In this document: positions 1 through 64,000 of the stretch, one piece after another
How the letters are laid out: every line of letters begins with the position of its first letter
Numbering within the stretch: position 1 is the first letter of the stretch
Origin: Sulfitobacter sp. HGT1
GTDB taxonomy: Bacteria; Pseudomonadota; Alphaproteobacteria; Rhodobacterales; Rhodobacteraceae
Direction of reading: 5' to 3'
NCBI RefSeq assembly: GCF_013282155.1
Contig: NZ_BLWI01000012.1
Location: 62,001-126,000 of the forward strand
DNA length: 64,000 bases
The notes under the pieces: model-generated
The model's database searches: none
Told to the model about the DNA's origin: nothing
Seen by the model: only the letters and a program-made list of their open reading frames with translations
Translations under genes and position numbers: made by a program

Positions 1-111
1 GTGCAAAAGCACCACGCAGCGGCCAACACCGGCCTGCGCCAGATCCGACTGGGCGACGGCTGCGCTGCTCAGGGCGAAAAATAAAATAAACGGCGCGGTG
101 ATGATTTTCAT
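1..111 (-). CDS. N-terminus of a secreted protein, truncated by window edge
   Basis: Only the first 37 codons lie in the window. They read from an ATG at 111 on the minus strand: a short basic start (MKI), a hydrophobic stretch (APFILFFALSSA) and an Ala-x-Ala-like end (AAVAQ), which is a typical Sec signal peptide. The mature part begins around SDLAQAG and continues past the left edge. No family can be named. The gene is divergent from the Nudix gene. Confidence 0.6.
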   Translation of the reverse strand, partial: MKIITAPFILFFALSSAAVAQSDLAQAGVGRCVVLLH

Positions 112-182
112 GTGTGACCAGATAGACTGAAATTCCAGCATGTGAAATGCTTTGACAGCACCGATCATTGAAAGAGCATCAA

Positions 183-635
183 ATGGCGAAAAATAGCCCG
201 CGACTGGCGGTACGCGCTGTCTTGCTTCACCAAGGCAGGCTGTTGCTGGTTAACGCATATCCCGACGGCAAAAGCGATCTGATGTGCGCCCCCGGCGGCG
301 GGGTCGAAGTCGGGGCATCCCTTCCCGACAATCTGGCCCGCGAGGTATTTGAGGAAACGGGCCTGCGGATTGATGTGGGCGCGCCCTGTCTGGTGAATGA
401 ATTTCACGATCCGGCAGCCGGCTTTCATCAGGTCGATTTCTATTTCCGCTGCACGGTTATCGGGTCAGCCGAGCTTGCCCCCGAGTGGCAGGATGTTGAG
501 AATATCGTGACAGACCGGCGGTGGGTGACCCAAGACCAGATGGCGCAGCTGCGGGTCAAACCCGACAGCTTGATCAAGATTGCGTTCGACGAAGCCCCGA
601 TCAGCTATGACCCGCTTGAGCTGATCGTGCGCTGA
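183..635 (+). CDS. Nudix hydrolase
   Basis: A 150-residue Nudix-fold protein that would hydrolyse a nucleoside diphosphate linked to another group; the substrate cannot be read from the sequence. The Nudix box lies at residues 39-61 and ends in REVFEETGL, keeping the metal-binding RE-x-x-EE core, but the first Glu of the box (position 45) is Ala. The ATG at 183 is chosen over an in-frame TTG at 168 because AAAGAG sits six bases upstream of it. Its last 35 bases overlap the 3' end of the convergent EamA gene. It stands alone as a transcription unit. Confidence 0.85.
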   Translation: MAKNSPRLAVRAVLLHQGRLLLVNAYPDGKSDLMCAPGGGVEVGASLPDNLAREVFEETGLRIDVGAPCLVNEFHDPAAGFHQVDFYFRCTVIGSAELAPEWQDVENIVTDRRWVTQDQMAQLRVKPDSLIKIAFDEAPISYDPLELIVR

Positions 636-1449
636 CCGCCAACCCGATGCCCCCAAGGACAAGAACGGTCGCCAAGATGACCTTGAGGCCCAGCGGTTCG
701 GCCAGAACAGCAGCCCCCGCCACAATCGCGATCACGGGCACAGACAGTTGCACGACAGCCGCGGTGGATTGCATCAGCTTCGGCAAGACCGCGTACCATA
801 ACGCATATCCCAGCCCCGATGTCACAGCACCGCACAGCATGCCGACCATCAGCCCCGTGGGGGTGTAAAACGACGGCTGCACAAGCATCAACAACGCAAC
901 AACGGGCGCGCAGATCAAGAAGTTGCCAGCGGTATTGGCCAGCGGATCATCCGACCCTTTGCCGATAATCGTATAGGCGGCCCAGCCCAGACCGGCAGCA
1001 ATCATCAGCGCCGCACCGATGGGATCAACCTGTACCCCGGCACCGGGCCACAACACCAGCACCAACCCGCCAAAGGCCACGGCCGCGCCGATCATCTTGC
1101 GCGGTGTCGGCGTGACCCCGAACGCGGCCCCGTGGGCAAACATCGCAATCTGCACCACACCAAACAGGATCAAGGCCCCCAGCCCCGCATCCAGCGTCAG
1201 ATAGGCCAGTGAAAACCCGATGATATAAACCGCCAGCGTCAGCGCGCCAAAGGCACGTTCCCGGCTGAAAACCTGCAAACACCTGCCGCGCAGCCACAAG
1301 AACAGACACAGCATCGCAGCACCCGACACGACCCGCACCACGGCGAATCCGGTGGGGTCGATATGCCCGCCCGCAATGGCAAAGCGGGTCAAAACGGAAT
1401 TCGCAGCAAAGGCGATCATCACAAGGGCGGTCAAAAGGAAAATACGCAT
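601..1449 (-). CDS. EamA/DMT-family transporter
   Basis: A 282-residue inner-membrane protein made almost entirely of hydrophobic helices, about ten, arranged as two five-helix EamA repeats. The N-terminus (FAANSVLTRFAIAGG) resembles the first EamA helix with its conserved N and R. Members export or exchange small metabolites or amino acids; the substrate is not predictable here. The ATG at 1449 begins a normal-length family member. The gene lies downstream of groEL on the same strand but is separated from it by a strong terminator, so it probably has its own promoter. Its 3' end overlaps the convergent Nudix gene by 35 bases. Confidence 0.85.
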   Translation of the reverse strand: MRIFLLTALVMIAFAANSVLTRFAIAGGHIDPTGFAVVRVVSGAAMLCLFLWLRGRCLQVFSRERAFGALTLAVYIIGFSLAYLTLDAGLGALILFGVVQIAMFAHGAAFGVTPTPRKMIGAAVAFGGLVLVLWPGAGVQVDPIGAALMIAAGLGWAAYTIIGKGSDDPLANTAGNFLICAPVVALLMLVQPSFYTPTGLMVGMLCGAVTSGLGYALWYAVLPKLMQSTAAVVQLSVPVIAIVAGAAVLAEPLGLKVILATVLVLGGIGLAVSARSAQAGHS

Positions 1450-1487
1450 GTCGACTGCTTAGGCCAGCCGCGTGGGGCGTGCCAACG

Positions 1488-1518
1488 AAAAAGGGGCACA
1501 CCAAAAGATGCACCCCTT
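1488..1518 (-). terminator. Rho-independent terminator of groESL
   Basis: Read on the minus strand, AAGGGGTGCA pairs with TGTGCCCCTT across an eight-base loop (ten pairs including two G-U), followed directly by a run of five T. It lies about 40 bases beyond the groEL stop codon and separates groEL from the EamA gene. Confidence 0.8.
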
Positions 1519-1558
1519 AATTCTGTCAGCGAAGGGTTCTAGAACCCTACGGCGTGAT

Positions 1559-3232
<1,674 letters not shown>

Positions 3233-3277
3233 TCAGCGTATCTTGGGTGGGGCGCTAGGCCCCCGGCTGTCCTGAAA

Positions 3278-3565
3278 TCAGGACAGGATCCCCATGATGT
3301 CGCTTTCTTTCATCATCAGAAGCTCTTCGCCGTCGAGCGTGACTTCGGTGCCGGACCATTTGCCGAACAGAACTTTGTCACCGGCTTTTACAGCCATCTC
3401 GATCAGCTCACCGCTGTCTTTGCGTGCGCCTTCGCCACAAGCAACGATTTCGCCTTCAGCTGGCTTTTCTTTTGCGGAATCAGGGATGATCAAGCCACCC
3501 TTGGTTTTTTCTTCGCTTTCGGTGCGACGCACCAACACGCGGTCGTGAAGCGGTTTTAATGCCAT
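3278..3565 (-). CDS. groES: Co-chaperonin GroES (Hsp10)
   Basis: A 95-residue co-chaperonin that caps the GroEL ring as a heptamer. It starts [14 protein letters not shown], contains the mobile loop ([18 protein letters not shown]) and ends with the conserved region [11 protein letters not shown] and a Met/Asp-rich tail (SDIMGILS). It is the first gene of the groESL operon. A perfect CIRCE inverted repeat lies 66 bases upstream of the start, so transcription is expected to be repressed by HrcA and relieved by heat or unfolded-protein load. Confidence 0.98.
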
Positions 3566-3631
3566 CTTTCAGCTCCTTAAGGCTCAAAGTTATTCTCCCA
3601 AGCCACGTTCCCCCGTGCGGGGAAGCGGCCA

Positions 3632-3658
3632 TTAGCACTCAGTACCCTCGAGTGCTAA
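3632..3658. promoter_or_regulatory. CIRCE operator (HrcA binding site)
   Basis: TTAGCACTC, nine spacer bases, then GAGTGCTAA: an exact match to the consensus controlling inverted repeat of chaperone expression. It lies at the expected transcription start of groES. The family regulator is HrcA, whose gene is not in this window. Confidence 0.97.
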
Positions 3659-3665
3659 CGACGTT

Positions 3666-3694
3666 TAGCTAAGGATGTCCCCTGCCCTAGTCAA
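3666..3694 (-). promoter_or_regulatory. Probable groESL promoter
   Basis: On the minus strand TTGACT (3694-3689) is followed after 17 bases by TAGCTA (3671-3666), with the CIRCE element directly downstream. The -10 match to the sigma-70 consensus is weak. The hexamer region also reads CCTTAGCTA, somewhat like alphaproteobacterial RpoH -10 elements, so dual heat-shock control is possible but not shown. Confidence 0.55.
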
Positions 3695-3740
3695 CCATTG
3701 TATCGCGAAAAATTTAAACAGTCAGAACCACAGGCCAAAA

Positions 3741-4427
3741 TCAGCCGGTCCCCAGGACCCGTGCGCTGGTTTCCACGGCCTGGGCCCCTTCGGCCGTGAT
3801 GCCATATATGCCTTTTTCGATTTTTTCGAACCAGCCATAGTGATTGTCGCGCATCATTGCGGTTGCGCGCACCACTTCGGTCTCGCGGGCCACATCCGCG
3901 CCTTTGCTGGCACCGGCCTCGAACAGGTAAACCGCCAGCTTCAGCGCGTCCTGGCGATAGGTTGTGATCAACCCCGCCCGCGTTTGCCCGCCATCGTTGG
4001 GGTCGCCCTGACGGCGCGCGAATTCACGCAACAAAGACGCCTTGCGTTTCACGTTCTTGCGCGGCGCATAGGGCCCCGGATCGCAATGCACCGACACCAG
4101 CCCGTCCGAAAGCCGCACCGTCATCAGCCCCAGCCCCAACCGCCGCGCCAGCACGGTGTTCGCCTTGACCGCTTTGTAAAACGGCTTGCCCGGCTTATGC
4201 ACCACGGCCAGATAGACGTCATCGCTGACCTTCAACCGTTCAACACATTGATGAAACAACGCCAGCGAAAACCCCAGCTTCAGTTCCACCACCACCGGCG
4301 GTTCTTCGCCGCGGATCGCCACCACATCCGCGGCCCCGACTTCGGCTTTCACCACATATCCCTGATCCTCGAGAAAGGATTTCACAGGCGGGTACAGATC
4401 GGTTTCGCGTGGGCTGTTCATAGCCAT
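3741..4427 (-). CDS. DUF2161 family protein, nuclease-like fold
   Basis: A 228-residue conserved protein that I recognise as the DUF2161 family. The N-terminal part carries the spacing of a PD-(D/E)XK nuclease core: an early ETDLYPPVKSFLE helix, then AADVVAI with the candidate metal Asp, then VVVELKL with the E-x-K pair. The C-terminal part looks like a winged helix (YGWFEKIEKGIYGITAEG). No substrate is known to me; the nuclease role is inference from the motif pattern. No signal peptide or membrane segment is present. It stands alone, convergent with nothing and divergent from ppaC. Confidence 0.75.
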   Translation of the reverse strand: MAMNSPRETDLYPPVKSFLEDQGYVVKAEVGAADVVAIRGEEPPVVVELKLGFSLALFHQCVERLKVSDDVYLAVVHKPGKPFYKAVKANTVLARRLGLGLMTVRLSDGLVSVHCDPGPYAPRKNVKRKASLLREFARRQGDPNDGGQTRAGLITTYRQDALKLAVYLFEAGASKGADVARETEVVRATAMMRDNHYGWFEKIEKGIYGITAEGAQAVETSARVLGTG

Positions 4428-4554
4428 TAGCTAACAGCAATGCCCCCGTCCTGAGAACCCCCAAGACACCCGCGATGTTCAAGGTGGTGACAAGTGCCGC
4501 ACTGCCCCCTATAAGGCGCGAAAATCCAACCCTCCCCTTTGCAGGAAACCGCAT

Positions 4555-5475
4555 ATGACAACGCTTGTTTTTGGCCATAAATCCCCCGACACCGACAGCA
4601 CCGGCAGCCCGATCATCTGGGCCTGGTACCTGAACCAGATCGCAGGTGTCGATGCCGCCCCCGCCCTGCTGGGTGAACCCAACACCGAAGCGCTGTTCAT
4701 GCTAGACCACTGGAAGCTGGACAAACCGCAGATCATTTCGAGCGTCGAAGCCGACCAGCCCGTCGTGATCGTCGACACCAACAACCCTGCCGAACTGCCC
4801 GACAACATCAATGACGCGGACATCAAGGCGATCATCGACCACCACAAACTGGTCGGCGGCCTGGAAACCAAAGGCCCGATCCACATCGTGATGGAGCCGT
4901 TGGCCTGTACCGCCACGATCATGTACAAACTGATCGGCGATGACATGGCGCAGATGCCCACCAACATCAAAGGCGCGATGCTGACCTGTATCCTGTCCGA
5001 CACGCTGGAATTCCGCAGCCCGACCACAACCCCAGAAGACACCGCAATCGCCCATGCACTGGCCAAAGATCTGGGCATCGACATTGCCGATTACGCCGCA
5101 CAAATGTTCGCTGCAAAATCCGACGTGTCGTCGTTCTCCGAAGCGGAACTGCTGCGCATGGACAGCAAGGAATACGAAGTCGGCGGCAAGCAATTCCGCG
5201 TTTCGGTTCTGGAAACCACATCGCCCAAGACCGTGCTGGACCGCAAAGACGCGCTGATGGCCGCCATGCCCGGCGTGGCAACCGAGGACGGTGCCGATCA
5301 GGTGCTGCTGTTCGTGGTCGATATCCTGAACGAAGAAGCCACAATGCTGATCCCCAACGATCTGACAAAATCCGTGGCCGAGAAAAGCTTTGGCGCGACA
5401 GTTACCGGCGACACGGTCGTGCTGCCCGGCATCATGAGCCGCAAAAAGCAGATCATTCCAAACCTGAAAGTCTGA
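4555..5475 (+). CDS. ppaC: Manganese-dependent inorganic pyrophosphatase
   Basis: A 306-residue family II (DHH-type) pyrophosphatase that hydrolyses PPi to two phosphates in the cytosol. Metal ligands are visible as H8/D12/D14 in GHKSPDTDS, D74 in VDTNN and D95-H96-H97 in IDHHK; the phosphate-binding signature SRKKQ is at residues 295-299 near the C-terminus. The ATG at 4555 has AGGA upstream. It is monocistronic and followed by a strong terminator. A family II enzyme instead of the hexameric Ppa type is less common but not rare in alphaproteobacteria. Confidence 0.95.
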   Translation: MTTLVFGHKSPDTDSTGSPIIWAWYLNQIAGVDAAPALLGEPNTEALFMLDHWKLDKPQIISSVEADQPVVIVDTNNPAELPDNINDADIKAIIDHHKLVGGLETKGPIHIVMEPLACTATIMYKLIGDDMAQMPTNIKGAMLTCILSDTLEFRSPTTTPEDTAIAHALAKDLGIDIADYAAQMFAAKSDVSSFSEAELLRMDSKEYEVGGKQFRVSVLETTSPKTVLDRKDALMAAMPGVATEDGADQVLLFVVDILNEEATMLIPNDLTKSVAEKSFGATVTGDTVVLPGIMSRKKQIIPNLKV

Positions 5476-5506
5476 TCCAGCCAAGCTTCGGCATGGTAGG
5501 AAACGC

Positions 5507-5540
5507 AAAAGGCCCCCTTTCGATAAAGGGGGCCTTTTTT
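5507..5540. terminator. Bidirectional terminator between ppaC and the AhpD-like gene
   Basis: AAAAGGCCCCCTTT, a CGAT tetraloop and AAAGGGGGCCTTTTTT form a nearly perfect hairpin with a T run on the plus strand and an A run on the other side, so it can serve both convergent genes. Confidence 0.92.
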
Positions 5541-5569
5541 CATTTCGACGCACTGCAAGGGTGCTGCGC

Positions 5570-6136
5570 TCAGACCTTCAACGGTGTATCGCTGCGGTCC
5601 CAGGCAAGGGGTTTGAACACCTCGTCGACGGGTGTTTGTGCGACGTGGTTCACGTAGTTGGACATGGTTTTCTGAGCCATCCCCAAGATCACATCCAGCA
5701 CAGCGCTGTGGCCGTAACCTGCACCAAAGAACGCCTGCATTTGTGCGTCAGTCACGTTGCCGCGGTCGCGGACCATCTGCACGGTAAAGCAGCGCAGCGC
5801 TTCCAGCTTAGGCGTGGGCAGCGGGGTTTCATTGCGCAACGCCTCGGAGATTTCCTCGGATACTTTCATCATTTTCGCGATGCCGGTGTGGGCAGGAACG
5901 CAATAGTGACATTCGTTTTCGACGTTAATCGCCTGCCAGACCACGGTCAGTTCCTCGGCGTCGAAATCCGTCTCGGTGAACAGCTTGTGCAGCACCTGAT
6001 AGCCCTCATAGGCCTGCGGGCTTTCGGCCAGAACCTTGTGCAAACCGGGCAAACGGCCAAACGCCTTTTGCGATTTTTCCAGCAGCGGCTTGGACGCTTC
6101 GGGCGCGGAATCAAGATCGTGGGACGGGAAAGTCAT
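5570..6136 (-). CDS. Carboxymuconolactone decarboxylase/AhpD-like protein
   Basis: A 188-residue alkylhydroperoxidase-D-like protein. The redox motif C76-x-x-C79-x-x-x-H83 is seen in NECHYCVPAHTGIA, which in AhpD relatives supports thiol peroxidase or carrier activity. The ATG at 6136 has AAGGA upstream and is of normal length for the family. It is transcribed divergently from a TetR-family gene, and two palindromes lie between them, so repression by that regulator in response to an electrophile or oxidant is a reasonable inference. The physiological substrate is unknown. Confidence 0.85.
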   Translation of the reverse strand: MTFPSHDLDSAPEASKPLLEKSQKAFGRLPGLHKVLAESPQAYEGYQVLHKLFTETDFDAEELTVVWQAINVENECHYCVPAHTGIAKMMKVSEEISEALRNETPLPTPKLEALRCFTVQMVRDRGNVTDAQMQAFFGAGYGHSAVLDVILGMAQKTMSNYVNHVAQTPVDEVFKPLAWDRSDTPLKV

Positions 6137-6181
6137 CTGGGCATCCTTTAATTTATGTCTGTACCCTCGGTTTAGGCTTTA

Positions 6182-6221
6182 TTGAGCGATCGCTCAAGTA
6201 TATAATTGAGTGACCGTTCAA
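6182..6221. promoter_or_regulatory. Twin palindromic operators for the TetR regulator
   Basis: Two 16-base palindromes sit in the divergent intergenic region: TTGAGCGATCGCTCAA (6182-6197, perfect) and TTGAGTGACCGTTCAA (6206-6221, same outer arms). Their centres are 24 bases apart. They are typical in size and symmetry for TetR-family dimers. Their binding by the adjacent regulator is inference. Confidence 0.8.
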
Positions 6222-6235
6222 GATCAGGTGATCCA

Positions 6236-6808
6236 ATGCCCCGCAAACCCAACTATGACCGCAACGACCTGATCGACCGCGCCCGCGATCTGTTTTGGCA
6301 GCGCGGGTGGGCGGGCACGTCGCTAAAGGATCTTGAGGCGTCCCTGAAAATGAAACCCGGCAGTTTCTATGCCGCCTTCGGGTCGAAAGACGCGTTGTTC
6401 GAACTGGCCCTTGAACGATACGCTACAGACGGGGCCGAACGCTTGAGGGCGCTGGCCAGCGAGTTCGGCCCCCTGAACGCGCTGCAACGCTTTCCGAAAA
6501 TGGCCATCGGCAATGATAATGCCCCCGCCAAAGCATGTATGCTATCGAAAACCCTGCTTGAACTTCAGGCGCACAGGCACCCCTTGGCGCAAAAGGCCAA
6601 CGAACATCTTTTGAAGATGGAGCAGCTTTTTGCGGAGCTGTTCGCGCAAGCACAGGCCGCAGGTGACATCGGCGCGGCGCACGATCCGCACAGCCTGGCC
6701 CGCAGGTATCAATCCGATGTGCTGGGGCTGCGCGTGTCGGCCGAACGCGAAGGCGTGGATGCCGATGCCATCGCGGTTGAGATCGCTGAAAATCTGGCCA
6801 AGCTCTAG
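6236..6808 (+). CDS. TetR/AcrR-family transcriptional regulator
   Basis: A 190-residue one-component repressor. The N-terminal helix-turn-helix is clear at about residues 10-50 (LIDRARDLFWQRGW, then [25 protein letters not shown]), followed by a helical ligand-binding domain. The ATG at 6236 is preferred, with AGGTG six bases upstream; an in-frame TTG at 6206 lies inside the second operator and is unlikely. It is divergent from the AhpD-like gene, with two palindromes between them that probably give autoregulation and control of the neighbour. Confidence 0.92.
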   Translation: MPRKPNYDRNDLIDRARDLFWQRGWAGTSLKDLEASLKMKPGSFYAAFGSKDALFELALERYATDGAERLRALASEFGPLNALQRFPKMAIGNDNAPAKACMLSKTLLELQAHRHPLAQKANEHLLKMEQLFAELFAQAQAAGDIGAAHDPHSLARRYQSDVLGLRVSAEREGVDADAIAVEIAENLAKL

Positions 6809-6892
6809 CCGCTGACCCCGCGCAGGTTGTTGCCCCGCCTTGGGATGTATGCTTTCTGCGGGGGAAACCCATTGCAGATCGGACCGCCGCCC

Positions 6893-7765
6893 ATGACCCA
6901 AATTATCAACAACCTTTTCGAAATCTCGGACCGGTATGAAGCGTTGTTTGTCGATCTTTGGGGCTGCGTCCATGACGGGGTCAAGGCCCTGCCCGATGCG
7001 GTCACTGCCCTGCAAGCCTATCGCAAGACCGGCGGCAAGGTGATCCTGGTCACCAACTCCCCCCGCCCCCGCGCGGGCGTGAAAAAGCAGCTGACCCATT
7101 TCGGCGTGCCGGAAGACGCATGGGACGACATCGCGACCTCGGGCGATTCTGCGCGGTCGGCGATGTATCGCGGCACAGTGGGCAGCAATGTCTGGCATCT
7201 TGGCCCGCCCAGCGACAAAAATTTCTTTGACCCCATCGCCATCATCGAAGACCCGATTGAAATTACCAAGGTCGATCTGAACGATGCAGAAGGGATCGTT
7301 TGCACCGGACCGTTTGATCCGATGGACGACCCAAGCGTGTTGCGCCCGCAGCTGCTGCTGGCCAAGCAAAAAGGCCTGAAACTGCTGTGCGCGAACCCCG
7401 ATATCGTGGTCGATCGGGGCGGCGTGCGTGAATGGTGCGCGGGGGCGGTTGCGGCACTTTATACGGAAATGGGTGGCGAAAGCCTGTATTTCGGCAAACC
7501 GCATCCCCCCATCTATGATCTGGCGCGGCGGCGGCTTTTTGCTGTGGCCGGTGACATCGCCGACAGCGATATTCTGGCCATCGGCGACGGAGCCCAAACC
7601 GACGTCAAGGGCGCGATGGGCGAGGATATCGATTCGCTCTTTATCTCGGGCGGGCTGGCCGCGGACGAGACCAAAACAACGACACAGCCCGAGCCTGAAG
7701 CGCTAAATCATTACCTCGAACAGGAAATGTCGTCGCCAACCTATACCATAGGACACCTGCGCTGA
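6893..7765 (+). CDS. HAD superfamily class IIA hydrolase (TIGR01459-like)
   Basis: A 290-residue NagD-like phosphatase. Motif I is FVDLWGCVHDG (nucleophile D21; the usual second Asp of DxD is Trp23, which I recall as usual for this subfamily), motif II is LVTNSPRPR, motif III has the Lys in YFGKPHPPIYD and motif IV is IGDGAQTDVKGA. The ATG at 6893 is chosen because the family begins with TQIINNL; the open frame upstream has no matching conserved sequence. The substrate is unknown. It sits alone between the TetR and MaoC genes. Confidence 0.88.
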   Translation: MTQIINNLFEISDRYEALFVDLWGCVHDGVKALPDAVTALQAYRKTGGKVILVTNSPRPRAGVKKQLTHFGVPEDAWDDIATSGDSARSAMYRGTVGSNVWHLGPPSDKNFFDPIAIIEDPIEITKVDLNDAEGIVCTGPFDPMDDPSVLRPQLLLAKQKGLKLLCANPDIVVDRGGVREWCAGAVAALYTEMGGESLYFGKPHPPIYDLARRRLFAVAGDIADSDILAIGDGAQTDVKGAMGEDIDSLFISGGLAADETKTTTQPEPEALNHYLEQEMSSPTYTIGHLR

Positions 7766-7796
7766 CCCATTTTTCGCTTGCTTTTCTGCGCCTGCA

Positions 7797-7844
7797 AAGT
7801 AATTAAGTGTCTCAAACGCCTTCGGGCGCGTCACTTTATTACTT
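7797..7844. promoter_or_regulatory. Long hairpin in the leader of the MaoC gene
   Basis: AAGTAATTAAGTG (7797-7809) pairs with CACTTTATTACTT (7832-7844) at 12 of 13 positions; the enclosed loop holds a second small hairpin, CGCC-TTCG-GGCG. It ends 12 bases before the MaoC start codon. It may be a terminator for the HAD gene or a leader element; there is no clean T run. Confidence 0.5.
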
Positions 7845-7856
7845 GAAGGGTGTAGC

Positions 7857-8300
7857 ATGTTGGATAACCTTCCGCGCGGAACGATCTGTATCGAAGATAT
7901 CGAAATGGGCATGTCCCGCTATCTGCAAAAGGTCGTGACAGACGAAGACATCGAAATGTTCGCACAGATTTCAACCGACCGGAATCCGGTACATCTGGAT
8001 GACGACTATGCCCGCGACACGATTTTCGAAGGGCGCATCGCCCATGGCATGCTGACCGCCGGCCTGATCTCGGCCGTGATCGGAGAGCAGCTGCCCGGTC
8101 ATGGCACGGTCTATATGGGCCAGTCGCTCAAGTTTCTGGCCCCCGTGCGCCCCGGCGACATGGTCTATGCCGAGGTCAAGGTGATCGACATTGATTTTGC
8201 AAAGCGCCGCGTGCGGCTGGAATGCCATTGCGCTGTCGAGGGTAAGAAAGTGCTGATCGGTGAAGCCACGGTTCTGGCACCTTCGCGCAAGTTCGACTGA
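7857..8300 (+). CDS. MaoC-family (R)-specific enoyl-CoA hydratase
   Basis: A 147-residue single hot-dog domain. The catalytic pair D41/H46 is present in STDRNPVHLDDDYA and is followed by the GRIAHGML helix, matching PhaJ-type enoyl-CoA hydratases that add water to trans-2-enoyl-CoA. These can feed beta-oxidation intermediates into polyhydroxyalkanoate synthesis, and phaAB occur elsewhere in the window, but a direct link is not shown. The ATG at 7857 has GAAGGG six bases upstream. The gene is preceded by a hairpin and followed by a GC-rich repeat. Confidence 0.88.
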   Translation: MLDNLPRGTICIEDIEMGMSRYLQKVVTDEDIEMFAQISTDRNPVHLDDDYARDTIFEGRIAHGMLTAGLISAVIGEQLPGHGTVYMGQSLKFLAPVRPGDMVYAEVKVIDIDFAKRRVRLECHCAVEGKKVLIGEATVLAPSRKFD

Positions 8301-8302
8301 AT

Positions 8303-8369
8303 CCCCCACATAAGCGCCAAGTGGGGGCCAGCCCCCACGCCCCCGGGATATTTTTGAGCCAGAGAAGGT
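8303..8369. repeat. GC-rich REP-like hairpin element before ribF
   Basis: GTGGGGGC-CA-GCCCCCAC (8321-8338) is a perfect hairpin followed by GCCCCCGGGATATTTTTGAG. I recognise the CCCGGGATATTTTT ending as a frequent extragenic element and terminator of Roseobacter-group genomes (memory, not searched). A further CCCCCAC at 8303-8309 can pair with the same GTGGGGG arm, so two exclusive hairpins are possible. It probably ends the MaoC transcript. Confidence 0.6.
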
Positions 8370-8415
8370 GGGGCGCTGCTTGTCAGTCGGGTCAGACGGG
8401 GCTACGACCTAGCCC

Positions 8416-9348
8416 ATGGACATCATTCGAGATTATCAGTTTGTAAATGCGTCCGATCGCGGGGCCTCGGTTGCCATCGGAAACTTTGACGGGGTGCATT
8501 TGGGGCATCGGTCGGTTATCGATCTGGCGCGCAGTGCCCAGCCGGACGCGCCTTTGGGTATTGTTACCTTTGAGCCGCATCCGCGCGAGTTTTTTGCGCC
8601 CACCGCACCGCCTTTTCGGCTGATGGGGGCCGAAGCACGGGCGCATCAGCTGGAAAAGCTGGGCGTTCAGAAATTATACGAATTGCAGTTTGATGCCGCG
8701 CTGTCGGGCCTGAGCCCGCGCGGGTTTGCCAAAGACGTGTTGGTTGACGGATTGGGCCTGCGTCACGTGGTGATTGGTGCCGATTTCTGCTTTGGCAAAA
8801 AGCGGGCCGGCACGGCTGAGATGTTGGCCGGTTTCGGGGCTGAAATGGGGTTTGGCGTCACCATCGCCCCCTTGATGGCCAAGGGCGAAAGCACCGTGTC
8901 GTCGACGGCGATCCGCGCCGCGCTATCGCAAGGAAAACCGCGCGACGCCGCCGGGATGCTGGGCCATTGGCACCGTGTCGAGGGGCCGATCCTGCACGGT
9001 GAGAAACGCGGCCGCGAATTGGGGTATCCCACGGCGAATATGTCGATTGACGGCCTGCATCCGCCCGCTTTCGGGGTCTATGCCGTGCTGGTCGATGTGC
9101 TGGAAGGCCCCCAGGCCGGGCGCTATCACGGGGTGGCCAGCCTTGGGGTCCGACCGATGTTTGGTGAGAACAAAGCCAACCTTGAGACGTTTATCTTTGA
9201 TTTCAAAGGCGATCTTTATGGCAAGCATCTTTCGGTCGCACTGGTTGACTATCTGCGCGGCGAGGAAAAATTTGACGGGTTGGATGCGTTGATTGCGCAG
9301 ATGGATGCCGACAGTGCGCAGGCGCGTGCACTTCTGGCCGCGCTATGA
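8416..9348 (+). CDS. ribF: Bifunctional riboflavin kinase/FAD synthetase
   Basis: A 310-residue enzyme that phosphorylates riboflavin to FMN and adenylates FMN to FAD. The N-terminal adenylyltransferase domain has GNFDGVHLGH (residues 22-31); the C-terminal kinase domain has GRELGYPTANM. It is of normal length. It is first in a run ribF-ycgN-ltaE in which each gene overlaps the next by one to four bases. No FMN riboswitch is visible upstream; the leader instead holds the GC-rich hairpin element. Confidence 0.96.
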   Translation: MDIIRDYQFVNASDRGASVAIGNFDGVHLGHRSVIDLARSAQPDAPLGIVTFEPHPREFFAPTAPPFRLMGAEARAHQLEKLGVQKLYELQFDAALSGLSPRGFAKDVLVDGLGLRHVVIGADFCFGKKRAGTAEMLAGFGAEMGFGVTIAPLMAKGESTVSSTAIRAALSQGKPRDAAGMLGHWHRVEGPILHGEKRGRELGYPTANMSIDGLHPPAFGVYAVLVDVLEGPQAGRYHGVASLGVRPMFGENKANLETFIFDFKGDLYGKHLSVALVDYLRGEEKFDGLDALIAQMDADSAQARALLAAL

Positions 9349-9815
9349 CCGATCCGATTGCACCAAAGGGATTGGCGAAACGGTTCTGGGAGAAAAAGCC
9401 GCTTGCCCAGATGTCCCCCGCCGAGTGGGAAGCGCTGTGTGATGGCTGTGGCAAATGCTGCCTGAACAAGCTTGAGGATGAGGACACGCAGGAGGTCGCC
9501 TTGACCCGCGTGGCTTGCCGGTTGCTGGATGATTCGACCTGTCGCTGCACCCATTACGAAAACCGGCATCAGTTTGTCCCTGATTGCATCGTGCTCAAGC
9601 CGGAAAATCTGGATACACATGCCTATTGGATGCCGCTGACCTGCGCCTACCGGCTGCTGTGGGAGGGCAAGCCCTTGCATGACTGGCATCCGCTGATCTC
9701 CGGTGACCCCGACACTGTGCACACTGCCGGGATTTCTGTGCAATACAATACCGTATCCGAGTTCGACACCCCGTTCGAGGAATGGGAAGATCACATTATT
9801 GAGGAGCCGACCTGA
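9345..9815 (+). CDS. YcgN/UPF0260 cysteine-cluster protein
   Basis: A 156-residue protein of the YcgN (UPF0260) family. It is marked by a CxxCxxCC cluster (CDGCGKCC) near residue 30, further conserved Cys in TRVACRLLDDSTCRC and a Trp/His-rich C-terminal part (WEGKPLHDWHPLISGD). The cysteines suggest metal or Fe-S binding, but the function of the family is not known to me. Its ATG overlaps the ribF stop (ATGA) and its stop overlaps the next start (TGATG), so it is translationally coupled on both sides. Confidence 0.88.
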   Translation: MTDPIAPKGLAKRFWEKKPLAQMSPAEWEALCDGCGKCCLNKLEDEDTQEVALTRVACRLLDDSTCRCTHYENRHQFVPDCIVLKPENLDTHAYWMPLTCAYRLLWEGKPLHDWHPLISGDPDTVHTAGISVQYNTVSEFDTPFEEWEDHIIEEPT

Positions 9816-10852
9816 TGTTTTTTGCCTCTGACAATGCAGGCCCAGTTCATCCGCAGATCATGACGCGGCTGGTACAGGCCAACGAGGGGCACGCGATGCC
9901 CTATGGCAAGGATGCGATCATGGACGAGGTGCGCGATGCGATCCGCGCGGCGTTCGAGGCCCCTGAGGCGGCGGTTTATCTGGTGGCGACGGGCACGGCG
10001 GCCAATGCCCTGGCACTGGCCTGCTATACCCAGCCGTGGCAGACGATCTTCTGTTCGACGACATCCCACATCAATGAAGACGAATGCAATGCGCCCGAGT
10101 TCTATGCCGGTGCGGCCAAGCTGACGGTGATCGAGACCGACGACAAGATGACGCCGGATGCCTTGCGCCGCGCCATTGAAAAGCACCCTGACGGCAATGT
10201 GCATGCAGCGCAGCGCGGGCCGGTGTCGATCACCCAAGTGACCGAGCGCGGGTCGGTGCATACGCTGGACGAGATCCGCGCCCTGACGGCTGTGGCCAAG
10301 GACTATGACCTGCCCGTGCATCTGGATGGTGCGCGCTTTGCCAATGCGATGGTGGCGTTGGGCTGTACGCCGGCGGAAATGACATGGAAAGCCGGCGTTG
10401 ATGTGGTCAGTTTTGGCGGCACCAAGAATGGCTGCATGGGGGTCGAGGCCGTGGTGTTCTTTGACCCCGCCAAAGCCTGGGAGTTCGAATTGCGCCGCAA
10501 GCGTGGGGCGCATCTATTTTCAAAGCATCGTTTCCTGTCCGCGCAAATGGCGGGATACATGCAGGACGACCTGTGGATGACGATGGCACAGCAGGCCAAT
10601 GACAATGCCGCGCATCTTGTTGACGGGTTGCGCGCGGCGGGGGCTACGTTTCTGCACCAGCCCGATGCCAACATGGTTTTCGCCAGCTGGCCGCGCCGCA
10701 TTCACCAAAAGCTGCATGACGCGGGTGCCAAATATTACATCTGGAACGGGTCGCTTGACGGCGACGATCCCGAGGAATTCATCGGCGCGCGGCTGGTGTG
10801 CGACTGGTCGATCGGCAAGCCTGCAATCGACCAGTTTCTTTCACATTTCTAG
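9815..10852 (+). CDS. ltaE: Low-specificity L-threonine aldolase
   Basis: A 345-residue PLP enzyme of fold type I that cleaves L-threonine or L-allo-threonine to glycine and acetaldehyde. The start FFASDNAGPVHPQIM is family-typical; D171 in HLDGARFANA should contact the PLP ring nitrogen and K204 in SFGGTKNGCMG forms the Schiff base. It is of normal length. It is third in the ribF-ycgN-ltaE run, with its ATG overlapping the ycgN stop by one base. Other beta-hydroxy-amino-acid specificities are possible. Confidence 0.92.
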   Translation: MFFASDNAGPVHPQIMTRLVQANEGHAMPYGKDAIMDEVRDAIRAAFEAPEAAVYLVATGTAANALALACYTQPWQTIFCSTTSHINEDECNAPEFYAGAAKLTVIETDDKMTPDALRRAIEKHPDGNVHAAQRGPVSITQVTERGSVHTLDEIRALTAVAKDYDLPVHLDGARFANAMVALGCTPAEMTWKAGVDVVSFGGTKNGCMGVEAVVFFDPAKAWEFELRRKRGAHLFSKHRFLSAQMAGYMQDDLWMTMAQQANDNAAHLVDGLRAAGATFLHQPDANMVFASWPRRIHQKLHDAGAKYYIWNGSLDGDDPEEFIGARLVCDWSIGKPAIDQFLSHF

Positions 10853-10861
10853 GCGTTAGGT

Positions 10862-11644
10862 TTATGCCAGAAACGACCTAATTTCATCCGCGACGGCTGC
10901 GGGGTGGGTTAGCGGTGCCATGTGCCCTGCCCCCGCAACCGTTCGGCAGGTGACATTTGGCAGCCGTCTGGCCAGGGATTCGTTGATCGCAAAGGCCATA
11001 TCGCCCGACGTCGCGCCATCCATCAGCAGCACCGGCATTGTCGCCCGTTCGAACATTCCCGGCTTCAGCAGTCCGGCGCTGTCATCACGCAAAAACGGCT
11101 GGCTGGCTGGTACATAGTGGATGCGGTCAGCCATATACTGGCGCAGCTTTTCGGGCGTCTGTTCCCATCCGCTGCCATCGCCCCAGCCGGTGTTGAACAC
11201 GCGGGCGGCCTTCATCATGTCACCGCTTTGATAGGCCGCGTTGAAGGCGGCGCTGTTGCGGTCAGCGGCGGCAACGCGGTCAGGGTCATCCACCACGGCG
11301 GCGGCGAAATAGACCGGTTCGAACATGGTCAGGCTGCGCACCAGTTCAGGGCTTTCGATTGCCAGACGCAGGCCCACGGTCGCACCAAAGGAATGGCCGA
11401 TGATATCCATCGGTTCGGTCAACAACGCCCGCGCCATATCGGTGGCCACGTCATGCACGTTGCCCTGCCCGTCCCAGTCACCGGATTTCCCGTGGGAAGG
11501 CAGGTCATAGGCCAGCAGGGTCATATCATCGGACAAGGCCTCGGCCACGCCGCGCCATGCGACCGAATGGGCCAGGGTACAGTGAATGGCCAAGGCCTTG
11601 CGCGGACCACGACCAAAGCTGCGCGTAAAGGTGTCGAGGGTCAC
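10862..11644 (-). CDS. Alpha/beta-fold hydrolase
   Basis: A 260-residue serine hydrolase. The nucleophile elbow is GHSFG with S85, the oxyanion region is around IHCTLAHS, and the C-terminal catalytic His is in AGAGHMAPLTHP; the acid is probably the Asp in LLMDGATSGD. The start is a GTG at 11644 whose bases overlap the stop of the upstream isomerase gene (GTGA), so the two are co-translated. The substrate is unknown; pairing with a 2-hydroxychromene-carboxylate isomerase homologue suggests small-molecule or aromatic degradation. Confidence 0.85.
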   Translation of the reverse strand: MTLDTFTRSFGRGPRKALAIHCTLAHSVAWRGVAEALSDDMTLLAYDLPSHGKSGDWDGQGNVHDVATDMARALLTEPMDIIGHSFGATVGLRLAIESPELVRSLTMFEPVYFAAAVVDDPDRVAAADRNSAAFNAAYQSGDMMKAARVFNTGWGDGSGWEQTPEKLRQYMADRIHYVPASQPFLRDDSAGLLKPGMFERATMPVLLMDGATSGDMAFAINESLARRLPNVTCRTVAGAGHMAPLTHPAAVADEIRSFLA

Positions 11645-12237
11645 AGACGACCGTCCAGATGCATTTCAAGGTCTTCGAGACGGTCCTGGCCCCAGAACTT
11701 CTGGCCATCTTCAAGGATATAGAACGGCGCACCGAACACGCCTTTTTCGACCGCTTCCTCCAGATTGCGGGCATAGGTATCCGCCCCTTTCAGCAACCCT
11801 TTGTCAGCGATGGCGGGGTCAAATCCGGCCTTGGCAAGACAATCGCGGACCACATCGTCTTGGGCGATATCGCGGTCCTCGACCCAGACGGCATGCATGA
11901 TCAGCTGGCACAGCTTGCCGACATCGCCGCCTTCGTCCTGGGCTGCAATGATCGCATAGGATGACGGTGCGCCGTTGGTGGGCCAGAACGCCGGTTGCAG
12001 CTTGAAGGGCATCCCCAGTTTCTTGGCCTGGCGCGGCAATTCCATCGCGCGATATGCCTGCCGACTGGGATGGCGGTCTTTTGGCGGCTGGCCCCCGGTG
12101 CGGCCAAATGCCGTAATCAGATCGAAGGGTTTATAGGTGATCGTCGCATTATGCTTTGACGCGATTTCCTCAAGCCGATTACCCGCTAAGTAGGCATATG
12201 GCGAAAGTGTTGCAAAAAAATAGTCGATATGGGGCAT
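11641..12237 (-). CDS. 2-hydroxychromene-2-carboxylate isomerase family protein (DsbA fold)
   Basis: A 198-residue thioredoxin/DsbA-fold protein like the glutathione-dependent HCCA isomerases and kappa-class GSTs. It begins HIDYFFATLSPYAYLAGNRL, with the expected active Ser at position 12 in place of a CxxC, and has the family end FGAPFYILEDGQKFWGQDRLEDLE. The ATG at 12237 gives normal length. It is upstream of and overlaps the alpha/beta hydrolase gene. The true substrate may not be a naphthalene metabolite; many genomes carry such homologues. Confidence 0.88.
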   Translation of the reverse strand: MPHIDYFFATLSPYAYLAGNRLEEIASKHNATITYKPFDLITAFGRTGGQPPKDRHPSRQAYRAMELPRQAKKLGMPFKLQPAFWPTNGAPSSYAIIAAQDEGGDVGKLCQLIMHAVWVEDRDIAQDDVVRDCLAKAGFDPAIADKGLLKGADTYARNLEEAVEKGVFGAPFYILEDGQKFWGQDRLEDLEMHLDGRL

Positions 12238-12346
12238 TAAGGTCTCCGATCCCGTCCTGTGCAGCTTTGCCAGACGGTAAGGTCATGTTAAGCGGTGTCA
12301 ACGTCACGATTCTGTAACATGTTATGCAACCGGGGACCCTTTGCAC

Positions 12347-13366
12347 ATGGCTCAAACATCTGAACCGAAACTGATCTCGGGTAATGCAAACATGCCACTG
12401 GCAAAAGCGATTGCACGGCGCATGTCGCTGCACCGCGGTGTCAACGTCGGACTGGTCAATGCACGGGTGGAACGTTTCAACGACAGCGAGATTTTTGTCG
12501 AAGTGTTCGAGAACGTGCGCGGCGAGGATATGTTCATCATCCAGCCAACATCTAACCCCGCAAACGATAACCTGATGGAACTGCTGGTCATGGCCGATGC
12601 GCTGCGCCGGTCATCCGCTGCGCGTGTCACAGCCGTGTTGCCCTATTTCGGCTATGCCCGCCAGGACCGCCGCACCAAGGCGCGTACCCCCATCACAGCC
12701 AAGCTGGTCGCCAATATGATGGTCGGCACAGGCATTGAGCGTATTCTGACAATGGATTTGCACGCCGCGCAGATTCAGGGCTTTTTCGATATTCCGGTCG
12801 ACAACCTTTATGCGTCGCCTGTTTTCGCGCTTGATATCAAGAACGAGTTCAAGGACCGCATGGACGAGCTGATGGTGATTTCGCCTGATGTTGGCGGTGT
12901 TGCACGGGCCCGCGAACTGGCCAAGCGCATCAACTCCCCCCTTGCGATCGTGGACAAGCGCCGCGAAAAAGCGGGCGAAGTATCTGAAATGACCGTGATC
13001 GGTGATGTGACTGGCAAAGTCTGCCTGATCGTGGACGACATCTGCGATACGGCTGGTACGCTGTGCAAGGCGGCAGAGGTTCTGTTGGAAGCCGGTGCCA
13101 AGGAAGTGCATTCCTACATCAGCCACGGCGTCATGTCTGGCCCAGCGGTTCAGCGCATCAAGGATTCGGTGATGAAGTCACTGGTCATCACCGACAGCAT
13201 CCAGCCGACCGAAGCGGTCAAGCAGGCTGAAAACATCCGAATCGTGCCAACCGCGCCGATCTTTGCACAGGCGATTTTGAACATCTGGAACGGCACATCC
13301 GTGTCCTCCCTGTTTGACGCAGAATCCCTGGAGCCGATCTATGACGGCATGTACAATCCAAGCTAA
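12347..13366 (+). CDS. prs: Ribose-phosphate pyrophosphokinase
   Basis: A 339-residue PRPP synthetase that transfers pyrophosphate from ATP to ribose 5-phosphate, feeding purine, pyrimidine, histidine, tryptophan and NAD synthesis. The PRPP-binding loop [13 protein letters not shown], the flexible-loop [12 protein letters not shown] stretch and the [14 protein letters not shown] helix are all present. It is slightly longer than the E. coli enzyme. The ATG at 12347 is preferred over the in-frame TTG six bases earlier. It is monocistronic and convergent with the H-type lectin gene. Confidence 0.97.
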
Positions 13367-13384
13367 GCTAAGTTTCAGGGGCGT

Positions 13385-13735
13385 CTAATAGACGTCCCAG
13401 TCTTCCTCTTGGGGAAGCGGGCCAATCGCGAACCACGCGATCCTGACACGTGCCACACGCGTGTCGCCCCATGTTCTGAACACCAGATCAAAACCGTCTT
13501 CGGCAATATTCTCGGACCGCAGATCGGCCCGCATCACCGTGGCATTATCCACGTCCCACAGCGCCAAGGAGGCCTGAACCGTCGGGATATCCTTGAACGG
13601 GGTGGAAAAGATAATATGCTGACGGCGTTCGCGCTGACCTTTGCCAGTCCACATTTCGCCGCCATCTTCAAAGTCCGAGAAAAGCACGGTTTCCCCGCTT
13701 TCAACGCCTACGGTATTTCCATTCATCCGGTTCAT
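13385..13735 (-). CDS. H-type lectin domain protein
   Basis: A 116-residue protein whose central part (IIFSTPFKDIPTVQASLALWD through VARVRIAWFAIGP) matches the H-type lectin pattern known from snail agglutinins: the PF..P.V strand, an aromatic GFDLVFRTW strand and a final V-x-x-W-x-AIG. There is no signal peptide, so it would be cytosolic unless exported otherwise. Sugar binding is inferred from the family only. It follows the prs gene convergently with a short gap and lies downstream of the ATP synthase operon behind a terminator. Confidence 0.75.
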   Translation of the reverse strand: MNRMNGNTVGVESGETVLFSDFEDGGEMWTGKGQRERRQHIIFSTPFKDIPTVQASLALWDVDNATVMRADLRSENIAEDGFDLVFRTWGDTRVARVRIAWFAIGPLPQEEDWDVY

Positions 13736-13804
13736 TGAGCGACACTTTTCCGTAACTCGTTATTCGTGCAGATTTAATGATCTTAGTGACGGTATCCAAA
13801 ACAG

Positions 13805-13831
13805 AAAAGGCCCCGCAGTGCGAGGCCTTTT
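13805..13831 (-). terminator. Terminator of the atp operon
   Basis: AAAAGGCC and GGCCTTTT form the outer stem around CGC-AGT-GCG; on the minus strand the hairpin is followed by TTTTCTGTTTT. It lies 23 bases downstream of the atpC stop and is symmetrical enough to act in both directions. Confidence 0.85.
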
Positions 13832-13853
13832 AATCACTATATCGACTTGGTGG

Positions 13854-14291
13854 TCAAAGGTTTGCTTGTTTACTGGTCAAACCGATGTGATCCCCAAGAG
13901 CAACCATATCAGACAGCAGCTTGGCTGCGTCATCTACGGGGCCCGGCTCGTTGACAAAGTTGTCTTTGGCCGTCGCGTACATTGTTTTGGCTTCTTCCAT
14001 CATCTCGTCCAGATGCGCTTGGGTCATGTCACCCTTGGGCACGGCACGTTCGGCAAGAACCGACACACCATTGGCTGAGATTTCGGCAAAGCCGCCTGTA
14101 ACAACGTATTCCGTAGCACCTTCCGGGCCTTCAACACGCAGCACACCGGGGCGCAACGTGGTGATCGTGGGGGCATGATCAGCCATAGCTGTCATGTCCC
14201 CATCAGACCCTGGAATCTGAACGGCCGTCACCTGCATCGAGGCCAGCCGCCGCTCTGGCGAAACGAGGTCGAATTGCATTGTGTCTGCCAT
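13854..14291 (-). CDS. atpC: ATP synthase F1 epsilon subunit
   Basis: A 145-residue epsilon subunit, part of the central stalk that couples rotation to catalysis and can inhibit ATP hydrolysis. The N-terminal beta-sandwich is typical ([40 protein letters not shown]). The ATG at 14291 has GGAG eight bases upstream; an internal ATG four codons later is less well placed. The helical C-terminal arm is somewhat acidic and ends SKQANL. It is the last gene of atpHAGDC, 12 bases behind atpD, followed by a terminator. Confidence 0.96.
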
Positions 14292-14303
14292 TGTCAGCGC
14301 TCC

Positions 14304-16626
<2,323 letters not shown>

Positions 16627-16640
16627 CTGCCTTCCCTCCC

Positions 16641-18179
16641 TTAAGCGAAGTCAGCGGCGAAAGATTCGATGGCGGCTTTGATCTTGTCTTCCAACTCATC
16701 CTTCACCTTGCGATCGTTTTCGGTGATGTCTTTCATCAGATCAGCGTGCTTGCTGCGCAGGTGCGCCAGCAGGCCAGCTTCAAAGCGACCGACTTGCTTG
16801 ACGTCGATCTTGTCAAGGAAGCCTTTTGTACCCGCATAGATGACGCAGACGATTTCTGCGTTGGTCAGTGGGGAGTACTGTGGCTGCTTCATCAGTTCTG
16901 TCAGACGTGCACCACGGGCCAGCAACTGCTGTGTGGACGCATCAAGGTCGGAACCGAACTGAGCAAAGGCCGCCATTTCGCGGTACTGAGCCAAGGACAG
17001 CTTAACCGGACCAGCAACAGAAGACATTGCTTTGGTTTGAGCCGAGGAGCCAACGCGCGAAACCGACAGACCGGTGTTCACAGCAGGGCGGATGCCTTGG
17101 TAGAACAGTTCGGTTTCAAGGAAGATCTGACCGTCGGTGATCGAAATCACGTTTGTCGGAATAAACGCCGAAACGTCGCCGCCTTGGGTTTCGATGATCG
17201 GCAGAGCAGTCAACGAGCCGTTACCAGCCGCATCGCCCAGCTTGGCGGAACGCTCAAGCAACCGGGAGTGAAGATAGAAAACGTCACCTGGGTAAGCTTC
17301 GCGGCCGGGTGGACGACGCAGCAACAGGGACATCTGACGGTAAGAAACAGCCTGCTTGGACAAGTCATCATAGATGATCAAAGCGTGGCGGCCGTTGTCG
17401 CGGAAGAATTCCGCCATGGCTGTCGCAGAGTAAGGCGCGAGGTACTGCATTGGTGCAGGCTCGGACGCTGTTGCGGCAACAACGATGGAATATTCAATCG
17501 CGCCGGTTTCTTCGAGCTTTTTAACAAGCTGGGCAACTGTCGAACGCTTTTGACCGATCGCAACGTACACGCAGTACATTTTCTTGCTCTCGTCGTCGCC
17601 AGCGGCGGCGTTGACTTGCTGTTGGTTCAGGATCGCGTCAAGTGCGACAGCTGTTTTACCAGTCTGACGGTCACCAATGATCAATTCGCGCTGGCCACGG
17701 CCAACGGGGATCATCGCGTCAACGGACTTGAGGCCCGTCGCCATTGGTTCGTGAACCGATTTACGTGGGATAATGCCGGGGGCTTTAACATCTGCAAGGC
17801 CACGCTCTGTGGATGCGATGGGGCCTTTGCCGTCAATGGGGTTACCCAGACCGTCAACAACACGACCCAGCAGGCCGTTGCCGATTGGCACGTCCACGAT
17901 GGAGTTGGTGCGCTTGACTGTGTCGCCTTCTTTGATGTCCCGGTCGGAACCAAAGATAACAACACCGACGTTGTCGGTTTCAAGGTTCAGGGCCATGCCC
18001 ATGATGCCACCGGGGAATTCGACCATCTCGCCGGCTTGGACGTTGTCCAGACCGTATACACGAGCGATACCATCGCCGACGGACAGAACCCGGCCAACTT
18101 CGGCTACTTCTGCTTCTTGACCAAAGTTCTTGATCTGGTCCTTAAGGATCGCAGAAATTTCTGCAGCTTGGATACCCAT
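16641..18179 (-). CDS. atpA: ATP synthase F1 alpha subunit
   Basis: A 512-residue non-catalytic alpha subunit. The Walker A loop is [16 protein letters not shown] and the arginine-finger region is [16 protein letters not shown]. The N-terminus [19 protein letters not shown] is standard. The start codon follows the atpH stop codon with no gap, which suggests translational coupling. Codon bias is strong, leaving a stop-free frame of about 700 codons on the opposite strand that should not be annotated. Confidence 0.99.
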
Positions 18180-18740
18180 TTATCCGACCTCTTTCATTAC
18201 ATTCTGGAGGGAATTGAGCTTTGCGCGGATCGACGTGTCGATCATCTTGGAGCCCACTTTGACGATAAGACCACCGATGAGGGATTCATCAACGGTCGCA
18301 TTCAACGTTACTTTTTTGCCGGTTGTCGCAGCAAGCGACTTGGACAATTTATCAGATTGCGCCTTGGTAAGCGCCTTGGCCGAAACCACATCAGCTGTGA
18401 CTTCACCCTTTTCCACCGCGATGATTTCGCGCAGGTTCTGGATCAGCTGGGGCAGAACAAACAAGCGACGCTTGTTTGCCATCAATTCCAGCGTTTTAGA
18501 CATTGTATCAGACAGACCCATCTTTTTGGCGATGGCGCTGATAGAGGAAGCCTGCTGTTCGCGCGTGTAGATCGGCGAATGGATCAGGTCCCGGAAATCT
18601 TCGCTGTCAGCCAAAGAGGCTTGCAGCGCATCAAGATCGGTTTCAATCTGTGGAAGGGTTTTGGCCTCAGAGGCCAGTTCATACACGGCAGTCGCATAAC
18701 GATTTGCGATACCTGTAGAGATTGATGCTGTTTCGGACAC
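18180..18740 (-). CDS. atpH: ATP synthase F1 delta subunit
   Basis: A 186-residue delta (OSCP) subunit linking F1 to the peripheral stalk. The conserved start SISTGIANRYATAVYELA and C-terminal DESLIGGLIVKVGSKMIDTSI are clear. I choose the GTG at 18740 (reading MSETASIS) because GAGAGG lies six bases upstream; the ATG at 18746 directly abuts that site. It is first in the operon. A -10-like TATACT is present on the minus strand at 18876-18871 with no convincing -35. The Fo genes must lie elsewhere, as usual in alphaproteobacteria. Confidence 0.95.
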   Translation of the reverse strand: MSETASISTGIANRYATAVYELASEAKTLPQIETDLDALQASLADSEDFRDLIHSPIYTREQQASSISAIAKKMGLSDTMSKTLELMANKRRLFVLPQLIQNLREIIAVEKGEVTADVVSAKALTKAQSDKLSKSLAATTGKKVTLNATVDESLIGGLIVKVGSKMIDTSIRAKLNSLQNVMKEVG

Positions 18741-19016
18741 GTCCATCCTCTCGTACGTCAGTGCCGGATATGCGAATAACTCGCGTCACCGGGGTGTTGG
18801 CGCGGCTTGAATTAACCCAAGACGTCTAAATCAGGGCCGATGTAGCAGACAGGTTTGCGTCCCGCAACACAGTATAGTGAGGTTCTGACCTGAAACCGCC
18901 CCTTATTCTTATTGCCCCTTTAAACTGCGACGCTTTGACCCGTTTTATCCGGCAGATCACAGGGCGTGTACTGTCGTTTACCACTTAGTAACGATTCTTC
19001 CCAACCCTTTAAGGCA

Positions 19017-19763
19017 TCAAACGGGCTTCACCGTTGGTGCCCCCACCCCTTCCAGCATCCGGATCGACCGGCGCACGCCTTTGCGCTCCACCTTGCCCTT
19101 GGGCGGATAGACCAGTTTTGTCACTTCGACCATGAATGCGCCGCCGGCCATCATGGTGGGAACATGACGGCCGACTTTCTCGAACAGCTTTCCAGACCGC
19201 ATCCAGACCCGGCGCGTGGACGGCATCTGGTACAGCGCGCCCAGTTGCCGTTCGGGCAAAAACTGGTGCTTGCGCAATTGCGCCTCAAGCTGGCTCAGCG
19301 AATAGGGCCGCCCATAGCCAAAGGGCGTGATGTCGCGCCGCGCCCACAGCCCCGCCCGGTTGGGCACGATAAACAACGCCCTGCCCCCCGGCCCCAACAC
19401 GCGCCAGCATTCCTCAAGCAGATCCCCCTGCCTGTCCGACGTCTCGAGCCCGTGCAGCAAGACCAGCTTGTCCACATGCCCGGTTTCAATCGGCCACAGC
19501 GTTTCTTCGGTCAGCACCGATGTGTTTGCCATACCGGCAGGCCAGGGCATTACCCCCTGCGGGCCGGGCATCAGGGTCATCACCCTGCGTGCATCCGCCA
19601 GATAGGGCCGCAGCAACGGCGCGGCAAAGCCAAAGCCGACAACGGTCTGGCCTTTCGCTTCTGGCCACAGCTCAAGCATACGGCTGCGCAGCGAAAATTG
19701 CGCCGCCCGGCCAAGCGCACTGCGATAATAGAAGTTGCGCAAATCTTGTACGTCAAGATGCAT
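19017..19763 (-). CDS. Class I SAM-dependent methyltransferase
   Basis: A 248-residue methyltransferase-like protein beginning [19 protein letters not shown]. The SAM motif I region ([17 protein letters not shown]) is degenerate, but the post-motif strand [11 protein letters not shown] and [19 protein letters not shown] (motif III) are typical. The C-terminal basic tail is unusual. The ATG at 19763 is chosen over a GTG 22 codons upstream because the conserved sequence starts there. The substrate is unknown. It is divergent from gloB, a layout I associate with Rhodobacteraceae. Confidence 0.78.
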
Positions 19764-19950
19764 GAGATCGGCCTTTTCTCGGAACGGATGCCTCGACCTT
19801 AGCGCGAACCGATCATTTGCAAAAGCCACATGCAGACCCCTGCCTGTTTTAGCGTCGGGCGCAATCTTGCCGGTCGATCGGGTGTTATGGCCTTGCCCCC
19901 CGGTGTGTGGCCATTACTATCTATCCAAACACCACGACAGGAGCCCCACC

Positions 19951-20718
19951 ATGCCATTCGATCTAGTCACCATTCCCTGCCTGTCGGACAACTATGCCTT
20001 TTTGCTGCGCGATCAGCAAAGCGGTGCCGTCGCCCTGATCGACGTGCCCGAAGCGGCCCCCATCTCGGCCAAGTTAAAAGAACTCGGCTGGACGCTGTCT
20101 GAGATCTGGCTGACCCATCACCACCCCGACCACATCCAAGGGGTGCCCGATCTGACCGCCGAACATCCCGCACGCATTCTGGGGGCCAAGGCCGACGCCC
20201 ACCGCCTGCCCGCGCTGGATCACGCCCTGACCGATGGCGAGACCTTTCAATTTGCGGGCCACGATGTGCAGGTGATGGATGTATCGGGACATACCGTGGG
20301 CCATATCGCGCTCTATGTGGCGGATGCGAAATGTGTCTTTACCGCCGACAGCCTGATGGCGCTTGGCTGTGGTCGCCTGTTTGAGGGCACGCCTGCGCAG
20401 ATGTGGGCCAGCATGCAAAAGCTGATGAAGCTGCCCCAGGACACGACAGTTTGTTCGGGCCATGAATACACCCAATCCAATGCAAAATTCGCCCTGACGG
20501 TTGATCCTGAAAATCCGGCTCTTATATCTCGTTCAAGAGAAATCGATCAGGCGCGCAAGGATGGCGTGCCGACGGTGCCCTCGACGCTATCGACGGAACT
20601 TCAAACCAACCCGTTTCTGCGCCCCGCCGATCCTGGCATCCGCGCGCAGCTGGGAATGGAAAACGCCACCGACACAGATGTGTTTGCCGAAATCCGCGCG
20701 CGCAAAGATCGCTTCTGA
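19951..20718 (+). CDS. gloB: Hydroxyacylglutathione hydrolase (glyoxalase II)
   Basis: A 255-residue metallo-beta-lactamase-fold enzyme that hydrolyses S-lactoylglutathione to lactate and glutathione in methylglyoxal detoxification. The metal motif THHHPDH is present, followed by the second-site residues in SGHTVGHIALYV and FTADSL, and the C-terminal GHEYTQSNAKFA region that binds glutathione. The ATG at 19951 has AGGAG seven bases upstream. It is monocistronic and divergent from the methyltransferase gene. Confidence 0.95.
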   Translation: MPFDLVTIPCLSDNYAFLLRDQQSGAVALIDVPEAAPISAKLKELGWTLSEIWLTHHHPDHIQGVPDLTAEHPARILGAKADAHRLPALDHALTDGETFQFAGHDVQVMDVSGHTVGHIALYVADAKCVFTADSLMALGCGRLFEGTPAQMWASMQKLMKLPQDTTVCSGHEYTQSNAKFALTVDPENPALISRSREIDQARKDGVPTVPSTLSTELQTNPFLRPADPGIRAQLGMENATDTDVFAEIRARKDRF

Positions 20719-20791
20719 ACGCCGCACTCATGGTCGAAAAATGTCGTTCACGATAAATGTGACGATATAATTGCAAAAAAGCCTTGAAGCT

Positions 20792-20821
20792 TTGCCATGA
20801 TCAACCAAACTCTAATACTAT
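20792..20821 (+). promoter_or_regulatory. Candidate clpA promoter
   Basis: TTGCCA (20792-20797), 18 bases, then TACTAT (20816-20821); each hexamer differs from the sigma-70 consensus at one position. A transcript would start near 20828, giving a leader of about 65 bases before the GTG start of clpA. Confidence 0.5.
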
Positions 20822-20893
20822 GAGGCCATGTTCGGCTGAGGCGCGCCCCATCCCGGGTCACCGAACCGACACAGATCGAAAAGGAGCACGCCC

Positions 20894-23215
20894 GTGCCTT
20901 CATTCTCGTCTACTTTAGAACAAGCCATTCACTCTGCTTTGGCGCTCGCAAACGCGCGCAAGCACGAGTTTGCAACGCTTGAACATTTGCTGCTGGCCCT
21001 GATCGATGAACCCGATGCGGTTCAGGTGATGCAAGCCTGTTCGGTCAACATGACCGAATTGCGCGAAACCCTCGTTGAATTCATCGACGAGGACCTGAAC
21101 AATCTGGTCACCGATGTTGATGGATCCGAAGCCGTGCCAACGGCCGCTTTCCAGCGCGTGATCCAACGCGCCGCCATTCACGTGCAATCGTCCGGTCGCA
21201 CCGAAGTGACCGGTGCGAACGTGCTTGTCGCGATCTTTGCCGAACGCGAAAGCAACGCCGCCTATTTCCTGCAAGAACAGGACATGACGCGCTATGATGC
21301 GGTGAATTTCATTGCGCATGGCGTTGCCAAAGACCCAGCATTCGGTGAACCGCGGTCCGTCTCCGGCGCGCCCGAGCACGAGGAAGAAACCCAAGGCGTC
21401 ACCGACGGTGACAAAAAGGAAACCGCGCTCGAGAAATACTGCGTTGATCTGAACGCCAAATCCCGCGAGGGCGACATCGACCCGCTGATCGGTCGCGATG
21501 CCGAAGTGGAACGCTGCATTCAGGTGCTGTGCCGCCGCCGCAAGAACAACCCGCTTTTGGTGGGCGATCCCGGCGTGGGTAAAACAGCCATCGCCGAAGG
21601 TCTGGCCCGCAAGATCGTTGCAGGCGAAACACCAGAGGTGCTTGCCGACACCACCATTTATTCGCTCGACATGGGCGCATTGCTGGCCGGTACACGCTAT
21701 CGCGGTGATTTCGAGGAACGCCTGAAAGCCGTCGTGACCGAATTGGAAGCGCATAAAGACGCCGTTCTTTTCATCGACGAAATTCACACCGTGATCGGTG
21801 CCGGTGCGACATCCGGCGGCGCGATGGATGCGTCCAATCTGCTGAAACCTGCCCTGGCAGGCGGAAAGCTGCGCACCATGGGGTCCACCACCTACAAGGA
21901 ATTCCGTCAGCACTTTGAAAAAGACCGTGCTTTGGCCCGTCGTTTCCAAAAGATCGACGTGAACGAGCCGTCTGTCGAAGATGCCGTGAAAATTCTGCGG
22001 GGGCTCAAGCCTTACTTCGAGGATCACCACTCGGTCAAATATACGGCCGATGCGATCCGCACCTCTGTTGAACTGGCGCACCGCTATATCAACGACCGTA
22101 AACTGCCGGACTCTGCCATCGACGTGATCGACGAAGCAGGGGCCGCCCAGCATCTGGTCGCGGCGTCAAAGCGGCGCAAGACCATTGGCACAAAAGAGGT
22201 CGAAGCCGTGGTTGCCAAAATCGCGCGCATTCCGCCAAAGAACGTGTCGAAGGACGATGTCGTTGTGCTCAAGGATCTTGAGGCATCACTGAAGCGTGTT
22301 GTGTTTGGTCAGGACAAGGCGATTGATGCGCTGGCATCCGCGATCAAGCTGGCCCGTGCAGGTCTGCGCGAACCGGAAAAGCCCATCGGGAACTACCTGT
22401 TCGCAGGTCCGACCGGTGTGGGTAAAACCGAGGTCGCCAAACAACTGGCCGACACGCTTGGTGTGGAACTGCTGCGTTTCGACATGTCTGAATACATGGA
22501 AAAACACGCCGTTTCACGGTTGATTGGTGCCCCTCCCGGTTATGTCGGGTTTGATCAGGGTGGCATGTTGACTGATGGCGTTGACCAGCATCCGCATTGT
22601 GTGCTGCTGCTGGACGAGATGGAAAAGGCCCATCCGGACGTCTACAACATTCTGTTGCAGGTGATGGATCACGGCAAGCTGACCGACCACAATGGCCGGA
22701 CAGTGGATTTCCGCAATGTCGTGCTGATCATGACCTCGAACGCAGGTGCGTCCGAGCAGGCCAAAGAGGCGATCGGCTTTGGCCGTGATCGCCGCACCGG
22801 AGAGGACACCGCAGCGATTGAACGCACGTTCACGCCCGAGTTCCGCAACCGTCTGGACGCCGTGATCAGCTTTGCGCCGCTGCCCAAAGAAGTTATCATG
22901 CGTGTGGTCGAAAAGTTTGTTCTTCAGCTTGAAGCGCAATTGATGGACCGCAATGTCACGATTGAACTGTCCACCAAAGCCGCTGAATGGCTTGCCGACA
23001 AGGGCTATGATGCAAAAATGGGCGCACGGCCTTTGGGCCGCGTGATCCAGGAATACATCAAAAAGCCGTTGGCCGAAGAATTGCTGTTCGGCAAGCTGGC
23101 CAAAGGCGGTGTCGTCAAGGTTGGCGTCAAGAAAGGCGAATTGGACCTGACAGTTCTGGGGGCCGAGAACCCCAAGCTGACCGGGAACAAACCACCGCTT
23201 TTGACGGCCGAATGA
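20894..23215 (+). CDS. clpA: ATP-dependent Clp protease ATP-binding subunit ClpA
   Basis: A 773-residue AAA+ unfoldase that feeds substrates to ClpP. The N-domain ([30 protein letters not shown]) binds the ClpS adaptor; two ATPase modules follow, with Walker A loops [13 protein letters not shown] and [13 protein letters not shown]. It lacks the long middle coiled coil of ClpB, which fixes the call as ClpA. The GTG start at 20894 has AAGGAG seven bases upstream. clpS and clpP are not in this window. The stop overlaps the start of the M23 peptidase gene by four bases. Confidence 0.97.
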
Positions 23216-24183
23216 AGCTAAACGGCGCGGTATTCATCCTCGCCCTGCCCTTTGCCAGCCCCGCGCTGGCAGAGGGTTTTTTACTTTCCTCCCCCATCGA
23301 CTGCGATCTGACATCCGATTGCTACATCCAGCAATATGTCGACAGCAACCCGTCGCCCGCAGCATCGGATTTCACCTGCTCCACCCTCAGCTATGATGGT
23401 CACAAAGGCACCGATTTCGCCCTGCCCAACCGCAGTGAAATCGCCCGCAATGTCCGTGTTCTGGCCAGCGCTGCCGGTCGGGTCAAAGGCGTGCGTGACG
23501 GGATGGCAGACGTCAGTTATTCGGATGAAACCGCTGATAAAGTCGCGGGCCGTGAATGCGGCAACGGGGTTGTCATTGATCACGGCGACGGTTGGGAAAC
23601 CCAATATTGCCACCTGAAAAACGGCTCGGTCGTGGTCAAGCCCGGCCAAGACGTCTGGCAGGGTCAGGAACTTGGCTTTGTCGGGCAGTCAGGCAAAGCG
23701 GCTTTTCCCCATGTTCACCTGTCCGTGCGCAAAGACGGCAAAACCGTTGACCCCTTTGACCCCGATGGCACGACAACCTGCGCCACCCCCGGCGATAGCA
23801 GCCTGTGGCAAACCCGCCCCGCCTATCGCGCGGGCGGCCTGATCGGCGCGGGATTTTCCCAAGGCGTCCCTGATTTCGACGCGATCAAAGCGGGCACAGC
23901 CGATGCCAAAACCCTTTCGCCGGACGCGCCCGCGTTGGTGATTTGGGGGTATCTGTTTGGCAGCCAGCCGGACGATGTTGTAAACCTGTCCATTACCGGC
24001 CCTGACGGCATGGTGATTGCCGATGATGTCACATTAACCAAGGCGCAGGCGCAGTCCTTTCGTGCCATCGGCAAAAAACGTCGGGGCAAGGGCTGGGCGA
24101 CGGGCACTTATACCGGCACGGTCACCCTGATCCGGGGGCCGCAAATCCTGAGCCAGAAAACCGTCGAAATCGACATCCGCTAG
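23212..24183 (+). CDS. Secreted M23-family peptidase
   Basis: A 323-residue exported peptidase. The signal peptide is [20 protein letters not shown]. The LytM/M23 zinc ligands are H64 and D68 in GHKGTDFA and H169 in FPHVHLSV, with H167 as the partner base, so it should be an active endopeptidase on peptidoglycan cross-links. Cysteines in the insert (TCSTLS, RECGNG, QYCHL) may form disulfides. A beta-sandwich-like C-terminal part follows. The ATG overlaps the clpA stop (ATGA), an odd pairing of a cytosolic unfoldase with a cell-wall enzyme. Confidence 0.88.
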   Translation: MKLNGAVFILALPFASPALAEGFLLSSPIDCDLTSDCYIQQYVDSNPSPAASDFTCSTLSYDGHKGTDFALPNRSEIARNVRVLASAAGRVKGVRDGMADVSYSDETADKVAGRECGNGVVIDHGDGWETQYCHLKNGSVVVKPGQDVWQGQELGFVGQSGKAAFPHVHLSVRKDGKTVDPFDPDGTTTCATPGDSSLWQTRPAYRAGGLIGAGFSQGVPDFDAIKAGTADAKTLSPDAPALVIWGYLFGSQPDDVVNLSITGPDGMVIADDVTLTKAQAQSFRAIGKKRRGKGWATGTYTGTVTLIRGPQILSQKTVEIDIR

Positions 24184-24185
24184 GG

Positions 24186-25946
24186 TTATTTTTCCGTAAA
24201 TTTCAATTCGATCCGGCGGTTCTGGGCACGCGCTTCTTCGCTATTTCCGCTGGCCACGGGCTGGTATTGGCCAAAGCCGTTTGCGGCCAGACGGTCAGGC
24301 GCGATTCCCAGAAAATTGATCATATATTTGACCACCGACAAGGCGCGTGCCTGGCTCAGCTCCCAGTTATCCTCGAACTGCCCTTGGCCCGACAAAGGCT
24401 GGTTATCCGTATGCCCGTCCACCCGGATAACCCAGTCGATTTCCGGCGGTATTTCAGTGGCAACGTTACGCAAGATGCTGGCAACCTTGGCAATTTCGCC
24501 ACGCCCGTCTTCCGATAAAGTCGCGGCACCGGGGGGGAACAAGACCTCGGACGAAAAGACGAAACGGTCACCTTCGATCCTGACGCCCGGCTGATTGCCT
24601 AACAAATCGCGCAACCGGCCAAAGAACTCAGACCGGTATTGCTCAAGATTTTTCGTTTCAGCCTCAAGACGTTTGCGCTCTGCCGCTTCCAACTCGGCGC
24701 GGCGGCGTTCCTCGGCAGCGACGCGGGCCAGCGCCGTGTTCAGATCAGACCCGAGCGATTGCAATTGCACTTGCGTCGCGGCATCGCGCGCTACAGCGTC
24801 GTCCAGCAATGACTGCAATTCGCCCAATTGCCCGCGCAGGGATGCGACTTGCTGGTTCAGCAACTCGGTCTGGCGTTGTGCTTCGGCGCTGATTTTCTCT
24901 TCTCCGGCCAAGGCAGATTGCGCCATCGCCAAAAGCGCTGCCTGCTTTTCCGCATCGGTCATCTGTTTGTCTGCCTGCGCCAACGCGGCTAACCGCGCCG
25001 CTTCGGATGCACCCAGTTTGGCGTCCAGCTCTGCTTGGGCTGCGCGCGCGGCGGCCAACAGGGTTAATGTGTCTTCGGCATCTTTGCGCTGCGCCTCAAG
25101 CGCGAGGGTCATTGCGGTCAGTTCCGCATCGGCATCCTGCAACCTTGCGCGCAGCAATTCGGCTGCTGCGGCTTCGGCAAGACGGTCTGCCTCGGCCTGT
25201 GTCAGCGCGGCAGCCTTGGCCAACCGGTCCGCTTCGACCTGCGATAACGTCGCTTCATTCGCCAGACGGTCCGCTTCGGCTTGGGATCGCGCTGTTTCAG
25301 CGGCAAGCTGTGCGGCGGTCAGTTGGGACTGTGCATCGGCGTTTCGTGCGCGTAGATCGGCGACCAGCGCATCCAAGGCATCCCGCCGCGCGGCCGCAAG
25401 CCGTGCCGCTTCGGCCTGTGCATCCGTCTCTGATCTGGCCTGCGCCAAGGCCAGATTTAGCGCCTCCTGCGCCGTCAGCAAATCGGCCTGCTCCCCCTCA
25501 AGCGACGTGATCCGCGCTTGGGCGGCTTCGCGCTGCGACAACAAGGTCGCGACTTGCGCTTCGAAATCCGTGATCGTTGCCTTCGCGTTCTCAAGTTGCT
25601 CGGCCTGCGCTGCGCTTACCGAAGTGAGCGATGCAATGAGCGCCGCTTGCTCCGCCGCCTGATCGCGCGCCGAGGTGAGAGATACATTCAATGCCCCGAC
25701 CTGCGCCTCAAGTTCAGCGCTGGTTTGCCGTTCCATCCCAAGGGCTTGCGCCAAGGCCGCGACCTCGCCCGACAGGGAATTCAGTTCGTCTTCCTGCCCG
25801 CTGATTTGCTGGGTTTGGACAGCTTGCAGGACCATAAAAATGGTCAAAACAAACATCAGCACCAACAAAAGCCCGGTCATCGCATCGACAAAACCGGGCC
25901 AGATGGAAGATTGAAACCGTGATCCTGAGCGTCGGGAAAGCGCCAT
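24186..25946 (-). CDS. MotB/OmpA-like peptidoglycan-binding protein with long coiled coil
   Basis: A 586-residue membrane protein. One N-terminal transmembrane segment (FVDAMTGLLLVLMFVLTIFMV) carries D21 in a D-x-M-T context that aligns with the proton-binding Asp of MotB. Residues of about 40-430 are an Ala/Glu/Gln-rich coiled coil with near-repeats such as SQVEADRLA and TQAEADRLA. The C-terminus is an OmpA-like domain (RVDGHTDNQPL, NWELSQARA, RRIELKF) for peptidoglycan binding. It lies two bases behind the MotA-like gene. Together they look like a proton-driven stator; its role is unknown. Confidence 0.85.
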   Translation of the reverse strand: MALSRRSGSRFQSSIWPGFVDAMTGLLLVLMFVLTIFMVLQAVQTQQISGQEDELNSLSGEVAALAQALGMERQTSAELEAQVGALNVSLTSARDQAAEQAALIASLTSVSAAQAEQLENAKATITDFEAQVATLLSQREAAQARITSLEGEQADLLTAQEALNLALAQARSETDAQAEAARLAAARRDALDALVADLRARNADAQSQLTAAQLAAETARSQAEADRLANEATLSQVEADRLAKAAALTQAEADRLAEAAAAELLRARLQDADAELTAMTLALEAQRKDAEDTLTLLAAARAAQAELDAKLGASEAARLAALAQADKQMTDAEKQAALLAMAQSALAGEEKISAEAQRQTELLNQQVASLRGQLGELQSLLDDAVARDAATQVQLQSLGSDLNTALARVAAEERRRAELEAAERKRLEAETKNLEQYRSEFFGRLRDLLGNQPGVRIEGDRFVFSSEVLFPPGAATLSEDGRGEIAKVASILRNVATEIPPEIDWVIRVDGHTDNQPLSGQGQFEDNWELSQARALSVVKYMINFLGIAPDRLAANGFGQYQPVASGNSEEARAQNRRIELKFTEK

Positions 25947-25948
25947 GA

Positions 25949-27151
25949 CTAGTGGCCCTCGGGCTCTGGCTTGTCAGGGCTGCGCATCCGTCGTGGCTCT
26001 GATGAACGCGGTGCCGATAATGCCTTGGCCAACAATGAAATATCCTTGCGCAATTCGGCCATGGTCTCTTGGCGGCCCGCCGAGATTTCTTCCAAAATCC
26101 GCAGCATCTGCACATCAATGGACCGCAGACGCATCCGGCTTTCGGCATCGATGTGGTCGTCGGTTTCCTGGCCTTCAAGCACCGCGATCATGCGTTCCTG
26201 GCCTTTTGCGATCCGGTCCAGACTGTCGTTTGACGCATCCGCCTGTGCGCTGCGTTCGGTCAAAGCCTCGATCGCAGTAGCCAGCGTTCCAAGCCGCGTA
26301 TTCAAGGCGGTCTGGCTTTCCGTGGAGTCGCCGATCAACTGCCTGAAGCTGTCCATTTGTTCGGTGATGTGATCCAGCACGCCCGCCACGGCACTGTGAT
26401 CCGGTGTGCCTTCTTCTCCGGCGGAAAATCCGATGCGGGTGATCGAACTCAGCCAGTCTTCGAGTTCCTGGTAAAAGCGGTTTTGACCATGGCCCGCGAA
26501 AAGTTCCAACAGGCCCACGACCAGCGATCCGGCCAGGCCAAGCAAGGATGATCCAAACGCCACGCCCATCCCGCCAAGCTGGGATTCAAGGCCCGTCATC
26601 AGCCGTGCAAACATGTCGGTGCTGCCGTCGCCTTCTTGTGGGGCAAGGCTGCGAATGGTTTCGACCACCGCGGGTACGGTTGTCGCCAACCCATAGAACG
26701 TCCCCAAAAGTCCAAGGAAGATCAGCATGTTAACGATATATCGCGTAATTTCCCGCGCCTCGTCGATGCGTGTGGCGACCGAATCCAGAATGGACCGGGT
26801 TGATGACGCATTCACCTGCATCCGCGCGCCGCGTGTCCGCAGCAGTGATGCCAGCGGGGCCAGTAATTGCGGGGCAACGGTTTCGGGATCAGGCGCATCT
26901 GACGCAAAGTTTTCGATCCAGCGCACCGACCCGATCAATTGCAGCACCTGATAGAAACAGGCGATCACACCGATAAAGAAAACGGCGATGATCACACCGT
27001 TCAGATAGGGGTTCGCCGCAAAAATCGGCAAAACGCTGGGCAGCGCCAAAAAGGCACCAATACCGGTCAGCCCAAGGGCGATCAGCATCAAGGTAATCTG
27101 CCGTACCGGCTGGGAAAACTGGGGTTTAGATGAGCGGTCTGACTGCGCCAT
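25949..27151 (-). CDS. MotA/TolQ/ExbB-like proton channel protein
   Basis: A 400-residue inner-membrane protein with two N-terminal hydrophobic helices (about residues 20-70) and two more that resemble the MotA/ExbB channel helices (IVNMLIFLGLLGTFYGLATTVP and VAFGSSLLGLAGSLVVGLLELF), followed by a roughly 170-residue helical cytosolic tail. It is the upstream partner of the MotB/OmpA-like gene. No flagellar, Tol-Pal, TonB or Zorya C/D/E genes are nearby. I recall the pair as conserved in Rhodobacteraceae, with uncharacterised function; energising envelope work is an inference. Confidence 0.82.
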   Translation of the reverse strand: MAQSDRSSKPQFSQPVRQITLMLIALGLTGIGAFLALPSVLPIFAANPYLNGVIIAVFFIGVIACFYQVLQLIGSVRWIENFASDAPDPETVAPQLLAPLASLLRTRGARMQVNASSTRSILDSVATRIDEAREITRYIVNMLIFLGLLGTFYGLATTVPAVVETIRSLAPQEGDGSTDMFARLMTGLESQLGGMGVAFGSSLLGLAGSLVVGLLELFAGHGQNRFYQELEDWLSSITRIGFSAGEEGTPDHSAVAGVLDHITEQMDSFRQLIGDSTESQTALNTRLGTLATAIEALTERSAQADASNDSLDRIAKGQERMIAVLEGQETDDHIDAESRMRLRSIDVQMLRILEEISAGRQETMAELRKDISLLAKALSAPRSSEPRRMRSPDKPEPEGH

Positions 27152-27225
27152 GCCTCGTCGATCCTGACACTTTTGTGCTTCTATCGTGGCACCTTACACT
27201 CAAGTCCCGCATTTATGCCAAGGAT

Positions 27226-27756
27226 TTATGCGCAAAGCATCTTTACCCGGTCGTGCAGCCATTCAAGCGCAGGGTCATGCAGCCCGATTTGGGTCAGATG
27301 GCTGGCGGTGTTAAACAGATATTCAGTATTCGGCCCCATACCACCGACAGCATTTGCAATAATTTGCGCCTGCTCTTCCAGCGCCAGGCCACCGCAATAC
27401 TGATCATGATCCGCATCAATCACATAGACCAACGCCGTGATCACGCGCCCGTCTGTCAGTTGAACGTCCAGATTTCGCTCCACATAAGCCGAGGAAATCA
27501 GTTCGCGCTCGCGCAGATATTCAAGGGTCTGTTCTTCTTGGCCAGGCACCACACGCAAGGCCATTCCGTCACAGGCTGTCCCGGTCACCGCATCCAGCGC
27601 CAGCACCAGCCCCGGCTGGTCGACCGTCCCGCGATGATGGATCGACCGCATACAAAACGAACGGGCATAGCCCGGCAAGCGCCCAACGACGCTTTCCGCC
27701 ACGTCAAATCCCGGTTTCCACAGCAAACTGCCATAGCCGAATACCCACATTTCCAT
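27226..27756 (-). CDS. ChaC-like gamma-glutamylcyclotransferase
   Basis: A 176-residue cytosolic enzyme of the ChaC family, expected to cleave glutathione to 5-oxoproline and Cys-Gly. The substrate-binding loop FGYGSLLWKPGF is intact, with the catalytic Glu probably in YLRERELISSAY. The ATG at 27756 is preferred over the GTG one codon upstream, with AAGGA eight bases before. It lies downstream of the MotA-like gene's divergent side as a separate unit. The ChaC assignment is firm; physiological role in glutathione turnover is from the family. Confidence 0.88.
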   Translation of the reverse strand: MEMWVFGYGSLLWKPGFDVAESVVGRLPGYARSFCMRSIHHRGTVDQPGLVLALDAVTGTACDGMALRVVPGQEEQTLEYLRERELISSAYVERNLDVQLTDGRVITALVYVIDADHDQYCGGLALEEQAQIIANAVGGMGPNTEYLFNTASHLTQIGLHDPALEWLHDRVKMLCA

Positions 27757-27826
27757 CACTCTGGTCCTTTGTCTCCCGCAGCGTTAAAGCGGGCCTGTCT
27801 GTCATGTTAATAAGGTTTTTGTCGCC

Positions 27827-28831
27827 ATGGGCAAGCTGATCGGAATTGTCGTTTTTTTTGCCATTATCTGGTGTGGATGGTGGGCCGTGGCGTCAACCGG
27901 CATGCAGCGCGGGATTGCACGCTGGCTTGATGTCCGCCGCAATCTGGGCTGGCAGGCCGATGTGAGCAGCATGGAAAAAATGGGCTTTCCAATGCGTTTG
28001 CACACCCGGATGAAGGATATCGCAGTTGCGGACCCGACCACCGGCGTTGCTGTCGGCATGGATCAGATGGATATTTCGGTGCCGACCTATTGGCCCGGTT
28101 ATGTGACCGTCGCACTGCCCCAAACACCGATCACCCTGGCCAGCCCCAATCTGCGCGCCAGCGTGACCGCGACCGCCGCCGTTGCTGACTTGCGCCTGCG
28201 CCCGGGCAGATCATTGCAGCTGCAAAGCCTTGGCCTAAAGGGCGGGGACTGGTCCGTGGATACGGCAGCCGGCAGCCTTGTCGGGGCTAACGGGATCGAC
28301 CTGAACATGGCGCAGCAGGCCGCGGACATTCCCGTTTATGACATGAGAGTGAACGCCGTCGATCTGGTACCCGGTCAGCTGCCCCGCAGTTTTCTGGGGC
28401 TTTCCGACGACTGGCCCGTGGCATTCGATACGTTCACCGCCGATATGACGGTGACATTTGACCGCCTCTGGGATCGCCGCGCGTTAGAACGCAGCCGTCC
28501 CCAACCCCGGGTCATCGACATCAAGCTTGCGCAATTCATCTGGGGCGAGATTGAGTTGCGGGGCACCGGCAATCTGACCGTAGACGAAGAAGGACTGGCC
28601 AGCGGGACCGTGACGGTGAAGGCTGAAAACTGGCCTACCATCTTGGATATGGTTGGAAATGCGGGATATTTGCCCGCGAACATGCGTCCTCAGGCGGAAC
28701 AGATGCTAAAAGGGTTGGCGCAAATGAACGGCCAGACGACGGGGCTGGACCTGACAATCACCCTTCAGGCCGGCCGTATGTCGATGGGGTTTTTGCCCCT
28801 GGGCCGCGCGCCCCGCATCATCTTGCGGTAA
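27827..28831 (+). CDS. DUF2125 family envelope protein
   Basis: A 334-residue protein I recognise as DUF2125. It has one N-terminal hydrophobic segment (LIGIVVFFAIIWCGWWAVAST) acting as signal anchor, after which the chain is periplasmic and rich in beta strands, with alternating stretches such as DQMDISVPTYWPGYVTVALP. The family has no known function to me; the predicted shape resembles AsmA-like bridge proteins. It is monocistronic and convergent with tyrA. Confidence 0.78.
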   Translation: MGKLIGIVVFFAIIWCGWWAVASTGMQRGIARWLDVRRNLGWQADVSSMEKMGFPMRLHTRMKDIAVADPTTGVAVGMDQMDISVPTYWPGYVTVALPQTPITLASPNLRASVTATAAVADLRLRPGRSLQLQSLGLKGGDWSVDTAAGSLVGANGIDLNMAQQAADIPVYDMRVNAVDLVPGQLPRSFLGLSDDWPVAFDTFTADMTVTFDRLWDRRALERSRPQPRVIDIKLAQFIWGEIELRGTGNLTVDEEGLASGTVTVKAENWPTILDMVGNAGYLPANMRPQAEQMLKGLAQMNGQTTGLDLTITLQAGRMSMGFLPLGRAPRIILR

Positions 28832-28878
28832 CGCGCAGCGTCAAAATGCAAACGGTTTTGGTGAAAACCACGCGCGTT
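28830..28878. terminator. Possible bidirectional terminator between DUF2125 and tyrA
   Basis: An outer pair AACGCGC/GCGCGTT encloses an inner hairpin GGTTTT-GGTG-AAAACC. It fills the 56-base gap between two convergent genes. There is no distinct T run outside the stem, so termination is uncertain. Confidence 0.35.
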
Positions 28879-28887
28879 CGGGCCGGA

Positions 28888-29808
28888 TTACTTCTTGGCT
28901 GGTTGACGCCCAAAGTTCGGGGCATCCGTATCCTGACCGGCCTGAATAATGCTGCGCCGGATCGCGCGGGTCCGCGTGAAATACGCATGTAGATGGTCAC
29001 CGTCCCCCGTGCGAATGGCGCGTTGAAGGGCAAACAGCTCTTCGGTGAAGCGGCCCAAAATCTCGAGCGTCGCGTCCTTGTTGGTCAGGAACACATCGCG
29101 CCACATGGTCGGGTCCGACGCGGCAATCCGCGTGAAATCCCGAAATCCGGCGGCCGAATATTTGATGACTTCGCTATCCGTCACACGGCGCAAATCGTCG
29201 GCAACGCCCACCATGGTATATGCAATCAAATGCGGCGCATGGCTGGTCACGGCGAGAACAAGGTCATGATGCTCTGCGTCCATTTCCTCGACATTTGCGC
29301 CCAGCCCTTCCCACAGATTTCGCAAGCGGGCGATTGCATTTACGTTCGTGTCGGGGACCGGAACCAGCAGGCACCAGCGGTTGTCAAAAAGTTCGGCAAA
29401 GCCGCTACGCGGGCCGGAATGTTCTGTCCCGGCAAGGGGATGGGCCGGAATGAAATGCACGTTGTCGGGCAATAGCGGACCGACTTGGGCGATCACATCG
29501 GCCTTGACGGACCCCACATCCGTGACCGTGCAGCCCGGTTTCAGAAAACCTGCCATCTCCGCCGCGACCGACCCCATGACCCCCACCGGCACACAAAGCA
29601 CCACCAGATCTGCGTCTTTGACAGCCTTGGCAATGGAATCGCAAACCTCGTCACACAGGCCGATTTCGCGCGCGGTATCGCGGGTTTCGGCACTGCGCGC
29701 AAAGCCCGATACCGTCCCGGCGAGCCCCGCGCGTTTCATCCCCCAAAACATCGACGACGCGATCAGACCCAGCCCGATCAGGGCGACTTTCTCGTAAATG
29801 ACCGGCAT
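28888..29808 (-). CDS. tyrA: Prephenate/arogenate dehydrogenase
   Basis: A 306-residue NAD(P)-dependent dehydrogenase of tyrosine synthesis. The Rossmann loop GLGLIASSMFWGMKRAGL is at the N-terminus; the substrate-site HPLAGTEHSGP and VTSHAPHLIAYTMV are conserved. It has no chorismate mutase domain. The start at 29808 is one base past the hisC stop (TGATATG), so the two are coupled. The adjacent HisC could supply the aminotransferase step on prephenate or 4-hydroxyphenylpyruvate. Arogenate versus prephenate preference cannot be read from sequence. Confidence 0.93.
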   Translation of the reverse strand: MPVIYEKVALIGLGLIASSMFWGMKRAGLAGTVSGFARSAETRDTAREIGLCDEVCDSIAKAVKDADLVVLCVPVGVMGSVAAEMAGFLKPGCTVTDVGSVKADVIAQVGPLLPDNVHFIPAHPLAGTEHSGPRSGFAELFDNRWCLLVPVPDTNVNAIARLRNLWEGLGANVEEMDAEHHDLVLAVTSHAPHLIAYTMVGVADDLRRVTDSEVIKYSAAGFRDFTRIAASDPTMWRDVFLTNKDATLEILGRFTEELFALQRAIRTGDGDHLHAYFTRTRAIRRSIIQAGQDTDAPNFGRQPAKK

Positions 29809-29809
29809 A

Positions 29810-30892
29810 TCAATCGCCCTTAAATTGACGGATGGCGTGAACCACACGGCGGCACGCGCTTTCGTCGCCAACGGTAATCCGCAAACATGCAGGCAGCTTG
29901 TACCCTGCCACGCGACGCACAATCAGCCCTTGGGTTTTCAGGTATTCATCGCAGGCCTCGGCCTCGGTCTGTGACTTGAAGCGCGCCAGAATAAAATTCG
30001 CACAAGACACGTCAGACGGCACCCCGATTTCAGCCAGGGCATCCGCCATCCAGCTTCTCCAACGCGCGTTTTCAACACGGCAATGTTCGGCATAGGCGAC
30101 ATCTTTAATGGCAGCTTCGGCGGCGTTCAGCCCTGCCTGCGACAGGTTGAATGGCCCCCGCACGCGGTTAAGAACCTCGATAATATGGGCAGGCCCATAG
30201 CCCCAGCCGACCCGCAAGCCGCCCAAGCCATATAGCTTGGAAAACGTCCGCGTCATGATGATGTTGTCATGCGCATCAACCAATGCGGCACCACCATCAT
30301 ACCCTTCGACATACTCGGCATAGGCCCCGTCAAGAACCAGAATGGCCTCCTTGGGAATCCCATTCGCCAGCCGCTCGATCTCGCTTAGGCCGATCATGGT
30401 GCCGGTCGGGTTGTTGGGGTTGGCAATGAAAACCAGCCGCGTCTTGTCGGTGCAGCCGGCCAGCAGCGCGTCAACATCGGTGACACGTTCGTTTTCCTTG
30501 ACCTCAACCGGTGTGGCACCGTTTGCCAATGCGGAGATGCGGTACATGCCAAAGCCGTGTTCGGTGTGCAGCACCTCTGTGCCCTCGCCCGAATAGGCCT
30601 GGCACAAAAACGCGATAATCTCGTCCGACCCGGCACCGCAGATAATGCGATCCGCATCCAGCCCGTGCACATCTGCGATGGCATGGCGCAGCTTGCCGTG
30701 ATCGGATGACGGGTAACGGTGCAAATCGTAAGACGCATCGCGAAACGCCTTGATTGCAGCGTCGGACGGCCCCAACGGATTCTCGTTCGAGCTAAGCTTG
30801 ATCACATTCTCAAGCCCCTCAACATGGGATGCCCCACCTTGGTAAAGGTCGATATCCATGATGCCGGGTTGCGGGCGAATTGCGGTAGTCAT
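29810..30892 (-). CDS. hisC: Histidinol-phosphate aminotransferase family enzyme
   Basis: A 360-residue PLP aminotransferase of fold type I. Typical HisC features: [12 protein letters not shown] near the N-terminus, PNNPTG in the middle, the PLP Lys in [20 protein letters not shown], and a C-terminal Arg in [12 protein letters not shown]. The ATG at 30892 has AGGAG nine bases upstream. It is first in a two-gene operon with tyrA; this context suggests use in aromatic amino acid as well as histidine synthesis, a dual role known for some HisC enzymes. That second role is inference. Confidence 0.92.
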
Positions 30893-31005
30893 CAATAAAA
30901 TCTCCTGTCGGGCGGACCATAGACCCGTGCCGTAATCAGCGCCACCTGTGATCTTGGCCCTGCGTCACTTGGCATATGCCCCACGCAAGACCCCTGATCA
31001 AACGG

Positions 31006-31042
31006 AAAAGGGCCGCGCCGGTATTCTCCAGCGCGGCCCCTT
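31006..31042 (-). terminator. Terminator of rpsD
   Basis: On the minus strand AAGGGGCCGCGC pairs with GCGCGGCCCTTTT around a 12-base loop, followed by CCGTTTG. It lies 23 bases after the rpsD stop. Confidence 0.88.
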
Positions 31043-31064
31043 GGCAATAGATATGCGAGGAACC

Positions 31065-31685
31065 TTAGTTCTTCGCGTAGAATTCGACCACGAGGTTCGG
31101 TTCCATAACGACAGGGTATGGCACGTCACCCAATGTTGGGGTGCGCACGAATGTCGCTGTCATTTTGGAGTGATCGACTTCCATGTAGTCAGGAACGTCA
31201 CGCTCGGCCAGTTGAGTGGCTTCCAGCAATGCAACCATCTGCTTGGAACGGTCACGTACTTCGATCACGTCGCCTTCTTTTACGCGGTAGGAAGGAATGT
31301 TAACCTTCTTGCCGTTCACTTTGACATGGCCGTGGTTCACGAACTGGCGCGCAGCGAAAACGGTCGCAACGAATTTGGCACGGTACACAACCGCGTCCAA
31401 GCGACGCTCGAGCAGACCGATCAGGTTTTCACCTGTGTCGCCTTTTACACGCTCGGCTTCACCGTAAATGCGGCGGAACTGCTTTTCGGTCAGGTCGCCG
31501 TAGTAGCCCTTGAGCTTCTGCTTGGCGCGCAGCTGGATACCGAAGTCGGAAATTTTGCCCTTGCGGCGCTGACCGTGCTGGCCGGGGCCATATTCGCGAC
31601 GGTTTACCGGGGATTTTGGACGGCCCCAGATGTTTTCGCCCATGCGGCGGTCAATTTTGTGCTTGGCAGCGGTGCGTTTGGTCAC
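31065..31685 (-). CDS. rpsD: 30S ribosomal protein S4
   Basis: A 206-residue primary 16S rRNA-binding protein that nucleates assembly of the small subunit. The start [33 protein letters not shown] and the S4 RNA-binding domain ([38 protein letters not shown] region) are unmistakable. It uses a GTG start at 31685 with AAGGAG seven bases upstream. It lies as a single gene outside the large ribosomal operons, the usual alphaproteobacterial arrangement, with its own promoter and terminator. Confidence 0.98.
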
Positions 31686-31793
31686 GGCTGTTCTCCTTCA
31701 TATGGCCCTTGCGGGCGGTAAAGGGCGTTGTCCTCTGGCATAAAGCCCGACAGGGATCCCTTTGCAGGGTCCACCAACACCAATGAAGCCGCG

Positions 31794-31821
31794 CTTATAC
31801 GAGGGTTCACCGCGGAGTCAA
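31794..31821 (-). promoter_or_regulatory. rpsD promoter
   Basis: On the minus strand TTGACT (31821-31816), 16 bases, TATAAG (31799-31794): both hexamers are one mismatch or two from consensus. Transcription would start near 31787, about 100 bases upstream of the GTG start, leaving room for an autoregulatory leader. Confidence 0.7.
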
Positions 31822-32199
31822 TGCGAGAAGTCCTAATATCAGGTGAAGAACCAACCGCGGTGCAATTTAAAGCTTGGTTGGCGGTTTAGAGGGTATGTGT
31901 TCAACTTCGGGCCGCCGCCGCCGCGCCAACGTCAGCCATTGCACCAAAACAAGAAAAATGGGCAGAAAATGGAGGGAGTGCGCAGATATTTTGGCCTTGT
32001 TAATTTTATTGTAGCTATTTTGTCATCACAGTAACCGTCATAAATCGGTCAGGTTCCTGTTAACTACTTCCGGCTGAACGGTTTTCTCACTTGGGCAAAA
32101 AACAGAGGATGCAATCATTGCCTGGTTAATTTTTTTTGCGTTGTTTAAACGGCGCATTCGTTTATCAAGGCCACGGGTAAAAACTAGAAAAGCAGGCAC
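31822..32199. other. Intergenic region before the desaturase gene, no gene seen
   Basis: This is the larger part of a 514-base gap between the divergent rpsD and desaturase genes. It is more AT-rich than its surroundings, with a run of eight T near 32130. A 63-codon open frame at 31843-32034 lacks a ribosome site and family resemblance. The desaturase promoter should lie here; TTGTTT and TATCAA near 32145-32170 are a weak candidate. Confidence 0.5.
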
Positions 32200-33231
32200 A
32201 TGAACGATACTTCCAAGGTCTTTGGGCCAACTACGGGCTCAATACCAGCGCGCGACTGGATTAAAGTGCTGTCAAATTACCGCGATCCCAATGCATTGCG
32301 AAGCACGTTTGAGCTCGCCGTTACGGTGGTGCCGTTCATTGCGTTGTGGTCGCTTGCATGGGCTTCATTGTCCATCAATCCTTGGCTCACCCTTGTAATT
32401 TCGGTCTGTAACGCCGCATTTTTGCTGCGTTTGTTTGCCATTCAGCATGACTGTGGACACTATGCGTTCTATTCCAACCGCGCGCTGAGTGACTGGATCG
32501 GCCGGGTGCTTGGCGTCCTGACATTGACCCCTTATGATGTCTGGAAGCGGTCACATGCGATGCACCATAGCACATCGGGCAATTTGTCGCGCCGCGGCAT
32601 AGGCGATATCGACACCCTGACAGTGGCCGAATACCGCGCCCTGACCCCCAAAAAACGCCTGCTGTACCGCCTTTATCGGCATCCGCTTGTTCTGTTCGGT
32701 CTGGCACCGCTTTACTTGTTCTTTATCCAGCAGCGGGTTCCCATGGGGTTAACCAAACAAGCCCGCTATTGGGTCAGTGCCATGTGCACGAATGCCGCAA
32801 TCCTGATCGCGCTGTCCGTTGTATTTTACTTTGGCGGGCTCAAGCCGATCCTGCTGATTTTCCTACCCACAACACTTTTGGCCGCAACCGCCGGGGTGTG
32901 GTTGTTCTATGTTCAACACCAGTTTGAAACGACCCTTTGGGACGTGGACCCCACTTGGGACATTCACGAGGCAGCCCTGAACGGCAGCTCGCACTATAAA
33001 CTTCCTGCACCTTTACAATGGCTTAGCGCAAATATCGGAATCCATCACGTGCATCATTTGTACAGCCGCATTCCGTTTTACCGTCTTCCCGAAGTCTTGC
33101 GTGATCATACCGCTTTGGCACAGATCAACACCCTCACCATTCGGGAAAGCTTTGCAAACGCGCGCCTTCACCTGTGGGACGAGAGCAGCAAAAAACTCTT
33201 GTCATTTGCACAGGCCACAAAGGCGAAGTAA
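32200..33231 (+). CDS. Membrane fatty acid desaturase
   Basis: A 343-residue integral-membrane di-iron desaturase that inserts a double bond into an acyl chain of lipids. The three histidine boxes are complete: HDCGH (residues 83-87), HAMHH (119-123) and HHVHH (near 286). Hydrophobic helices flank them at about 40-80 and 150-230. It resembles the omega-6/Delta-12 type by box sequence, but regiospecificity is not determined. It is alone, behind a long AT-rich leader region, which would suit cold or membrane-fluidity regulation; that is inference. Confidence 0.92.
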   Translation: MNDTSKVFGPTTGSIPARDWIKVLSNYRDPNALRSTFELAVTVVPFIALWSLAWASLSINPWLTLVISVCNAAFLLRLFAIQHDCGHYAFYSNRALSDWIGRVLGVLTLTPYDVWKRSHAMHHSTSGNLSRRGIGDIDTLTVAEYRALTPKKRLLYRLYRHPLVLFGLAPLYLFFIQQRVPMGLTKQARYWVSAMCTNAAILIALSVVFYFGGLKPILLIFLPTTLLAATAGVWLFYVQHQFETTLWDVDPTWDIHEAALNGSSHYKLPAPLQWLSANIGIHHVHHLYSRIPFYRLPEVLRDHTALAQINTLTIRESFANARLHLWDESSKKLLSFAQATKAK

Positions 33232-33249
33232 CGCGCTTTTACTCATTTG

Positions 33250-33822
33250 TTACCCTTTGGTCATCGATGCGACAACATCGTGTCGGTGGCAGGTGACAAG
33301 GTGGTCGTTAACCATGCCGACCGCCTCCATAAATGCATAAACGATGGTGGGCCCACAAAATTTGAAGCCCTCTTTCTTCAGGTCTTTGGATATTTGCGTT
33401 GATAACGCGGTCGAAGGCGGCACCTGAGCTTGGCTGGCAAAGCGGTTCTGCAAGGGTGCCCCGCCGACATAGTTCCACAAATACGCGTCAAACCCTTCAC
33501 GCGCCTCGATTTTTTGCCAGACACGCGCGTTGGTAATCGTCGCTTCAATTTTGCCGCGGTGGCGGATGATACCAGGGTTTTGCAGCAGTTTTTCAACATC
33601 GGCAGCCCCCCAATCGGCGATCACGTCGGGGTCAAACCCCGCAAAGGCCTCGCGAAAGTTCTCTCGCTTTTTAAGGATCGTGATCCAGCTTAGCCCCGCC
33701 TGAAACCCGTCGAGCACCAGCTTTTCCCACAACGCCCGGCTATCGTATTCCGGCACACCCCAGTCAGTATCATGATAATCAAGGTAAATTTGTTCCGGGC
33801 CTGCCCAATCACAACGTTGCAT
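33250..33822 (-). CDS. tag: DNA-3-methyladenine glycosylase I
   Basis: A 190-residue base-excision enzyme that removes 3-methyladenine. The N-terminal zinc/substrate region MQRCDWAGPEQIYLDYHDTDWGVP, the FQAGLSWITILKKRENFREAF core, and the C-terminal zinc ligands in VTCHRH are all present. The ATG at 33822 is preferred to the GTG two codons upstream because GGAG lies five bases before it. It is convergent with the desaturase gene with an 18-base gap and divergent from the EAL gene. Confidence 0.95.
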   Translation of the reverse strand: MQRCDWAGPEQIYLDYHDTDWGVPEYDSRALWEKLVLDGFQAGLSWITILKKRENFREAFAGFDPDVIADWGAADVEKLLQNPGIIRHRGKIEATITNARVWQKIEAREGFDAYLWNYVGGAPLQNRFASQAQVPPSTALSTQISKDLKKEGFKFCGPTIVYAFMEAVGMVNDHLVTCHRHDVVASMTKG

Positions 33823-33957
33823 CGTCACTCCTTTATTCCCGTTACAATGAACATGCCGTTTATAATGACAAATCTATATTCATTCGACATTTAACCTGCC
33901 CTTATCAAAACACCATGCATGAACGCAGCATAGTCCGGGAAAAAAGGAATCTGCCAC

Positions 33958-34800
33958 GTGCATCAGCGGTCCAAACATTGTTTCGCCGACCTTCCCGACG
34001 GGGGTGGCAGTCCTCTCGACTATGCCGTGACACAGCGTGACCAATCGACCATTGCAATGGTCCAAGACGCCGTCGATCACAAACAAACATTAATGGCATA
34101 TCAACCAATTTTGCGTGATGTGGCCAGCCATAAGATCGCCTTTCATGAGGGGCTTATTCGTGTTTTGGATCCAACTGGCCGAGTGATACCTGCGCGGGAT
34201 TTTATGCCCGTCGTTGAAAACACCCAACTGGGCCGCCAGATTGACGTGCTATCCTTGGACGCAGGCATGATCACCTTGCAGGCCCACCCGGAATTGCGGA
34301 TTTCGATCAACATGTCCGCCAGATCAATCGGCTTCAGGGCGTGGACAACCATGTTGAACAGGTGGCTGTCACGGGAACCAACGATCGGGGAGCGTTTGAT
34401 CCTCGAAATCAGTGAACAATCGGCCATGCTGATGCCCGAACTGGTGTCAGATTTCATGAAGCGCATGCAAGACAAAGGGGTTTGTTTTGCACTGGATAAT
34501 TTCGGGTCTGGCTATGCCGCCATCCGATTTTTCAAGGACCTCTACTTCGATATTCTGAAAATTGACGGGCAGTTCACACGTGACATTGCACAGAACTCTG
34601 AAAACCGCGCGCTTGTCACTGTCATGGTATCTATTGCCGAAAACTTCGACATGGTGACGGTCGCGGAACAGGTTGAAAACATGGATGATTGTGCAGTTCT
34701 GGCCCAGCTGGGCGTCGACTGCCAGCAAGGGTATCTATTCAGTGCGCCAACCACCCGGCCCTATTGGGCCATCAAGCCCGAAAACCGCAAAACAGGATAA
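33958..34800 (+). CDS. Stand-alone EAL-domain protein (cyclic-di-GMP phosphodiesterase or sensor)
   Basis: A 280-residue cytosolic protein that is almost only an EAL domain, with a 40-residue leader and no membrane segment, GGDEF or sensory domain. Ligand residues visible: EGL at 64-66 in place of EAL, N118 in INMSA, E150, D180-N181 in ALDNFGSGYA where active enzymes usually have DDFG, K201 in LKIDG, E237 in VAEQVE and Q257 in QQGYL. The N181 change may weaken activity. The GTG start at 33958 has AAGGA nine bases upstream; no ATG is in frame nearby. Confidence 0.88.
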   Translation: MHQRSKHCFADLPDGGGSPLDYAVTQRDQSTIAMVQDAVDHKQTLMAYQPILRDVASHKIAFHEGLIRVLDPTGRVIPARDFMPVVENTQLGRQIDVLSLDAGMITLQAHPELRISINMSARSIGFRAWTTMLNRWLSREPTIGERLILEISEQSAMLMPELVSDFMKRMQDKGVCFALDNFGSGYAAIRFFKDLYFDILKIDGQFTRDIAQNSENRALVTVMVSIAENFDMVTVAEQVENMDDCAVLAQLGVDCQQGYLFSAPTTRPYWAIKPENRKTG

Positions 34801-34814
34801 GCCTTACGTCGAGA

Positions 34815-34843
34815 TTGCCGCGTCTGCTGCAATGCGGTATATC
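34815..34843 (+). promoter_or_regulatory. Candidate phaA promoter with TGC-rich operator
   Basis: TTGCCG (34815-34820), 17 bases, TATATC (34838-34843). The spacer holds the palindromic TGCTGCA (34825-34831) followed by ATGC. PhaR repressors of alphaproteobacteria bind TGC-rich symmetrical sites, so this is a plausible PhaR operator overlapping the promoter; binding is inference. Confidence 0.55.
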
Positions 34844-34864
34844 CGGCTTTCAGAAGGCTAGGGG

Positions 34865-34896
34865 ATCGCAAGGAAGTTGCGATGGGAACCCCATCG
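34865..34896 (+). promoter_or_regulatory. Two overlapping hairpins in the phaA leader
   Basis: ATCGCAA (34865-34871) pairs with TTGCGAT (34877-34883), and CGATGGG (34880-34886) pairs with CCCATCG (34890-34896). The stems share CGAT, so only one can form fully at a time. They end 23 bases before the phaA start. Confidence 0.5.
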
Positions 34897-34919
34897 GTCA
34901 ATAACCTGAGGAAATACAC

Positions 34920-36095
34920 ATGACGAATGTTGTCATCGCATCCGCAGCACGCACAGCCGTGGGTAGCTTTAACGGATCTTTTGCAAATACACCTGCCCAC
35001 GATTTGGGTGCCGCTGTCCTGAAAGAGATTGTCGCGCGCGCAGGGATTGATGCATCAGAGGTTTCTGAAACCATTCTTGGTCAAGTTTTGACAGCTGCAC
35101 AGGGACAAAACCCCGCACGTCAGGCCCATGTAAATGCTGGATTGCCGATTGAATCCGCGGCCTGGTCGATCAACCAAGTTTGCGGATCCGGCTTGCGCGC
35201 CGTCGCACTGGCCGCACAGCACATCCAACTGGGCGATGCCGATATTGTGGCTGCAGGCGGCCAGGAAAACATGTCGTTGAGCCCCCACGCACAAAACCTG
35301 CGCCCCGGCCAGAAAATGGGCGACCTTCAGTTCATTGACACAATGATCAAAGACGGTCTTTGGGATGCATTCAACGGCTACCACATGGGTCAAACAGCTG
35401 AAAACGTTGCGGAAAAGTGGCAGATTAGCCGCGACGCGCAAGATGAATTCGCGGTGCGCTCCCAGAACAAGGCTGAGGCCGCGCAAAAAGCGGGCAAGTT
35501 CGCCGACGAGATTGTTGCCTACACAATCAAGACCCGCAAAGGCGAGACTGTCGTCGACAGTGACGAGTACATTCGCCATGGCGCGTCCATGGAAGCGATG
35601 CAAAAGCTGCGCCCTGCCTTTACAAAAGACGGCTCAGTCACTGCAGCGAATGCTTCGGGCCTGAACGACGGTGCGGCTGGCGCATTGCTGATGTCGGCGG
35701 ACAACGCCGAGAAACGCGGCATCACGCCACTGGCACGTATCGCATCCTACGCAACAGTTGGCCTTGACCCGACCATCATGGGTGCCGGGCCAATCTACGC
35801 CTCCCGCAAGGCGTTGGAAAAAGCCGGCTGGAAGCCCGAAGACCTCGACCTTGTAGAGGCCAACGAAGCATTTGCGGCACAGGCTTGCGCCGTTAACAAA
35901 GAGATGGGCTGGGACCCGGAAATCGTGAACGTCAATGGCGGTGCGATCGCTATCGGTCACCCGATCGGTGCCTCGGGCGCGCGAATCCTGAACACCCTTC
36001 TGTTCGAAATGCAGCGCCGTGGCGCGAAAAAGGGTCTTGCGACCTTGTGCATCGGCGGCGGCATGGGCGTCGCAATGTGCCTTGAGCGCCCCTAA
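34920..36095 (+). CDS. phaA: Acetyl-CoA C-acetyltransferase (beta-ketothiolase)
   Basis: A 391-residue biosynthetic thiolase condensing two acetyl-CoA into acetoacetyl-CoA, the first step of poly-3-hydroxybutyrate synthesis. The acyl-enzyme Cys is C88 in [12 protein letters not shown], with H347 in [13 protein letters not shown] and C377 in [11 protein letters not shown] as the other catalytic residues. Length equals classical PhaA. The ATG at 34920 has GAGGA upstream. It is followed by phaB 179 bases downstream; phaC, phaP and phaR are not in the window. Confidence 0.96.
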
Positions 36096-36205
36096 CTCGA
36101 CCCCGCACGGCGCAGATTGATGCGCCGTGCACTTCTCTTAGAAAACATTTGCAAAAAGCTTGGCCAAAACGGTTGCAAAGCCTGCACATGATGTTTTATC
36201 AATCT

Positions 36206-36234
36206 TTGACGTAATAAAATTGCGCAGCCGTTAT
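36206..36234 (+). promoter_or_regulatory. Candidate phaB promoter
   Basis: TTGACG (36206-36211), 17 bases, CGTTAT (36229-36234). The -35 is good and the -10 is weak. The region just upstream holds two TTGCAA motifs. It lies in the 179-base gap after phaA, so phaB may also be transcribed independently. Confidence 0.4.
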
Positions 36235-36274
36235 CAAAAATGAAATAACGTTGCCGTTAGGGGAGAGGATCACC

Positions 36275-36997
36275 ATGTCACGTGTCGCACTTGTGACCGG
36301 AGGTAGCCGCGGAATCGGTGCCGCCATTTCAACAGCACTCAAGGACGCCGGTTACACCGTCGCCGCCACCTATGCTGGCAACGACGAAGCCGCAGCAAAA
36401 TTTACCGAAAGCACCGGCATCAAGACATATAAATGGAATGTCGCCGATTACGACGACTCCAAAGCGGGCATCGCAAAAGTCGAAGCCGATCTTGGCCCTG
36501 TAGAAGTTATCGTCGCCAACGCAGGCATCACGCGTGACGCACCTTTTCATAAAATGACGCCAGATCAATGGCATGAGGTGGTCAACACCAACCTGACCGG
36601 CGTGTTCAACACCATCCACCCGATTTGGCCAGGCATGCGTGAACGCAAATTTGGCCGGATTGTAGTGATCAGCTCGATCAATGGTCAAAAGGGGCAATTC
36701 GCGCAGGTGAACTATGCCGCGACCAAGGCCGGTGATCTGGGCATCATAAAATCCCTCGCCCAAGAAGGCGCGCGCGCAAACATAACAGCCAACGCAATCT
36801 GTCCGGGCTATATCGCCACTGACATGGTCATGGCCGTCCCTGAAAAAGTACGCGAGTCGATTATTGCGCAGATCCCGGCCGGTCGGTTGGGCGAACCAGA
36901 AGAAATCGCCCGCGCGGTTCTGTTTCTGGTCGCGGATGACGCAGGATTTATCAACGGGTCCACGATTACGGCGAACGGCGCTCAGCACCTCGTCTGA
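36275..36997 (+). CDS. phaB: Acetoacetyl-CoA reductase
   Basis: A 240-residue NADPH-dependent short-chain dehydrogenase that makes (R)-3-hydroxybutyryl-CoA for PHB. The cofactor loop TGGSRGIG, NAG at 82-84, S133-S134, and the Y147-x3-K151 pair in NYAATKAG are complete; the C-terminal part matches PhaB (NICPGYIATDM-like). The ATG at 36275 has GGGAGAGG upstream and gives the classical length; an in-frame TTG eight codons earlier is not preferred. A strong terminator follows. Confidence 0.96.
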   Translation: MSRVALVTGGSRGIGAAISTALKDAGYTVAATYAGNDEAAAKFTESTGIKTYKWNVADYDDSKAGIAKVEADLGPVEVIVANAGITRDAPFHKMTPDQWHEVVNTNLTGVFNTIHPIWPGMRERKFGRIVVISSINGQKGQFAQVNYAATKAGDLGIIKSLAQEGARANITANAICPGYIATDMVMAVPEKVRESIIAQIPAGRLGEPEEIARAVLFLVADDAGFINGSTITANGAQHLV

Positions 36998-37020
36998 CGT
37001 CACGCACAGTTTGAGCTTTG

Positions 37021-37051
37021 AAAGGCCAGCGCAGGGATGCGCTGGCCTTTT
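37021..37051 (+). terminator. Terminator of phaB
   Basis: AAAGGCCAGCGCA, a four-base loop and TGCGCTGGCCTTTT make a perfect 13-pair hairpin with a short T run, 24 bases beyond the phaB stop. Confidence 0.92.
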
Positions 37052-37299
37052 GACATTACCGCGCGCGTGAATGGTTCTTATCCGACACCCCGAACAGCCA
37101 GCCCCAAAATGCCAAGGTTACCCGGGCCCGCTCCCGATGCGCCTGCTCCATCGCGTTTCGTGCGGCGCGGTTTGTTGTTGCTTCAATCATCTTCAAATCC
37201 AATCTATCAAGCAATTCTGTTCTGTGCTTAAGATTGCCCAAAGGTATCCGCTTAACAAACGAGACTTTCTGCGCTTCACATAAGAAATACTTAACTGAT

Positions 37300-38238
37300 A
37301 TGACAGATCGCCTGCCACCACTCACTGCATTGCGCGCCTTCGAAGCCGCGGCACGGCACCTGTCTTTCGCAGCAGCCGCAGCCGAGCTCAACGTGACGCC
37401 AGCAGCCCTAAGCTTTCAGATCAAGTCGCTAGAGGCCCATTTCGGTGCGCCACTTTTCCGCCGCCTGAACCGTGCCGTCGAATTGACCGAGGCAGGCATC
37501 GCCCTTGCCCCCGGTGCAACAGACGGGTTTCAGACACTGGCCAGCGCCTGGCGCAGTGCACAGCGCACACAGGATCACCACTCTTTGACCGTGACAGCGG
37601 GGCCCGCTTTTACAGCCAAGTGGCTGGCACCAAGGCTGTTCGAATTCGCCCAAGCGCACCCGGAAATTGAACTTCGGTTTTCGGCTTCATTGCGAAAGAT
37701 GGATTTTGCGCGCGACAATATTGATGTCGCGATCCGGTTCGGATCATCTGTGGATCCCGGCCTTTATGCGCTCCCCCTTGCGGAGGAATGGGTGACGCCG
37801 GTCATGACGCCTGAACTGGCCGCCCGATACCCCACGCCCGCCAGCCTGCAACACGCGCCGCTGATCATCGACGAATCAATCGCGTTTTTGGACCCGCCGA
37901 TGGATTGGAACAGTTGGTTTGCCGCTATGGGCCTGCCTGCCCTAGCGGTTCAGGGGCCCCGCTTTTCCCAGGCAGACCACGCCACAGACGCGGCATTGGC
38001 GGGTGTGGGTGTTGTCCTTGGCAGACGCGCATTGGTGATCAAGGATCTGGCCGAAGGGCGGCTGGTTGCACCTTATAATGCCGCACTTGCCACAGGGGCG
38101 CGATTCTGGTTTCTCTGCCCGAAGACGGCGCAGGACCGGCCGCAAATCATAGCTTTCAGGGAATGGATCATGCGCGAGATCAACAAGACTTCGGCCCTTG
38201 CCGACGCCATCCAGATCATCCCAAGGCCCACGGCATGA
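37300..38238 (+). CDS. LysR-family transcriptional regulator (GcvA-like)
   Basis: A 312-residue LysR-type regulator. The winged-helix N-terminus is DRLPPLTALRAFEAAARHLSFAAAAAELNVTPAALSFQIKSLE, the GcvA-type signature, followed by a periplasmic-binding-protein-like effector domain. The ATG at 37300 is chosen because homology to LysR starts there. Its stop overlaps the start of the EamA transporter gene by four bases (ATGA), so the two form one transcription unit and the regulator probably controls export of its own effector; the effector is unknown. Confidence 0.92.
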   Translation: MTDRLPPLTALRAFEAAARHLSFAAAAAELNVTPAALSFQIKSLEAHFGAPLFRRLNRAVELTEAGIALAPGATDGFQTLASAWRSAQRTQDHHSLTVTAGPAFTAKWLAPRLFEFAQAHPEIELRFSASLRKMDFARDNIDVAIRFGSSVDPGLYALPLAEEWVTPVMTPELAARYPTPASLQHAPLIIDESIAFLDPPMDWNSWFAAMGLPALAVQGPRFSQADHATDAALAGVGVVLGRRALVIKDLAEGRLVAPYNAALATGARFWFLCPKTAQDRPQIIAFREWIMREINKTSALADAIQIIPRPTA

Positions 38239-39104
38239 CGCGGCCCCAAGCAACGCTGATCGGTTTTACTGCGGTTTTGCTGTGGTCGCTGCTGGCGCTT
38301 TTCACCGTCGGCACCGCACCGACCCCGCCGCTTTTGCTGAACACACTGTGTTTTTCGATCGGGGGCGTGCTGGGGCTGATCTGGTGCTTGGCCACTGGTA
38401 CCCTTGGCACGTTGAAGACCGTGCCGCTGCGGGTGTATCTGTTCGGCATTGCAGGGCTTTTCGGGTATCACGCGCTGTATTTTTCCGCCCTGCGACTGGC
38501 CCCCGCCGCAGAGGCCGGGTTGATCGCGTATTTATGGCCTTTGCTGATCGTTGTATTTTCCGGCCTCCTGCCCGGAGAGATTTTGCGCAAGGGGCATGTT
38601 TTTGGCGCCGTATTAGGATTCGCCGGGGCGGCGTTGATCATCTCGAACGGATCAGGCAGCTTTCAGGCGCAGTATCTGCCGGGCTATCTGCTGGCCATCT
38701 GTTGCGCCCTGACCTGGTCGGCCTATTCGCTGCTGTCGCGGCGCATCGGCACAGCCCCAACGGCCAGCGTTGTTGTCTTCTGCCTTGGCACAGCGGCCTT
38801 GTCCCTGCCCTTGCATCTGCTGTTCGAAGAGACCGTCCTGCCCACGACAGGCTTGGGATGGGCCAGCATTGTGGGCTTGGGCCTTGGCCCTGTCGGTTTG
38901 GCATTCTATGTCTGGGATATCGGGGTGAAACGCGGAGACATCCAATTGCTTGGTACCAGTTCTTATCTGGCCCCCTTGCTGTCGACGCTTATTCTGGTGG
39001 TTTCCGGTGTCACGCCCGCCGAACCCATTCTGTTTTGGGCGGCTGCGTTGATCACTGGCGGCGCTTTATGTGCAGCGCGCGCCAGTTACGTTAAGTCTGG
39101 TTAA
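38235..39104 (+). CDS. EamA/DMT-family transporter
   Basis: A 289-residue inner-membrane transporter with about ten hydrophobic helices in two EamA repeats (GFTAVLLWSLLALFTVG at the start; SNGSGSF at the repeat boundary; a second repeat from LPGYLLAICCALTWSAYSLLSRR). The aromatic-exporter-like YddG subgroup is the closest I recall, but substrate assignment is uncertain. The ATG at 38235 overlaps the LysR stop, implying coupled translation. It ends five bases before the stop of the convergent YdcH-like micro-gene. Confidence 0.87.
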   Translation: MTRPQATLIGFTAVLLWSLLALFTVGTAPTPPLLLNTLCFSIGGVLGLIWCLATGTLGTLKTVPLRVYLFGIAGLFGYHALYFSALRLAPAAEAGLIAYLWPLLIVVFSGLLPGEILRKGHVFGAVLGFAGAALIISNGSGSFQAQYLPGYLLAICCALTWSAYSLLSRRIGTAPTASVVVFCLGTAALSLPLHLLFEETVLPTTGLGWASIVGLGLGPVGLAFYVWDIGVKRGDIQLLGTSSYLAPLLSTLILVVSGVTPAEPILFWAAALITGGALCAARASYVKSG

Positions 39105-39108
39105 ATGG

Positions 39109-39273
39109 TTAATCCGACAGTCTGGTAATCTCTTCCTTCAGTCGAAGCTTTTCCTTCTTCATCGTTGCAACTTTCAGATCGTCGATACCCGGGGCTCGCT
39201 GTGCCTCTTCTACAGCATCGCTCACCGCCATATGTTTCCGTTTCAAAGCTTCAAGATGCGCGTCAAATGCCAC
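39109..39273 (-). CDS. YdcH family (DUF465) small protein
   Basis: A 54-residue protein too short for most gene callers. It starts with GTG at 39273, with AGGAG seven bases upstream, and contains the DUF465 pattern HLEALKRKHMAVSDAV followed by PGIDDLKVATMKKEKLRLKEEITRL, a short helical hairpin. The function of the family is not known to me. It is convergent with the EamA transporter, with only four bases between the stops. Confidence 0.86.
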   Translation of the reverse strand: MAFDAHLEALKRKHMAVSDAVEEAQRAPGIDDLKVATMKKEKLRLKEEITRLSD

Positions 39274-39386
39274 TTAACTCTCCTATTTTGAATGTTGCGT
39301 AGCTTGAGTGAAGCACGAAAGATTCAACCTGTCACGCGGCATCGCAGCAAAACTTCAGACAAGTTGAACAATCGGCTGGTTGATGC

Positions 39387-40169
39387 CTAAAACGGAAGCG
39401 CGGCACCGTCACGCAACACCGCACGGATCGCGGCCACATAACTGTCGCCATCCGTCACATGCGCATCGCCTTCGTGCATGATCATCGGCGCACAAAGGCG
39501 AAACGCCCCACGCCCGCTTTTGCGCGCCCGCAAGATGATCAACTCTGCCATGCGGCCCGTGCGGGGGGCAATCGGCAAGACCTCGATGCTGCCCATATCA
39601 TGGGGCAAGGCGCGGATCAGATCCGGCAGCCGTTCTGCACGGTGGATGAAATGCGCCTGCCCTTTCGGGGCCAGACGTTTGGCAGCGATTTCGACCCATT
39701 TCGCCAATGGGGTCTGTTCCCCCAAGGCCGTTTCGCGGGCATTATCCAGCGAGGCAACCGAAGCGCCACGGTCAAAATACGGGGGGTTGGCCAGCACATG
39801 GTCAAATTGACGTTGACGTAGCGTCACTGGCATCTCTGCAAGGTCGGCCTCGACAACCTCGAACCCGCAATGGTTGCGCCGGGCCAGCTCGGCATAGGCG
39901 GGCTGAAGCTCTACTCCGGTCAGGGTCAATCCGGGCACCCGCGCGCCCAGACACAAGGATGCAGCCCCAACGCCGCAACCCAGTTCCAACACCCGCTGCC
40001 CCGCCTGCGCAGGCACGGACGCGGCCAATAAAACAGGGTCAACACCCGCCCGATACCCCTTGCGCGGCTGCCACAAATGCAGCTTGCCCCCCAGAAAGGC
40101 GTCATGGGTCAGGTCATCTGGAGCAAAGCTGTTCACGGGGTCAGTCTGGCAGTCCGGTTGGAATGTCAT
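39387..40169 (-). CDS. tRNA1(Val) (adenine-N6)-methyltransferase-like protein
   Basis: A 260-residue class I methyltransferase of the YfiC/TrmN6 type. SAM motif I is VLELGCGVGAASLCLGARVPG, the N6-adenine catalytic loop is NPPYFDRGAS, and the early substrate-entry segment is HLWQPRKGYRAGVDPVLLAA. These fix the family; tRNA position 37 as target is from the E. coli relative and not shown here. Its start overlaps the upstream DUF2007 gene by 29 bases on the same strand. Confidence 0.87.
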   Translation of the reverse strand: MTFQPDCQTDPVNSFAPDDLTHDAFLGGKLHLWQPRKGYRAGVDPVLLAASVPAQAGQRVLELGCGVGAASLCLGARVPGLTLTGVELQPAYAELARRNHCGFEVVEADLAEMPVTLRQRQFDHVLANPPYFDRGASVASLDNARETALGEQTPLAKWVEIAAKRLAPKGQAHFIHRAERLPDLIRALPHDMGSIEVLPIAPRTGRMAELIILRARKSGRGAFRLCAPMIMHEGDAHVTDGDSYVAAIRAVLRDGAALPF

Positions 40170-40362
40170 TGTCGCGTAACACCCGCAGGGCGGCGCTGTG
40201 CTTGTCTTCGTGCACCATCAACCGACGGGGGAAAATACCGATCCCACCTTCGAGCACGCTCATATTTACGTCCAATGGAAAGCAGTCTATATCCTCGCCC
40301 TGAAGAAGGGCGCTGGCAAAAGCGATGATCGTCGGGTCAGTCGTGCGCAAAAGTTCCTTCAT
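40141..40362 (-). CDS. DUF2007 family protein
   Basis: A 73-residue protein that matches the DUF2007 pattern: ELLRTTDPTIIAFASALLQGEDIDCF, an acidic bend, then a short beta hairpin ending RRLMVHEDKHSAALRVLRD. The family is labelled as putative signal-transducing and resembles the GlnB-like fold, but no function is established. It is upstream of and overlaps the TrmN6-like gene by 29 bases, and is divergent from the polyprenyl synthase gene. Confidence 0.85.
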   Translation of the reverse strand: MKELLRTTDPTIIAFASALLQGEDIDCFPLDVNMSVLEGGIGIFPRRLMVHEDKHSAALRVLRDNDIPTGLPD

Positions 40363-40421
40363 AACAGAGATGTAAGTGCAATCGGACCAGATTGTCGAGC
40401 CTTTCAGATGGGGTCATGCAG

Positions 40422-41420
40422 ATGAAGATGGACGTAAGTCAAAAACCACATGACCGTATGGCCAGATATCTGGCCGCTGACATGACGGCAGTGAATGACC
40501 TGATCCGTGACCGCATGGCATCCGAACACGCCCCCCGCATCCCCGAGGTGACCGCCCATCTGGTCGAGGCAGGCGGCAAGCGTTTGCGCCCGATGCTGAC
40601 CCTGGCTGCCGCCCATATTTGTGGCTACGACGGCCCCTATCACATCCACCTTGCCGCGACGGTCGAATTTATTCACACCGCCACTTTGCTGCATGATGAT
40701 GTTGCTGACGAAAGCGGCCAGCGGCGCGGGCGCCCCACGGCGAACCTGCTGTGGGACAATAAATCATCGGTGCTGGTGGGCGACTATCTGTTCGCGCGCA
40801 GTTTCCAGTTGATGACCGAAACCAACAACATGCGCGTGCTGGCGATCCTGTCCAACGCATCGGCAACCATTGCCGAGGGCGAAGTTTTGCAGCTGACCGC
40901 AGCGCAGAACCTTGCCACTGACGAATCTGTCTATCTCAAGGTCGTGCGCGGCAAGACGGCTGCCTTGTTTTCAGCCGCGACCGAAGTTGGCGGCGTGATC
41001 GCCGGTGCCCCTGCCGAACAGATCAAGGCGCTTTATGACTATGGGGATGCCTTGGGCATTGCGTTCCAGATCGTCGATGATCTGCTGGACTATCAGGGGG
41101 ATACAAGCGCCACGGGCAAAAACATCGGTGACGATTTCCGCGAAAGAAAACTAACGCTGCCGGTGATTAAAGCCATCGCAAAAGCAGATGCCGAAGAACA
41201 CGGCTTTTGGAAACGGACCATCGAAAAGGGGCGTCAGGAAGACGGCGATCTGGACCATGCCCTGACCCTTTTGAACAAGCATGACACGCTGAATGCGACA
41301 AGGTCCGATGCCTTGGAATGGGCCGGTCAGGCAAAAGCCGCCTTGCATGCCCTGCCCGATCACGAGTTGCGTGAAATGCTGCACAACCTTGCCGATTACG
41401 TGGTGGCACGGATCAGCTAA
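40422..41420 (+). CDS. ispB: Polyprenyl diphosphate synthase (ubiquinone side chain)
   Basis: A 332-residue all-helical prenyltransferase that extends farnesyl diphosphate with isopentenyl units to make the quinone side chain. The first Asp-rich motif is [10 protein letters not shown] (with [11 protein letters not shown] after it) and the second is [12 protein letters not shown]. Rhodobacteraceae use Q10, so a decaprenyl product is likely but not shown. I take the ATG at 40422 because GGGG lies eight bases upstream; ATGs at 40416 and 40428 are alternatives. It overlaps the convergent ispE by eight bases. Confidence 0.93.
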
Positions 41421-42270
41421 GAACCTCTGCGGCGGTGACCCACCAGCCGGGATGGGCGTGGTCAATCCGTGCCGCGGCATGGTTCGCGGCCTCTTCGCTG
41501 TCATACAAGCCAAAGCACGTGGCCCCCGACCCCGACATGCGCGCCAGCAGCGCATCGTCCAGCGCCCCAAGACAATCCGCGATTTCGGGAACGACTTGCA
41601 GCGCCGGTGCCTCAAGGTCATTGCGCTGCACCGCCAGCCACGCCACAAAATCCTGCAGCGTTTTGAAATCCGGTATGGCCTGTGGCATCGGCGCGTTCTG
41701 TTTCGATGCCAACCGGTTGAACACCTCTGGCGTTGAAACCGACTTGTTGGGGTTTACCAGCACCAGCCAGCAGGGCGGCAAGGGCCCGGCTGGCGACAGG
41801 TCTTCGCCGACGCCCCGCATCCGTTGCGGGCCATTGTGCATGCAAACGGGCACGTCAGCGCCCAGGCGCGCCACATCCTCGGGCATAGGCACCCCCCAAT
41901 GACCGCTCAACAGCTTGAGCGCCGTTGCGGCATCAGCCGATCCACCACCGATCCCGGCGGCGGCAGGCAGCACCTTGGTCAAAAGCAACCGCGCCCCGCG
42001 TGTGCCTTCGGCATCCAGCAGCCGCGCTGCCCGGATAACAAGGTTACGGTCATCCAGCGGCGCGGCATCCGCATAGGGGCCGTCAATGAAAAGCTCCAAC
42101 TCGGCTGACGGCGTAACGCTCAGCAGATCGCCAACCGCCGCGCGCACCACCAGACTGTCCAGCAGGTGATAGCCGTCGGCGCGTTGCCCCGTGACGTGCA
42201 ATGTCAGGTTAATCTTGGCCCATGCCGGCTCTGAATACTCGAGGCCAAGGGCCGCGCGGTTCGTGCGCAT
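41413..42270 (-). CDS. ispE: 4-diphosphocytidyl-2-C-methyl-D-erythritol kinase
   Basis: A 285-residue GHMP kinase of the non-mevalonate isoprenoid pathway, phosphorylating CDP-methylerythritol. Visible: [27 protein letters not shown] at the N-terminus and the ATP loop [19 protein letters not shown]. The ATG at 42270 overlaps the TPR gene stop by one base (TGATG). It converges with ispB, itself an isoprenoid gene, with eight bases of overlap at the 3' ends. Confidence 0.95.
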
Positions 42271-43985
42271 CAATCCGCCATTACCTTGGTCAGCGGATCG
42301 GCCCCTTCTTCCTCGAGGACGACATCCAGACCGACTTCCAGCTTGCGGCGCATCCGGTCCGGTTCGGCTTCGCTGTCGGCATCTTCGGGGTCAACAAAAG
42401 ACAAGGCCCGCCGCCACTGGAATTCGGCCTCACGCTTTCGGCCAACCGCCCAATACACGTCACCCAGATGATCATTCACCACCGGATCAACAGCAACCAG
42501 TTCCACCGCGCGTTCCATCTGTGACACCGCTTCTTCGTAGCGGCCAAGACGGTAGAGCACCCAACCGAGGGAATCGACGATATAGCCCGATCCGGGGCTT
42601 GCCGCGACAGCGCGTTCGATCATGTTCAACGCTTCGTCCAGATTGCGCCCCTGTTCGACCAGCGAATATCCCAGATAATTCAACACCTGTGGCTGGTCGG
42701 GATTGATCGCCAGCGCTGCGCGAAAATCGGCCTCGGCCTTGTCCAGATCGCCGCCGCGTTCTTCGGAAATGCCACGGGCATAGAAAAGCACCCAGCGTTG
42801 CGGGTTGGTTTCGGCCGTCAGTTCGATCGCACGGTCATAGGAGTCAATGGCCGCCTTGAATTTGTCTTCTGCCCGCAGCGCATCGCCAAGCGCGGAATGC
42901 ACTGATGGCAATTCACCATGGCTGCGCGTCAATTGCTGCAAAACCTCGATCGCCTGTTCGGGTCGGCCAGACCTGCGCAAAGCCGCAGCGCGGCCCAATT
43001 CGGCAGCATGATAGGCCGGATCATTGGCAGGAACATTTGCCAGCTCGGTAATCGCAAGATCATATTGCGCAAGGCCCTCAAGCAGATCAGCCGTAAGCAG
43101 CAGCGCGTCAATGTGGTTCGGGTTCAGATACCGCGCGATCCGCGAATACAGCAGCACATAATAATCGCCCGCAGATTCACTCCGCAACACAGCCGCAAAG
43201 GTGAAAAACACCTCGGCAATTCCGGCTTTGGCATCGGCGATCTGGGTGAATTTGATCGGCTCGTCGTTGGTCAGCGCCAGAACAAGCGCTTCGAGTTCGG
43301 GGTCGGTACTGTCACCGAAACTGGCCTTGAGCAGGGCAAGCGCCTGATCCTTGCGATCCAGTTGGCCCAGAATTTCGGCCCGCGCAATCACACCACGCCG
43401 GGTCTGTCCTGCCGCACCCGCCTTGTTGGAGGCAAAGATGTCCTCCGCCCCTTCGAAATCGCCCACAGATGCCAGCGCCAGCGCCTTGTGATACATCACA
43501 AACCCCTGCATCCCGGCTTCCTGGCTCAGCTTGTCAAACTCGGTGATTGCCTGCGTCATGTCGCCCTTGCCGACATAGGACCACGCCTTGACCAACCCGT
43601 CGACCCAAGGGCCGATGCCCGCCTCGTCGCCTTTTTGCGCCAGCAGCCCGTCAAAGTCGCCCTTTTGTGTCAAATCGGCGGTGGAGACCAGATAGGCAAC
43701 CTGTGAGCTTTGGTTTTTCGCGGCCAGAACCTTGGCCAGGGGCGCGGCCTTTGCGATATCGCCCAAGGACAGATAGGCAAGGATCGTGCTTTCCAACAGT
43801 TCGCTATTCATGCTGTCGCGCGCCAGGGCCTGTGCATAGTAATCAGCGGCTTCTGCAAAATCACTGCGCGCGGCAGCGTGTCGTCCGGCAAGATAGGCAC
43901 CCGATACGGACTGCGCTGAAACGGGCAGTGCCCCGGTCACAGCCAAGGCCATGACACTGGCAGAAAACAACAGGTTACGGATCAT
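42270..43985 (-). CDS. Exported tetratricopeptide-repeat protein
   Basis: A 571-residue secreted TPR protein. The signal peptide is [24 protein letters not shown]. About ten TPR-like helical pairs follow; the best are in the C-terminal half ([61 protein letters not shown]). Such proteins scaffold periplasmic or outer-membrane complexes; the partner is unknown. The ATG at 43985 is chosen for the signal peptide; the open frame upstream is not conserved-looking. It is translationally coupled to ispE through TGATG. Confidence 0.85.
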
Positions 43986-44147
43986 ATGTGCAGGCCTTAT
44001 CTTGTTTCGATCAACGCTATCAGGTTCACCCCCAAGCGCAATGGCACCCCGCCGCCCAAGCACGCAGTCGTGAGCAGTAATTTGCCCGTCTAATACGAAA
44101 AAAGGCGCGCCGCAGCACGCCTTTTGATGGTTTCGCAAGCGACCCTA

Positions 44148-45797
44148 TTACATGTTCGGATAGTTCGGGCCGTCCCCGCCCTGCGGCGTTGTCCAGACGA
44201 TGTTCTGCGACGGGTCTTTGATGTCGCAGGTTTTGCAATGCACGCAGTTCTGGAAGTTGATGACAAAACGCGGGTCTTTGCCCTCTTCCTCAACGAATTC
44301 GTACACACCGGCGGGGCAATAGCGCGCCGACGGGCCCGCGTATTCCTTGAGGTTCACATTTACCGGCACGGACGGGTCTTTCAACGTCAGATGCGCAGGC
44401 TGGTTTTCATCGTGGTTTGTAAAGGAAAACGCGACGTTGGTCAGACGGTCAAAGCTCAGCTTTCCATCGGGCTTGGGATAGTCGATCTTTTTGTGCTTGC
44501 TGGCTTTTTCCGTCGCCTCGGCATCGGATTTCCCGTGGCCAAGCGTACCCAGAAGCGAAAAGCCCAAGGTGTTGGTCCACATGTCGAACCCACCCACGGC
44601 AAGCGATGTCATCAGACCGTATTTGCTCCACAACGGTTTGACGTTGCGCACTTTTTTCAGGTCTTTACCGATCTCGCCGCCGCGCACGTCTTGCTCATAG
44701 GCGGTCAGCTCGTCACCGGAACGGCCAGCCTGGATCGCATCAAATGCGGCTTCGGCGGCGGCTTTGCCCGACAGCATGGCGTTGTGATTGCCCTTGATGC
44801 GCGGCACGTTGACCATGCCCACCGAACAGCCCAGCAGCGCCACACCGGGTGCAACCATCTTGGGCATCGACTGATAGCCACCTTCGGTGATGGCACGCGC
44901 ACCATAGGCGACGCGCTTGCCGCCTTTCAGCAGCTCGGCGACCATCGGGTGATGTTTAAAGCGCTGGAATTCCATGTAGGGGAACACATGCGGGTTTTTA
45001 TAGCCCAAATGCACAACAAAACCGACATATACCTGATTGTTTTCAATGTGGTAGATGAACGATCCGCCACCGGCATTGCTGTTCAGAGGCCAGCCCATCG
45101 TGTGGGTCACGGTGCCTTCTTTGTGCTTGGCGGGGTCGATTTCCCAGATCTCTTTCATGCCAAGCCCGTATTTCTGCGGTTCCTTGCCAGCATCCAGATC
45201 ATATTTCGCGATCACCTGCTTTGACAGGCTGCCGCGCACGCCCTCGGACAGGAACACGTATTTGCCGTGCAGTTCCATGCCGGGCTCATAGTTGTCACCC
45301 TTGGTGCCATCCGGGTTGATCCCGAATTCACCGGCAACCACGCCTTTGATCTCGCCATTTTCGCCGTACACCAGTTCCGAACAGGACATGCCGGGGAAAA
45401 TCTCGACACCCAGCTCTTCGGCTTGCTCGGCCATCCAGCGACAGACATTCGCCATCGACACGATATAGTTGCCGTGGTTGTTCATCAGCGGTGGCATGGG
45501 GAAGTTGGGCACGCGCAGCTTGCCCGCCTCGCCCAGCATGTAAAAGTTGTCTTCGATCACCTTGGTCTTTATCGGCGCGCCTTTTTCTTTCCAATCAGGC
45601 ATCAACGCGTCCAGACCGATCGGGTCCAGCACGGCACCCGACAGGATATGCGCGCCCACTTCGGACCCTTTTTCCAGCACGACGACGTTGCAGTCGGCAT
45701 CAAGCTGTTTCAGACGGATCGCGGCAGACAGGCCCGCAGGACCAGCGCCAACAATAACGACGTCATATTCCATTGTTTCGCGTTCAACTTCGGCCAT
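44148..45797 (-). CDS. Electron transfer flavoprotein-ubiquinone oxidoreductase
   Basis: A 549-residue membrane-associated flavo-iron-sulfur enzyme that passes electrons from reduced ETF (from acyl-CoA and other dehydrogenases) to ubiquinone. It has the N-terminal FAD loop VVIVGAGPAGLSAAIRL and a C-terminal 4Fe-4S ferredoxin-like domain with Cys in CPAGVYEF and NCVHCKTCDIKDP. The ATG at 45797 has GGAG about seven bases upstream. It stands alone and would serve the acyl-CoA dehydrogenase encoded at 55-57 kb; etfAB are not in the window. Confidence 0.96.
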   Translation of the reverse strand: MAEVERETMEYDVVIVGAGPAGLSAAIRLKQLDADCNVVVLEKGSEVGAHILSGAVLDPIGLDALMPDWKEKGAPIKTKVIEDNFYMLGEAGKLRVPNFPMPPLMNNHGNYIVSMANVCRWMAEQAEELGVEIFPGMSCSELVYGENGEIKGVVAGEFGINPDGTKGDNYEPGMELHGKYVFLSEGVRGSLSKQVIAKYDLDAGKEPQKYGLGMKEIWEIDPAKHKEGTVTHTMGWPLNSNAGGGSFIYHIENNQVYVGFVVHLGYKNPHVFPYMEFQRFKHHPMVAELLKGGKRVAYGARAITEGGYQSMPKMVAPGVALLGCSVGMVNVPRIKGNHNAMLSGKAAAEAAFDAIQAGRSGDELTAYEQDVRGGEIGKDLKKVRNVKPLWSKYGLMTSLAVGGFDMWTNTLGFSLLGTLGHGKSDAEATEKASKHKKIDYPKPDGKLSFDRLTNVAFSFTNHDENQPAHLTLKDPSVPVNVNLKEYAGPSARYCPAGVYEFVEEEGKDPRFVINFQNCVHCKTCDIKDPSQNIVWTTPQGGDGPNYPNM

Positions 45798-46128
45798 TTG
45801 GGGCTCCTCTTCGGGCAGAAAATGGGTTTGGATTTGGCTAAACCAGCAGGGCTTGCTTTGCAATCGGAACACAACGTTAAAATGCAGGCCCGCGACAGTT
45901 TCGTACCTATTTAACGCCCGTCCCGTCATTATGTTTCGCCATGCGAGATAATCTGGCCCGACGCGGTGCAACAAATTTAATCAAATCCCCGCAGGCGAAG
46001 TTTGGCAGGGCCGCAACACTCCGCTCTTGCAATCATCCGCTACTTTGGGTCAGGTAAGGACCAATTCAAATCGGTTGCACCCTCAGGCTTGGCTTGGGGC
46101 TGTGACCCTCATTGCGTGGACGACCACA
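45798..46128. other. Divergent intergenic region between ETF-QO and greA, nothing specific seen
   Basis: A 331-base gap between two divergent housekeeping genes. It should hold both promoters, but I see no pair of good hexamers at normal spacing, no strong hairpin and no tRNA-like sequence. An in-frame extension of greA runs upstream here but has no ribosome site or conserved sequence. Confidence 0.5.
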
Positions 46129-46599
46129 ATGGAAAAAATCCCGATGACCCGCGCCGGTCATACTGCTTTGGAAACCGAACTAAAGCACCTCAAGACGGTA
46201 GAACGTCCTGCAATCATCAAGGCGATTGCCGAAGCGCGCGAGCATGGTGACCTGTCCGAAAACGCCGAATACCATTCCGCCAAGGAAAAACAGTCCTTTA
46301 TCGAAGGCCGCGTGAAAGAGCTGGAAGGCGCGATTTCGCTGGCCGACGTGATTGACCCGTCCAAAATGTCCGGCTCCATCAAGTTTGGTGCCAAGGTCAC
46401 CTTGGTGGACGAAGACACCGACGAAGAAAAAACCTATCAGATTGTTGGTGAATACGAGGCCAACATTGAAAAAGGGCTTTTGAACATCAAATCCCCCATT
46501 GCACGTGCGTTGATCGGCAAAGAAGAAGGCGATAGCGTTGCAGTGCGAACTCCGGGGGGTGAAAAATCGTATGAGGTTCTCAAGATCATTTACGCTTGA
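46129..46599 (+). CDS. greA: Transcription elongation factor GreA
   Basis: A 156-residue factor that rescues backtracked RNA polymerase by stimulating transcript cleavage. The N-terminal coiled coil is typical ([34 protein letters not shown]), with the tip acidic residues in [16 protein letters not shown], and the C-terminal globular domain contains [19 protein letters not shown]. The ATG at 46129 is supported by conserved MEKIPMTR; the next ATG is at 46144. It is followed after 15 bases by the unknown membrane protein gene. Confidence 0.97.
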
Positions 46600-46614
46600 T
46601 CTGGGGTTTTCAGC

Positions 46615-47664
46615 ATGACCGAAAATGTGCCTGCCAAACCGTCAAGGCCGAACCCGCCGCGCCAGTCGGCGCGCTCTACGCCGTTCGGCGTCTATTCACG
46701 CCCGAATGACAAAAGCATTTCCAATATCGAAATTATCGCCATTGCACTAAGCGTGCTTTGGCTGCTGGGCTCTGCCATCTTTTTTCTGGTGCAACCTGCC
46801 AACCCCAACCCCGACGCCGGGGATAGCGGCCTTCGGTTCTTGATGACGATGCTGGCGATTTTCATGCCCGTCGCGATGATCTGGGTTGCCGCCACGGCAG
46901 CACGGGCCAGCCGCGTGATGCGCGAGGAAAGCCAGCGTTTGCAATCTGCAATCGACGCCATCCGGCAGGCCTATATCGCGCAGCAGCAAGGCAAACCCTT
47001 TGATGGCGATGCCTCGGTCAATCGTAAACTTGACGAAATCGCCGCCGCCGCCCGCAAAACCGAAACCGCGCTGGCGACGTTTCAAACCCGCCGTGATGCG
47101 GCACCCCGCGCCGCAGTCCCCGTGCCTGTCGTTGCGCTGTCTGACGATCAGCCCACATTGGCCCTTGGCACCCAAGCCAGCGATATGGCCCCCGCGCTGT
47201 CGCATGACGATTTCATTCGGGCGCTGAACTTCCCCGAAACGGCGGACGACACCGAAGGCTTTAACGCCCTGCGCAAAGCCCTGAAAGACCGCAACGCATC
47301 CCAATTGGTGCAGGCATCCCAAGACGTGCTGACCCTGCTGAGCCATGATGGCATCTACATGGATGACCTGCGCCCTGACCGTGCCCGCCCCGAAGTCTGG
47401 CGCGAATTTGCACAAGGGGCCCGTGGCCGGACGATTGCGGCCCTTGGCGGTGTGCGGGACCGGTCATCGCTTGCGTTAACCAATGCACGCATGAAGCAGG
47501 ACCCGATTTTTCGGGATGCAGCACATCATTTCCTGCGGCGCTTTGACCGTGTTTTCGCCAGCTTTGAGGCGCAGGCATCGGATGCTGAAATCTCGGCTCT
47601 GGCTGAAACACGCACCGCGCGGGCGTTCATGTTGCTGGGCCGTGTGGCGGGCACCTTCGACTAG
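46615..47664 (+). CDS. Unknown protein with two membrane helices and helical cytosolic domain
   Basis: A 349-residue protein I do not recognise. The N-terminus is Pro/Arg-rich (about 35 residues), followed by two hydrophobic helices (IIAIALSVLWLLGSAIFFLV and FLMTMLAIFMPVAMIWVAATAA). A long helical stretch with EESQRLQSAIDAIRQAYIAQQ follows, then a soluble C-terminal domain (FIRALNFPETADDTEGF, FLRRFDRVFASFEAQA). It may share a transcript with greA. I recall similar hypothetical proteins beside greA in Rhodobacteraceae, but no function is known. Confidence 0.75.
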   Translation: MTENVPAKPSRPNPPRQSARSTPFGVYSRPNDKSISNIEIIAIALSVLWLLGSAIFFLVQPANPNPDAGDSGLRFLMTMLAIFMPVAMIWVAATAARASRVMREESQRLQSAIDAIRQAYIAQQQGKPFDGDASVNRKLDEIAAAARKTETALATFQTRRDAAPRAAVPVPVVALSDDQPTLALGTQASDMAPALSHDDFIRALNFPETADDTEGFNALRKALKDRNASQLVQASQDVLTLLSHDGIYMDDLRPDRARPEVWREFAQGARGRTIAALGGVRDRSSLALTNARMKQDPIFRDAAHHFLRRFDRVFASFEAQASDAEISALAETRTARAFMLLGRVAGTFD

Positions 47665-47684
47665 GGCGCGGGTGCCTTGAGGCC

Positions 47685-49757
47685 CTAAATCCCGAAGGAT
47701 CCGTAGGGGATGAACCGCACCGGATCGCCGGGGCGCACATGGACCGCGCCGTCCGGCAGTTCCACCAGACCCTCCGCCCAGCTTAGCCCGCTGATCCGGC
47801 CCGATCCTTCGGAGGCGAACACCTCGACCTGACCGTCGCGCATGCGGGCGCGCAGATATTCGCGACGTCCCGGTTTTTTGCGTTTCTCAAATGCCGCCGG
47901 CACGTTGAACCCTTGCGGTGTGGTCCATTCCTGCCCGGCCATCACGGCCAAAGCGGGGCGCGCAAAAATCAAGGTGCACACCATTGCCGCGACAGGATTG
48001 CCCGGCAGACCAAAAACCGGCATCCCCTGCCACATCCCCAAAGCCAAAGGCCGTCCCGGCTTGACCGCGATCCGCCAAAGCGACAAGGCACCGGCTTCCT
48101 CCAGCAGCGCCGACACGTGATCTTCGTCCCCCGCCGACGCGCCGCCACTGGTCAAGATCGCATCCACGCGGCCCGTGGCACCGTCCAGCCGCGCACGCAA
48201 AGCCGCGCGGTCATCGCCCACATGGCCCAGATCAACGGCGTGATAGCCGAACTGGGCGATCAGCGCCAAAAGCATCGGCCGGTTCGCGTCGTAAATCTGG
48301 CCATCCGCGGCGGTATCGCCCGGTTGCACGATCTCGTCCCCGGTCGAAATCACGCCAACCCGCAAGGGCCGGTACACGTCCAGCGCGGCATTTCCGGTGG
48401 CGGCCATCAGCGCCAGATCGGCAGCCGTCACGCGACGCCCCGCACCTGTGGTCACCTCGCCTTGCGTTATGTCCTCGCCCGCCTTGCGGGTGTTTGACCC
48501 CGCCTTGATCGGGCCGTTGAAATGCACGGCACCCGCATCAATGCGGACGTCTTCCTGCAACACCACCGTATCAACCCCTTGGGGCAATGCCGCCCCGGTG
48601 AGGATACGGATTGCCTGCCCATCAGGCACAACCCCCGGCGCATCACCCGCAGCAGCGCGGCCAGCGGCCAAAGGCAACCGATGCGGCCCCGCGCCCCGCC
48701 CGCCTGCAAAACCATAGCCGTCAACAGCAGTATTCGGCAGCGGCGGGTTTGCGCGTTTTGCAATCACGTCCCGTGCCACGACACGCCCCAAGGCATCGCC
48801 CAGCCCGACCGTTTCGACCGCAACGACCCGCGACAATCTTGCGCGCAACAGCTTCAGCGCTTCGTCTACCGGCGTCCAATGCACGCCCGGTGGCAGGGCA
48901 AAGCAATCATTGCGCAACGGTGCGGCAGACCGCAGACGGTCCTCGAAACCAAGCCCGAAAATCCAGCCTTCTTCGGGGGCCGAGACGTCAAGCATTTCTG
49001 CCAATGCAGTGCCCGACTGGCCGCTGATCTGGCGCGCGGCTTCCTGCACCTGCCACGCGTCCTTGATCACCCCCTGCGGGGCGGCACCCACCGTAAGCGA
49101 GGGCCAGATTTCAACAAACGCCACCTGCGACGTCAGGGGCTCAAAGGGCCAAACGCTGACCTTTTCGCGAAACCTGCTGCGCAACCGCGACAGAACCGGC
49201 AAGCCCATGAAAACCTGCGATCCGACCGCCCCCGCACCGGCCATTTGCCAACAGGTGAACGCGCCCTTGGCTTGGGCTTCCGACTGGCGCTTGTCCGCGA
49301 AAGGGTTCGAATAATCGGCCTTTGTGCGCGGCAAGCCGGGAATGTCACGCTTGGGCAGGCCGTTGGCCCAGAACGGGCCGCGCCCGTCGCCAAGCGCAAG
49401 GTTCAACTCTCCGGCCAGATCAAAACGGTTGTTCGCATCGCCCGTGTCCTTGATCCGTGCCTCGAACCAGTCCCAAAGTGCCAGCGGGTCGGGCGCGCCG
49501 GTCAAAGCCTCGGCAAAACCGGCGGGATAGCCAAAGGGGAAATCAAAACCGATCATGACGCGGCGATCGGTGCCCAATTCGGTTTCTATCAGATCAGCGA
49601 TCCACGCCTCTGCCGCGATCCGGTTGCGCAGATAAACCGGGTCTTGGGGTTGCCCCCCACGACTGATCCCCGCCCAGATCGCATCCTTACGCGGGCGCGC
49701 GCCGGTATCATTGCCGCCCGACCAGTCGATCATCACAATTGTATCGAAACCCGTCAA
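47685..49757 (-). CDS. MoeA molybdotransferase fused to a large N-terminal domain
   Basis: A 690-residue protein. Residues from about 295 on are a complete MoeA (PLPNTAVDGYGFAGG, LTGAALPQGVDTVVLQEDV, GVISTGDEIVQPG, ILTSGGASAGDEDHV, GLPGNPVAAMV), which inserts molybdate into adenylylated molybdopterin. The first 290 residues are another domain (MIDWSGGNDTG, MIGFDFPFGYPAGF), resembling an RNase H-like DUF429 fold. The TTG start at 49757 overlaps the mobB stop and has GAGG seven bases upstream. It is last in the fdhD-mobA-mobB-moeA operon. The N-domain role is unknown. Confidence 0.87.
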   Translation of the reverse strand: MTGFDTIVMIDWSGGNDTGARPRKDAIWAGISRGGQPQDPVYLRNRIAAEAWIADLIETELGTDRRVMIGFDFPFGYPAGFAEALTGAPDPLALWDWFEARIKDTGDANNRFDLAGELNLALGDGRGPFWANGLPKRDIPGLPRTKADYSNPFADKRQSEAQAKGAFTCWQMAGAGAVGSQVFMGLPVLSRLRSRFREKVSVWPFEPLTSQVAFVEIWPSLTVGAAPQGVIKDAWQVQEAARQISGQSGTALAEMLDVSAPEEGWIFGLGFEDRLRSAAPLRNDCFALPPGVHWTPVDEALKLLRARLSRVVAVETVGLGDALGRVVARDVIAKRANPPLPNTAVDGYGFAGGRGAGPHRLPLAAGRAAAGDAPGVVPDGQAIRILTGAALPQGVDTVVLQEDVRIDAGAVHFNGPIKAGSNTRKAGEDITQGEVTTGAGRRVTAADLALMAATGNAALDVYRPLRVGVISTGDEIVQPGDTAADGQIYDANRPMLLALIAQFGYHAVDLGHVGDDRAALRARLDGATGRVDAILTSGGASAGDEDHVSALLEEAGALSLWRIAVKPGRPLALGMWQGMPVFGLPGNPVAAMVCTLIFARPALAVMAGQEWTTPQGFNVPAAFEKRKKPGRREYLRARMRDGQVEVFASEGSGRISGLSWAEGLVELPDGAVHVRPGDPVRFIPYGSFGI

Positions 49758-50245
49758 AGCCCGACCTCGGCCAGAATGAAATCGGCAATCGCAGCGGTGT
49801 CATCCAGATCGAACACGGGGCGGTCCAGCGTCAGAGGCGTGTCGCTTGCGACGGCCCGAATGGTCGGATCATCCGGCGCGATCAGCGGGTTTCCCGGCTC
49901 GGTCCGATAGGCCTCTACCTTGGGGTGGACGTCGCGCTTGTAGCCTTCGATCAACACCAGATCGACCGGGCTTAGCCGTGTCAGCAATGTCTCGAGCGTG
50001 GGTTCGTCCTCGTCGCGCAATTCATGCATCAAGGCGACCCGATTGCGCGAGGCCAGCAGAACTTCGCGGGCACCGGCGATGCGGTGGCGGTGGCTGTCCT
50101 TGCCCGGATGATCGACCTCGAACGTGTGGTGGGCATGTTTGACCGTGGACACGCTAAAGCCACGGCCCGTGATCTCGGCCACCAGCCGTTCCATCAAGCC
50201 GGTCTTGCCCGCGTTCTTCCACCCAGTGACGCCGTAAATCCTCAT
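49754..50245 (-). CDS. mobB: Molybdopterin-guanine dinucleotide biosynthesis adaptor MobB
   Basis: A 163-residue P-loop GTP-binding protein that assists MobA in forming the guanine dinucleotide cofactor. The Walker A loop is VTGWKNAGKTGLMERL at the N-terminus, followed by STVKHAHHTFEVD and the LVLIEGYKRDVHPKVE signature. The ATG at 50245 overlaps the mobA stop (ATGA); the open frame extends upstream but homology starts here. Its own stop overlaps the moeA fusion start (TTGA). Confidence 0.94.
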   Translation of the reverse strand: MRIYGVTGWKNAGKTGLMERLVAEITGRGFSVSTVKHAHHTFEVDHPGKDSHRHRIAGAREVLLASRNRVALMHELRDEDEPTLETLLTRLSPVDLVLIEGYKRDVHPKVEAYRTEPGNPLIAPDDPTIRAVASDTPLTLDRPVFDLDDTAAIADFILAEVGL

Positions 50246-50844
50246 AGCATGCCCTTTGCAATTTCCAGATCTTCCGGCGTGTTCACATTGAAAAACGCGG
50301 CCTCGTGAGGGAACAGTGCTTCGCGGCCCTGATGCTGCTGGGTCCACATGACCACCTTGCGCAAGCCCCCCTGCAAGGCGGCACGCAGATCATCGCGCAA
50401 GGCAACGGGCCACAGCCCGAATGTCGGGTGGCGCGCAGTGCCGCGGGTCGCATCAGGCGTTGCGGCCAGAACCAGCGGATGGGTCATGCCTTCGCTGGCA
50501 AGCAGCAGACGGGGCACCAGATCGCCGGGAAAAAACGGTGTGTCCGCAGCGGCAGTCACAATCGTATCCGCCCCGCGCGCGGCGGCCCAATCCATCCCGG
50601 CAAGCACCCCTGCCAAGGGCCCAACGAAACCGTCGATACTGTCAGGCAGAACCGGCAAATTCAGGCCGTCAAACCGCGCCGCATCGCCATTGGCATTCAA
50701 GGCCAGCTCAGCGACCTGCGGCGACAGGCGTTCGATGACATGGGACAGCAATGTCTTGCCACCAAGGGTCAGCAACCCCTTGTCGCCGCCCCCCATGCGC
50801 GTCGCCTGACCGCCAGCCAGAATAACCCCAAGTGGTTGTTTCAT
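50242..50844 (-). CDS. mobA: Molybdenum cofactor guanylyltransferase
   Basis: A 200-residue nucleotidyltransferase joining GMP to molybdopterin to make the bis-MGD cofactor used by formate dehydrogenase and DMSO-reductase family enzymes. The GTP-binding start is LGVILAGGQATRMGGGDKGLL and the metal Asp is probably in TAAADTPFFP. The ATG at 50844 overlaps the fdhD stop (ATGA). It is second in the operon. Confidence 0.94.
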   Translation of the reverse strand: MKQPLGVILAGGQATRMGGGDKGLLTLGGKTLLSHVIERLSPQVAELALNANGDAARFDGLNLPVLPDSIDGFVGPLAGVLAGMDWAAARGADTIVTAAADTPFFPGDLVPRLLLASEGMTHPLVLAATPDATRGTARHPTFGLWPVALRDDLRAALQGGLRKVVMWTQQHQGREALFPHEAAFFNVNTPEDLEIAKGML

Positions 50845-51728
50845 TCCGACCCCTTTCGGCCTGCGCGTTTCGGTTCATCCACGATCAAATCGGGGTCGGC
50901 GTCGCGCACAAGACGGTCCTCGCCAGCAAGGCAGACAAAGCGTTTGCCTTTCATCCGGCCAATCAAGGTCAACCCGACCTGATTGGCGATTTCGACACCC
51001 CATGCGGTGAACCCGGAGCGGGACGCCAGCACAGGTATGCCCATCATCGCGGTCTTGATCACCATCTCCGAGGTCAGACGCCCCGTGGTATAAAGAATCT
51101 TGTCATCGGCGCGCACTTTTTCAGAAAGCATCCAGCCTGCGATTTTATCGACGGCGTTGTGACGCCCGACATCTTCCATATAAACCAACGGCTTGTCGCC
51201 TTGGCACAGGATGGTGCCGTGAATTGCACCTGCCTCAAGATACAGGCTGGGTGTGCGGTTGATCTGCGCGCTCAGACGGTAGAGCCACGAGGTATGCACG
51301 GGCGTTGCGGGCAGGCTGACGCCCTCGAGCCCTTCCATCATGTCACCGAACACCGTGCCGACAGCGCAGCCACTGGTGCGGGTTTTCTTGCGCATCTTGT
51401 CTTCGTAATCGGTTTTCCGGGCGGTGCGCACCACAACGACCTCAAGGTCTTCGTCATAGTCTACGCGGGTGATTTCGTCATTGTCGCGCAACATGCCCTG
51501 ATTGCGCAAAAACCCAAGCGCGAGGTATTCGGGATAGTCCCCGATGGTCATGGCCGTCACGATTTCCTGTGAATTCAGAAAAATCGTCAGGGGCCGTTCT
51601 TCAACCACATTGATGGTCAATTCAGCGCCCGTGTGATCGCGCCCCTTTACAGCACGGGTCAGGCGCGCGGCCCCCGGTTGCGGAGCGATCAGATAGGCGT
51701 CGGTGTCAGTGTCTGCAGACAATTGCAT
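50841..51728 (-). CDS. fdhD: Formate dehydrogenase accessory sulfurtransferase FdhD
   Basis: A 295-residue sulfurtransferase that moves sulfur from IscS to the molybdenum cofactor before insertion into formate dehydrogenase. The conserved GRHNAVDKIAGWML and LTSEMVIKTA regions are intact. The usual CxxC is C121-A-V-G124 here, so only the first Cys remains. The ATG at 51728 gives normal length. It heads the operon fdhD-mobA-mobB-moeA and is divergent from azlC with 48 bases between the starts. The formate dehydrogenase genes themselves are outside the window. Confidence 0.92.
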   Translation of the reverse strand: MQLSADTDTDAYLIAPQPGAARLTRAVKGRDHTGAELTINVVEERPLTIFLNSQEIVTAMTIGDYPEYLALGFLRNQGMLRDNDEITRVDYDEDLEVVVVRTARKTDYEDKMRKKTRTSGCAVGTVFGDMMEGLEGVSLPATPVHTSWLYRLSAQINRTPSLYLEAGAIHGTILCQGDKPLVYMEDVGRHNAVDKIAGWMLSEKVRADDKILYTTGRLTSEMVIKTAMMGIPVLASRSGFTAWGVEIANQVGLTLIGRMKGKRFVCLAGEDRLVRDADPDLIVDEPKRAGRKGSE

Positions 51729-51776
51729 CCCCCTCGGACGGCGGCTAAGGATATGAAGGTAATCTAGGGGTAAACC

Positions 51777-52499
51777 ATGGCCATCACCACCACGAAATCG
51801 GCCTTCCGCAAGGGGCTGGCCGATGCGGCACCCTTTGTCCTGGTCATCATCCCTTTCTCGTCCCTGTTCGGCATTCTTGCCACCGAAGCAGGGCTGAGCG
51901 TGTTTGAAACGCTGGCGTTTTCCGTTGTCGTGATCGCAGGTGCCGCTCAATTCACCGCCCTACAGCTGATGCAGGAACACGCACCGACAGCGATTGTGCT
52001 GGCGTCGGCCCTTGCGGTGAACCTGCGCATGGCGATGTATTCGGCGTCCCTGACCCCCTATATCGGTGCCGCCCCGCTTTGGCAGCGCGCGCTGGCGGCC
52101 TATCTGACGGTTGACCAATCCTATGTCTGCTCGATGGCGCAATATGAGAAAGAGCCGGACATGACGATCCCGCAGCGGATGTCGTATTTCTTTGGCTGCG
52201 TGACGCCGATCGTGCCGCTTTGGTATCTGTTCACGCTGGTCGGCGCATTGCTGGGCACACAAATCCCCGACAGCTGGGCGTTGGACTTTGCCCTGCCCAT
52301 CACGTTTCTGGCAATGATCGCACCGATGTTTCGCACGCCTGCACATGTGGTTGCAGCGCTCGTTGCATCGATTGCAGCCCTTGCAACCGCAAGCGTGCCC
52401 TATTCGCTGGGCCTGATTCTGGCGGGGATGGCAGGCATGATCGCGGGGGCCCAGACCGAAGTCTGGCTGGTTCGCCGCGCAGAGAGGACCGCAGGATGA
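51777..52499 (+). CDS. azlC: AzlC family branched-chain amino acid exporter, large subunit
   Basis: A 240-residue inner-membrane protein with about seven hydrophobic helices. The early ADAAPFVLVIIPFSSLFGILATEAGLS and the conserved NLRMAMYSASLTPYI and SYVCSM...FGC region are family marks. With AzlD it exports branched-chain amino acids or analogues (as YgaZH do for valine). The ATG at 51777 fits the helix pattern. The stop overlaps azlD (ATGA). Confidence 0.9.
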   Translation: MAITTTKSAFRKGLADAAPFVLVIIPFSSLFGILATEAGLSVFETLAFSVVVIAGAAQFTALQLMQEHAPTAIVLASALAVNLRMAMYSASLTPYIGAAPLWQRALAAYLTVDQSYVCSMAQYEKEPDMTIPQRMSYFFGCVTPIVPLWYLFTLVGALLGTQIPDSWALDFALPITFLAMIAPMFRTPAHVVAALVASIAALATASVPYSLGLILAGMAGMIAGAQTEVWLVRRAERTAG

Positions 52500-52822
52500 T
52501 CGACAAAACCACATTATGGATCGTGATCATCTGCCTTGGCATCGGCAGCTTTGGCTTGCGCTTTGTTTTTACCGGATTGGTGGGCGACCGCGAGATGCCC
52601 GCATGGCTGCTGCGCCATCTGCGCTATACCGCCGTTGCCATCCTGCCCGCATTGGTGGCCCCGCAGGTCATTGCCCCTGCTGCGACGGGGGGCCAATTTG
52701 ACCCCGCGCGTTTCGCAGCAGCGGCTGTTGCCCTAGCCGTTGGCGTTCTTACCAAGAACGTTTTGCTGGCGATTATTAGCGGGGCCGGGACCTTGTACAG
52801 TCTCTTGTGGCTGCTGGGATAA
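52496..52822 (+). CDS. azlD: AzlD family small subunit of branched-chain amino acid exporter
   Basis: A 108-residue membrane protein with about four helices: TTLWIVIICLGIGSFGLRFVF, RHLRYTAVAILPALVAPQVI, FAAAAVALAVGVLTKNVLLAII and SGAGTLYSLLWLL. It is the standard partner of AzlC; its ATG overlaps the azlC stop. Its last 90 bases overlap the 3' end of the convergent lipoprotein gene, an unusually long overlap for this genome. Confidence 0.9.
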   Translation: MIDKTTLWIVIICLGIGSFGLRFVFTGLVGDREMPAWLLRHLRYTAVAILPALVAPQVIAPAATGGQFDPARFAAAAVALAVGVLTKNVLLAIISGAGTLYSLLWLLG

Positions 52823-53413
52823 CTGGCCAGCGCGCACCGCATCAATCACATCACCATCGTCGTTTTCGTAATATTTGTCGGTGCTGACATTTGGCAGACT
52901 GCCAAATTGCTCGGACAGGCTGACCGGATAGAATGTCTTGCTGATCCCCTCGAAACCGGGAATCTGAGACAGCAATGCCGAGGTTGAATTGGCGCAATAG
53001 GCACCGGGCACCTGACCATTCGCCATCACCAGCTTTAGCACCTGTTCGGCTTGGGCGTCGGAGACTGGAACAGTCTGGCTGATCACGTGGAATGTGCTGC
53101 GGGCATGGGCTGATTTATAGGCTTGTATCCATTTCGGAGACATCCCGTATAAAACATCGCCCCGCTCGACCACGCGGGGGTCGCGGAAGGACCCTGCCGG
53201 ATCAAAGATCACCTGCTGGGATCCGTTGACAACCAACGCCGTATGCCCGCCGTTGCCAGACCGGTTGTTCACCATGGTCATCAGGGTCAGGGATTTGGGC
53301 CCCGGCGCGGAGTAGGCCGCAGATGCGACCTCGGCCAGGGAATTGTCGGTGCCGGTATCGTTGGCACAAGCCGAAAGCGTGGCTACGCAGGCCAATGCCA
53401 TCCAAATGCGCAT
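52733..53413 (-). CDS. Lipoprotein with possible permuted papain-like (NlpC/P60-type) fold
   Basis: A 226-residue exported lipoprotein. The signal peptide MRIWMALACVATLSAC ends in an LSAC lipobox. The mature part has GHTALVV with a candidate His and, about 80 residues later, GAYCANSTSALL with a candidate Cys, an order seen in permuted NlpC/P60 enzymes; catalytic function is inference. The last 30 residues (Gln/Pro/Asn-rich) lie in the 90 bases shared with azlD and are probably a recent readthrough tail. It stands alone. Confidence 0.7.
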   Translation of the reverse strand: MRIWMALACVATLSACANDTGTDNSLAEVASAAYSAPGPKSLTLMTMVNNRSGNGGHTALVVNGSQQVIFDPAGSFRDPRVVERGDVLYGMSPKWIQAYKSAHARSTFHVISQTVPVSDAQAEQVLKLVMANGQVPGAYCANSTSALLSQIPGFEGISKTFYPVSLSEQFGSLPNVSTDKYYENDDGDVIDAVRAGQLSQQPQETVQGPGPANNRQQNVLGKNANG

Positions 53414-53445
53414 GTGAATGTCCTGCAAAATAGGGTCGATACGTC

Positions 53446-53580
53446 TTAGCGGGCGAAGATCGCCATAAAGACAAGAATACCGATGATCACGATGGAGGAC
53501 CATTTGACCCAGTTCATGAAGCTGTCAAAGGTCTTTTCCTGCGACGTGGTATCCATGGAGCCGTGTTCATGCTTGGCCAT
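53446..53580 (-). CDS. aa3-type cytochrome c oxidase subunit IV
   Basis: A 44-residue single-helix membrane protein, MAKHEHGSMDTTSQEKTFDSF followed by MNWVKWSSIVIIGILVFMAIFAR. It matches the small fourth subunit seen in Rhodobacter and Paracoccus aa3 oxidases. Its role in the complex is minor or regulatory. The ATG at 53580 is clear, and the main oxidase genes lie elsewhere. It sits 32 bases upstream of the lipoprotein start on the same strand. Confidence 0.9.
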   Translation of the reverse strand: MAKHEHGSMDTTSQEKTFDSFMNWVKWSSIVIIGILVFMAIFAR

Positions 53581-53671
53581 ATTCGTAATCCTTTGACTTG
53601 GTGTTCGTTCCAATTTGAAAACGTGGTTACTGCATTCGGACAGCCATGTCACGATGTCAACGCGCACGATC

Positions 53672-54157
53672 TTATGAGTTTTTTGTCTGCGTCTTGGCTG
53701 CATCAGCCTCGATATCCGCGATCAGCCGGAATCCGATGCGATTCGCGGGCTTTTCGCTTTCGGTCTTGGGCAAGGCACGCAGGGCGACGTTCAGCTGGCT
53801 GACATGTTGCACCAGTTGCATTCGTCCCCCGCCCCCGTCCTGACCGTAAAAGGTAACGATGTCGGGGTCGAAATATCCCATGCCTTCGATGCGCAAAACA
53901 CCGGCGTCACCCCCCGCAAACCCCATGGCGACCTCGTGATCCCCATCCAGCTGTTCCTCAAAATTCTTGAGGTACAGCACAACCCGTTCATAGGCCCATT
54001 GCGCCGGAGATTTCCGCGCTGCGGGCGTATCGGTCATGCCGCTTGGCACCGCTTGTTCGCTTGCATTGCGCTGCGCGGGGTCGGTGTGAACCTCGTGCAG
54101 GCGGGGCAAAACATCGGCTTCCGCAGCCTCTGCTGCGGTTCTGATCATATCATCCAT
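53672..54157 (-). CDS. DUF6173 family protein
   Basis: A 161-residue soluble protein I recognise as a Rhodobacteraceae conserved family (DUF6173). The core SPAQWAYERVVLYLKNFEEQL, EVAMGFAGGDAGVLRIEGMG and YFDPDIVTFYG, then QLVQHVSQLNVALRALPK, is characteristic. No function is known to me. The ATG at 54157 overlaps the MBL hydrolase stop by eight bases (ATGGATGA), so the two are co-translated. It is third in the acyl-CoA dehydrogenase operon. Confidence 0.75.
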   Translation of the reverse strand: MDDMIRTAAEAAEADVLPRLHEVHTDPAQRNASEQAVPSGMTDTPAARKSPAQWAYERVVLYLKNFEEQLDGDHEVAMGFAGGDAGVLRIEGMGYFDPDIVTFYGQDGGGGRMQLVQHVSQLNVALRALPKTESEKPANRIGFRLIADIEADAAKTQTKNS

Positions 54158-55211
54158 GCGCTTGGTCCGTTGCCTGATATACCCATGCGCCATCTTCGGC
54201 CCGCAAGTCACGTGTGGCAAGCCCGGTTTGGTACAGATGACTTAGATGTGCGACAGACTCGACCAACGCCAGCCCGTATTCCTCTTCGCCGATTTTGCGT
54301 TTGAACAAGGTCGGAAAGCATTCGGATGCGGATTTCGGCGTATCGATATATTTGACCAACCGCTTCAGCGCGCCGTGGTGGTTGTCGATCAACTGGCGCA
54401 TCCGCGTGGGCAACCCCGTGAAGGGCAGTTTATGCCCGCCCAGCACCAGATGATCCTCGCGGCCCATCGGGGCCAGCCGTTCGCAAGCCTCAAGCCATTC
54501 GCCAATCGGGTCGGCCATGGGTTCGGTCGCATAGACACCGACATTGGGGCTGATCGACGGCAAAATCTGATCGCCCGCAATGACCAAATTGTCATCCCTG
54601 CTCCAGAATGTTGCGTGTTCGGGGGCGTGACCATTGCCCATGTGCACGTCAAACACCCGACCGCCAATGGTGATCTGATCATCCTGCTTGATACGGGTGA
54701 ACCCCAAAGGCAGCGGATCGACGATATCGGCAAAGTTGAAGGGCCGCTCCGTCGCGCGTTTTGCGTACAGGTCAGGGTCCATGCCCGACATCTTGTAAAA
54801 CGCCAGTGTTTCCGCAGCCGGGGTCTTTTGGGCATCCAGCGTCAACATGCGCGCCGTCAGCCAGGCCGTGCGCGTTGTAACCAGTTCGGCCCCGTGTTCG
54901 GTCTGGAACCAGCCCGCCAGCCCGATGTGATCGGGGTGGTGATGTGTCACGATCACCCGCGAAACCGGCTTGCCGCCAAGCGGGCCTGCCATCAGATCGG
55001 ACCAAGTTGCCTTGGCCTTCTTGGACGAAAATCCGGTGTCGATGATCGTCCAGCTGTCGCCTTCGTCAAAGGCATAGACGTTCACATGGTCCAGCTTCAT
55101 CGGCAACGGCAAGCGCATCCACAGAACACCGGGGGCGACCTCGACCGCCTCGTTACCGGCAGGCGGCATATCCCAAGGATAACGCAGGCCCACGTGCTTT
55201 TTAACGGTCAT
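54150..55211 (-). CDS. MBL-fold metallo-hydrolase
   Basis: A 353-residue metallo-beta-lactamase-fold protein. The zinc motif VTHHHPDHIGLAGW is present, with the later His in MGNGHAPEHATFW and the Asp in LVIAGDQILP; a winged C-terminal extension (RQLIDNHHGALKRLVKY) resembles LACTB2-type hydrolases. The natural substrate is unknown, but being coupled to an acyl-CoA dehydrogenase suggests a thioester hydrolase. The ATG at 55211 overlaps the dehydrogenase stop by one base (TGATG). Confidence 0.88.
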   Translation of the reverse strand: MTVKKHVGLRYPWDMPPAGNEAVEVAPGVLWMRLPLPMKLDHVNVYAFDEGDSWTIIDTGFSSKKAKATWSDLMAGPLGGKPVSRVIVTHHHPDHIGLAGWFQTEHGAELVTTRTAWLTARMLTLDAQKTPAAETLAFYKMSGMDPDLYAKRATERPFNFADIVDPLPLGFTRIKQDDQITIGGRVFDVHMGNGHAPEHATFWSRDDNLVIAGDQILPSISPNVGVYATEPMADPIGEWLEACERLAPMGREDHLVLGGHKLPFTGLPTRMRQLIDNHHGALKRLVKYIDTPKSASECFPTLFKRKIGEEEYGLALVESVAHLSHLYQTGLATRDLRAEDGAWVYQATDQAHG

Positions 55212-56926
55212 CAAGCGGTCAGTTCGTCAATGGACAGCGCAAAGAGGTCATCTGCGCCCGACTGCGCATGCACCAACAGCCCCGCATGTTCGGGCAACAA
55301 CCGCAGAATATAGAACCGCGCCAGTTTTTCACGCGCACCACCCTTGTCGGCCAGCGCCGCCTTGAGGTGCAAATGCCCGCCCAAGACCCGTGCAAAAGCC
55401 CGCAGATACGGCACGGCACCGGCAAAACGCGTGTCCATGTTGTCTTGGGCAACCAGCCATTCGGTGGCCTCGCGCAGGGTTTCTGTCGCCTGCCAGACCG
55501 CGTCAGCCATGTTCGGGAACGCCTCGCGCGCGGCTTCGGCATGGGCTTCGATTTCGTCCATGAGACGGTTTGCCGCCTCGCCGCCATCCATCATCTTGCG
55601 CGCCACAAGGTCCATCGCCTGAATGCCGTTCGTGCCCTCGTAAATCGCCGTCACGCGGACATCGCGGCAGAATTGCGCAGCGCCGGTTTCTTCGATCACG
55701 CCCATGCCGCCATGCACCTGCACCCCCATTTGCGACACCTCGATCCCGACATCGGTGCCGAACGCCTTGGTGATCGGGGTCAGGAAGGCCGCGCGCGATT
55801 TCCACTCGGCCTCTCCGGTGGCATTGGTCATGTCGATGGCCACGGCACAGCTGGCCGCGATGGCCCGCGCCGCAAAGGTTTCGGCCTTCATCGTCATCAG
55901 CATCCGGCGCACATCGGCGTGGTCAACGATGGTGCCAGACCCGTCGGGTTTGATATTCTTGCCCTGCTTGCGGTCCAGCGCATAGGACAGCGCATGTTGA
56001 TAGGCCGCCTCGGCAACACCGATACCTTGCTCGCCAACCCCAAGTCGCGCGTTGTTCATCATGGTGAACATCGCAGCCATACCGCCTTGTTCGGGGCCAA
56101 CCAGCCAACCGATAGCCTTGTCATATTGCATCACACATGTTGGCGATCCGTGCAGGCCCATCTTATGCTCGAGGCTGACAACCTGCAGCGTGTTTCTGGC
56201 CCCCAGACTGCCATCTTCGTTTGGCAGGAACTTGGGCACCAGAAACAGGCTGATCCCTTTTGTGCCCGCAGGCGCACCGGGCAGACGCGCAAGCACCAGA
56301 TGGCAGACGTTGTCGGCGAAATCATTGTCGCCCCAGCTGATATAGATTTTCTGACCCGAGATGCTGAACGTCCCGTCGCCGTTGTCTTCGGCCTTTGAGG
56401 AAAGCGCGCCCACGTCCGACCCGGCCTGCGGTTCGGTCAGGTTCATCGTGCCGGTCCATTCGCCGCTGATCAGCTTGGGCAGATACAGTTCCTTGATCGC
56501 GTCGCTGGCATGGTGTTCCAGCGCCTCGATCTGGCCCTGGCTCATCAACGGGGCCAGTTGCAGCGATAGACACGCGCCGCTCATCATTTCGTTCACGGCG
56601 CTGGCCATGGTCAGGGGCAGGCCCATCCCGCCATATTCCGGGTCCGCACTGATCCCGATCCAACCGCCCTCTGCGATGGCTTTGAACCCGTCAGCATAAC
56701 CGGGCGACGTGCGCACAACACCGTTTTCCAGTCTGGCCGGCTGAAGGTCACCGGGGCGCTGCAAGGGGGCCATGATATCGTTGCACAATTTGCCCGCTTC
56801 TTCCAGAATCGCCCGGCTCACATCATCTGTGGCATCTGCGAACTTGTCCGTGGCACGCACGTCATCAAACCCGACAATATGGTTGAACAGAAAATTATAA
56901 TCCTCAACGGGGGCGCGGTATGGCAT
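55211..56926 (-). CDS. Acyl-CoA dehydrogenase, DmdC-like
   Basis: A 571-residue FAD enzyme. It starts MPYRAPVEDYNFLFNHIVGFD, has the flavin site GTMNLTEPQAGSDVG and the catalytic Glu in AIYEGTNGIQAMD, and a C-terminal extension of the DmdC type. DmdC oxidises methylmercaptopropionyl-CoA in DMSP demethylation; other ACADs of this clade handle ordinary acyl-CoA, so the substrate is open. The ATG at 56926 has a perfect AAGGAGG six bases upstream. It heads an operon with the MBL hydrolase and DUF6173. Confidence 0.87.
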   Translation of the reverse strand: MPYRAPVEDYNFLFNHIVGFDDVRATDKFADATDDVSRAILEEAGKLCNDIMAPLQRPGDLQPARLENGVVRTSPGYADGFKAIAEGGWIGISADPEYGGMGLPLTMASAVNEMMSGACLSLQLAPLMSQGQIEALEHHASDAIKELYLPKLISGEWTGTMNLTEPQAGSDVGALSSKAEDNGDGTFSISGQKIYISWGDNDFADNVCHLVLARLPGAPAGTKGISLFLVPKFLPNEDGSLGARNTLQVVSLEHKMGLHGSPTCVMQYDKAIGWLVGPEQGGMAAMFTMMNNARLGVGEQGIGVAEAAYQHALSYALDRKQGKNIKPDGSGTIVDHADVRRMLMTMKAETFAARAIAASCAVAIDMTNATGEAEWKSRAAFLTPITKAFGTDVGIEVSQMGVQVHGGMGVIEETGAAQFCRDVRVTAIYEGTNGIQAMDLVARKMMDGGEAANRLMDEIEAHAEAAREAFPNMADAVWQATETLREATEWLVAQDNMDTRFAGAVPYLRAFARVLGGHLHLKAALADKGGAREKLARFYILRLLPEHAGLLVHAQSGADDLFALSIDELTA

Positions 56927-57081
56927 CGTAATTCCTCCTTGGGCCTGCGCGTCTGCTTGGCAAACAGAGCAACGACCTGATAAGCCCATAAACATGAAAC
57001 GGGGGCAGTTTTCCAAGGATGCTGCGACTGGCCCGCCACCGCAACCCGAAACACAGCGTCACAAAGGCTTTGACCGACCCT

Positions 57082-58014
57082 ATGACCGAGATCTTGCAGC
57101 CTGACGCCCGGGGCATCGCCCGCGCCGCCGCCGTTTTGACCGCAGGCGGATTGGTCGCACTGCCCACCGAAACGGTGTACGGGCTGGCCGCAGACGCCCG
57201 CAATGGCACCGCTGTGGCCCGCATTTACGAGGCCAAGGGCCGGCCAAGTTTCAATCCGCTGATTGTGCATCTGGCCGATGCCGAACACGCGCGGCGCTAT
57301 GGCGTCTGGTCTGACAATGCCGAAATCCTTGCTGCTGCATTCTGGCCCGGCCCGCTTACGCTGGTTTTGCCCTTGGCGGATAATCACGGCCTGTCATCGC
57401 TTGTGACGGCGGGGCTGGACAGCGTCGCCCTGCGCGTGCCCGCCCACCCCACCGCACGGGCGATCTTGCAGGCGTTTGACGGCCCCATTGCGGCACCTTC
57501 TGCCAATCCGTCCGGCCGTATCAGCGCCACGACGGCCGCCCATGTGCTGGCCGGGCTGGACGGGCGCATCGACGCGGTTGTGGATGATGGACCTTGCGCC
57601 GTCGGCGTGGAAAGCACCATCATCGGGCTGAACCACGCGACCCCCACATTGCTGCGCGCAGGGGGCCTGCCCGTCGAGGCGATCGAGGCGGCCCTTGGCA
57701 TGCAGATCGACGTGGCTGACGGGGCGGAAATCATCGCGCCGGGGCAAATGGCGTCACATTACGCCCCCGCCGCCCAGGTTCGTCTGGATGCAAAAACCGC
57801 GCTGGACGGTGAAGTCATGCTGGGGTTCGGAGCGGTGGACGGCGACCTTAACCTGTCCCCCTCCGGTGATCTGAGCGAAGCCGCCGCCAACCTGTTTGAT
57901 TGTCTACATGCCTTGGATGCACTGGCCAAACCGATCGCCGTTGCCCCGATTCCCGATCACGGGCTTGGCAGGGCAATCAACGACCGTTTGCGCCGGGCGG
58001 CAGCCCCGCGCTGA
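57082..58014 (+). CDS. L-threonylcarbamoyladenylate synthase (Sua5/YwlC type)
   Basis: A 310-residue enzyme that makes threonylcarbamoyl-AMP from Thr, bicarbonate and ATP for the t6A37 tRNA modification. The YrdC domain is clear (GGLVALPTETVYGLAADARN, EAKGRPSFNPLIVHLAD, APSANPSGRIS) and the C-terminal Sua5 domain follows (SHYAPAAQVRLD). The ATG at 57082 is chosen because the conserved part starts there. It abuts the stop of the convergent yqgE gene. Confidence 0.93.
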   Translation: MTEILQPDARGIARAAAVLTAGGLVALPTETVYGLAADARNGTAVARIYEAKGRPSFNPLIVHLADAEHARRYGVWSDNAEILAAAFWPGPLTLVLPLADNHGLSSLVTAGLDSVALRVPAHPTARAILQAFDGPIAAPSANPSGRISATTAAHVLAGLDGRIDAVVDDGPCAVGVESTIIGLNHATPTLLRAGGLPVEAIEAALGMQIDVADGAEIIAPGQMASHYAPAAQVRLDAKTALDGEVMLGFGAVDGDLNLSPSGDLSEAAANLFDCLHALDALAKPIAVAPIPDHGLGRAINDRLRRAAAPR

Positions 58015-58569
58015 TCACGCGTGCCCTGCTGTCCCGCTGAGCCCCAGCGGATCAATTCCAAGCGATGCCAGCGCCGCAGCCCATTTTTCGGCATCGGGCA
58101 GATCAAACACGATCTGGGGCGTCGGATCACAGGTCAGCCAGCCGTTTTGGCCGATCTCGGTCTCAAGCTGGTTTGCGCCCCAACCGGCATAGCCCAACAT
58201 CAGCAACGCCTGTTTGGGGCCCTTGCCGCGGGCGATGTCTTCCAGAATATCAAGGGTGGCCGTCATCGCGAACCCGTCAGCAACATCAAGCGTGTGCAGC
58301 ACAGACCGGTATTCAGCACTGTGCAAAACAAACCCGCGCGATGTTTCGACCGGCCCGCCAAAATGCACACCCAGCCCCGATGTATCGCTGAAATCCACAT
58401 CGCCAAGCTTATCCAGAACATCCGTAAGCTTTAGGTCGACGGCGGGTTTGTTGACAATCAACCCCATCGCGCCCTCGGCGGAATGGGTGCAGATAAAAAT
58501 AACGGAATGGTCAAACCGCGGGTCCCCCATGCCGGGCATCGCCACAAGCAGTTGACCTGTAAGATCCAT
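58015..58569 (-). CDS. YqgE/AlgH family protein
   Basis: A 184-residue protein of UPF0301. It starts [26 protein letters not shown] and has [17 protein letters not shown] and [21 protein letters not shown], all diagnostic. The function is not settled; some members affect alginate regulation. The ATG at 58569 is preferred because GAGG lies six bases upstream, while the ATG at 58575 overlaps that site. Confidence 0.93.
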
Positions 58570-58707
58570 TTCCATCCTCTTTCGTCCTCAATACCATGTC
58601 AGATCAGCATGACGCGCCGGCCCTTTCGTTTCAACCCCACCGTTCTGTAACGTTTCATAATACAATAGTGACTTGGCAGGCTTCCGCCTTTGGCCCATGA
58701 AAGACCC

Positions 58708-59505
58708 ATGAAAAGTAAACTTGTTCCGTTGATTGTCGCAGCTCTGCTTGCCCCCCTGCCCGCATCCGCAATGGATGTGATCAAGGGCGAAATCCTGCAA
58801 GGTTGGGTGCTGCCCGATGGCAACCGCGTTGCCGCGATCCGTATGACGATGGCCCCGGGGTGGAAGACCTATTGGCGCGCCCCCGGCGATATGGGCATCC
58901 CGCCGCAGTTTGACTGGAACGGGTCACAAAACCTGTCGGGGGTCGCGGTCGAATGGCCGGCCCCCACCGTGTTTCGCGAAAAGAACCTGACAACGATCGG
59001 CTACAAAGATCAGGTGGTTCTCCCCCTGGTCATCAGCGTCCCGAAAAAGGGCGCGGCCGTTCATCTGAAAACCACCATCGATATGGGCGTGTGCAGCGAC
59101 ATTTGCGTGCCCGCGCAACTGCATCTGGACGGTATCATCGACACCGATGCGACCCGCGCGGTGCCTGCGATTGCGGCCTCGCTTGCCCAGCGCCCCTATT
59201 CCGCGAAGGAAGGCGGCGTTTCCAAAGCCACCTGCATGATCAGCTTTAACAATGGCGATCTTGAGCTTGAGACGGTGATCACCCTGCCCGATGCGGGCGG
59301 TCAGGAACTGGTCGTGATCGAAACCGGACAACCTGATTTATGGGTAAGCGAAGCCGATACGTTGCGCAAAGGCAAAACCCTGACCTCCAAGGTGGATGTG
59401 GCTCATTCCACAGGCGGGCTGATTGCCCTGAACCGGTCACAAATCCGCATGACGGTTCTGGGCGACAAACATGCGGTCGATATTCTGGGCTGCACGCCCG
59501 ATTGA
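58708..59505 (+). CDS. Exported DsbD N-terminal-domain protein
   Basis: A 265-residue periplasmic protein with signal peptide MKSKLVPLIVAALLAPLPASA. The fold is the immunoglobulin-like DsbD-alpha/DsbC domain (PAPGWKTYWRAPGDMGIPPQFDW-like core), with a candidate redox pair in GVCSDICVPAQL (C-x3-C). It lacks the membrane and thioredoxin parts of full DsbD, so it would be a separate thiol-reducing module or scavenger; its electron donor is unknown. It is convergent with the RND pump, stop to stop with no gap. Confidence 0.83.
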   Translation: MKSKLVPLIVAALLAPLPASAMDVIKGEILQGWVLPDGNRVAAIRMTMAPGWKTYWRAPGDMGIPPQFDWNGSQNLSGVAVEWPAPTVFREKNLTTIGYKDQVVLPLVISVPKKGAAVHLKTTIDMGVCSDICVPAQLHLDGIIDTDATRAVPAIAASLAQRPYSAKEGGVSKATCMISFNNGDLELETVITLPDAGGQELVVIETGQPDLWVSEADTLRKGKTLTSKVDVAHSTGGLIALNRSQIRMTVLGDKHAVDILGCTPD

Positions 59506-62500
59506 TTACGCAGCAGGTTTGCGCTGCGCCCGCGTGAACACCACAGCACCGATGACATAACCTGCCAGCGACAACACAGCCGCCCCTGCGACAAACAAAA
59601 GCAGGGCCGCCGTAAGTGGTGACATCGCCGACAATCCGGGGAAAAGCGCCAGCACCACAGGGTGCAACGCGCCGTGCCAACCAGCCCAGCCCAGCGTCAG
59701 CGCGGCCCACCCGATCACAAGTACCCAAAGCGCCATCAGCCCGAAACGCAAGCCGTTTGCCCGCGCCCCAAGGCCACGGCGCATGGCGCGCACCTGCCGC
59801 GATATGTCATGCTGTGCGGCGACCAATGCAGGCACCACAAGCAGCACCAGAAACATGCCAAAGCCCAGACCGTAGACCAATGTGATGACCGTCGGCTTCA
59901 AAAACTGCGCCTGTTGGCTTTGCTCGTAAAGCAGTGGGGCCATACCCAGAACGGTGGTCAGTGTGGTCAGCATCACGGGCCGCAGCCGGTCGGACGCGCC
60001 ATCAATGATCGAAGGGATCACCCCGCGCGTTTCGCCGTATTCGTCAATCGTGCCGATCAGGACGATGGAATCGTTGATGATAATCCCCGTCATCCCTAAC
60101 AGGCCGACCACCGTGAACATACTGAGCGGAACATCCCAGACCGCGTGGCCATAGATGGTGCCGACCAACCCGAACGGGATCACCGACATGACCACCAAAG
60201 GCCGTGTCCAGCTGCCAAAGACCCAACACAACACCAGATAAATGCCCGTGAGCACCAAGATCAGACCTGTCAGCGCCTCTGACAGGAAGGTGTTTTCCTG
60301 CTCGCTTAACCCGCTGATGCGGAATTCCACCTGCCGCTCTGATGCGATGGTGGGCAGGATCTCTTCTTGCAGCGCTGTAGTGATTTCGGTCGCGCGGGCG
60401 GGATCGTCTTCAGAGATATCGCCCGTCACCGAAATCAGCCTGATCCCGTTTTCACGACGTACCGTGCTAAAGCCCGTGCGCCGCTCGACACTGACAATAT
60501 CGGCAAGCGGCACATAGTGGCCATCAGGCGTGCGCATCTGGGTGCGGTCCAGAAAATCCGCCGTCAGCTCGCCCTCGGGCAGTTCAACCCGGATCGTGGC
60601 AGACCGCGGCCCGTCGGGATAGGTCGCGGCCTCGATCCCGCCAAGGCGGTTGCGCAGCGCGCGGCCAAGCGTGTCGATGGTAAAGCCCAGCGATTGCCCC
60701 TGCGGCGTCAGATCAAGGATCAGCTCTTCTTTGTCATAGGCCAGATTATCCTGCACGGCGCTGACTTCGGGATAGCGGCGCAGGGCGTTTTGCAAATCTT
60801 CGGATGCGGCTTTCAAGACATCGGTGTCGGCACCGTAAAACTGCACATCCAATGCATCACCACCGGGGCCAGAGCGCCAGCCGCGAAAGCTGACGGTTTC
60901 CACCAACGGATGATTTACAACCGCATCTTGCAGGTCGGCCACAAAGGCAAAGCTGGAATAGGGCCGCAGATCGGCGTCGATCAGTTCGATCGAAATGCCC
61001 CCCAACAGATCGGCGTCTTTGCTATCGGCACCATCAAGCCCGCGCCCTGCGTTGCCACCGACTTGCGCGATGACATAATCAATCGGATTGGTGCCATGGC
61101 GCTCGGCGTATTCGGCCCCCAAGGCCTCGGTCGCGCGCTGCATTTCGCGCATCATGTCCAGCGTATCTTCACGGGTGGCCCCTTCGGCCATGGCAAAGTT
61201 GCCGGTGACGGAGCCGCGCTCGGGCGCGTTAAAGAACCGCCACTGCACATCACCCTGAATGAACAGCGCCACCTGCGAGGCCAGCACCGCAACAACCCCC
61301 GCCAACACGACATAACGGCCGATGATCACGCCTGCGATAAAGGGGCGAAACAGCTTTTCGCGGGCCCATAAGAACCCTTTGTTCACCACACGGCTGGGCA
61401 GGTCATACCAATGCTCTTTGGCCCCCGCTGCCATTGCATGGGCCATGTGGTTCGGCAGGATCAAAAAGCATTCCACCAGCGATGCGGCCAGCACGGCAAT
61501 CACCGTCAGGGGGATGTCGCCAATCAGACTGCCAAACCGCCCCCCGACAGCCAGCAGCCCGAAAAACGCGATGATCGTTGTCAACGTGGCGGCAAACACC
61601 GGCATCGCCATGCGGCGGGCAGCGTTTTCAGCAGCGACCATGGGGCTTTCGCCCAGTTCCTTGTGACGGTAATCGGCGTGTTCACCCACAACAATCGCGT
61701 CATCAACGACAATGCCCAAGGTAATGATCAACCCGAACAGCGAGATCATGTTGATCGTGATCCCGCCCACATACATCAGCGCAATTGCCGCAGCCATCGA
61801 CGCAGGGATACCAGCCGCAACCCAGAACGCCGTGCGGGCGTTGAGGAATAAAAACAGCAGACTGACCACCAGAACCAAACCCATCAACCCGTTGTCGATC
61901 AACAGATCAAGCCGCCCGGTGATCGCTTCGGCACGGGTGCGGATCAGCTCGATTGTGACCCCCTGAGGCAGCATGACAGCCATCTCGGCTGCGACCTTTT
62001 CAACGCTGTGCTGAATGCCAATGGCGTCGCCCCCGTCAGACCGGTCCACCCGAACCGAAATCGCCGGGTCCTGCCCCACGAAATACCCGACCTCGCGGTC
62101 TGATCCCTTTTCGATCACGCGGGCCACATCGCCCACGGTCAGCGAAGACCCGTCCGCGTTTGTGCGCAACACGACACCGGAAATCGCCTCGGCTGTGCGT
62201 TTGGCGGTGCCGGTGCGAACCCGCGCATTCGCGCCCGTCACATCCCCCGCAGGGTCGGCATCAACCTCGGCCGCGATAACGCTGGCGATTTCCGCCATTG
62301 AGATGTCATAGCTGATCAACTTGTTCGACGGCACCTCAATCAGGGTTTGCGGCGATGCCACACCCTGGATCGTGCTGCGCGTCACCCCCGCCGCGAACAG
62401 GCGTGTGACAAATTCATCGGCGAAACGCCCCAGTTGTTCGGGGCTGATCGGGCCGGTGATCACAACATCGGTCACCCGGTCCCGCCAGATGCCACGGCGC

Positions 62501-62907
62501 ACAACGGGGTCTTCGGCGTCTTCGGGCAAGGTCGTGATCGCATCAACAGCCGTCTGCACATCGGCGGCGGCGCGCGCCATGTCCCAACCGGGTTCGAAAT
62601 CCAGCGTGATCGTCCCGCCCCCCTCGCGCGACGCCGCAGCAGAGCTTTCGACCCCTTCGACCGTCAGCAGCGCGGGTTCCAGCACCTGAACGATGGCACT
62701 GTCCACATCTTCGGCACCTGCCCCGCTCCAGACGGTGGACACGGTGACATTGTCGATGATCACATCGGGAAAGAACTGCGCCCGCATGTTCGGCGCGGCA
62801 ACGGCACCGCACACCAAAAGCACAACCAGCAAAAGATTGGCTGCGGTTTTGTGACGAACGAAATAGGACAGGATGCCCCCGGTGGTACGCGACACGCTGC
62901 GGGCCAT
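59506..62907 (-). CDS. RND efflux transporter permease
   Basis: An 1133-residue inner-membrane proton antiporter of the HAE/AcrB type with twelve helices and two large periplasmic loops. The TM4 proton relay acids are present in LGIVVDDAIVVGEHADYR, and the first periplasmic region begins MRAQFFPDVIIDNVTVSTVWSGAG. Substrates of this subgroup are not predictable; some are metal or solvent pumps. It lies three bases downstream of the adaptor gene, in the usual order adaptor then permease. Confidence 0.94.
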   Translation of the reverse strand: MARSVSRTTGGILSYFVRHKTAANLLLVVLLVCGAVAAPNMRAQFFPDVIIDNVTVSTVWSGAGAEDVDSAIVQVLEPALLTVEGVESSAAASREGGGTITLDFEPGWDMARAAADVQTAVDAITTLPEDAEDPVVRRGIWRDRVTDVVITGPISPEQLGRFADEFVTRLFAAGVTRSTIQGVASPQTLIEVPSNKLISYDISMAEIASVIAAEVDADPAGDVTGANARVRTGTAKRTAEAISGVVLRTNADGSSLTVGDVARVIEKGSDREVGYFVGQDPAISVRVDRSDGGDAIGIQHSVEKVAAEMAVMLPQGVTIELIRTRAEAITGRLDLLIDNGLMGLVLVVSLLFLFLNARTAFWVAAGIPASMAAAIALMYVGGITINMISLFGLIITLGIVVDDAIVVGEHADYRHKELGESPMVAAENAARRMAMPVFAATLTTIIAFFGLLAVGGRFGSLIGDIPLTVIAVLAASLVECFLILPNHMAHAMAAGAKEHWYDLPSRVVNKGFLWAREKLFRPFIAGVIIGRYVVLAGVVAVLASQVALFIQGDVQWRFFNAPERGSVTGNFAMAEGATREDTLDMMREMQRATEALGAEYAERHGTNPIDYVIAQVGGNAGRGLDGADSKDADLLGGISIELIDADLRPYSSFAFVADLQDAVVNHPLVETVSFRGWRSGPGGDALDVQFYGADTDVLKAASEDLQNALRRYPEVSAVQDNLAYDKEELILDLTPQGQSLGFTIDTLGRALRNRLGGIEAATYPDGPRSATIRVELPEGELTADFLDRTQMRTPDGHYVPLADIVSVERRTGFSTVRRENGIRLISVTGDISEDDPARATEITTALQEEILPTIASERQVEFRISGLSEQENTFLSEALTGLILVLTGIYLVLCWVFGSWTRPLVVMSVIPFGLVGTIYGHAVWDVPLSMFTVVGLLGMTGIIINDSIVLIGTIDEYGETRGVIPSIIDGASDRLRPVMLTTLTTVLGMAPLLYEQSQQAQFLKPTVITLVYGLGFGMFLVLLVVPALVAAQHDISRQVRAMRRGLGARANGLRFGLMALWVLVIGWAALTLGWAGWHGALHPVVLALFPGLSAMSPLTAALLLFVAGAAVLSLAGYVIGAVVFTRAQRKPAA

Positions 62908-62910
62908 CGT

Positions 62911-64000
62911 CTATCCCCCTATCCGGCTTTCAAGACGCTCGATCATTTGCGCGGGCACTTGCGGTTCTGCCAGTTGCGCCAGCACCCGTGCCTTGGCGGC
63001 CTCGGGCATACGTGTATTGGCCTCGACAAAGGCCACCAGCTTGGCGCGGCGTTCTTCGGTCAGCTCGATCATCGCGGGTTCTTCGGGGGCCGCGCCGGGG
63101 CGCAAGGGTTTCACGGCAATGCCAGCCCCCAGCAAGGGCGAACGGGCTTCGACAACCTCGCGGCCTGCGATTTCACCGCGCACCAGAACTTCGTCGCCGA
63201 CACGGCGCATGACCTCGACGTTCACGGCCTCAAGCCGGTTCTCGCCGTCCAGCACCAAGACGCGCGCCTGCGCATCCAGGGCCGAACTGGGCAAGCGGAT
63301 GACGTTTTGCAGTTCAGGCTCACGGATACGCACGGTCACAAAATCCCCCGGCTTGAACCCCGGTGCCTGCGTCAAGGATGCAAAGATCAACCGCCCGCTC
63401 GCACCTTCGCCCGCTGCCGCACTGGCGCGGGTGATCTTGCCCGTCGCCTCAAGGTCTAGGCCCGCCACATCCAACGTCGCCGTGACATCCGCCTTGATCA
63501 GTTGCCCTTCAGCATCAATCAGACGGACATATTGCGCCGTCGACACGCGAAACGACACCTCAAGATCGTTGGGGTCGATCAGCTCTGCCAGACGTTCATT
63601 GGCCGACACCAACCGCCCCTCAACAACCGAAACGCTGCTTAACGTGCCCGAAAACGGCGCGGCAATCGTTGTTTCATCCAGCCGCCGCTGTGCATCCTCC
63701 AGCGCAATCTGGCTGCGCGACAATAGGCTGGCGGCCTGATCTATCCGCGCCTCGGTCTGCGTGACCACCTGACGGCGTGCCAACACGGCCTGCCGCGCAC
63801 TTGACGCCGCAAGCTCTGCCGTTTCCGTCGCTGTCGCCGTCCCGACACCGCGGTCGGCCAGATCGCTTTGACGTTGAAAAGCACGGGTTCGCAAGGCCGC
63901 CTGTTCCTCGGCAGCCGATTGTTCGTCGCGGGCCAGAACCAATGCGCGGGCGGCATCGCGCCCCTCTGCCTCGGCATCCAGAACCGCGCTTTTGGCGCGC
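62911..64000 (-). CDS. RND pump membrane-fusion adaptor, 5' end beyond the window
   Basis: A periplasmic adaptor (HlyD/AcrA family) open to the right edge; the visible 363 codons begin in a coiled-coil hairpin (RAKSAVLDAEAEGRD, TATATETAELAASSARQ) and continue through the lipoyl half (LDETTIAAPFSGTLSSVSVVEG) and beta-barrel (VTATLDVAGLDLEATGKI). The C-terminal part is a short helical tail with RRAKLVAFVEANTRMPEAAK. The frame runs through a TTG near 63942 without any start context, so the true start is outside. Confidence 0.9.
   Translation of the reverse strand, partial: RAKSAVLDAEAEGRDAARALVLARDEQSAAEEQAALRTRAFQRQSDLADRGVGTATATETAELAASSARQAVLARRQVVTQTEARIDQAASLLSRSQIALEDAQRRLDETTIAAPFSGTLSSVSVVEGRLVSANERLAELIDPNDLEVSFRVSTAQYVRLIDAEGQLIKADVTATLDVAGLDLEATGKITRASAAAGEGASGRLIFASLTQAPGFKPGDFVTVRIREPELQNVIRLPSSALDAQARVLVLDGENRLEAVNVEVMRRVGDEVLVRGEIAGREVVEARSPLLGAGIAVKPLRPGAAPEEPAMIELTEERRAKLVAFVEANTRMPEAAKARVLAQLAEPQVPAQMIERLESRIGG

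Follow-up and report, generated by a model that had tools for sequence, protein, structure and literature searches.

The fusion gene and its operon

The window analysed here, a 64,000-nucleotide stretch of the Sulfitobacter sp. HGT1 genome, contains on its minus strand an operon with the gene order fdhD-mobA-mobB-X.moeA, the last gene of which encodes a MoeA protein preceded by an additional N-terminal domain, designated here as X. The fdhD ORF (50841–51950), whose true start is probably internal, matches the Pfam FdhD-NarQ model (E = 6e-74), and mobA (50242–50844) scores 203 bits with TIGR02665 (cut-off of 152). The ORF of mobB (49754–50245; Pfam MobB, E = 2.5e-46) extends to 50347, its likely start being the ATG at 50245, as judged from where the domain lies, from the overlap with mobA, and from comparison with the mobB of Ruegeria TM1040 (492 bp). 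No RNA element was detected in the operon with Rfam at E ≤ 0.1 (positions 44000–56000).

The fusion gene itself (47685–49757, minus strand) is a 690-aa ORF that runs from a TTG start at 49757 to the stop at 47685 with no internal stops. Its start is supported by the overlap with mobB, as mobB ends and X begins within the same four bases (TTGA in the window). A survey of the codons at the beginning of the X match, covering 54 of 80 named loci (the 26 omitted were mostly those in which the match begins late or elsewhere), gave GTG in 45, TTG in 4, ATG in 4, and CTT in 1, and the 4-base overlap was also present in 50 of these 54 loci.

The first-pass annotation had described the product as a full MoeA behind an extra domain of about 290 residues. 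The complete MoeA was borne out: Pfam recognised MoeA_N (residues 296–455, 123 bits), MoCF_biosynth (468–604, 105 bits), and MoeA_C (619–684, 51 bits) in this order and above their cut-offs (30.8, 26.6, and 22.1), and E. coli MoeA (1fc5) aligned with E = 3.9e-71, so MoeA domains I–IV were assigned to residues 296–690 (47688–48872). The N-terminal part is indeed a distinct domain, and both motifs noted earlier, IDWSGG and IGFDFPFGYP, lie within residues 1–290; however, its C-terminal border falls near residue 277, not 290. Domain X spans residues 1–277 (48927–49757). Residues 278–295 (48873–48926) form a junction that is mostly PLRNDCFALPPG (about 279–291), which is MoeA's own N-terminal leader, because the same segment heads stand-alone and MobB-fused MoeA proteins of other genomes. 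The pLDDT of the junction was below 50 at residues 281–289 in the model of X and 66 at residues 281–290 in the full-length model.

According to the alignment, the MoeA half carries the pocket residues reported for the tungsten-biased MoeA1 of Methylorubrum, with R569 in KPGRP (48051–48053, minus strand) equivalent to Arg291 of MoeA1 (Lys in E. coli MoeA) and A590 in GLPGNPVA (47988–47990, minus strand) equivalent to Ala312 (Ser in E. coli MoeA). The KPGRP and NPVA pocket was found in 85 of 87 X-fused MoeA (the other two being cut by contig ends), in 25/25 unfused MobB-linked MoeA, and in 7/7 MobB-fused ones; the Arg and Ala residues are thereby present in all 117 readable MobB-linked MoeA. Stand-alone second MoeA copies of the window's genus (n = 12) show RPGKP with PVS (11) or KPGKP with PLS (1), and two stand-alone MoeA of other families (L262 and L264) also have KPGRP with PVA. 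The formate dehydrogenase of the genome is of the tungsten (MeFDH1) type, its FdhA scoring 1356 bits against the tungsten enzyme (7vw6/8j83) versus 613 against 6tg9, and a plasmid of Alloyangia has the operon next to a tungsten-type formate dehydrogenase. This set resembles the MoeA1-MobB tungsten pathway of Methylorubrum extorquens (PMC13197769) in its MobB-linked MoeA with Arg and Ala pocket residues, its fdhD and mobA, and its W-type formate dehydrogenase, with the differences that domain X is not mentioned in the part of that paper available to us and that the tungsten preference of the window MoeA is putative. The same source, as far as available, describes MoeA-MobB fusions in gammaproteobacteria.

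Fused and separate forms of X and their genomic contexts

Among 145 distinct loci, the joined X.MoeA frame is open in 82, and X and moeA are separate genes in 20; as many loci were hand-picked (L200–L222 as X loci of MobB-negative genomes, L223–L232 and L237 as X-negative genomes with MobB, and another 37 genomes likewise), these counts of architectures are not frequencies. On a complete plasmid, X.MoeA is annotated as a single gene of 2163 bp, whereas X of Ruegeria pomeroyi (L066) forms a gene of its own. The fusion label changes 14 times on the MoeA tree, at least seven of the changes being forced by starred branches, although both this tree and a second one are quick trees with many open forks. 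Because the joined frame is open at so many loci and fused and split forms alternate on the MoeA tree, X.MoeA is a true fusion that has been repeatedly gained or lost.

The first-pass annotation had considered that homologues with a clean break near residue 290 would reveal a frameshift or a missed stop joining two genes. Homologues with separate X and moeA genes do exist, at the 20 loci above, and speak for that reading, yet the open frames come from many independent assemblies, including that of the complete plasmid, and exclude it; the probability that a sequencing error or missed stop alone joins X and moeA is negligible.

Regarding its neighbourhood, X has mobA, mobB, or moeA no more than 3.5 kb away at 123 of 132 distinct loci of the family studied, to which L113 and L240–L242, labelled outside/moco in the context table, also belong. 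Six of the remaining nine loci are cobalamin operons, and the class of other contexts includes loci with flanks of only 1.5 kb. The operon context agrees with the role around cofactor handling first proposed for the N-terminal domain.

At the 23 X loci fetched from MobB-negative genomes, mobA adjoins X in 17, and none contains mobB, moeA, or fdhD; for the class with only mobA and X, the absence of mobB and moeA follows from its definition, and that of fdhD alone is a separate observation. Genomes with X beside mobA but no fdhD, mobB, or moeA at the locus have, where tested, a molybdenum-type formate dehydrogenase. Since genomes with the molybdenum-type enzyme also keep X next to mobA, describing X as a tungsten- or formate-dehydrogenase-specific factor is too narrow. 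The link to formate dehydrogenase suggested by the first-pass annotation therefore fits the MoeA half and not X, which is kept beside mobA without fdhD, mobB, or that moeA.

In the cobalamin operons, cbiX adjoins X (L162, L171, and L235), together with cbiC in L171, and the cobalamin genes seen next to X correspond to ring-synthesis and not to nucleotide-transfer steps. Nearly all X-bearing genomes of the family studied have one copy, located at Mo/W-pterin genes (in the extreme case fused to the tungsten-type moeA) or with cbiX, and in some genomes the single X is placed in a cobalamin operon; a search of the class found a few genomes with two X places (G353 and G489). Within the window's genus, X has been replaced in place at least once. 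Tier-2 relatives of X adjoin rarA and crcB instead of lying in cofactor operons, as in the order rpoA-rplQ-degP-like-rarA-X-crcB-rluC-like (L141), and two adjoin HNH endonucleases.

X was undetected in 66 of 211 MobB-positive genomes of the family in a single-sequence search for X (seven weak MobB matches were scored as absent; 218 genomes had MobB at E ≤ 0.001 and 212 over the cut-off), and mobA scored above its cut-off in 276 of the 295 genomes, X being present in 177; because of the kinship among the genomes, tests of co-occurrence exaggerate their independence. It follows that no pathway step strictly requires X, which is dispensable.

Sequence relatives and predicted fold of domain X

Searches with residues 1–290 gave no matches in Pfam or PADLOC up to E = 1, none below E = 1 among PDB sequences (best of 1.1), and nothing in a PDB profile search; with no PADLOC match, the idea of X as a defence gene is not supported. 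Nevertheless, the novelty of the domain had been overstated, as NCBIfam has a model for it, NF011066/PRK14495, in which it figures as the "unknown domain" fused to MobB, with residues 2–278 aligned to model positions 165–450 at E = 2.4e-55. The whole PRK14495 model scores 188 bits versus a cut-off of 596, MobB not being part of the same protein, and five of six X relatives from other contexts also match NF011066. The two arrangements differ in that X stands at the end of MobB in PRK14495 and at the front of MoeA here, with mobB as a separate overlapping gene. The best NCBIfam score of the MoeA half was obtained with the MobB/MoeA fusion PRK14491/NF011060, and such MobB.MoeA fusions take the corresponding position in the operons of sister genomes (L223–L229); in the window, X takes the place of MobB, and the match reaches 420 bits against a cut-off of 532, starting at model position 183. 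Unlike gephyrin and Cnx1 G-E fusions, the protein has no second MogA-like domain, its sole MoCF_biosynth stretch being inside MoeA. In the public records seen, the fusion is named "gephyrin-like molybdotransferase Glp" and free X "hypothetical protein". A literature search of titles and abstract openings, of incomplete coverage, found no description of the X.MoeA fusion or of domain X.

Membership in DUF429, as first suggested, was not supported. The Pfam model of DUF429 (PF04250) matched nothing in the protein at E ≤ 1 and nothing across the genome, and profile-profile comparisons of X with DUF429 were weak (P of 0.0041, 0.025, and 0.0016; probabilities of 8, 2, and 16%; 26–45 aligned columns), with P = 0.21 for the tier-2 relatives and controls of 0.53 for reversed DUF429 and from 0.01 (FdhD) to 0.72 for unrelated families. 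We therefore did not file X under DUF429. Short motifs, aligned by eye, are similar in X and DUF429 (strand 1 with D, strand 4 with DxPxG(L/Y)P, and strand 5 with E..P.L), whereas strand 4 of X is followed by a large insert; DUF429 is placed in clade D of the RNase H-like superfamily in the part of PMC3985635 available to us.

The AlphaFold2 model of X (pLDDT of 92.3) shows the element order b1-b2-b3-aA-b4-(insert)-aB-b5-aC, with DSSP strands at residues 6–11, 27–33, 41–43, 67–71, and 212–217 and helices at 46–62, 178–195, and 232–245. The topology of the RNase H-like superfamily is b1-b2-b3-aA-b4-aB-b5-aC, and the predicted structure of X reproduces it, so X is confidently predicted to adopt an RNase H/RuvC-like fold, as the first-pass annotation had supposed. 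In the structure search with VIA-align, the top matches included Cas9/Cas12a, Tex, Spt6, phage and Deinococcus RuvC, a terminase nuclease, and RuvX/YqgF, with Z of 5.1–7.0 among the 50 matches listed, values below 8 that, according to the tool, may reflect just a common arrangement. We take these 50 to be mostly RuvC/RNase H-like domains. The likeness to RuvC/YqgF/Tex-type domains is thus one of predicted topology and top structural neighbours, with undetectable sequence similarity. Foldseek found no match to the model in PDB or BFVD (viral) at E ≤ 0.001; its first rows were exopolyphosphatases and then some kinases, with very poor TM-scores. The VIA-align output holds no DUF429 structure, which is not evidence against kinship.

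Four acidic positions were conserved along 197 X-family sequences. Carboxylates occupy the positions of D11, at the end of strand 1 (49725–49727, minus strand), in 195 sequences (the other two are gapped), and those of D72, at the end of strand 4 (49542–49544, minus strand), and E216, in strand 5 (49110–49112, minus strand), in 197/197. The column of D233, in the first turn of the C-terminal helix (49059–49061, minus strand), has Asp in 180/197, corresponding to 132/132 in the family and 48/65 outside it, where 16 His and 1 Asn were also found. RNase H-like enzymes have catalytic acids on b1, b4, and the last helix, and in the predicted structure of X these elements bear D11, D72, and D233, with E216 as a further conserved acid on b5. 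In addition, the segment inserted after strand 4, ahead of the last helices, contains an invariant R157 and several invariant aromatic residues.

Possible functions of domain X

Our best explanation, a tentative one, is that X acts as an accessory phosphoesterase, probably metal-dependent, in the late assembly of Mo/W cofactors and, elsewhere, in corrinoid synthesis, a reading supported by the predicted RNase H-like fold, the conserved carboxylates, the cofactor-operon context, and the tungsten-type MoeA pocket and formate dehydrogenase. Such an enzyme would use two metal ions on a phosphoester or phosphoanhydride (nucleotidylated) intermediate or by-product, near the metal-insertion (MoeA) and guanylylation (MobA) steps, with the editing or recycling of MPT-AMP or of the guanine-dinucleotide cofactor as candidate jobs. 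By being joined to MoeA, X would remain at the place where the intermediate forms, and in other genomes a relative of X may play the corresponding part in corrinoid synthesis, next to the cobalt chelatase CbiX. Both the catalysis and the substrate are conjecture. Against a phosphoesterase stand the dispensability of X, the low structural-search scores, the His found in the D233 column outside the family, and the ring-synthesis nature of its cobalamin neighbours; the rarA and crcB neighbours of tier-2 relatives fit nucleic-acid work equally.

It is also possible, though doubtful, that X has no catalytic activity and works as a docking or scaffold domain, keeping MobA, MobB, FdhD, or the apo-enzyme close to MoeA, and CbiX in B12 operons, with its acids binding a structural metal or a partner. 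The MoeA1 of M. extorquens is described as an interaction hub for MobA, MobB, and FdhD in the available part of PMC13197769, X is fused to or adjoins such partners, and the invariant residues of the insert could be accounted for in this way; however, catalytic-type acid positions are conserved even in distant relatives in other operons, and a MoeA-specific scaffold is not expected beside cbiX or alone with mobA. The RuvC-like structural matches and the rarA, crcB, and HNH endonuclease neighbours, together with the proposal, in the part of PMC3985635 available, that DUF429 proteins are RNase H-like nucleases, would suit a DNA- or RNA-cleaving nuclease of RuvC/DUF429 kind, housekeeping or regulatory, placed in cofactor operons for expression only, which we consider unlikely given the MoeA fusion in 82 distinct loci, the presence in cofactor operons of two kinds, and the negative PADLOC search. 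As for the ATP-binding sensor that the first-pass annotation had also proposed, the exopolyphosphatases and kinases in the first Foldseek rows would fit an actin-like/ASKHA-type sensor or kinase, but RuvC-type domains come first in VIA-align and the model of X has one RNase H core, whereas actin-like proteins have a duplicated one, making this role, which was not borne out, very improbable.

A broader reading, and a rather doubtful one, is that X constitutes a new accessory enzyme family common to two unrelated metal-cofactor pathways. As a part of it, and with as little confidence, the X gene would have moved and been replaced between Mo/W-pterin and B12 sites.

Such cofactor fusions are pointers to partners. 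In marine alphaproteobacteria that have tungsten-type formate dehydrogenases, X is a testable candidate helper for the late stages of Mo/W cofactor assembly, one that public annotation has hidden. Tungsten-type formate dehydrogenases are of applied interest, and the title of PMC13396061 describes their maturation in a foreign host as the major bottleneck. That X also occurs in B12 operons suggests a function shared by the two pathways. To our knowledge, no accessory proteins are shared by the Mo/W-pterin and B12 pathways; if the broader reading were true, a step that has gone unrecognised, whether chemical or one of quality control, would be common to pterin and corrinoid cofactors during metal insertion or nucleotide activation.

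The X.MoeA fusion and its distribution

The gene at 47685-49757 (reverse strand) is an uninterrupted frame of 690 codons with a TTG start, whose residues 296-684 matched the Pfam models MoeA_N, MoCF_biosynth, and MoeA_C; in a PDB sequence search, the protein matched E. coli MoeA (E 3.9e-71). The N-terminal domain, X, ends at about residue 277. The junction falls between this end and the leader that belongs to MoeA itself, ...PPLRNDCFALPPG; free MoeA and MobB-fused MoeA carry it at their front too. X.moeA is the final gene in the order fdhD-mobA-mobB-X.moeA, and the mobB stop and X start share a four-base overlap in the window and in 50 of the 54 named relatives examined. Public annotation calls the fusion, for example CEW88_RS21140 in NZ_CP022191.1, a gephyrin-like molybdotransferase Glp; the window protein scored 248 bits against the NCBIfam Glp model, whose cut-off is 475.

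Two genes of the surroundings recur in many relatives: one adjoining the operon, for a protein of unknown function beside greA (46615-47664, forward strand; no Pfam match over the cut-off), and one on the fdhD side for a small protein (52733-53503, reverse strand; no Pfam match).

X (residues 1 to ~277) showed no Pfam match up to E=1, no PDB sequence match below E=1, and nothing in PADLOC. Residues 2-278 matched NF011066 (PRK14495; E 2.4e-55), a MobB/unknown domain fusion protein, through the second half of that model; this half is X, so the domain was already known to NCBIfam. X.MoeA is a new variant of the known MobB/X and MobB/MoeA fusions.

Among 295 Rhodobacteraceae genomes, X was found in 177, with a single match in 176 of them. 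Scanning named genomes yielded 91 confirmed relatives; the best 80 were kept, mostly from Sulfitobacter, Roseobacter, Ruegeria, and their kin. Sorting by common reading frame was carried out on 145 distinct loci (160 before duplicate removal), many chosen by hand, so that the counts are not frequencies. X and MoeA were fused at 82 of these loci and separate at 20; X adjoined mobA without mobB and moeA at 18, adjoined mobB without moeA at 3, and stood without all three genes at 9. X was absent from the remaining types, with MobB fused to MoeA (9 loci) or mobB and moeA separate (4). The named loci alone (n=80) included 61 fused and 13 separate. On a tree of 113 MoeA proteins from these loci, the fusion label required 14 changes, at least seven of them forced by starred branches, and the presence of X required 7. 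The open joined frames and these repeated changes show a true fusion that was gained or lost several times. The first-pass annotation, which had read a MoeA fused to an extra N-terminal domain and proposed counting fused against separate genes, is thus confirmed on the fusion itself.

Exchange of X and its other genomic contexts

X behaves as a replaceable module. In one Sulfitobacter locus (L284, genome G943), identity to the window was 42.5% in X, 74.6% in MoeA, and 84% in MobB; its nearest X, at 67.6%, was that of a mobA-only locus (L218), and both fell in a starred set of seven on the X tree. Judging from these identities, the X part comes from another lineage, the MoeA and MobB parts being native. 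A second Sulfitobacter locus (L288, genome G937), with 52% identity in X and 71% in MoeA, is a less certain case of replacement: no close X was found for it (best 53%), and on the tree it groups with cobalamin-type X (support 91, not starred).

At six loci of the family where X is remote from mobA, mobB, and moeA, it lies in a cobalamin cluster (L205, L214, L215, L235, L236, L239). In L235, Pfam placed CbiX directly before X, with a precorrin-type methylase and CbiG following; the other five share its genes by sequence clusters, with CbiX in five of the six overall. In a class-wide draw, X matched in 77 of 385 genomes, including the family's own four, and none of mobA, mobB, or moeA was nearby at the 20 strong loci fetched outside the family. 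Nine distinct loci outside the family were also of cobalamin type (L117-L119, L121, L125, L128, L130, L133, L137), with the order CbiX-X-CbiC-methylases in L171 as an example; at several of the cobalamin loci, X adjoins cbiX. A phylum-wide draw gave 25 matches in 299 genomes, only two of which lay outside this class. With the broader profile, too, the window's genome shows one X.

In addition, a weaker, separate X clade was found beside rarA or crcB at 18 distinct loci of other Alphaproteobacteria (L140-L149, L151-L154, L255-L258), one of them (L141) downstream of rpoA-rplQ; two members scanned showed no Pfam match. Very distant X relatives at two further loci (L155, L156) adjoin an HNH_2 endonuclease gene.

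The tungsten operon and the mobA-X loci

According to PMC13197769, the M. extorquens tungsten formate dehydrogenase MeFDH1 requires MoeA1, MobB, and FdhD, the molybdenum enzymes require MoeA2, and what sets MoeA1 apart is an oxyanion pocket with Arg291 and Ala312. These residues correspond to R569 and A590 in the window's MoeA. With overlapping loci kept in the counts, KPGRP and NPVA were present in 85 of 87 X-fused MoeA (the other two cut off by contig ends), in all 7 MobB-fused MoeA, and in 25 of 25 MoeA on their own frame at loci with MobB; the 26th own-frame MoeA, the second copy of the window's genome, reads RPGKP and PVS. Stand-alone copies in Sulfitobacter read RPGKP and PVS in 11 of 12 cases and KPGKP and PLS in one, and two stand-alone frames of other families (L262, L264) read KPGRP and PVA. 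The second MoeA of the window's genome (L301, G000:C8:255500-262500) is canonical; trpC and moaC precede it and lexA follows.

The only formate dehydrogenase of this genome over the Fdh-alpha cut-off (L294, G000:C5:324538-326580) gave 1356 bits against 7vw6/8j83, a tungsten enzyme, and 613 bits against 6tg9, which we take to be the R. capsulatus molybdenum enzyme; its alpha subunit is of the tungsten (MeFDH1) type. On an Alloyangia pacifica plasmid (NZ_CP022191.1, 419227-428406), tusA and formate dehydrogenase genes come directly after fdhD-mobA-mobB-X.moeA, and the FdhA encoded there is tungsten-type (1365 versus 611 bits). From the pocket residues and these tungsten-type enzymes, the whole operon is most likely the tungsten maturation branch.

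X is not itself a tungsten part. FdhA scores were compared in 37 chosen genomes and fell into two bands, with nine genes typed directly, those of the window's genome and G148 by PDB search, and the rest inferred from the score gap. The best FdhA scored 917-949 bits, the band of the molybdenum type, in 14 of 14 mobA-X-only genomes, and 724-750 bits in 15 of 16 X.MoeA genomes, the remaining one (G239) having both kinds; six of seven MobB.MoeA genomes gave 730-770 bits, and one (G203) had none over the cut-off. In genomes lacking a clear MobB, 23 X loci were fetched; none of mobB, moeA, or fdhD was found at them, and X stood beside mobA at 17. At least one of the operon's usual outer neighbours was retained at 13 of these, which indicates that mobA-X occupies the same slot there. 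Furthermore, among loci longer than 7 kb, no mobA-X locus (n=14) contained fdhD, whereas fdhD, mobA, and mobB were all present where X and MoeA are fused (52 of 53) or split (12 of 12).

Across the 295 genomes, 145 had X and MobB, 32 only X, 66 only MobB, and 52 neither, a loose co-occurrence (odds ratio 3.6, Fisher p 1.8e-6) that ignores kinship and scores seven weak MobB matches as absent. MobA was over the cut-off in 276 genomes, so its presence alone explains nothing about X; the looser E<=0.001 gave 293, a threshold at which the control genomes all match too.

Predicted fold and possible role of X

The AlphaFold2 model of X, built on a 48-sequence alignment, had a mean pLDDT of 92.3 and showed strands b1 (6-11), b2 (27-33), and b3 (41-43), helix aA (46-62), and strand b4 (67-71), followed by a helical insert, aB (178-195), b5 (212-217), and aC (232-245), which is the RNase H order. 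The full-length model was less confident (pLDDT 85.9, pTM 0.66), with a mean of 66 in the linker (281-290) and the lowest block, 57, at 541-550 within MoeA. Foldseek gave no match at E<=0.001 in PDB or among viral proteins. In VIA-align, the top ranks went to RuvC-type domains, which share the RNase H-like fold: Cas9, Tex, Spt6, Cas12a, phage RuvC, terminase nuclease, RuvX, and YqgF, at Z 5.1-7.0, in a range below 8 that the tool itself warns may be background. The fold assignment therefore rests on topology, the uniform character of that list, and conserved acids. Across the X family (197 distinct sequences), D72, E216, E263, and R157 were invariant, D11 was present in 195 (the other two gapped), and D233 in 180, with 16 His and one Asn. 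In the model, strands 1 and 4 end with D11 and D72, and D233 lies in the last helix; RNase H-like enzymes have their catalytic acids at such positions. The RNase H-like fold of the first-pass annotation is thus supported at the level of prediction.

Its DUF429 label was not supported: the Pfam model matched neither the window protein nor any other in the genome. Comparison by hhalign with 14 fetched DUF429 proteins gave P 0.0041 and 0.025, and P 0.0016 (probability 16%) with the 197 X sequences, the controls of the latter run giving 0.53 for reversed DUF429 and 0.01-0.72 for seven unrelated families. The aligned block was the GFDFPFGYP / AVDMPIGLP strand, and the rarA/crcB-linked relatives alone gave P 0.21. 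Kinship is possible; DUF429 is grouped with RNase H-like proteins in PMC3985635.

The RuvC-type fold and the kept acids argue for metal-dependent phosphoester cleavage by X. The neighbours MoeA, MobA, and CbiX point to a small molecule or a cofactor as its substrate, not to a chromosome; given the rarA-linked clade, a nucleic-acid nuclease stays in play. According to PMC13197769, MogA adenylates molybdopterin, MoeA uses this intermediate, and MobA adds GMP. X, as a predicted metal-dependent phosphoesterase near these steps, might edit or recycle nucleotidylated cofactor intermediates, a tentative conjecture that we hold well short of even; that X serves as a scaffold is almost as probable. Of greatest interest is that Mo/W and cobalamin operons make shared use of one domain family.
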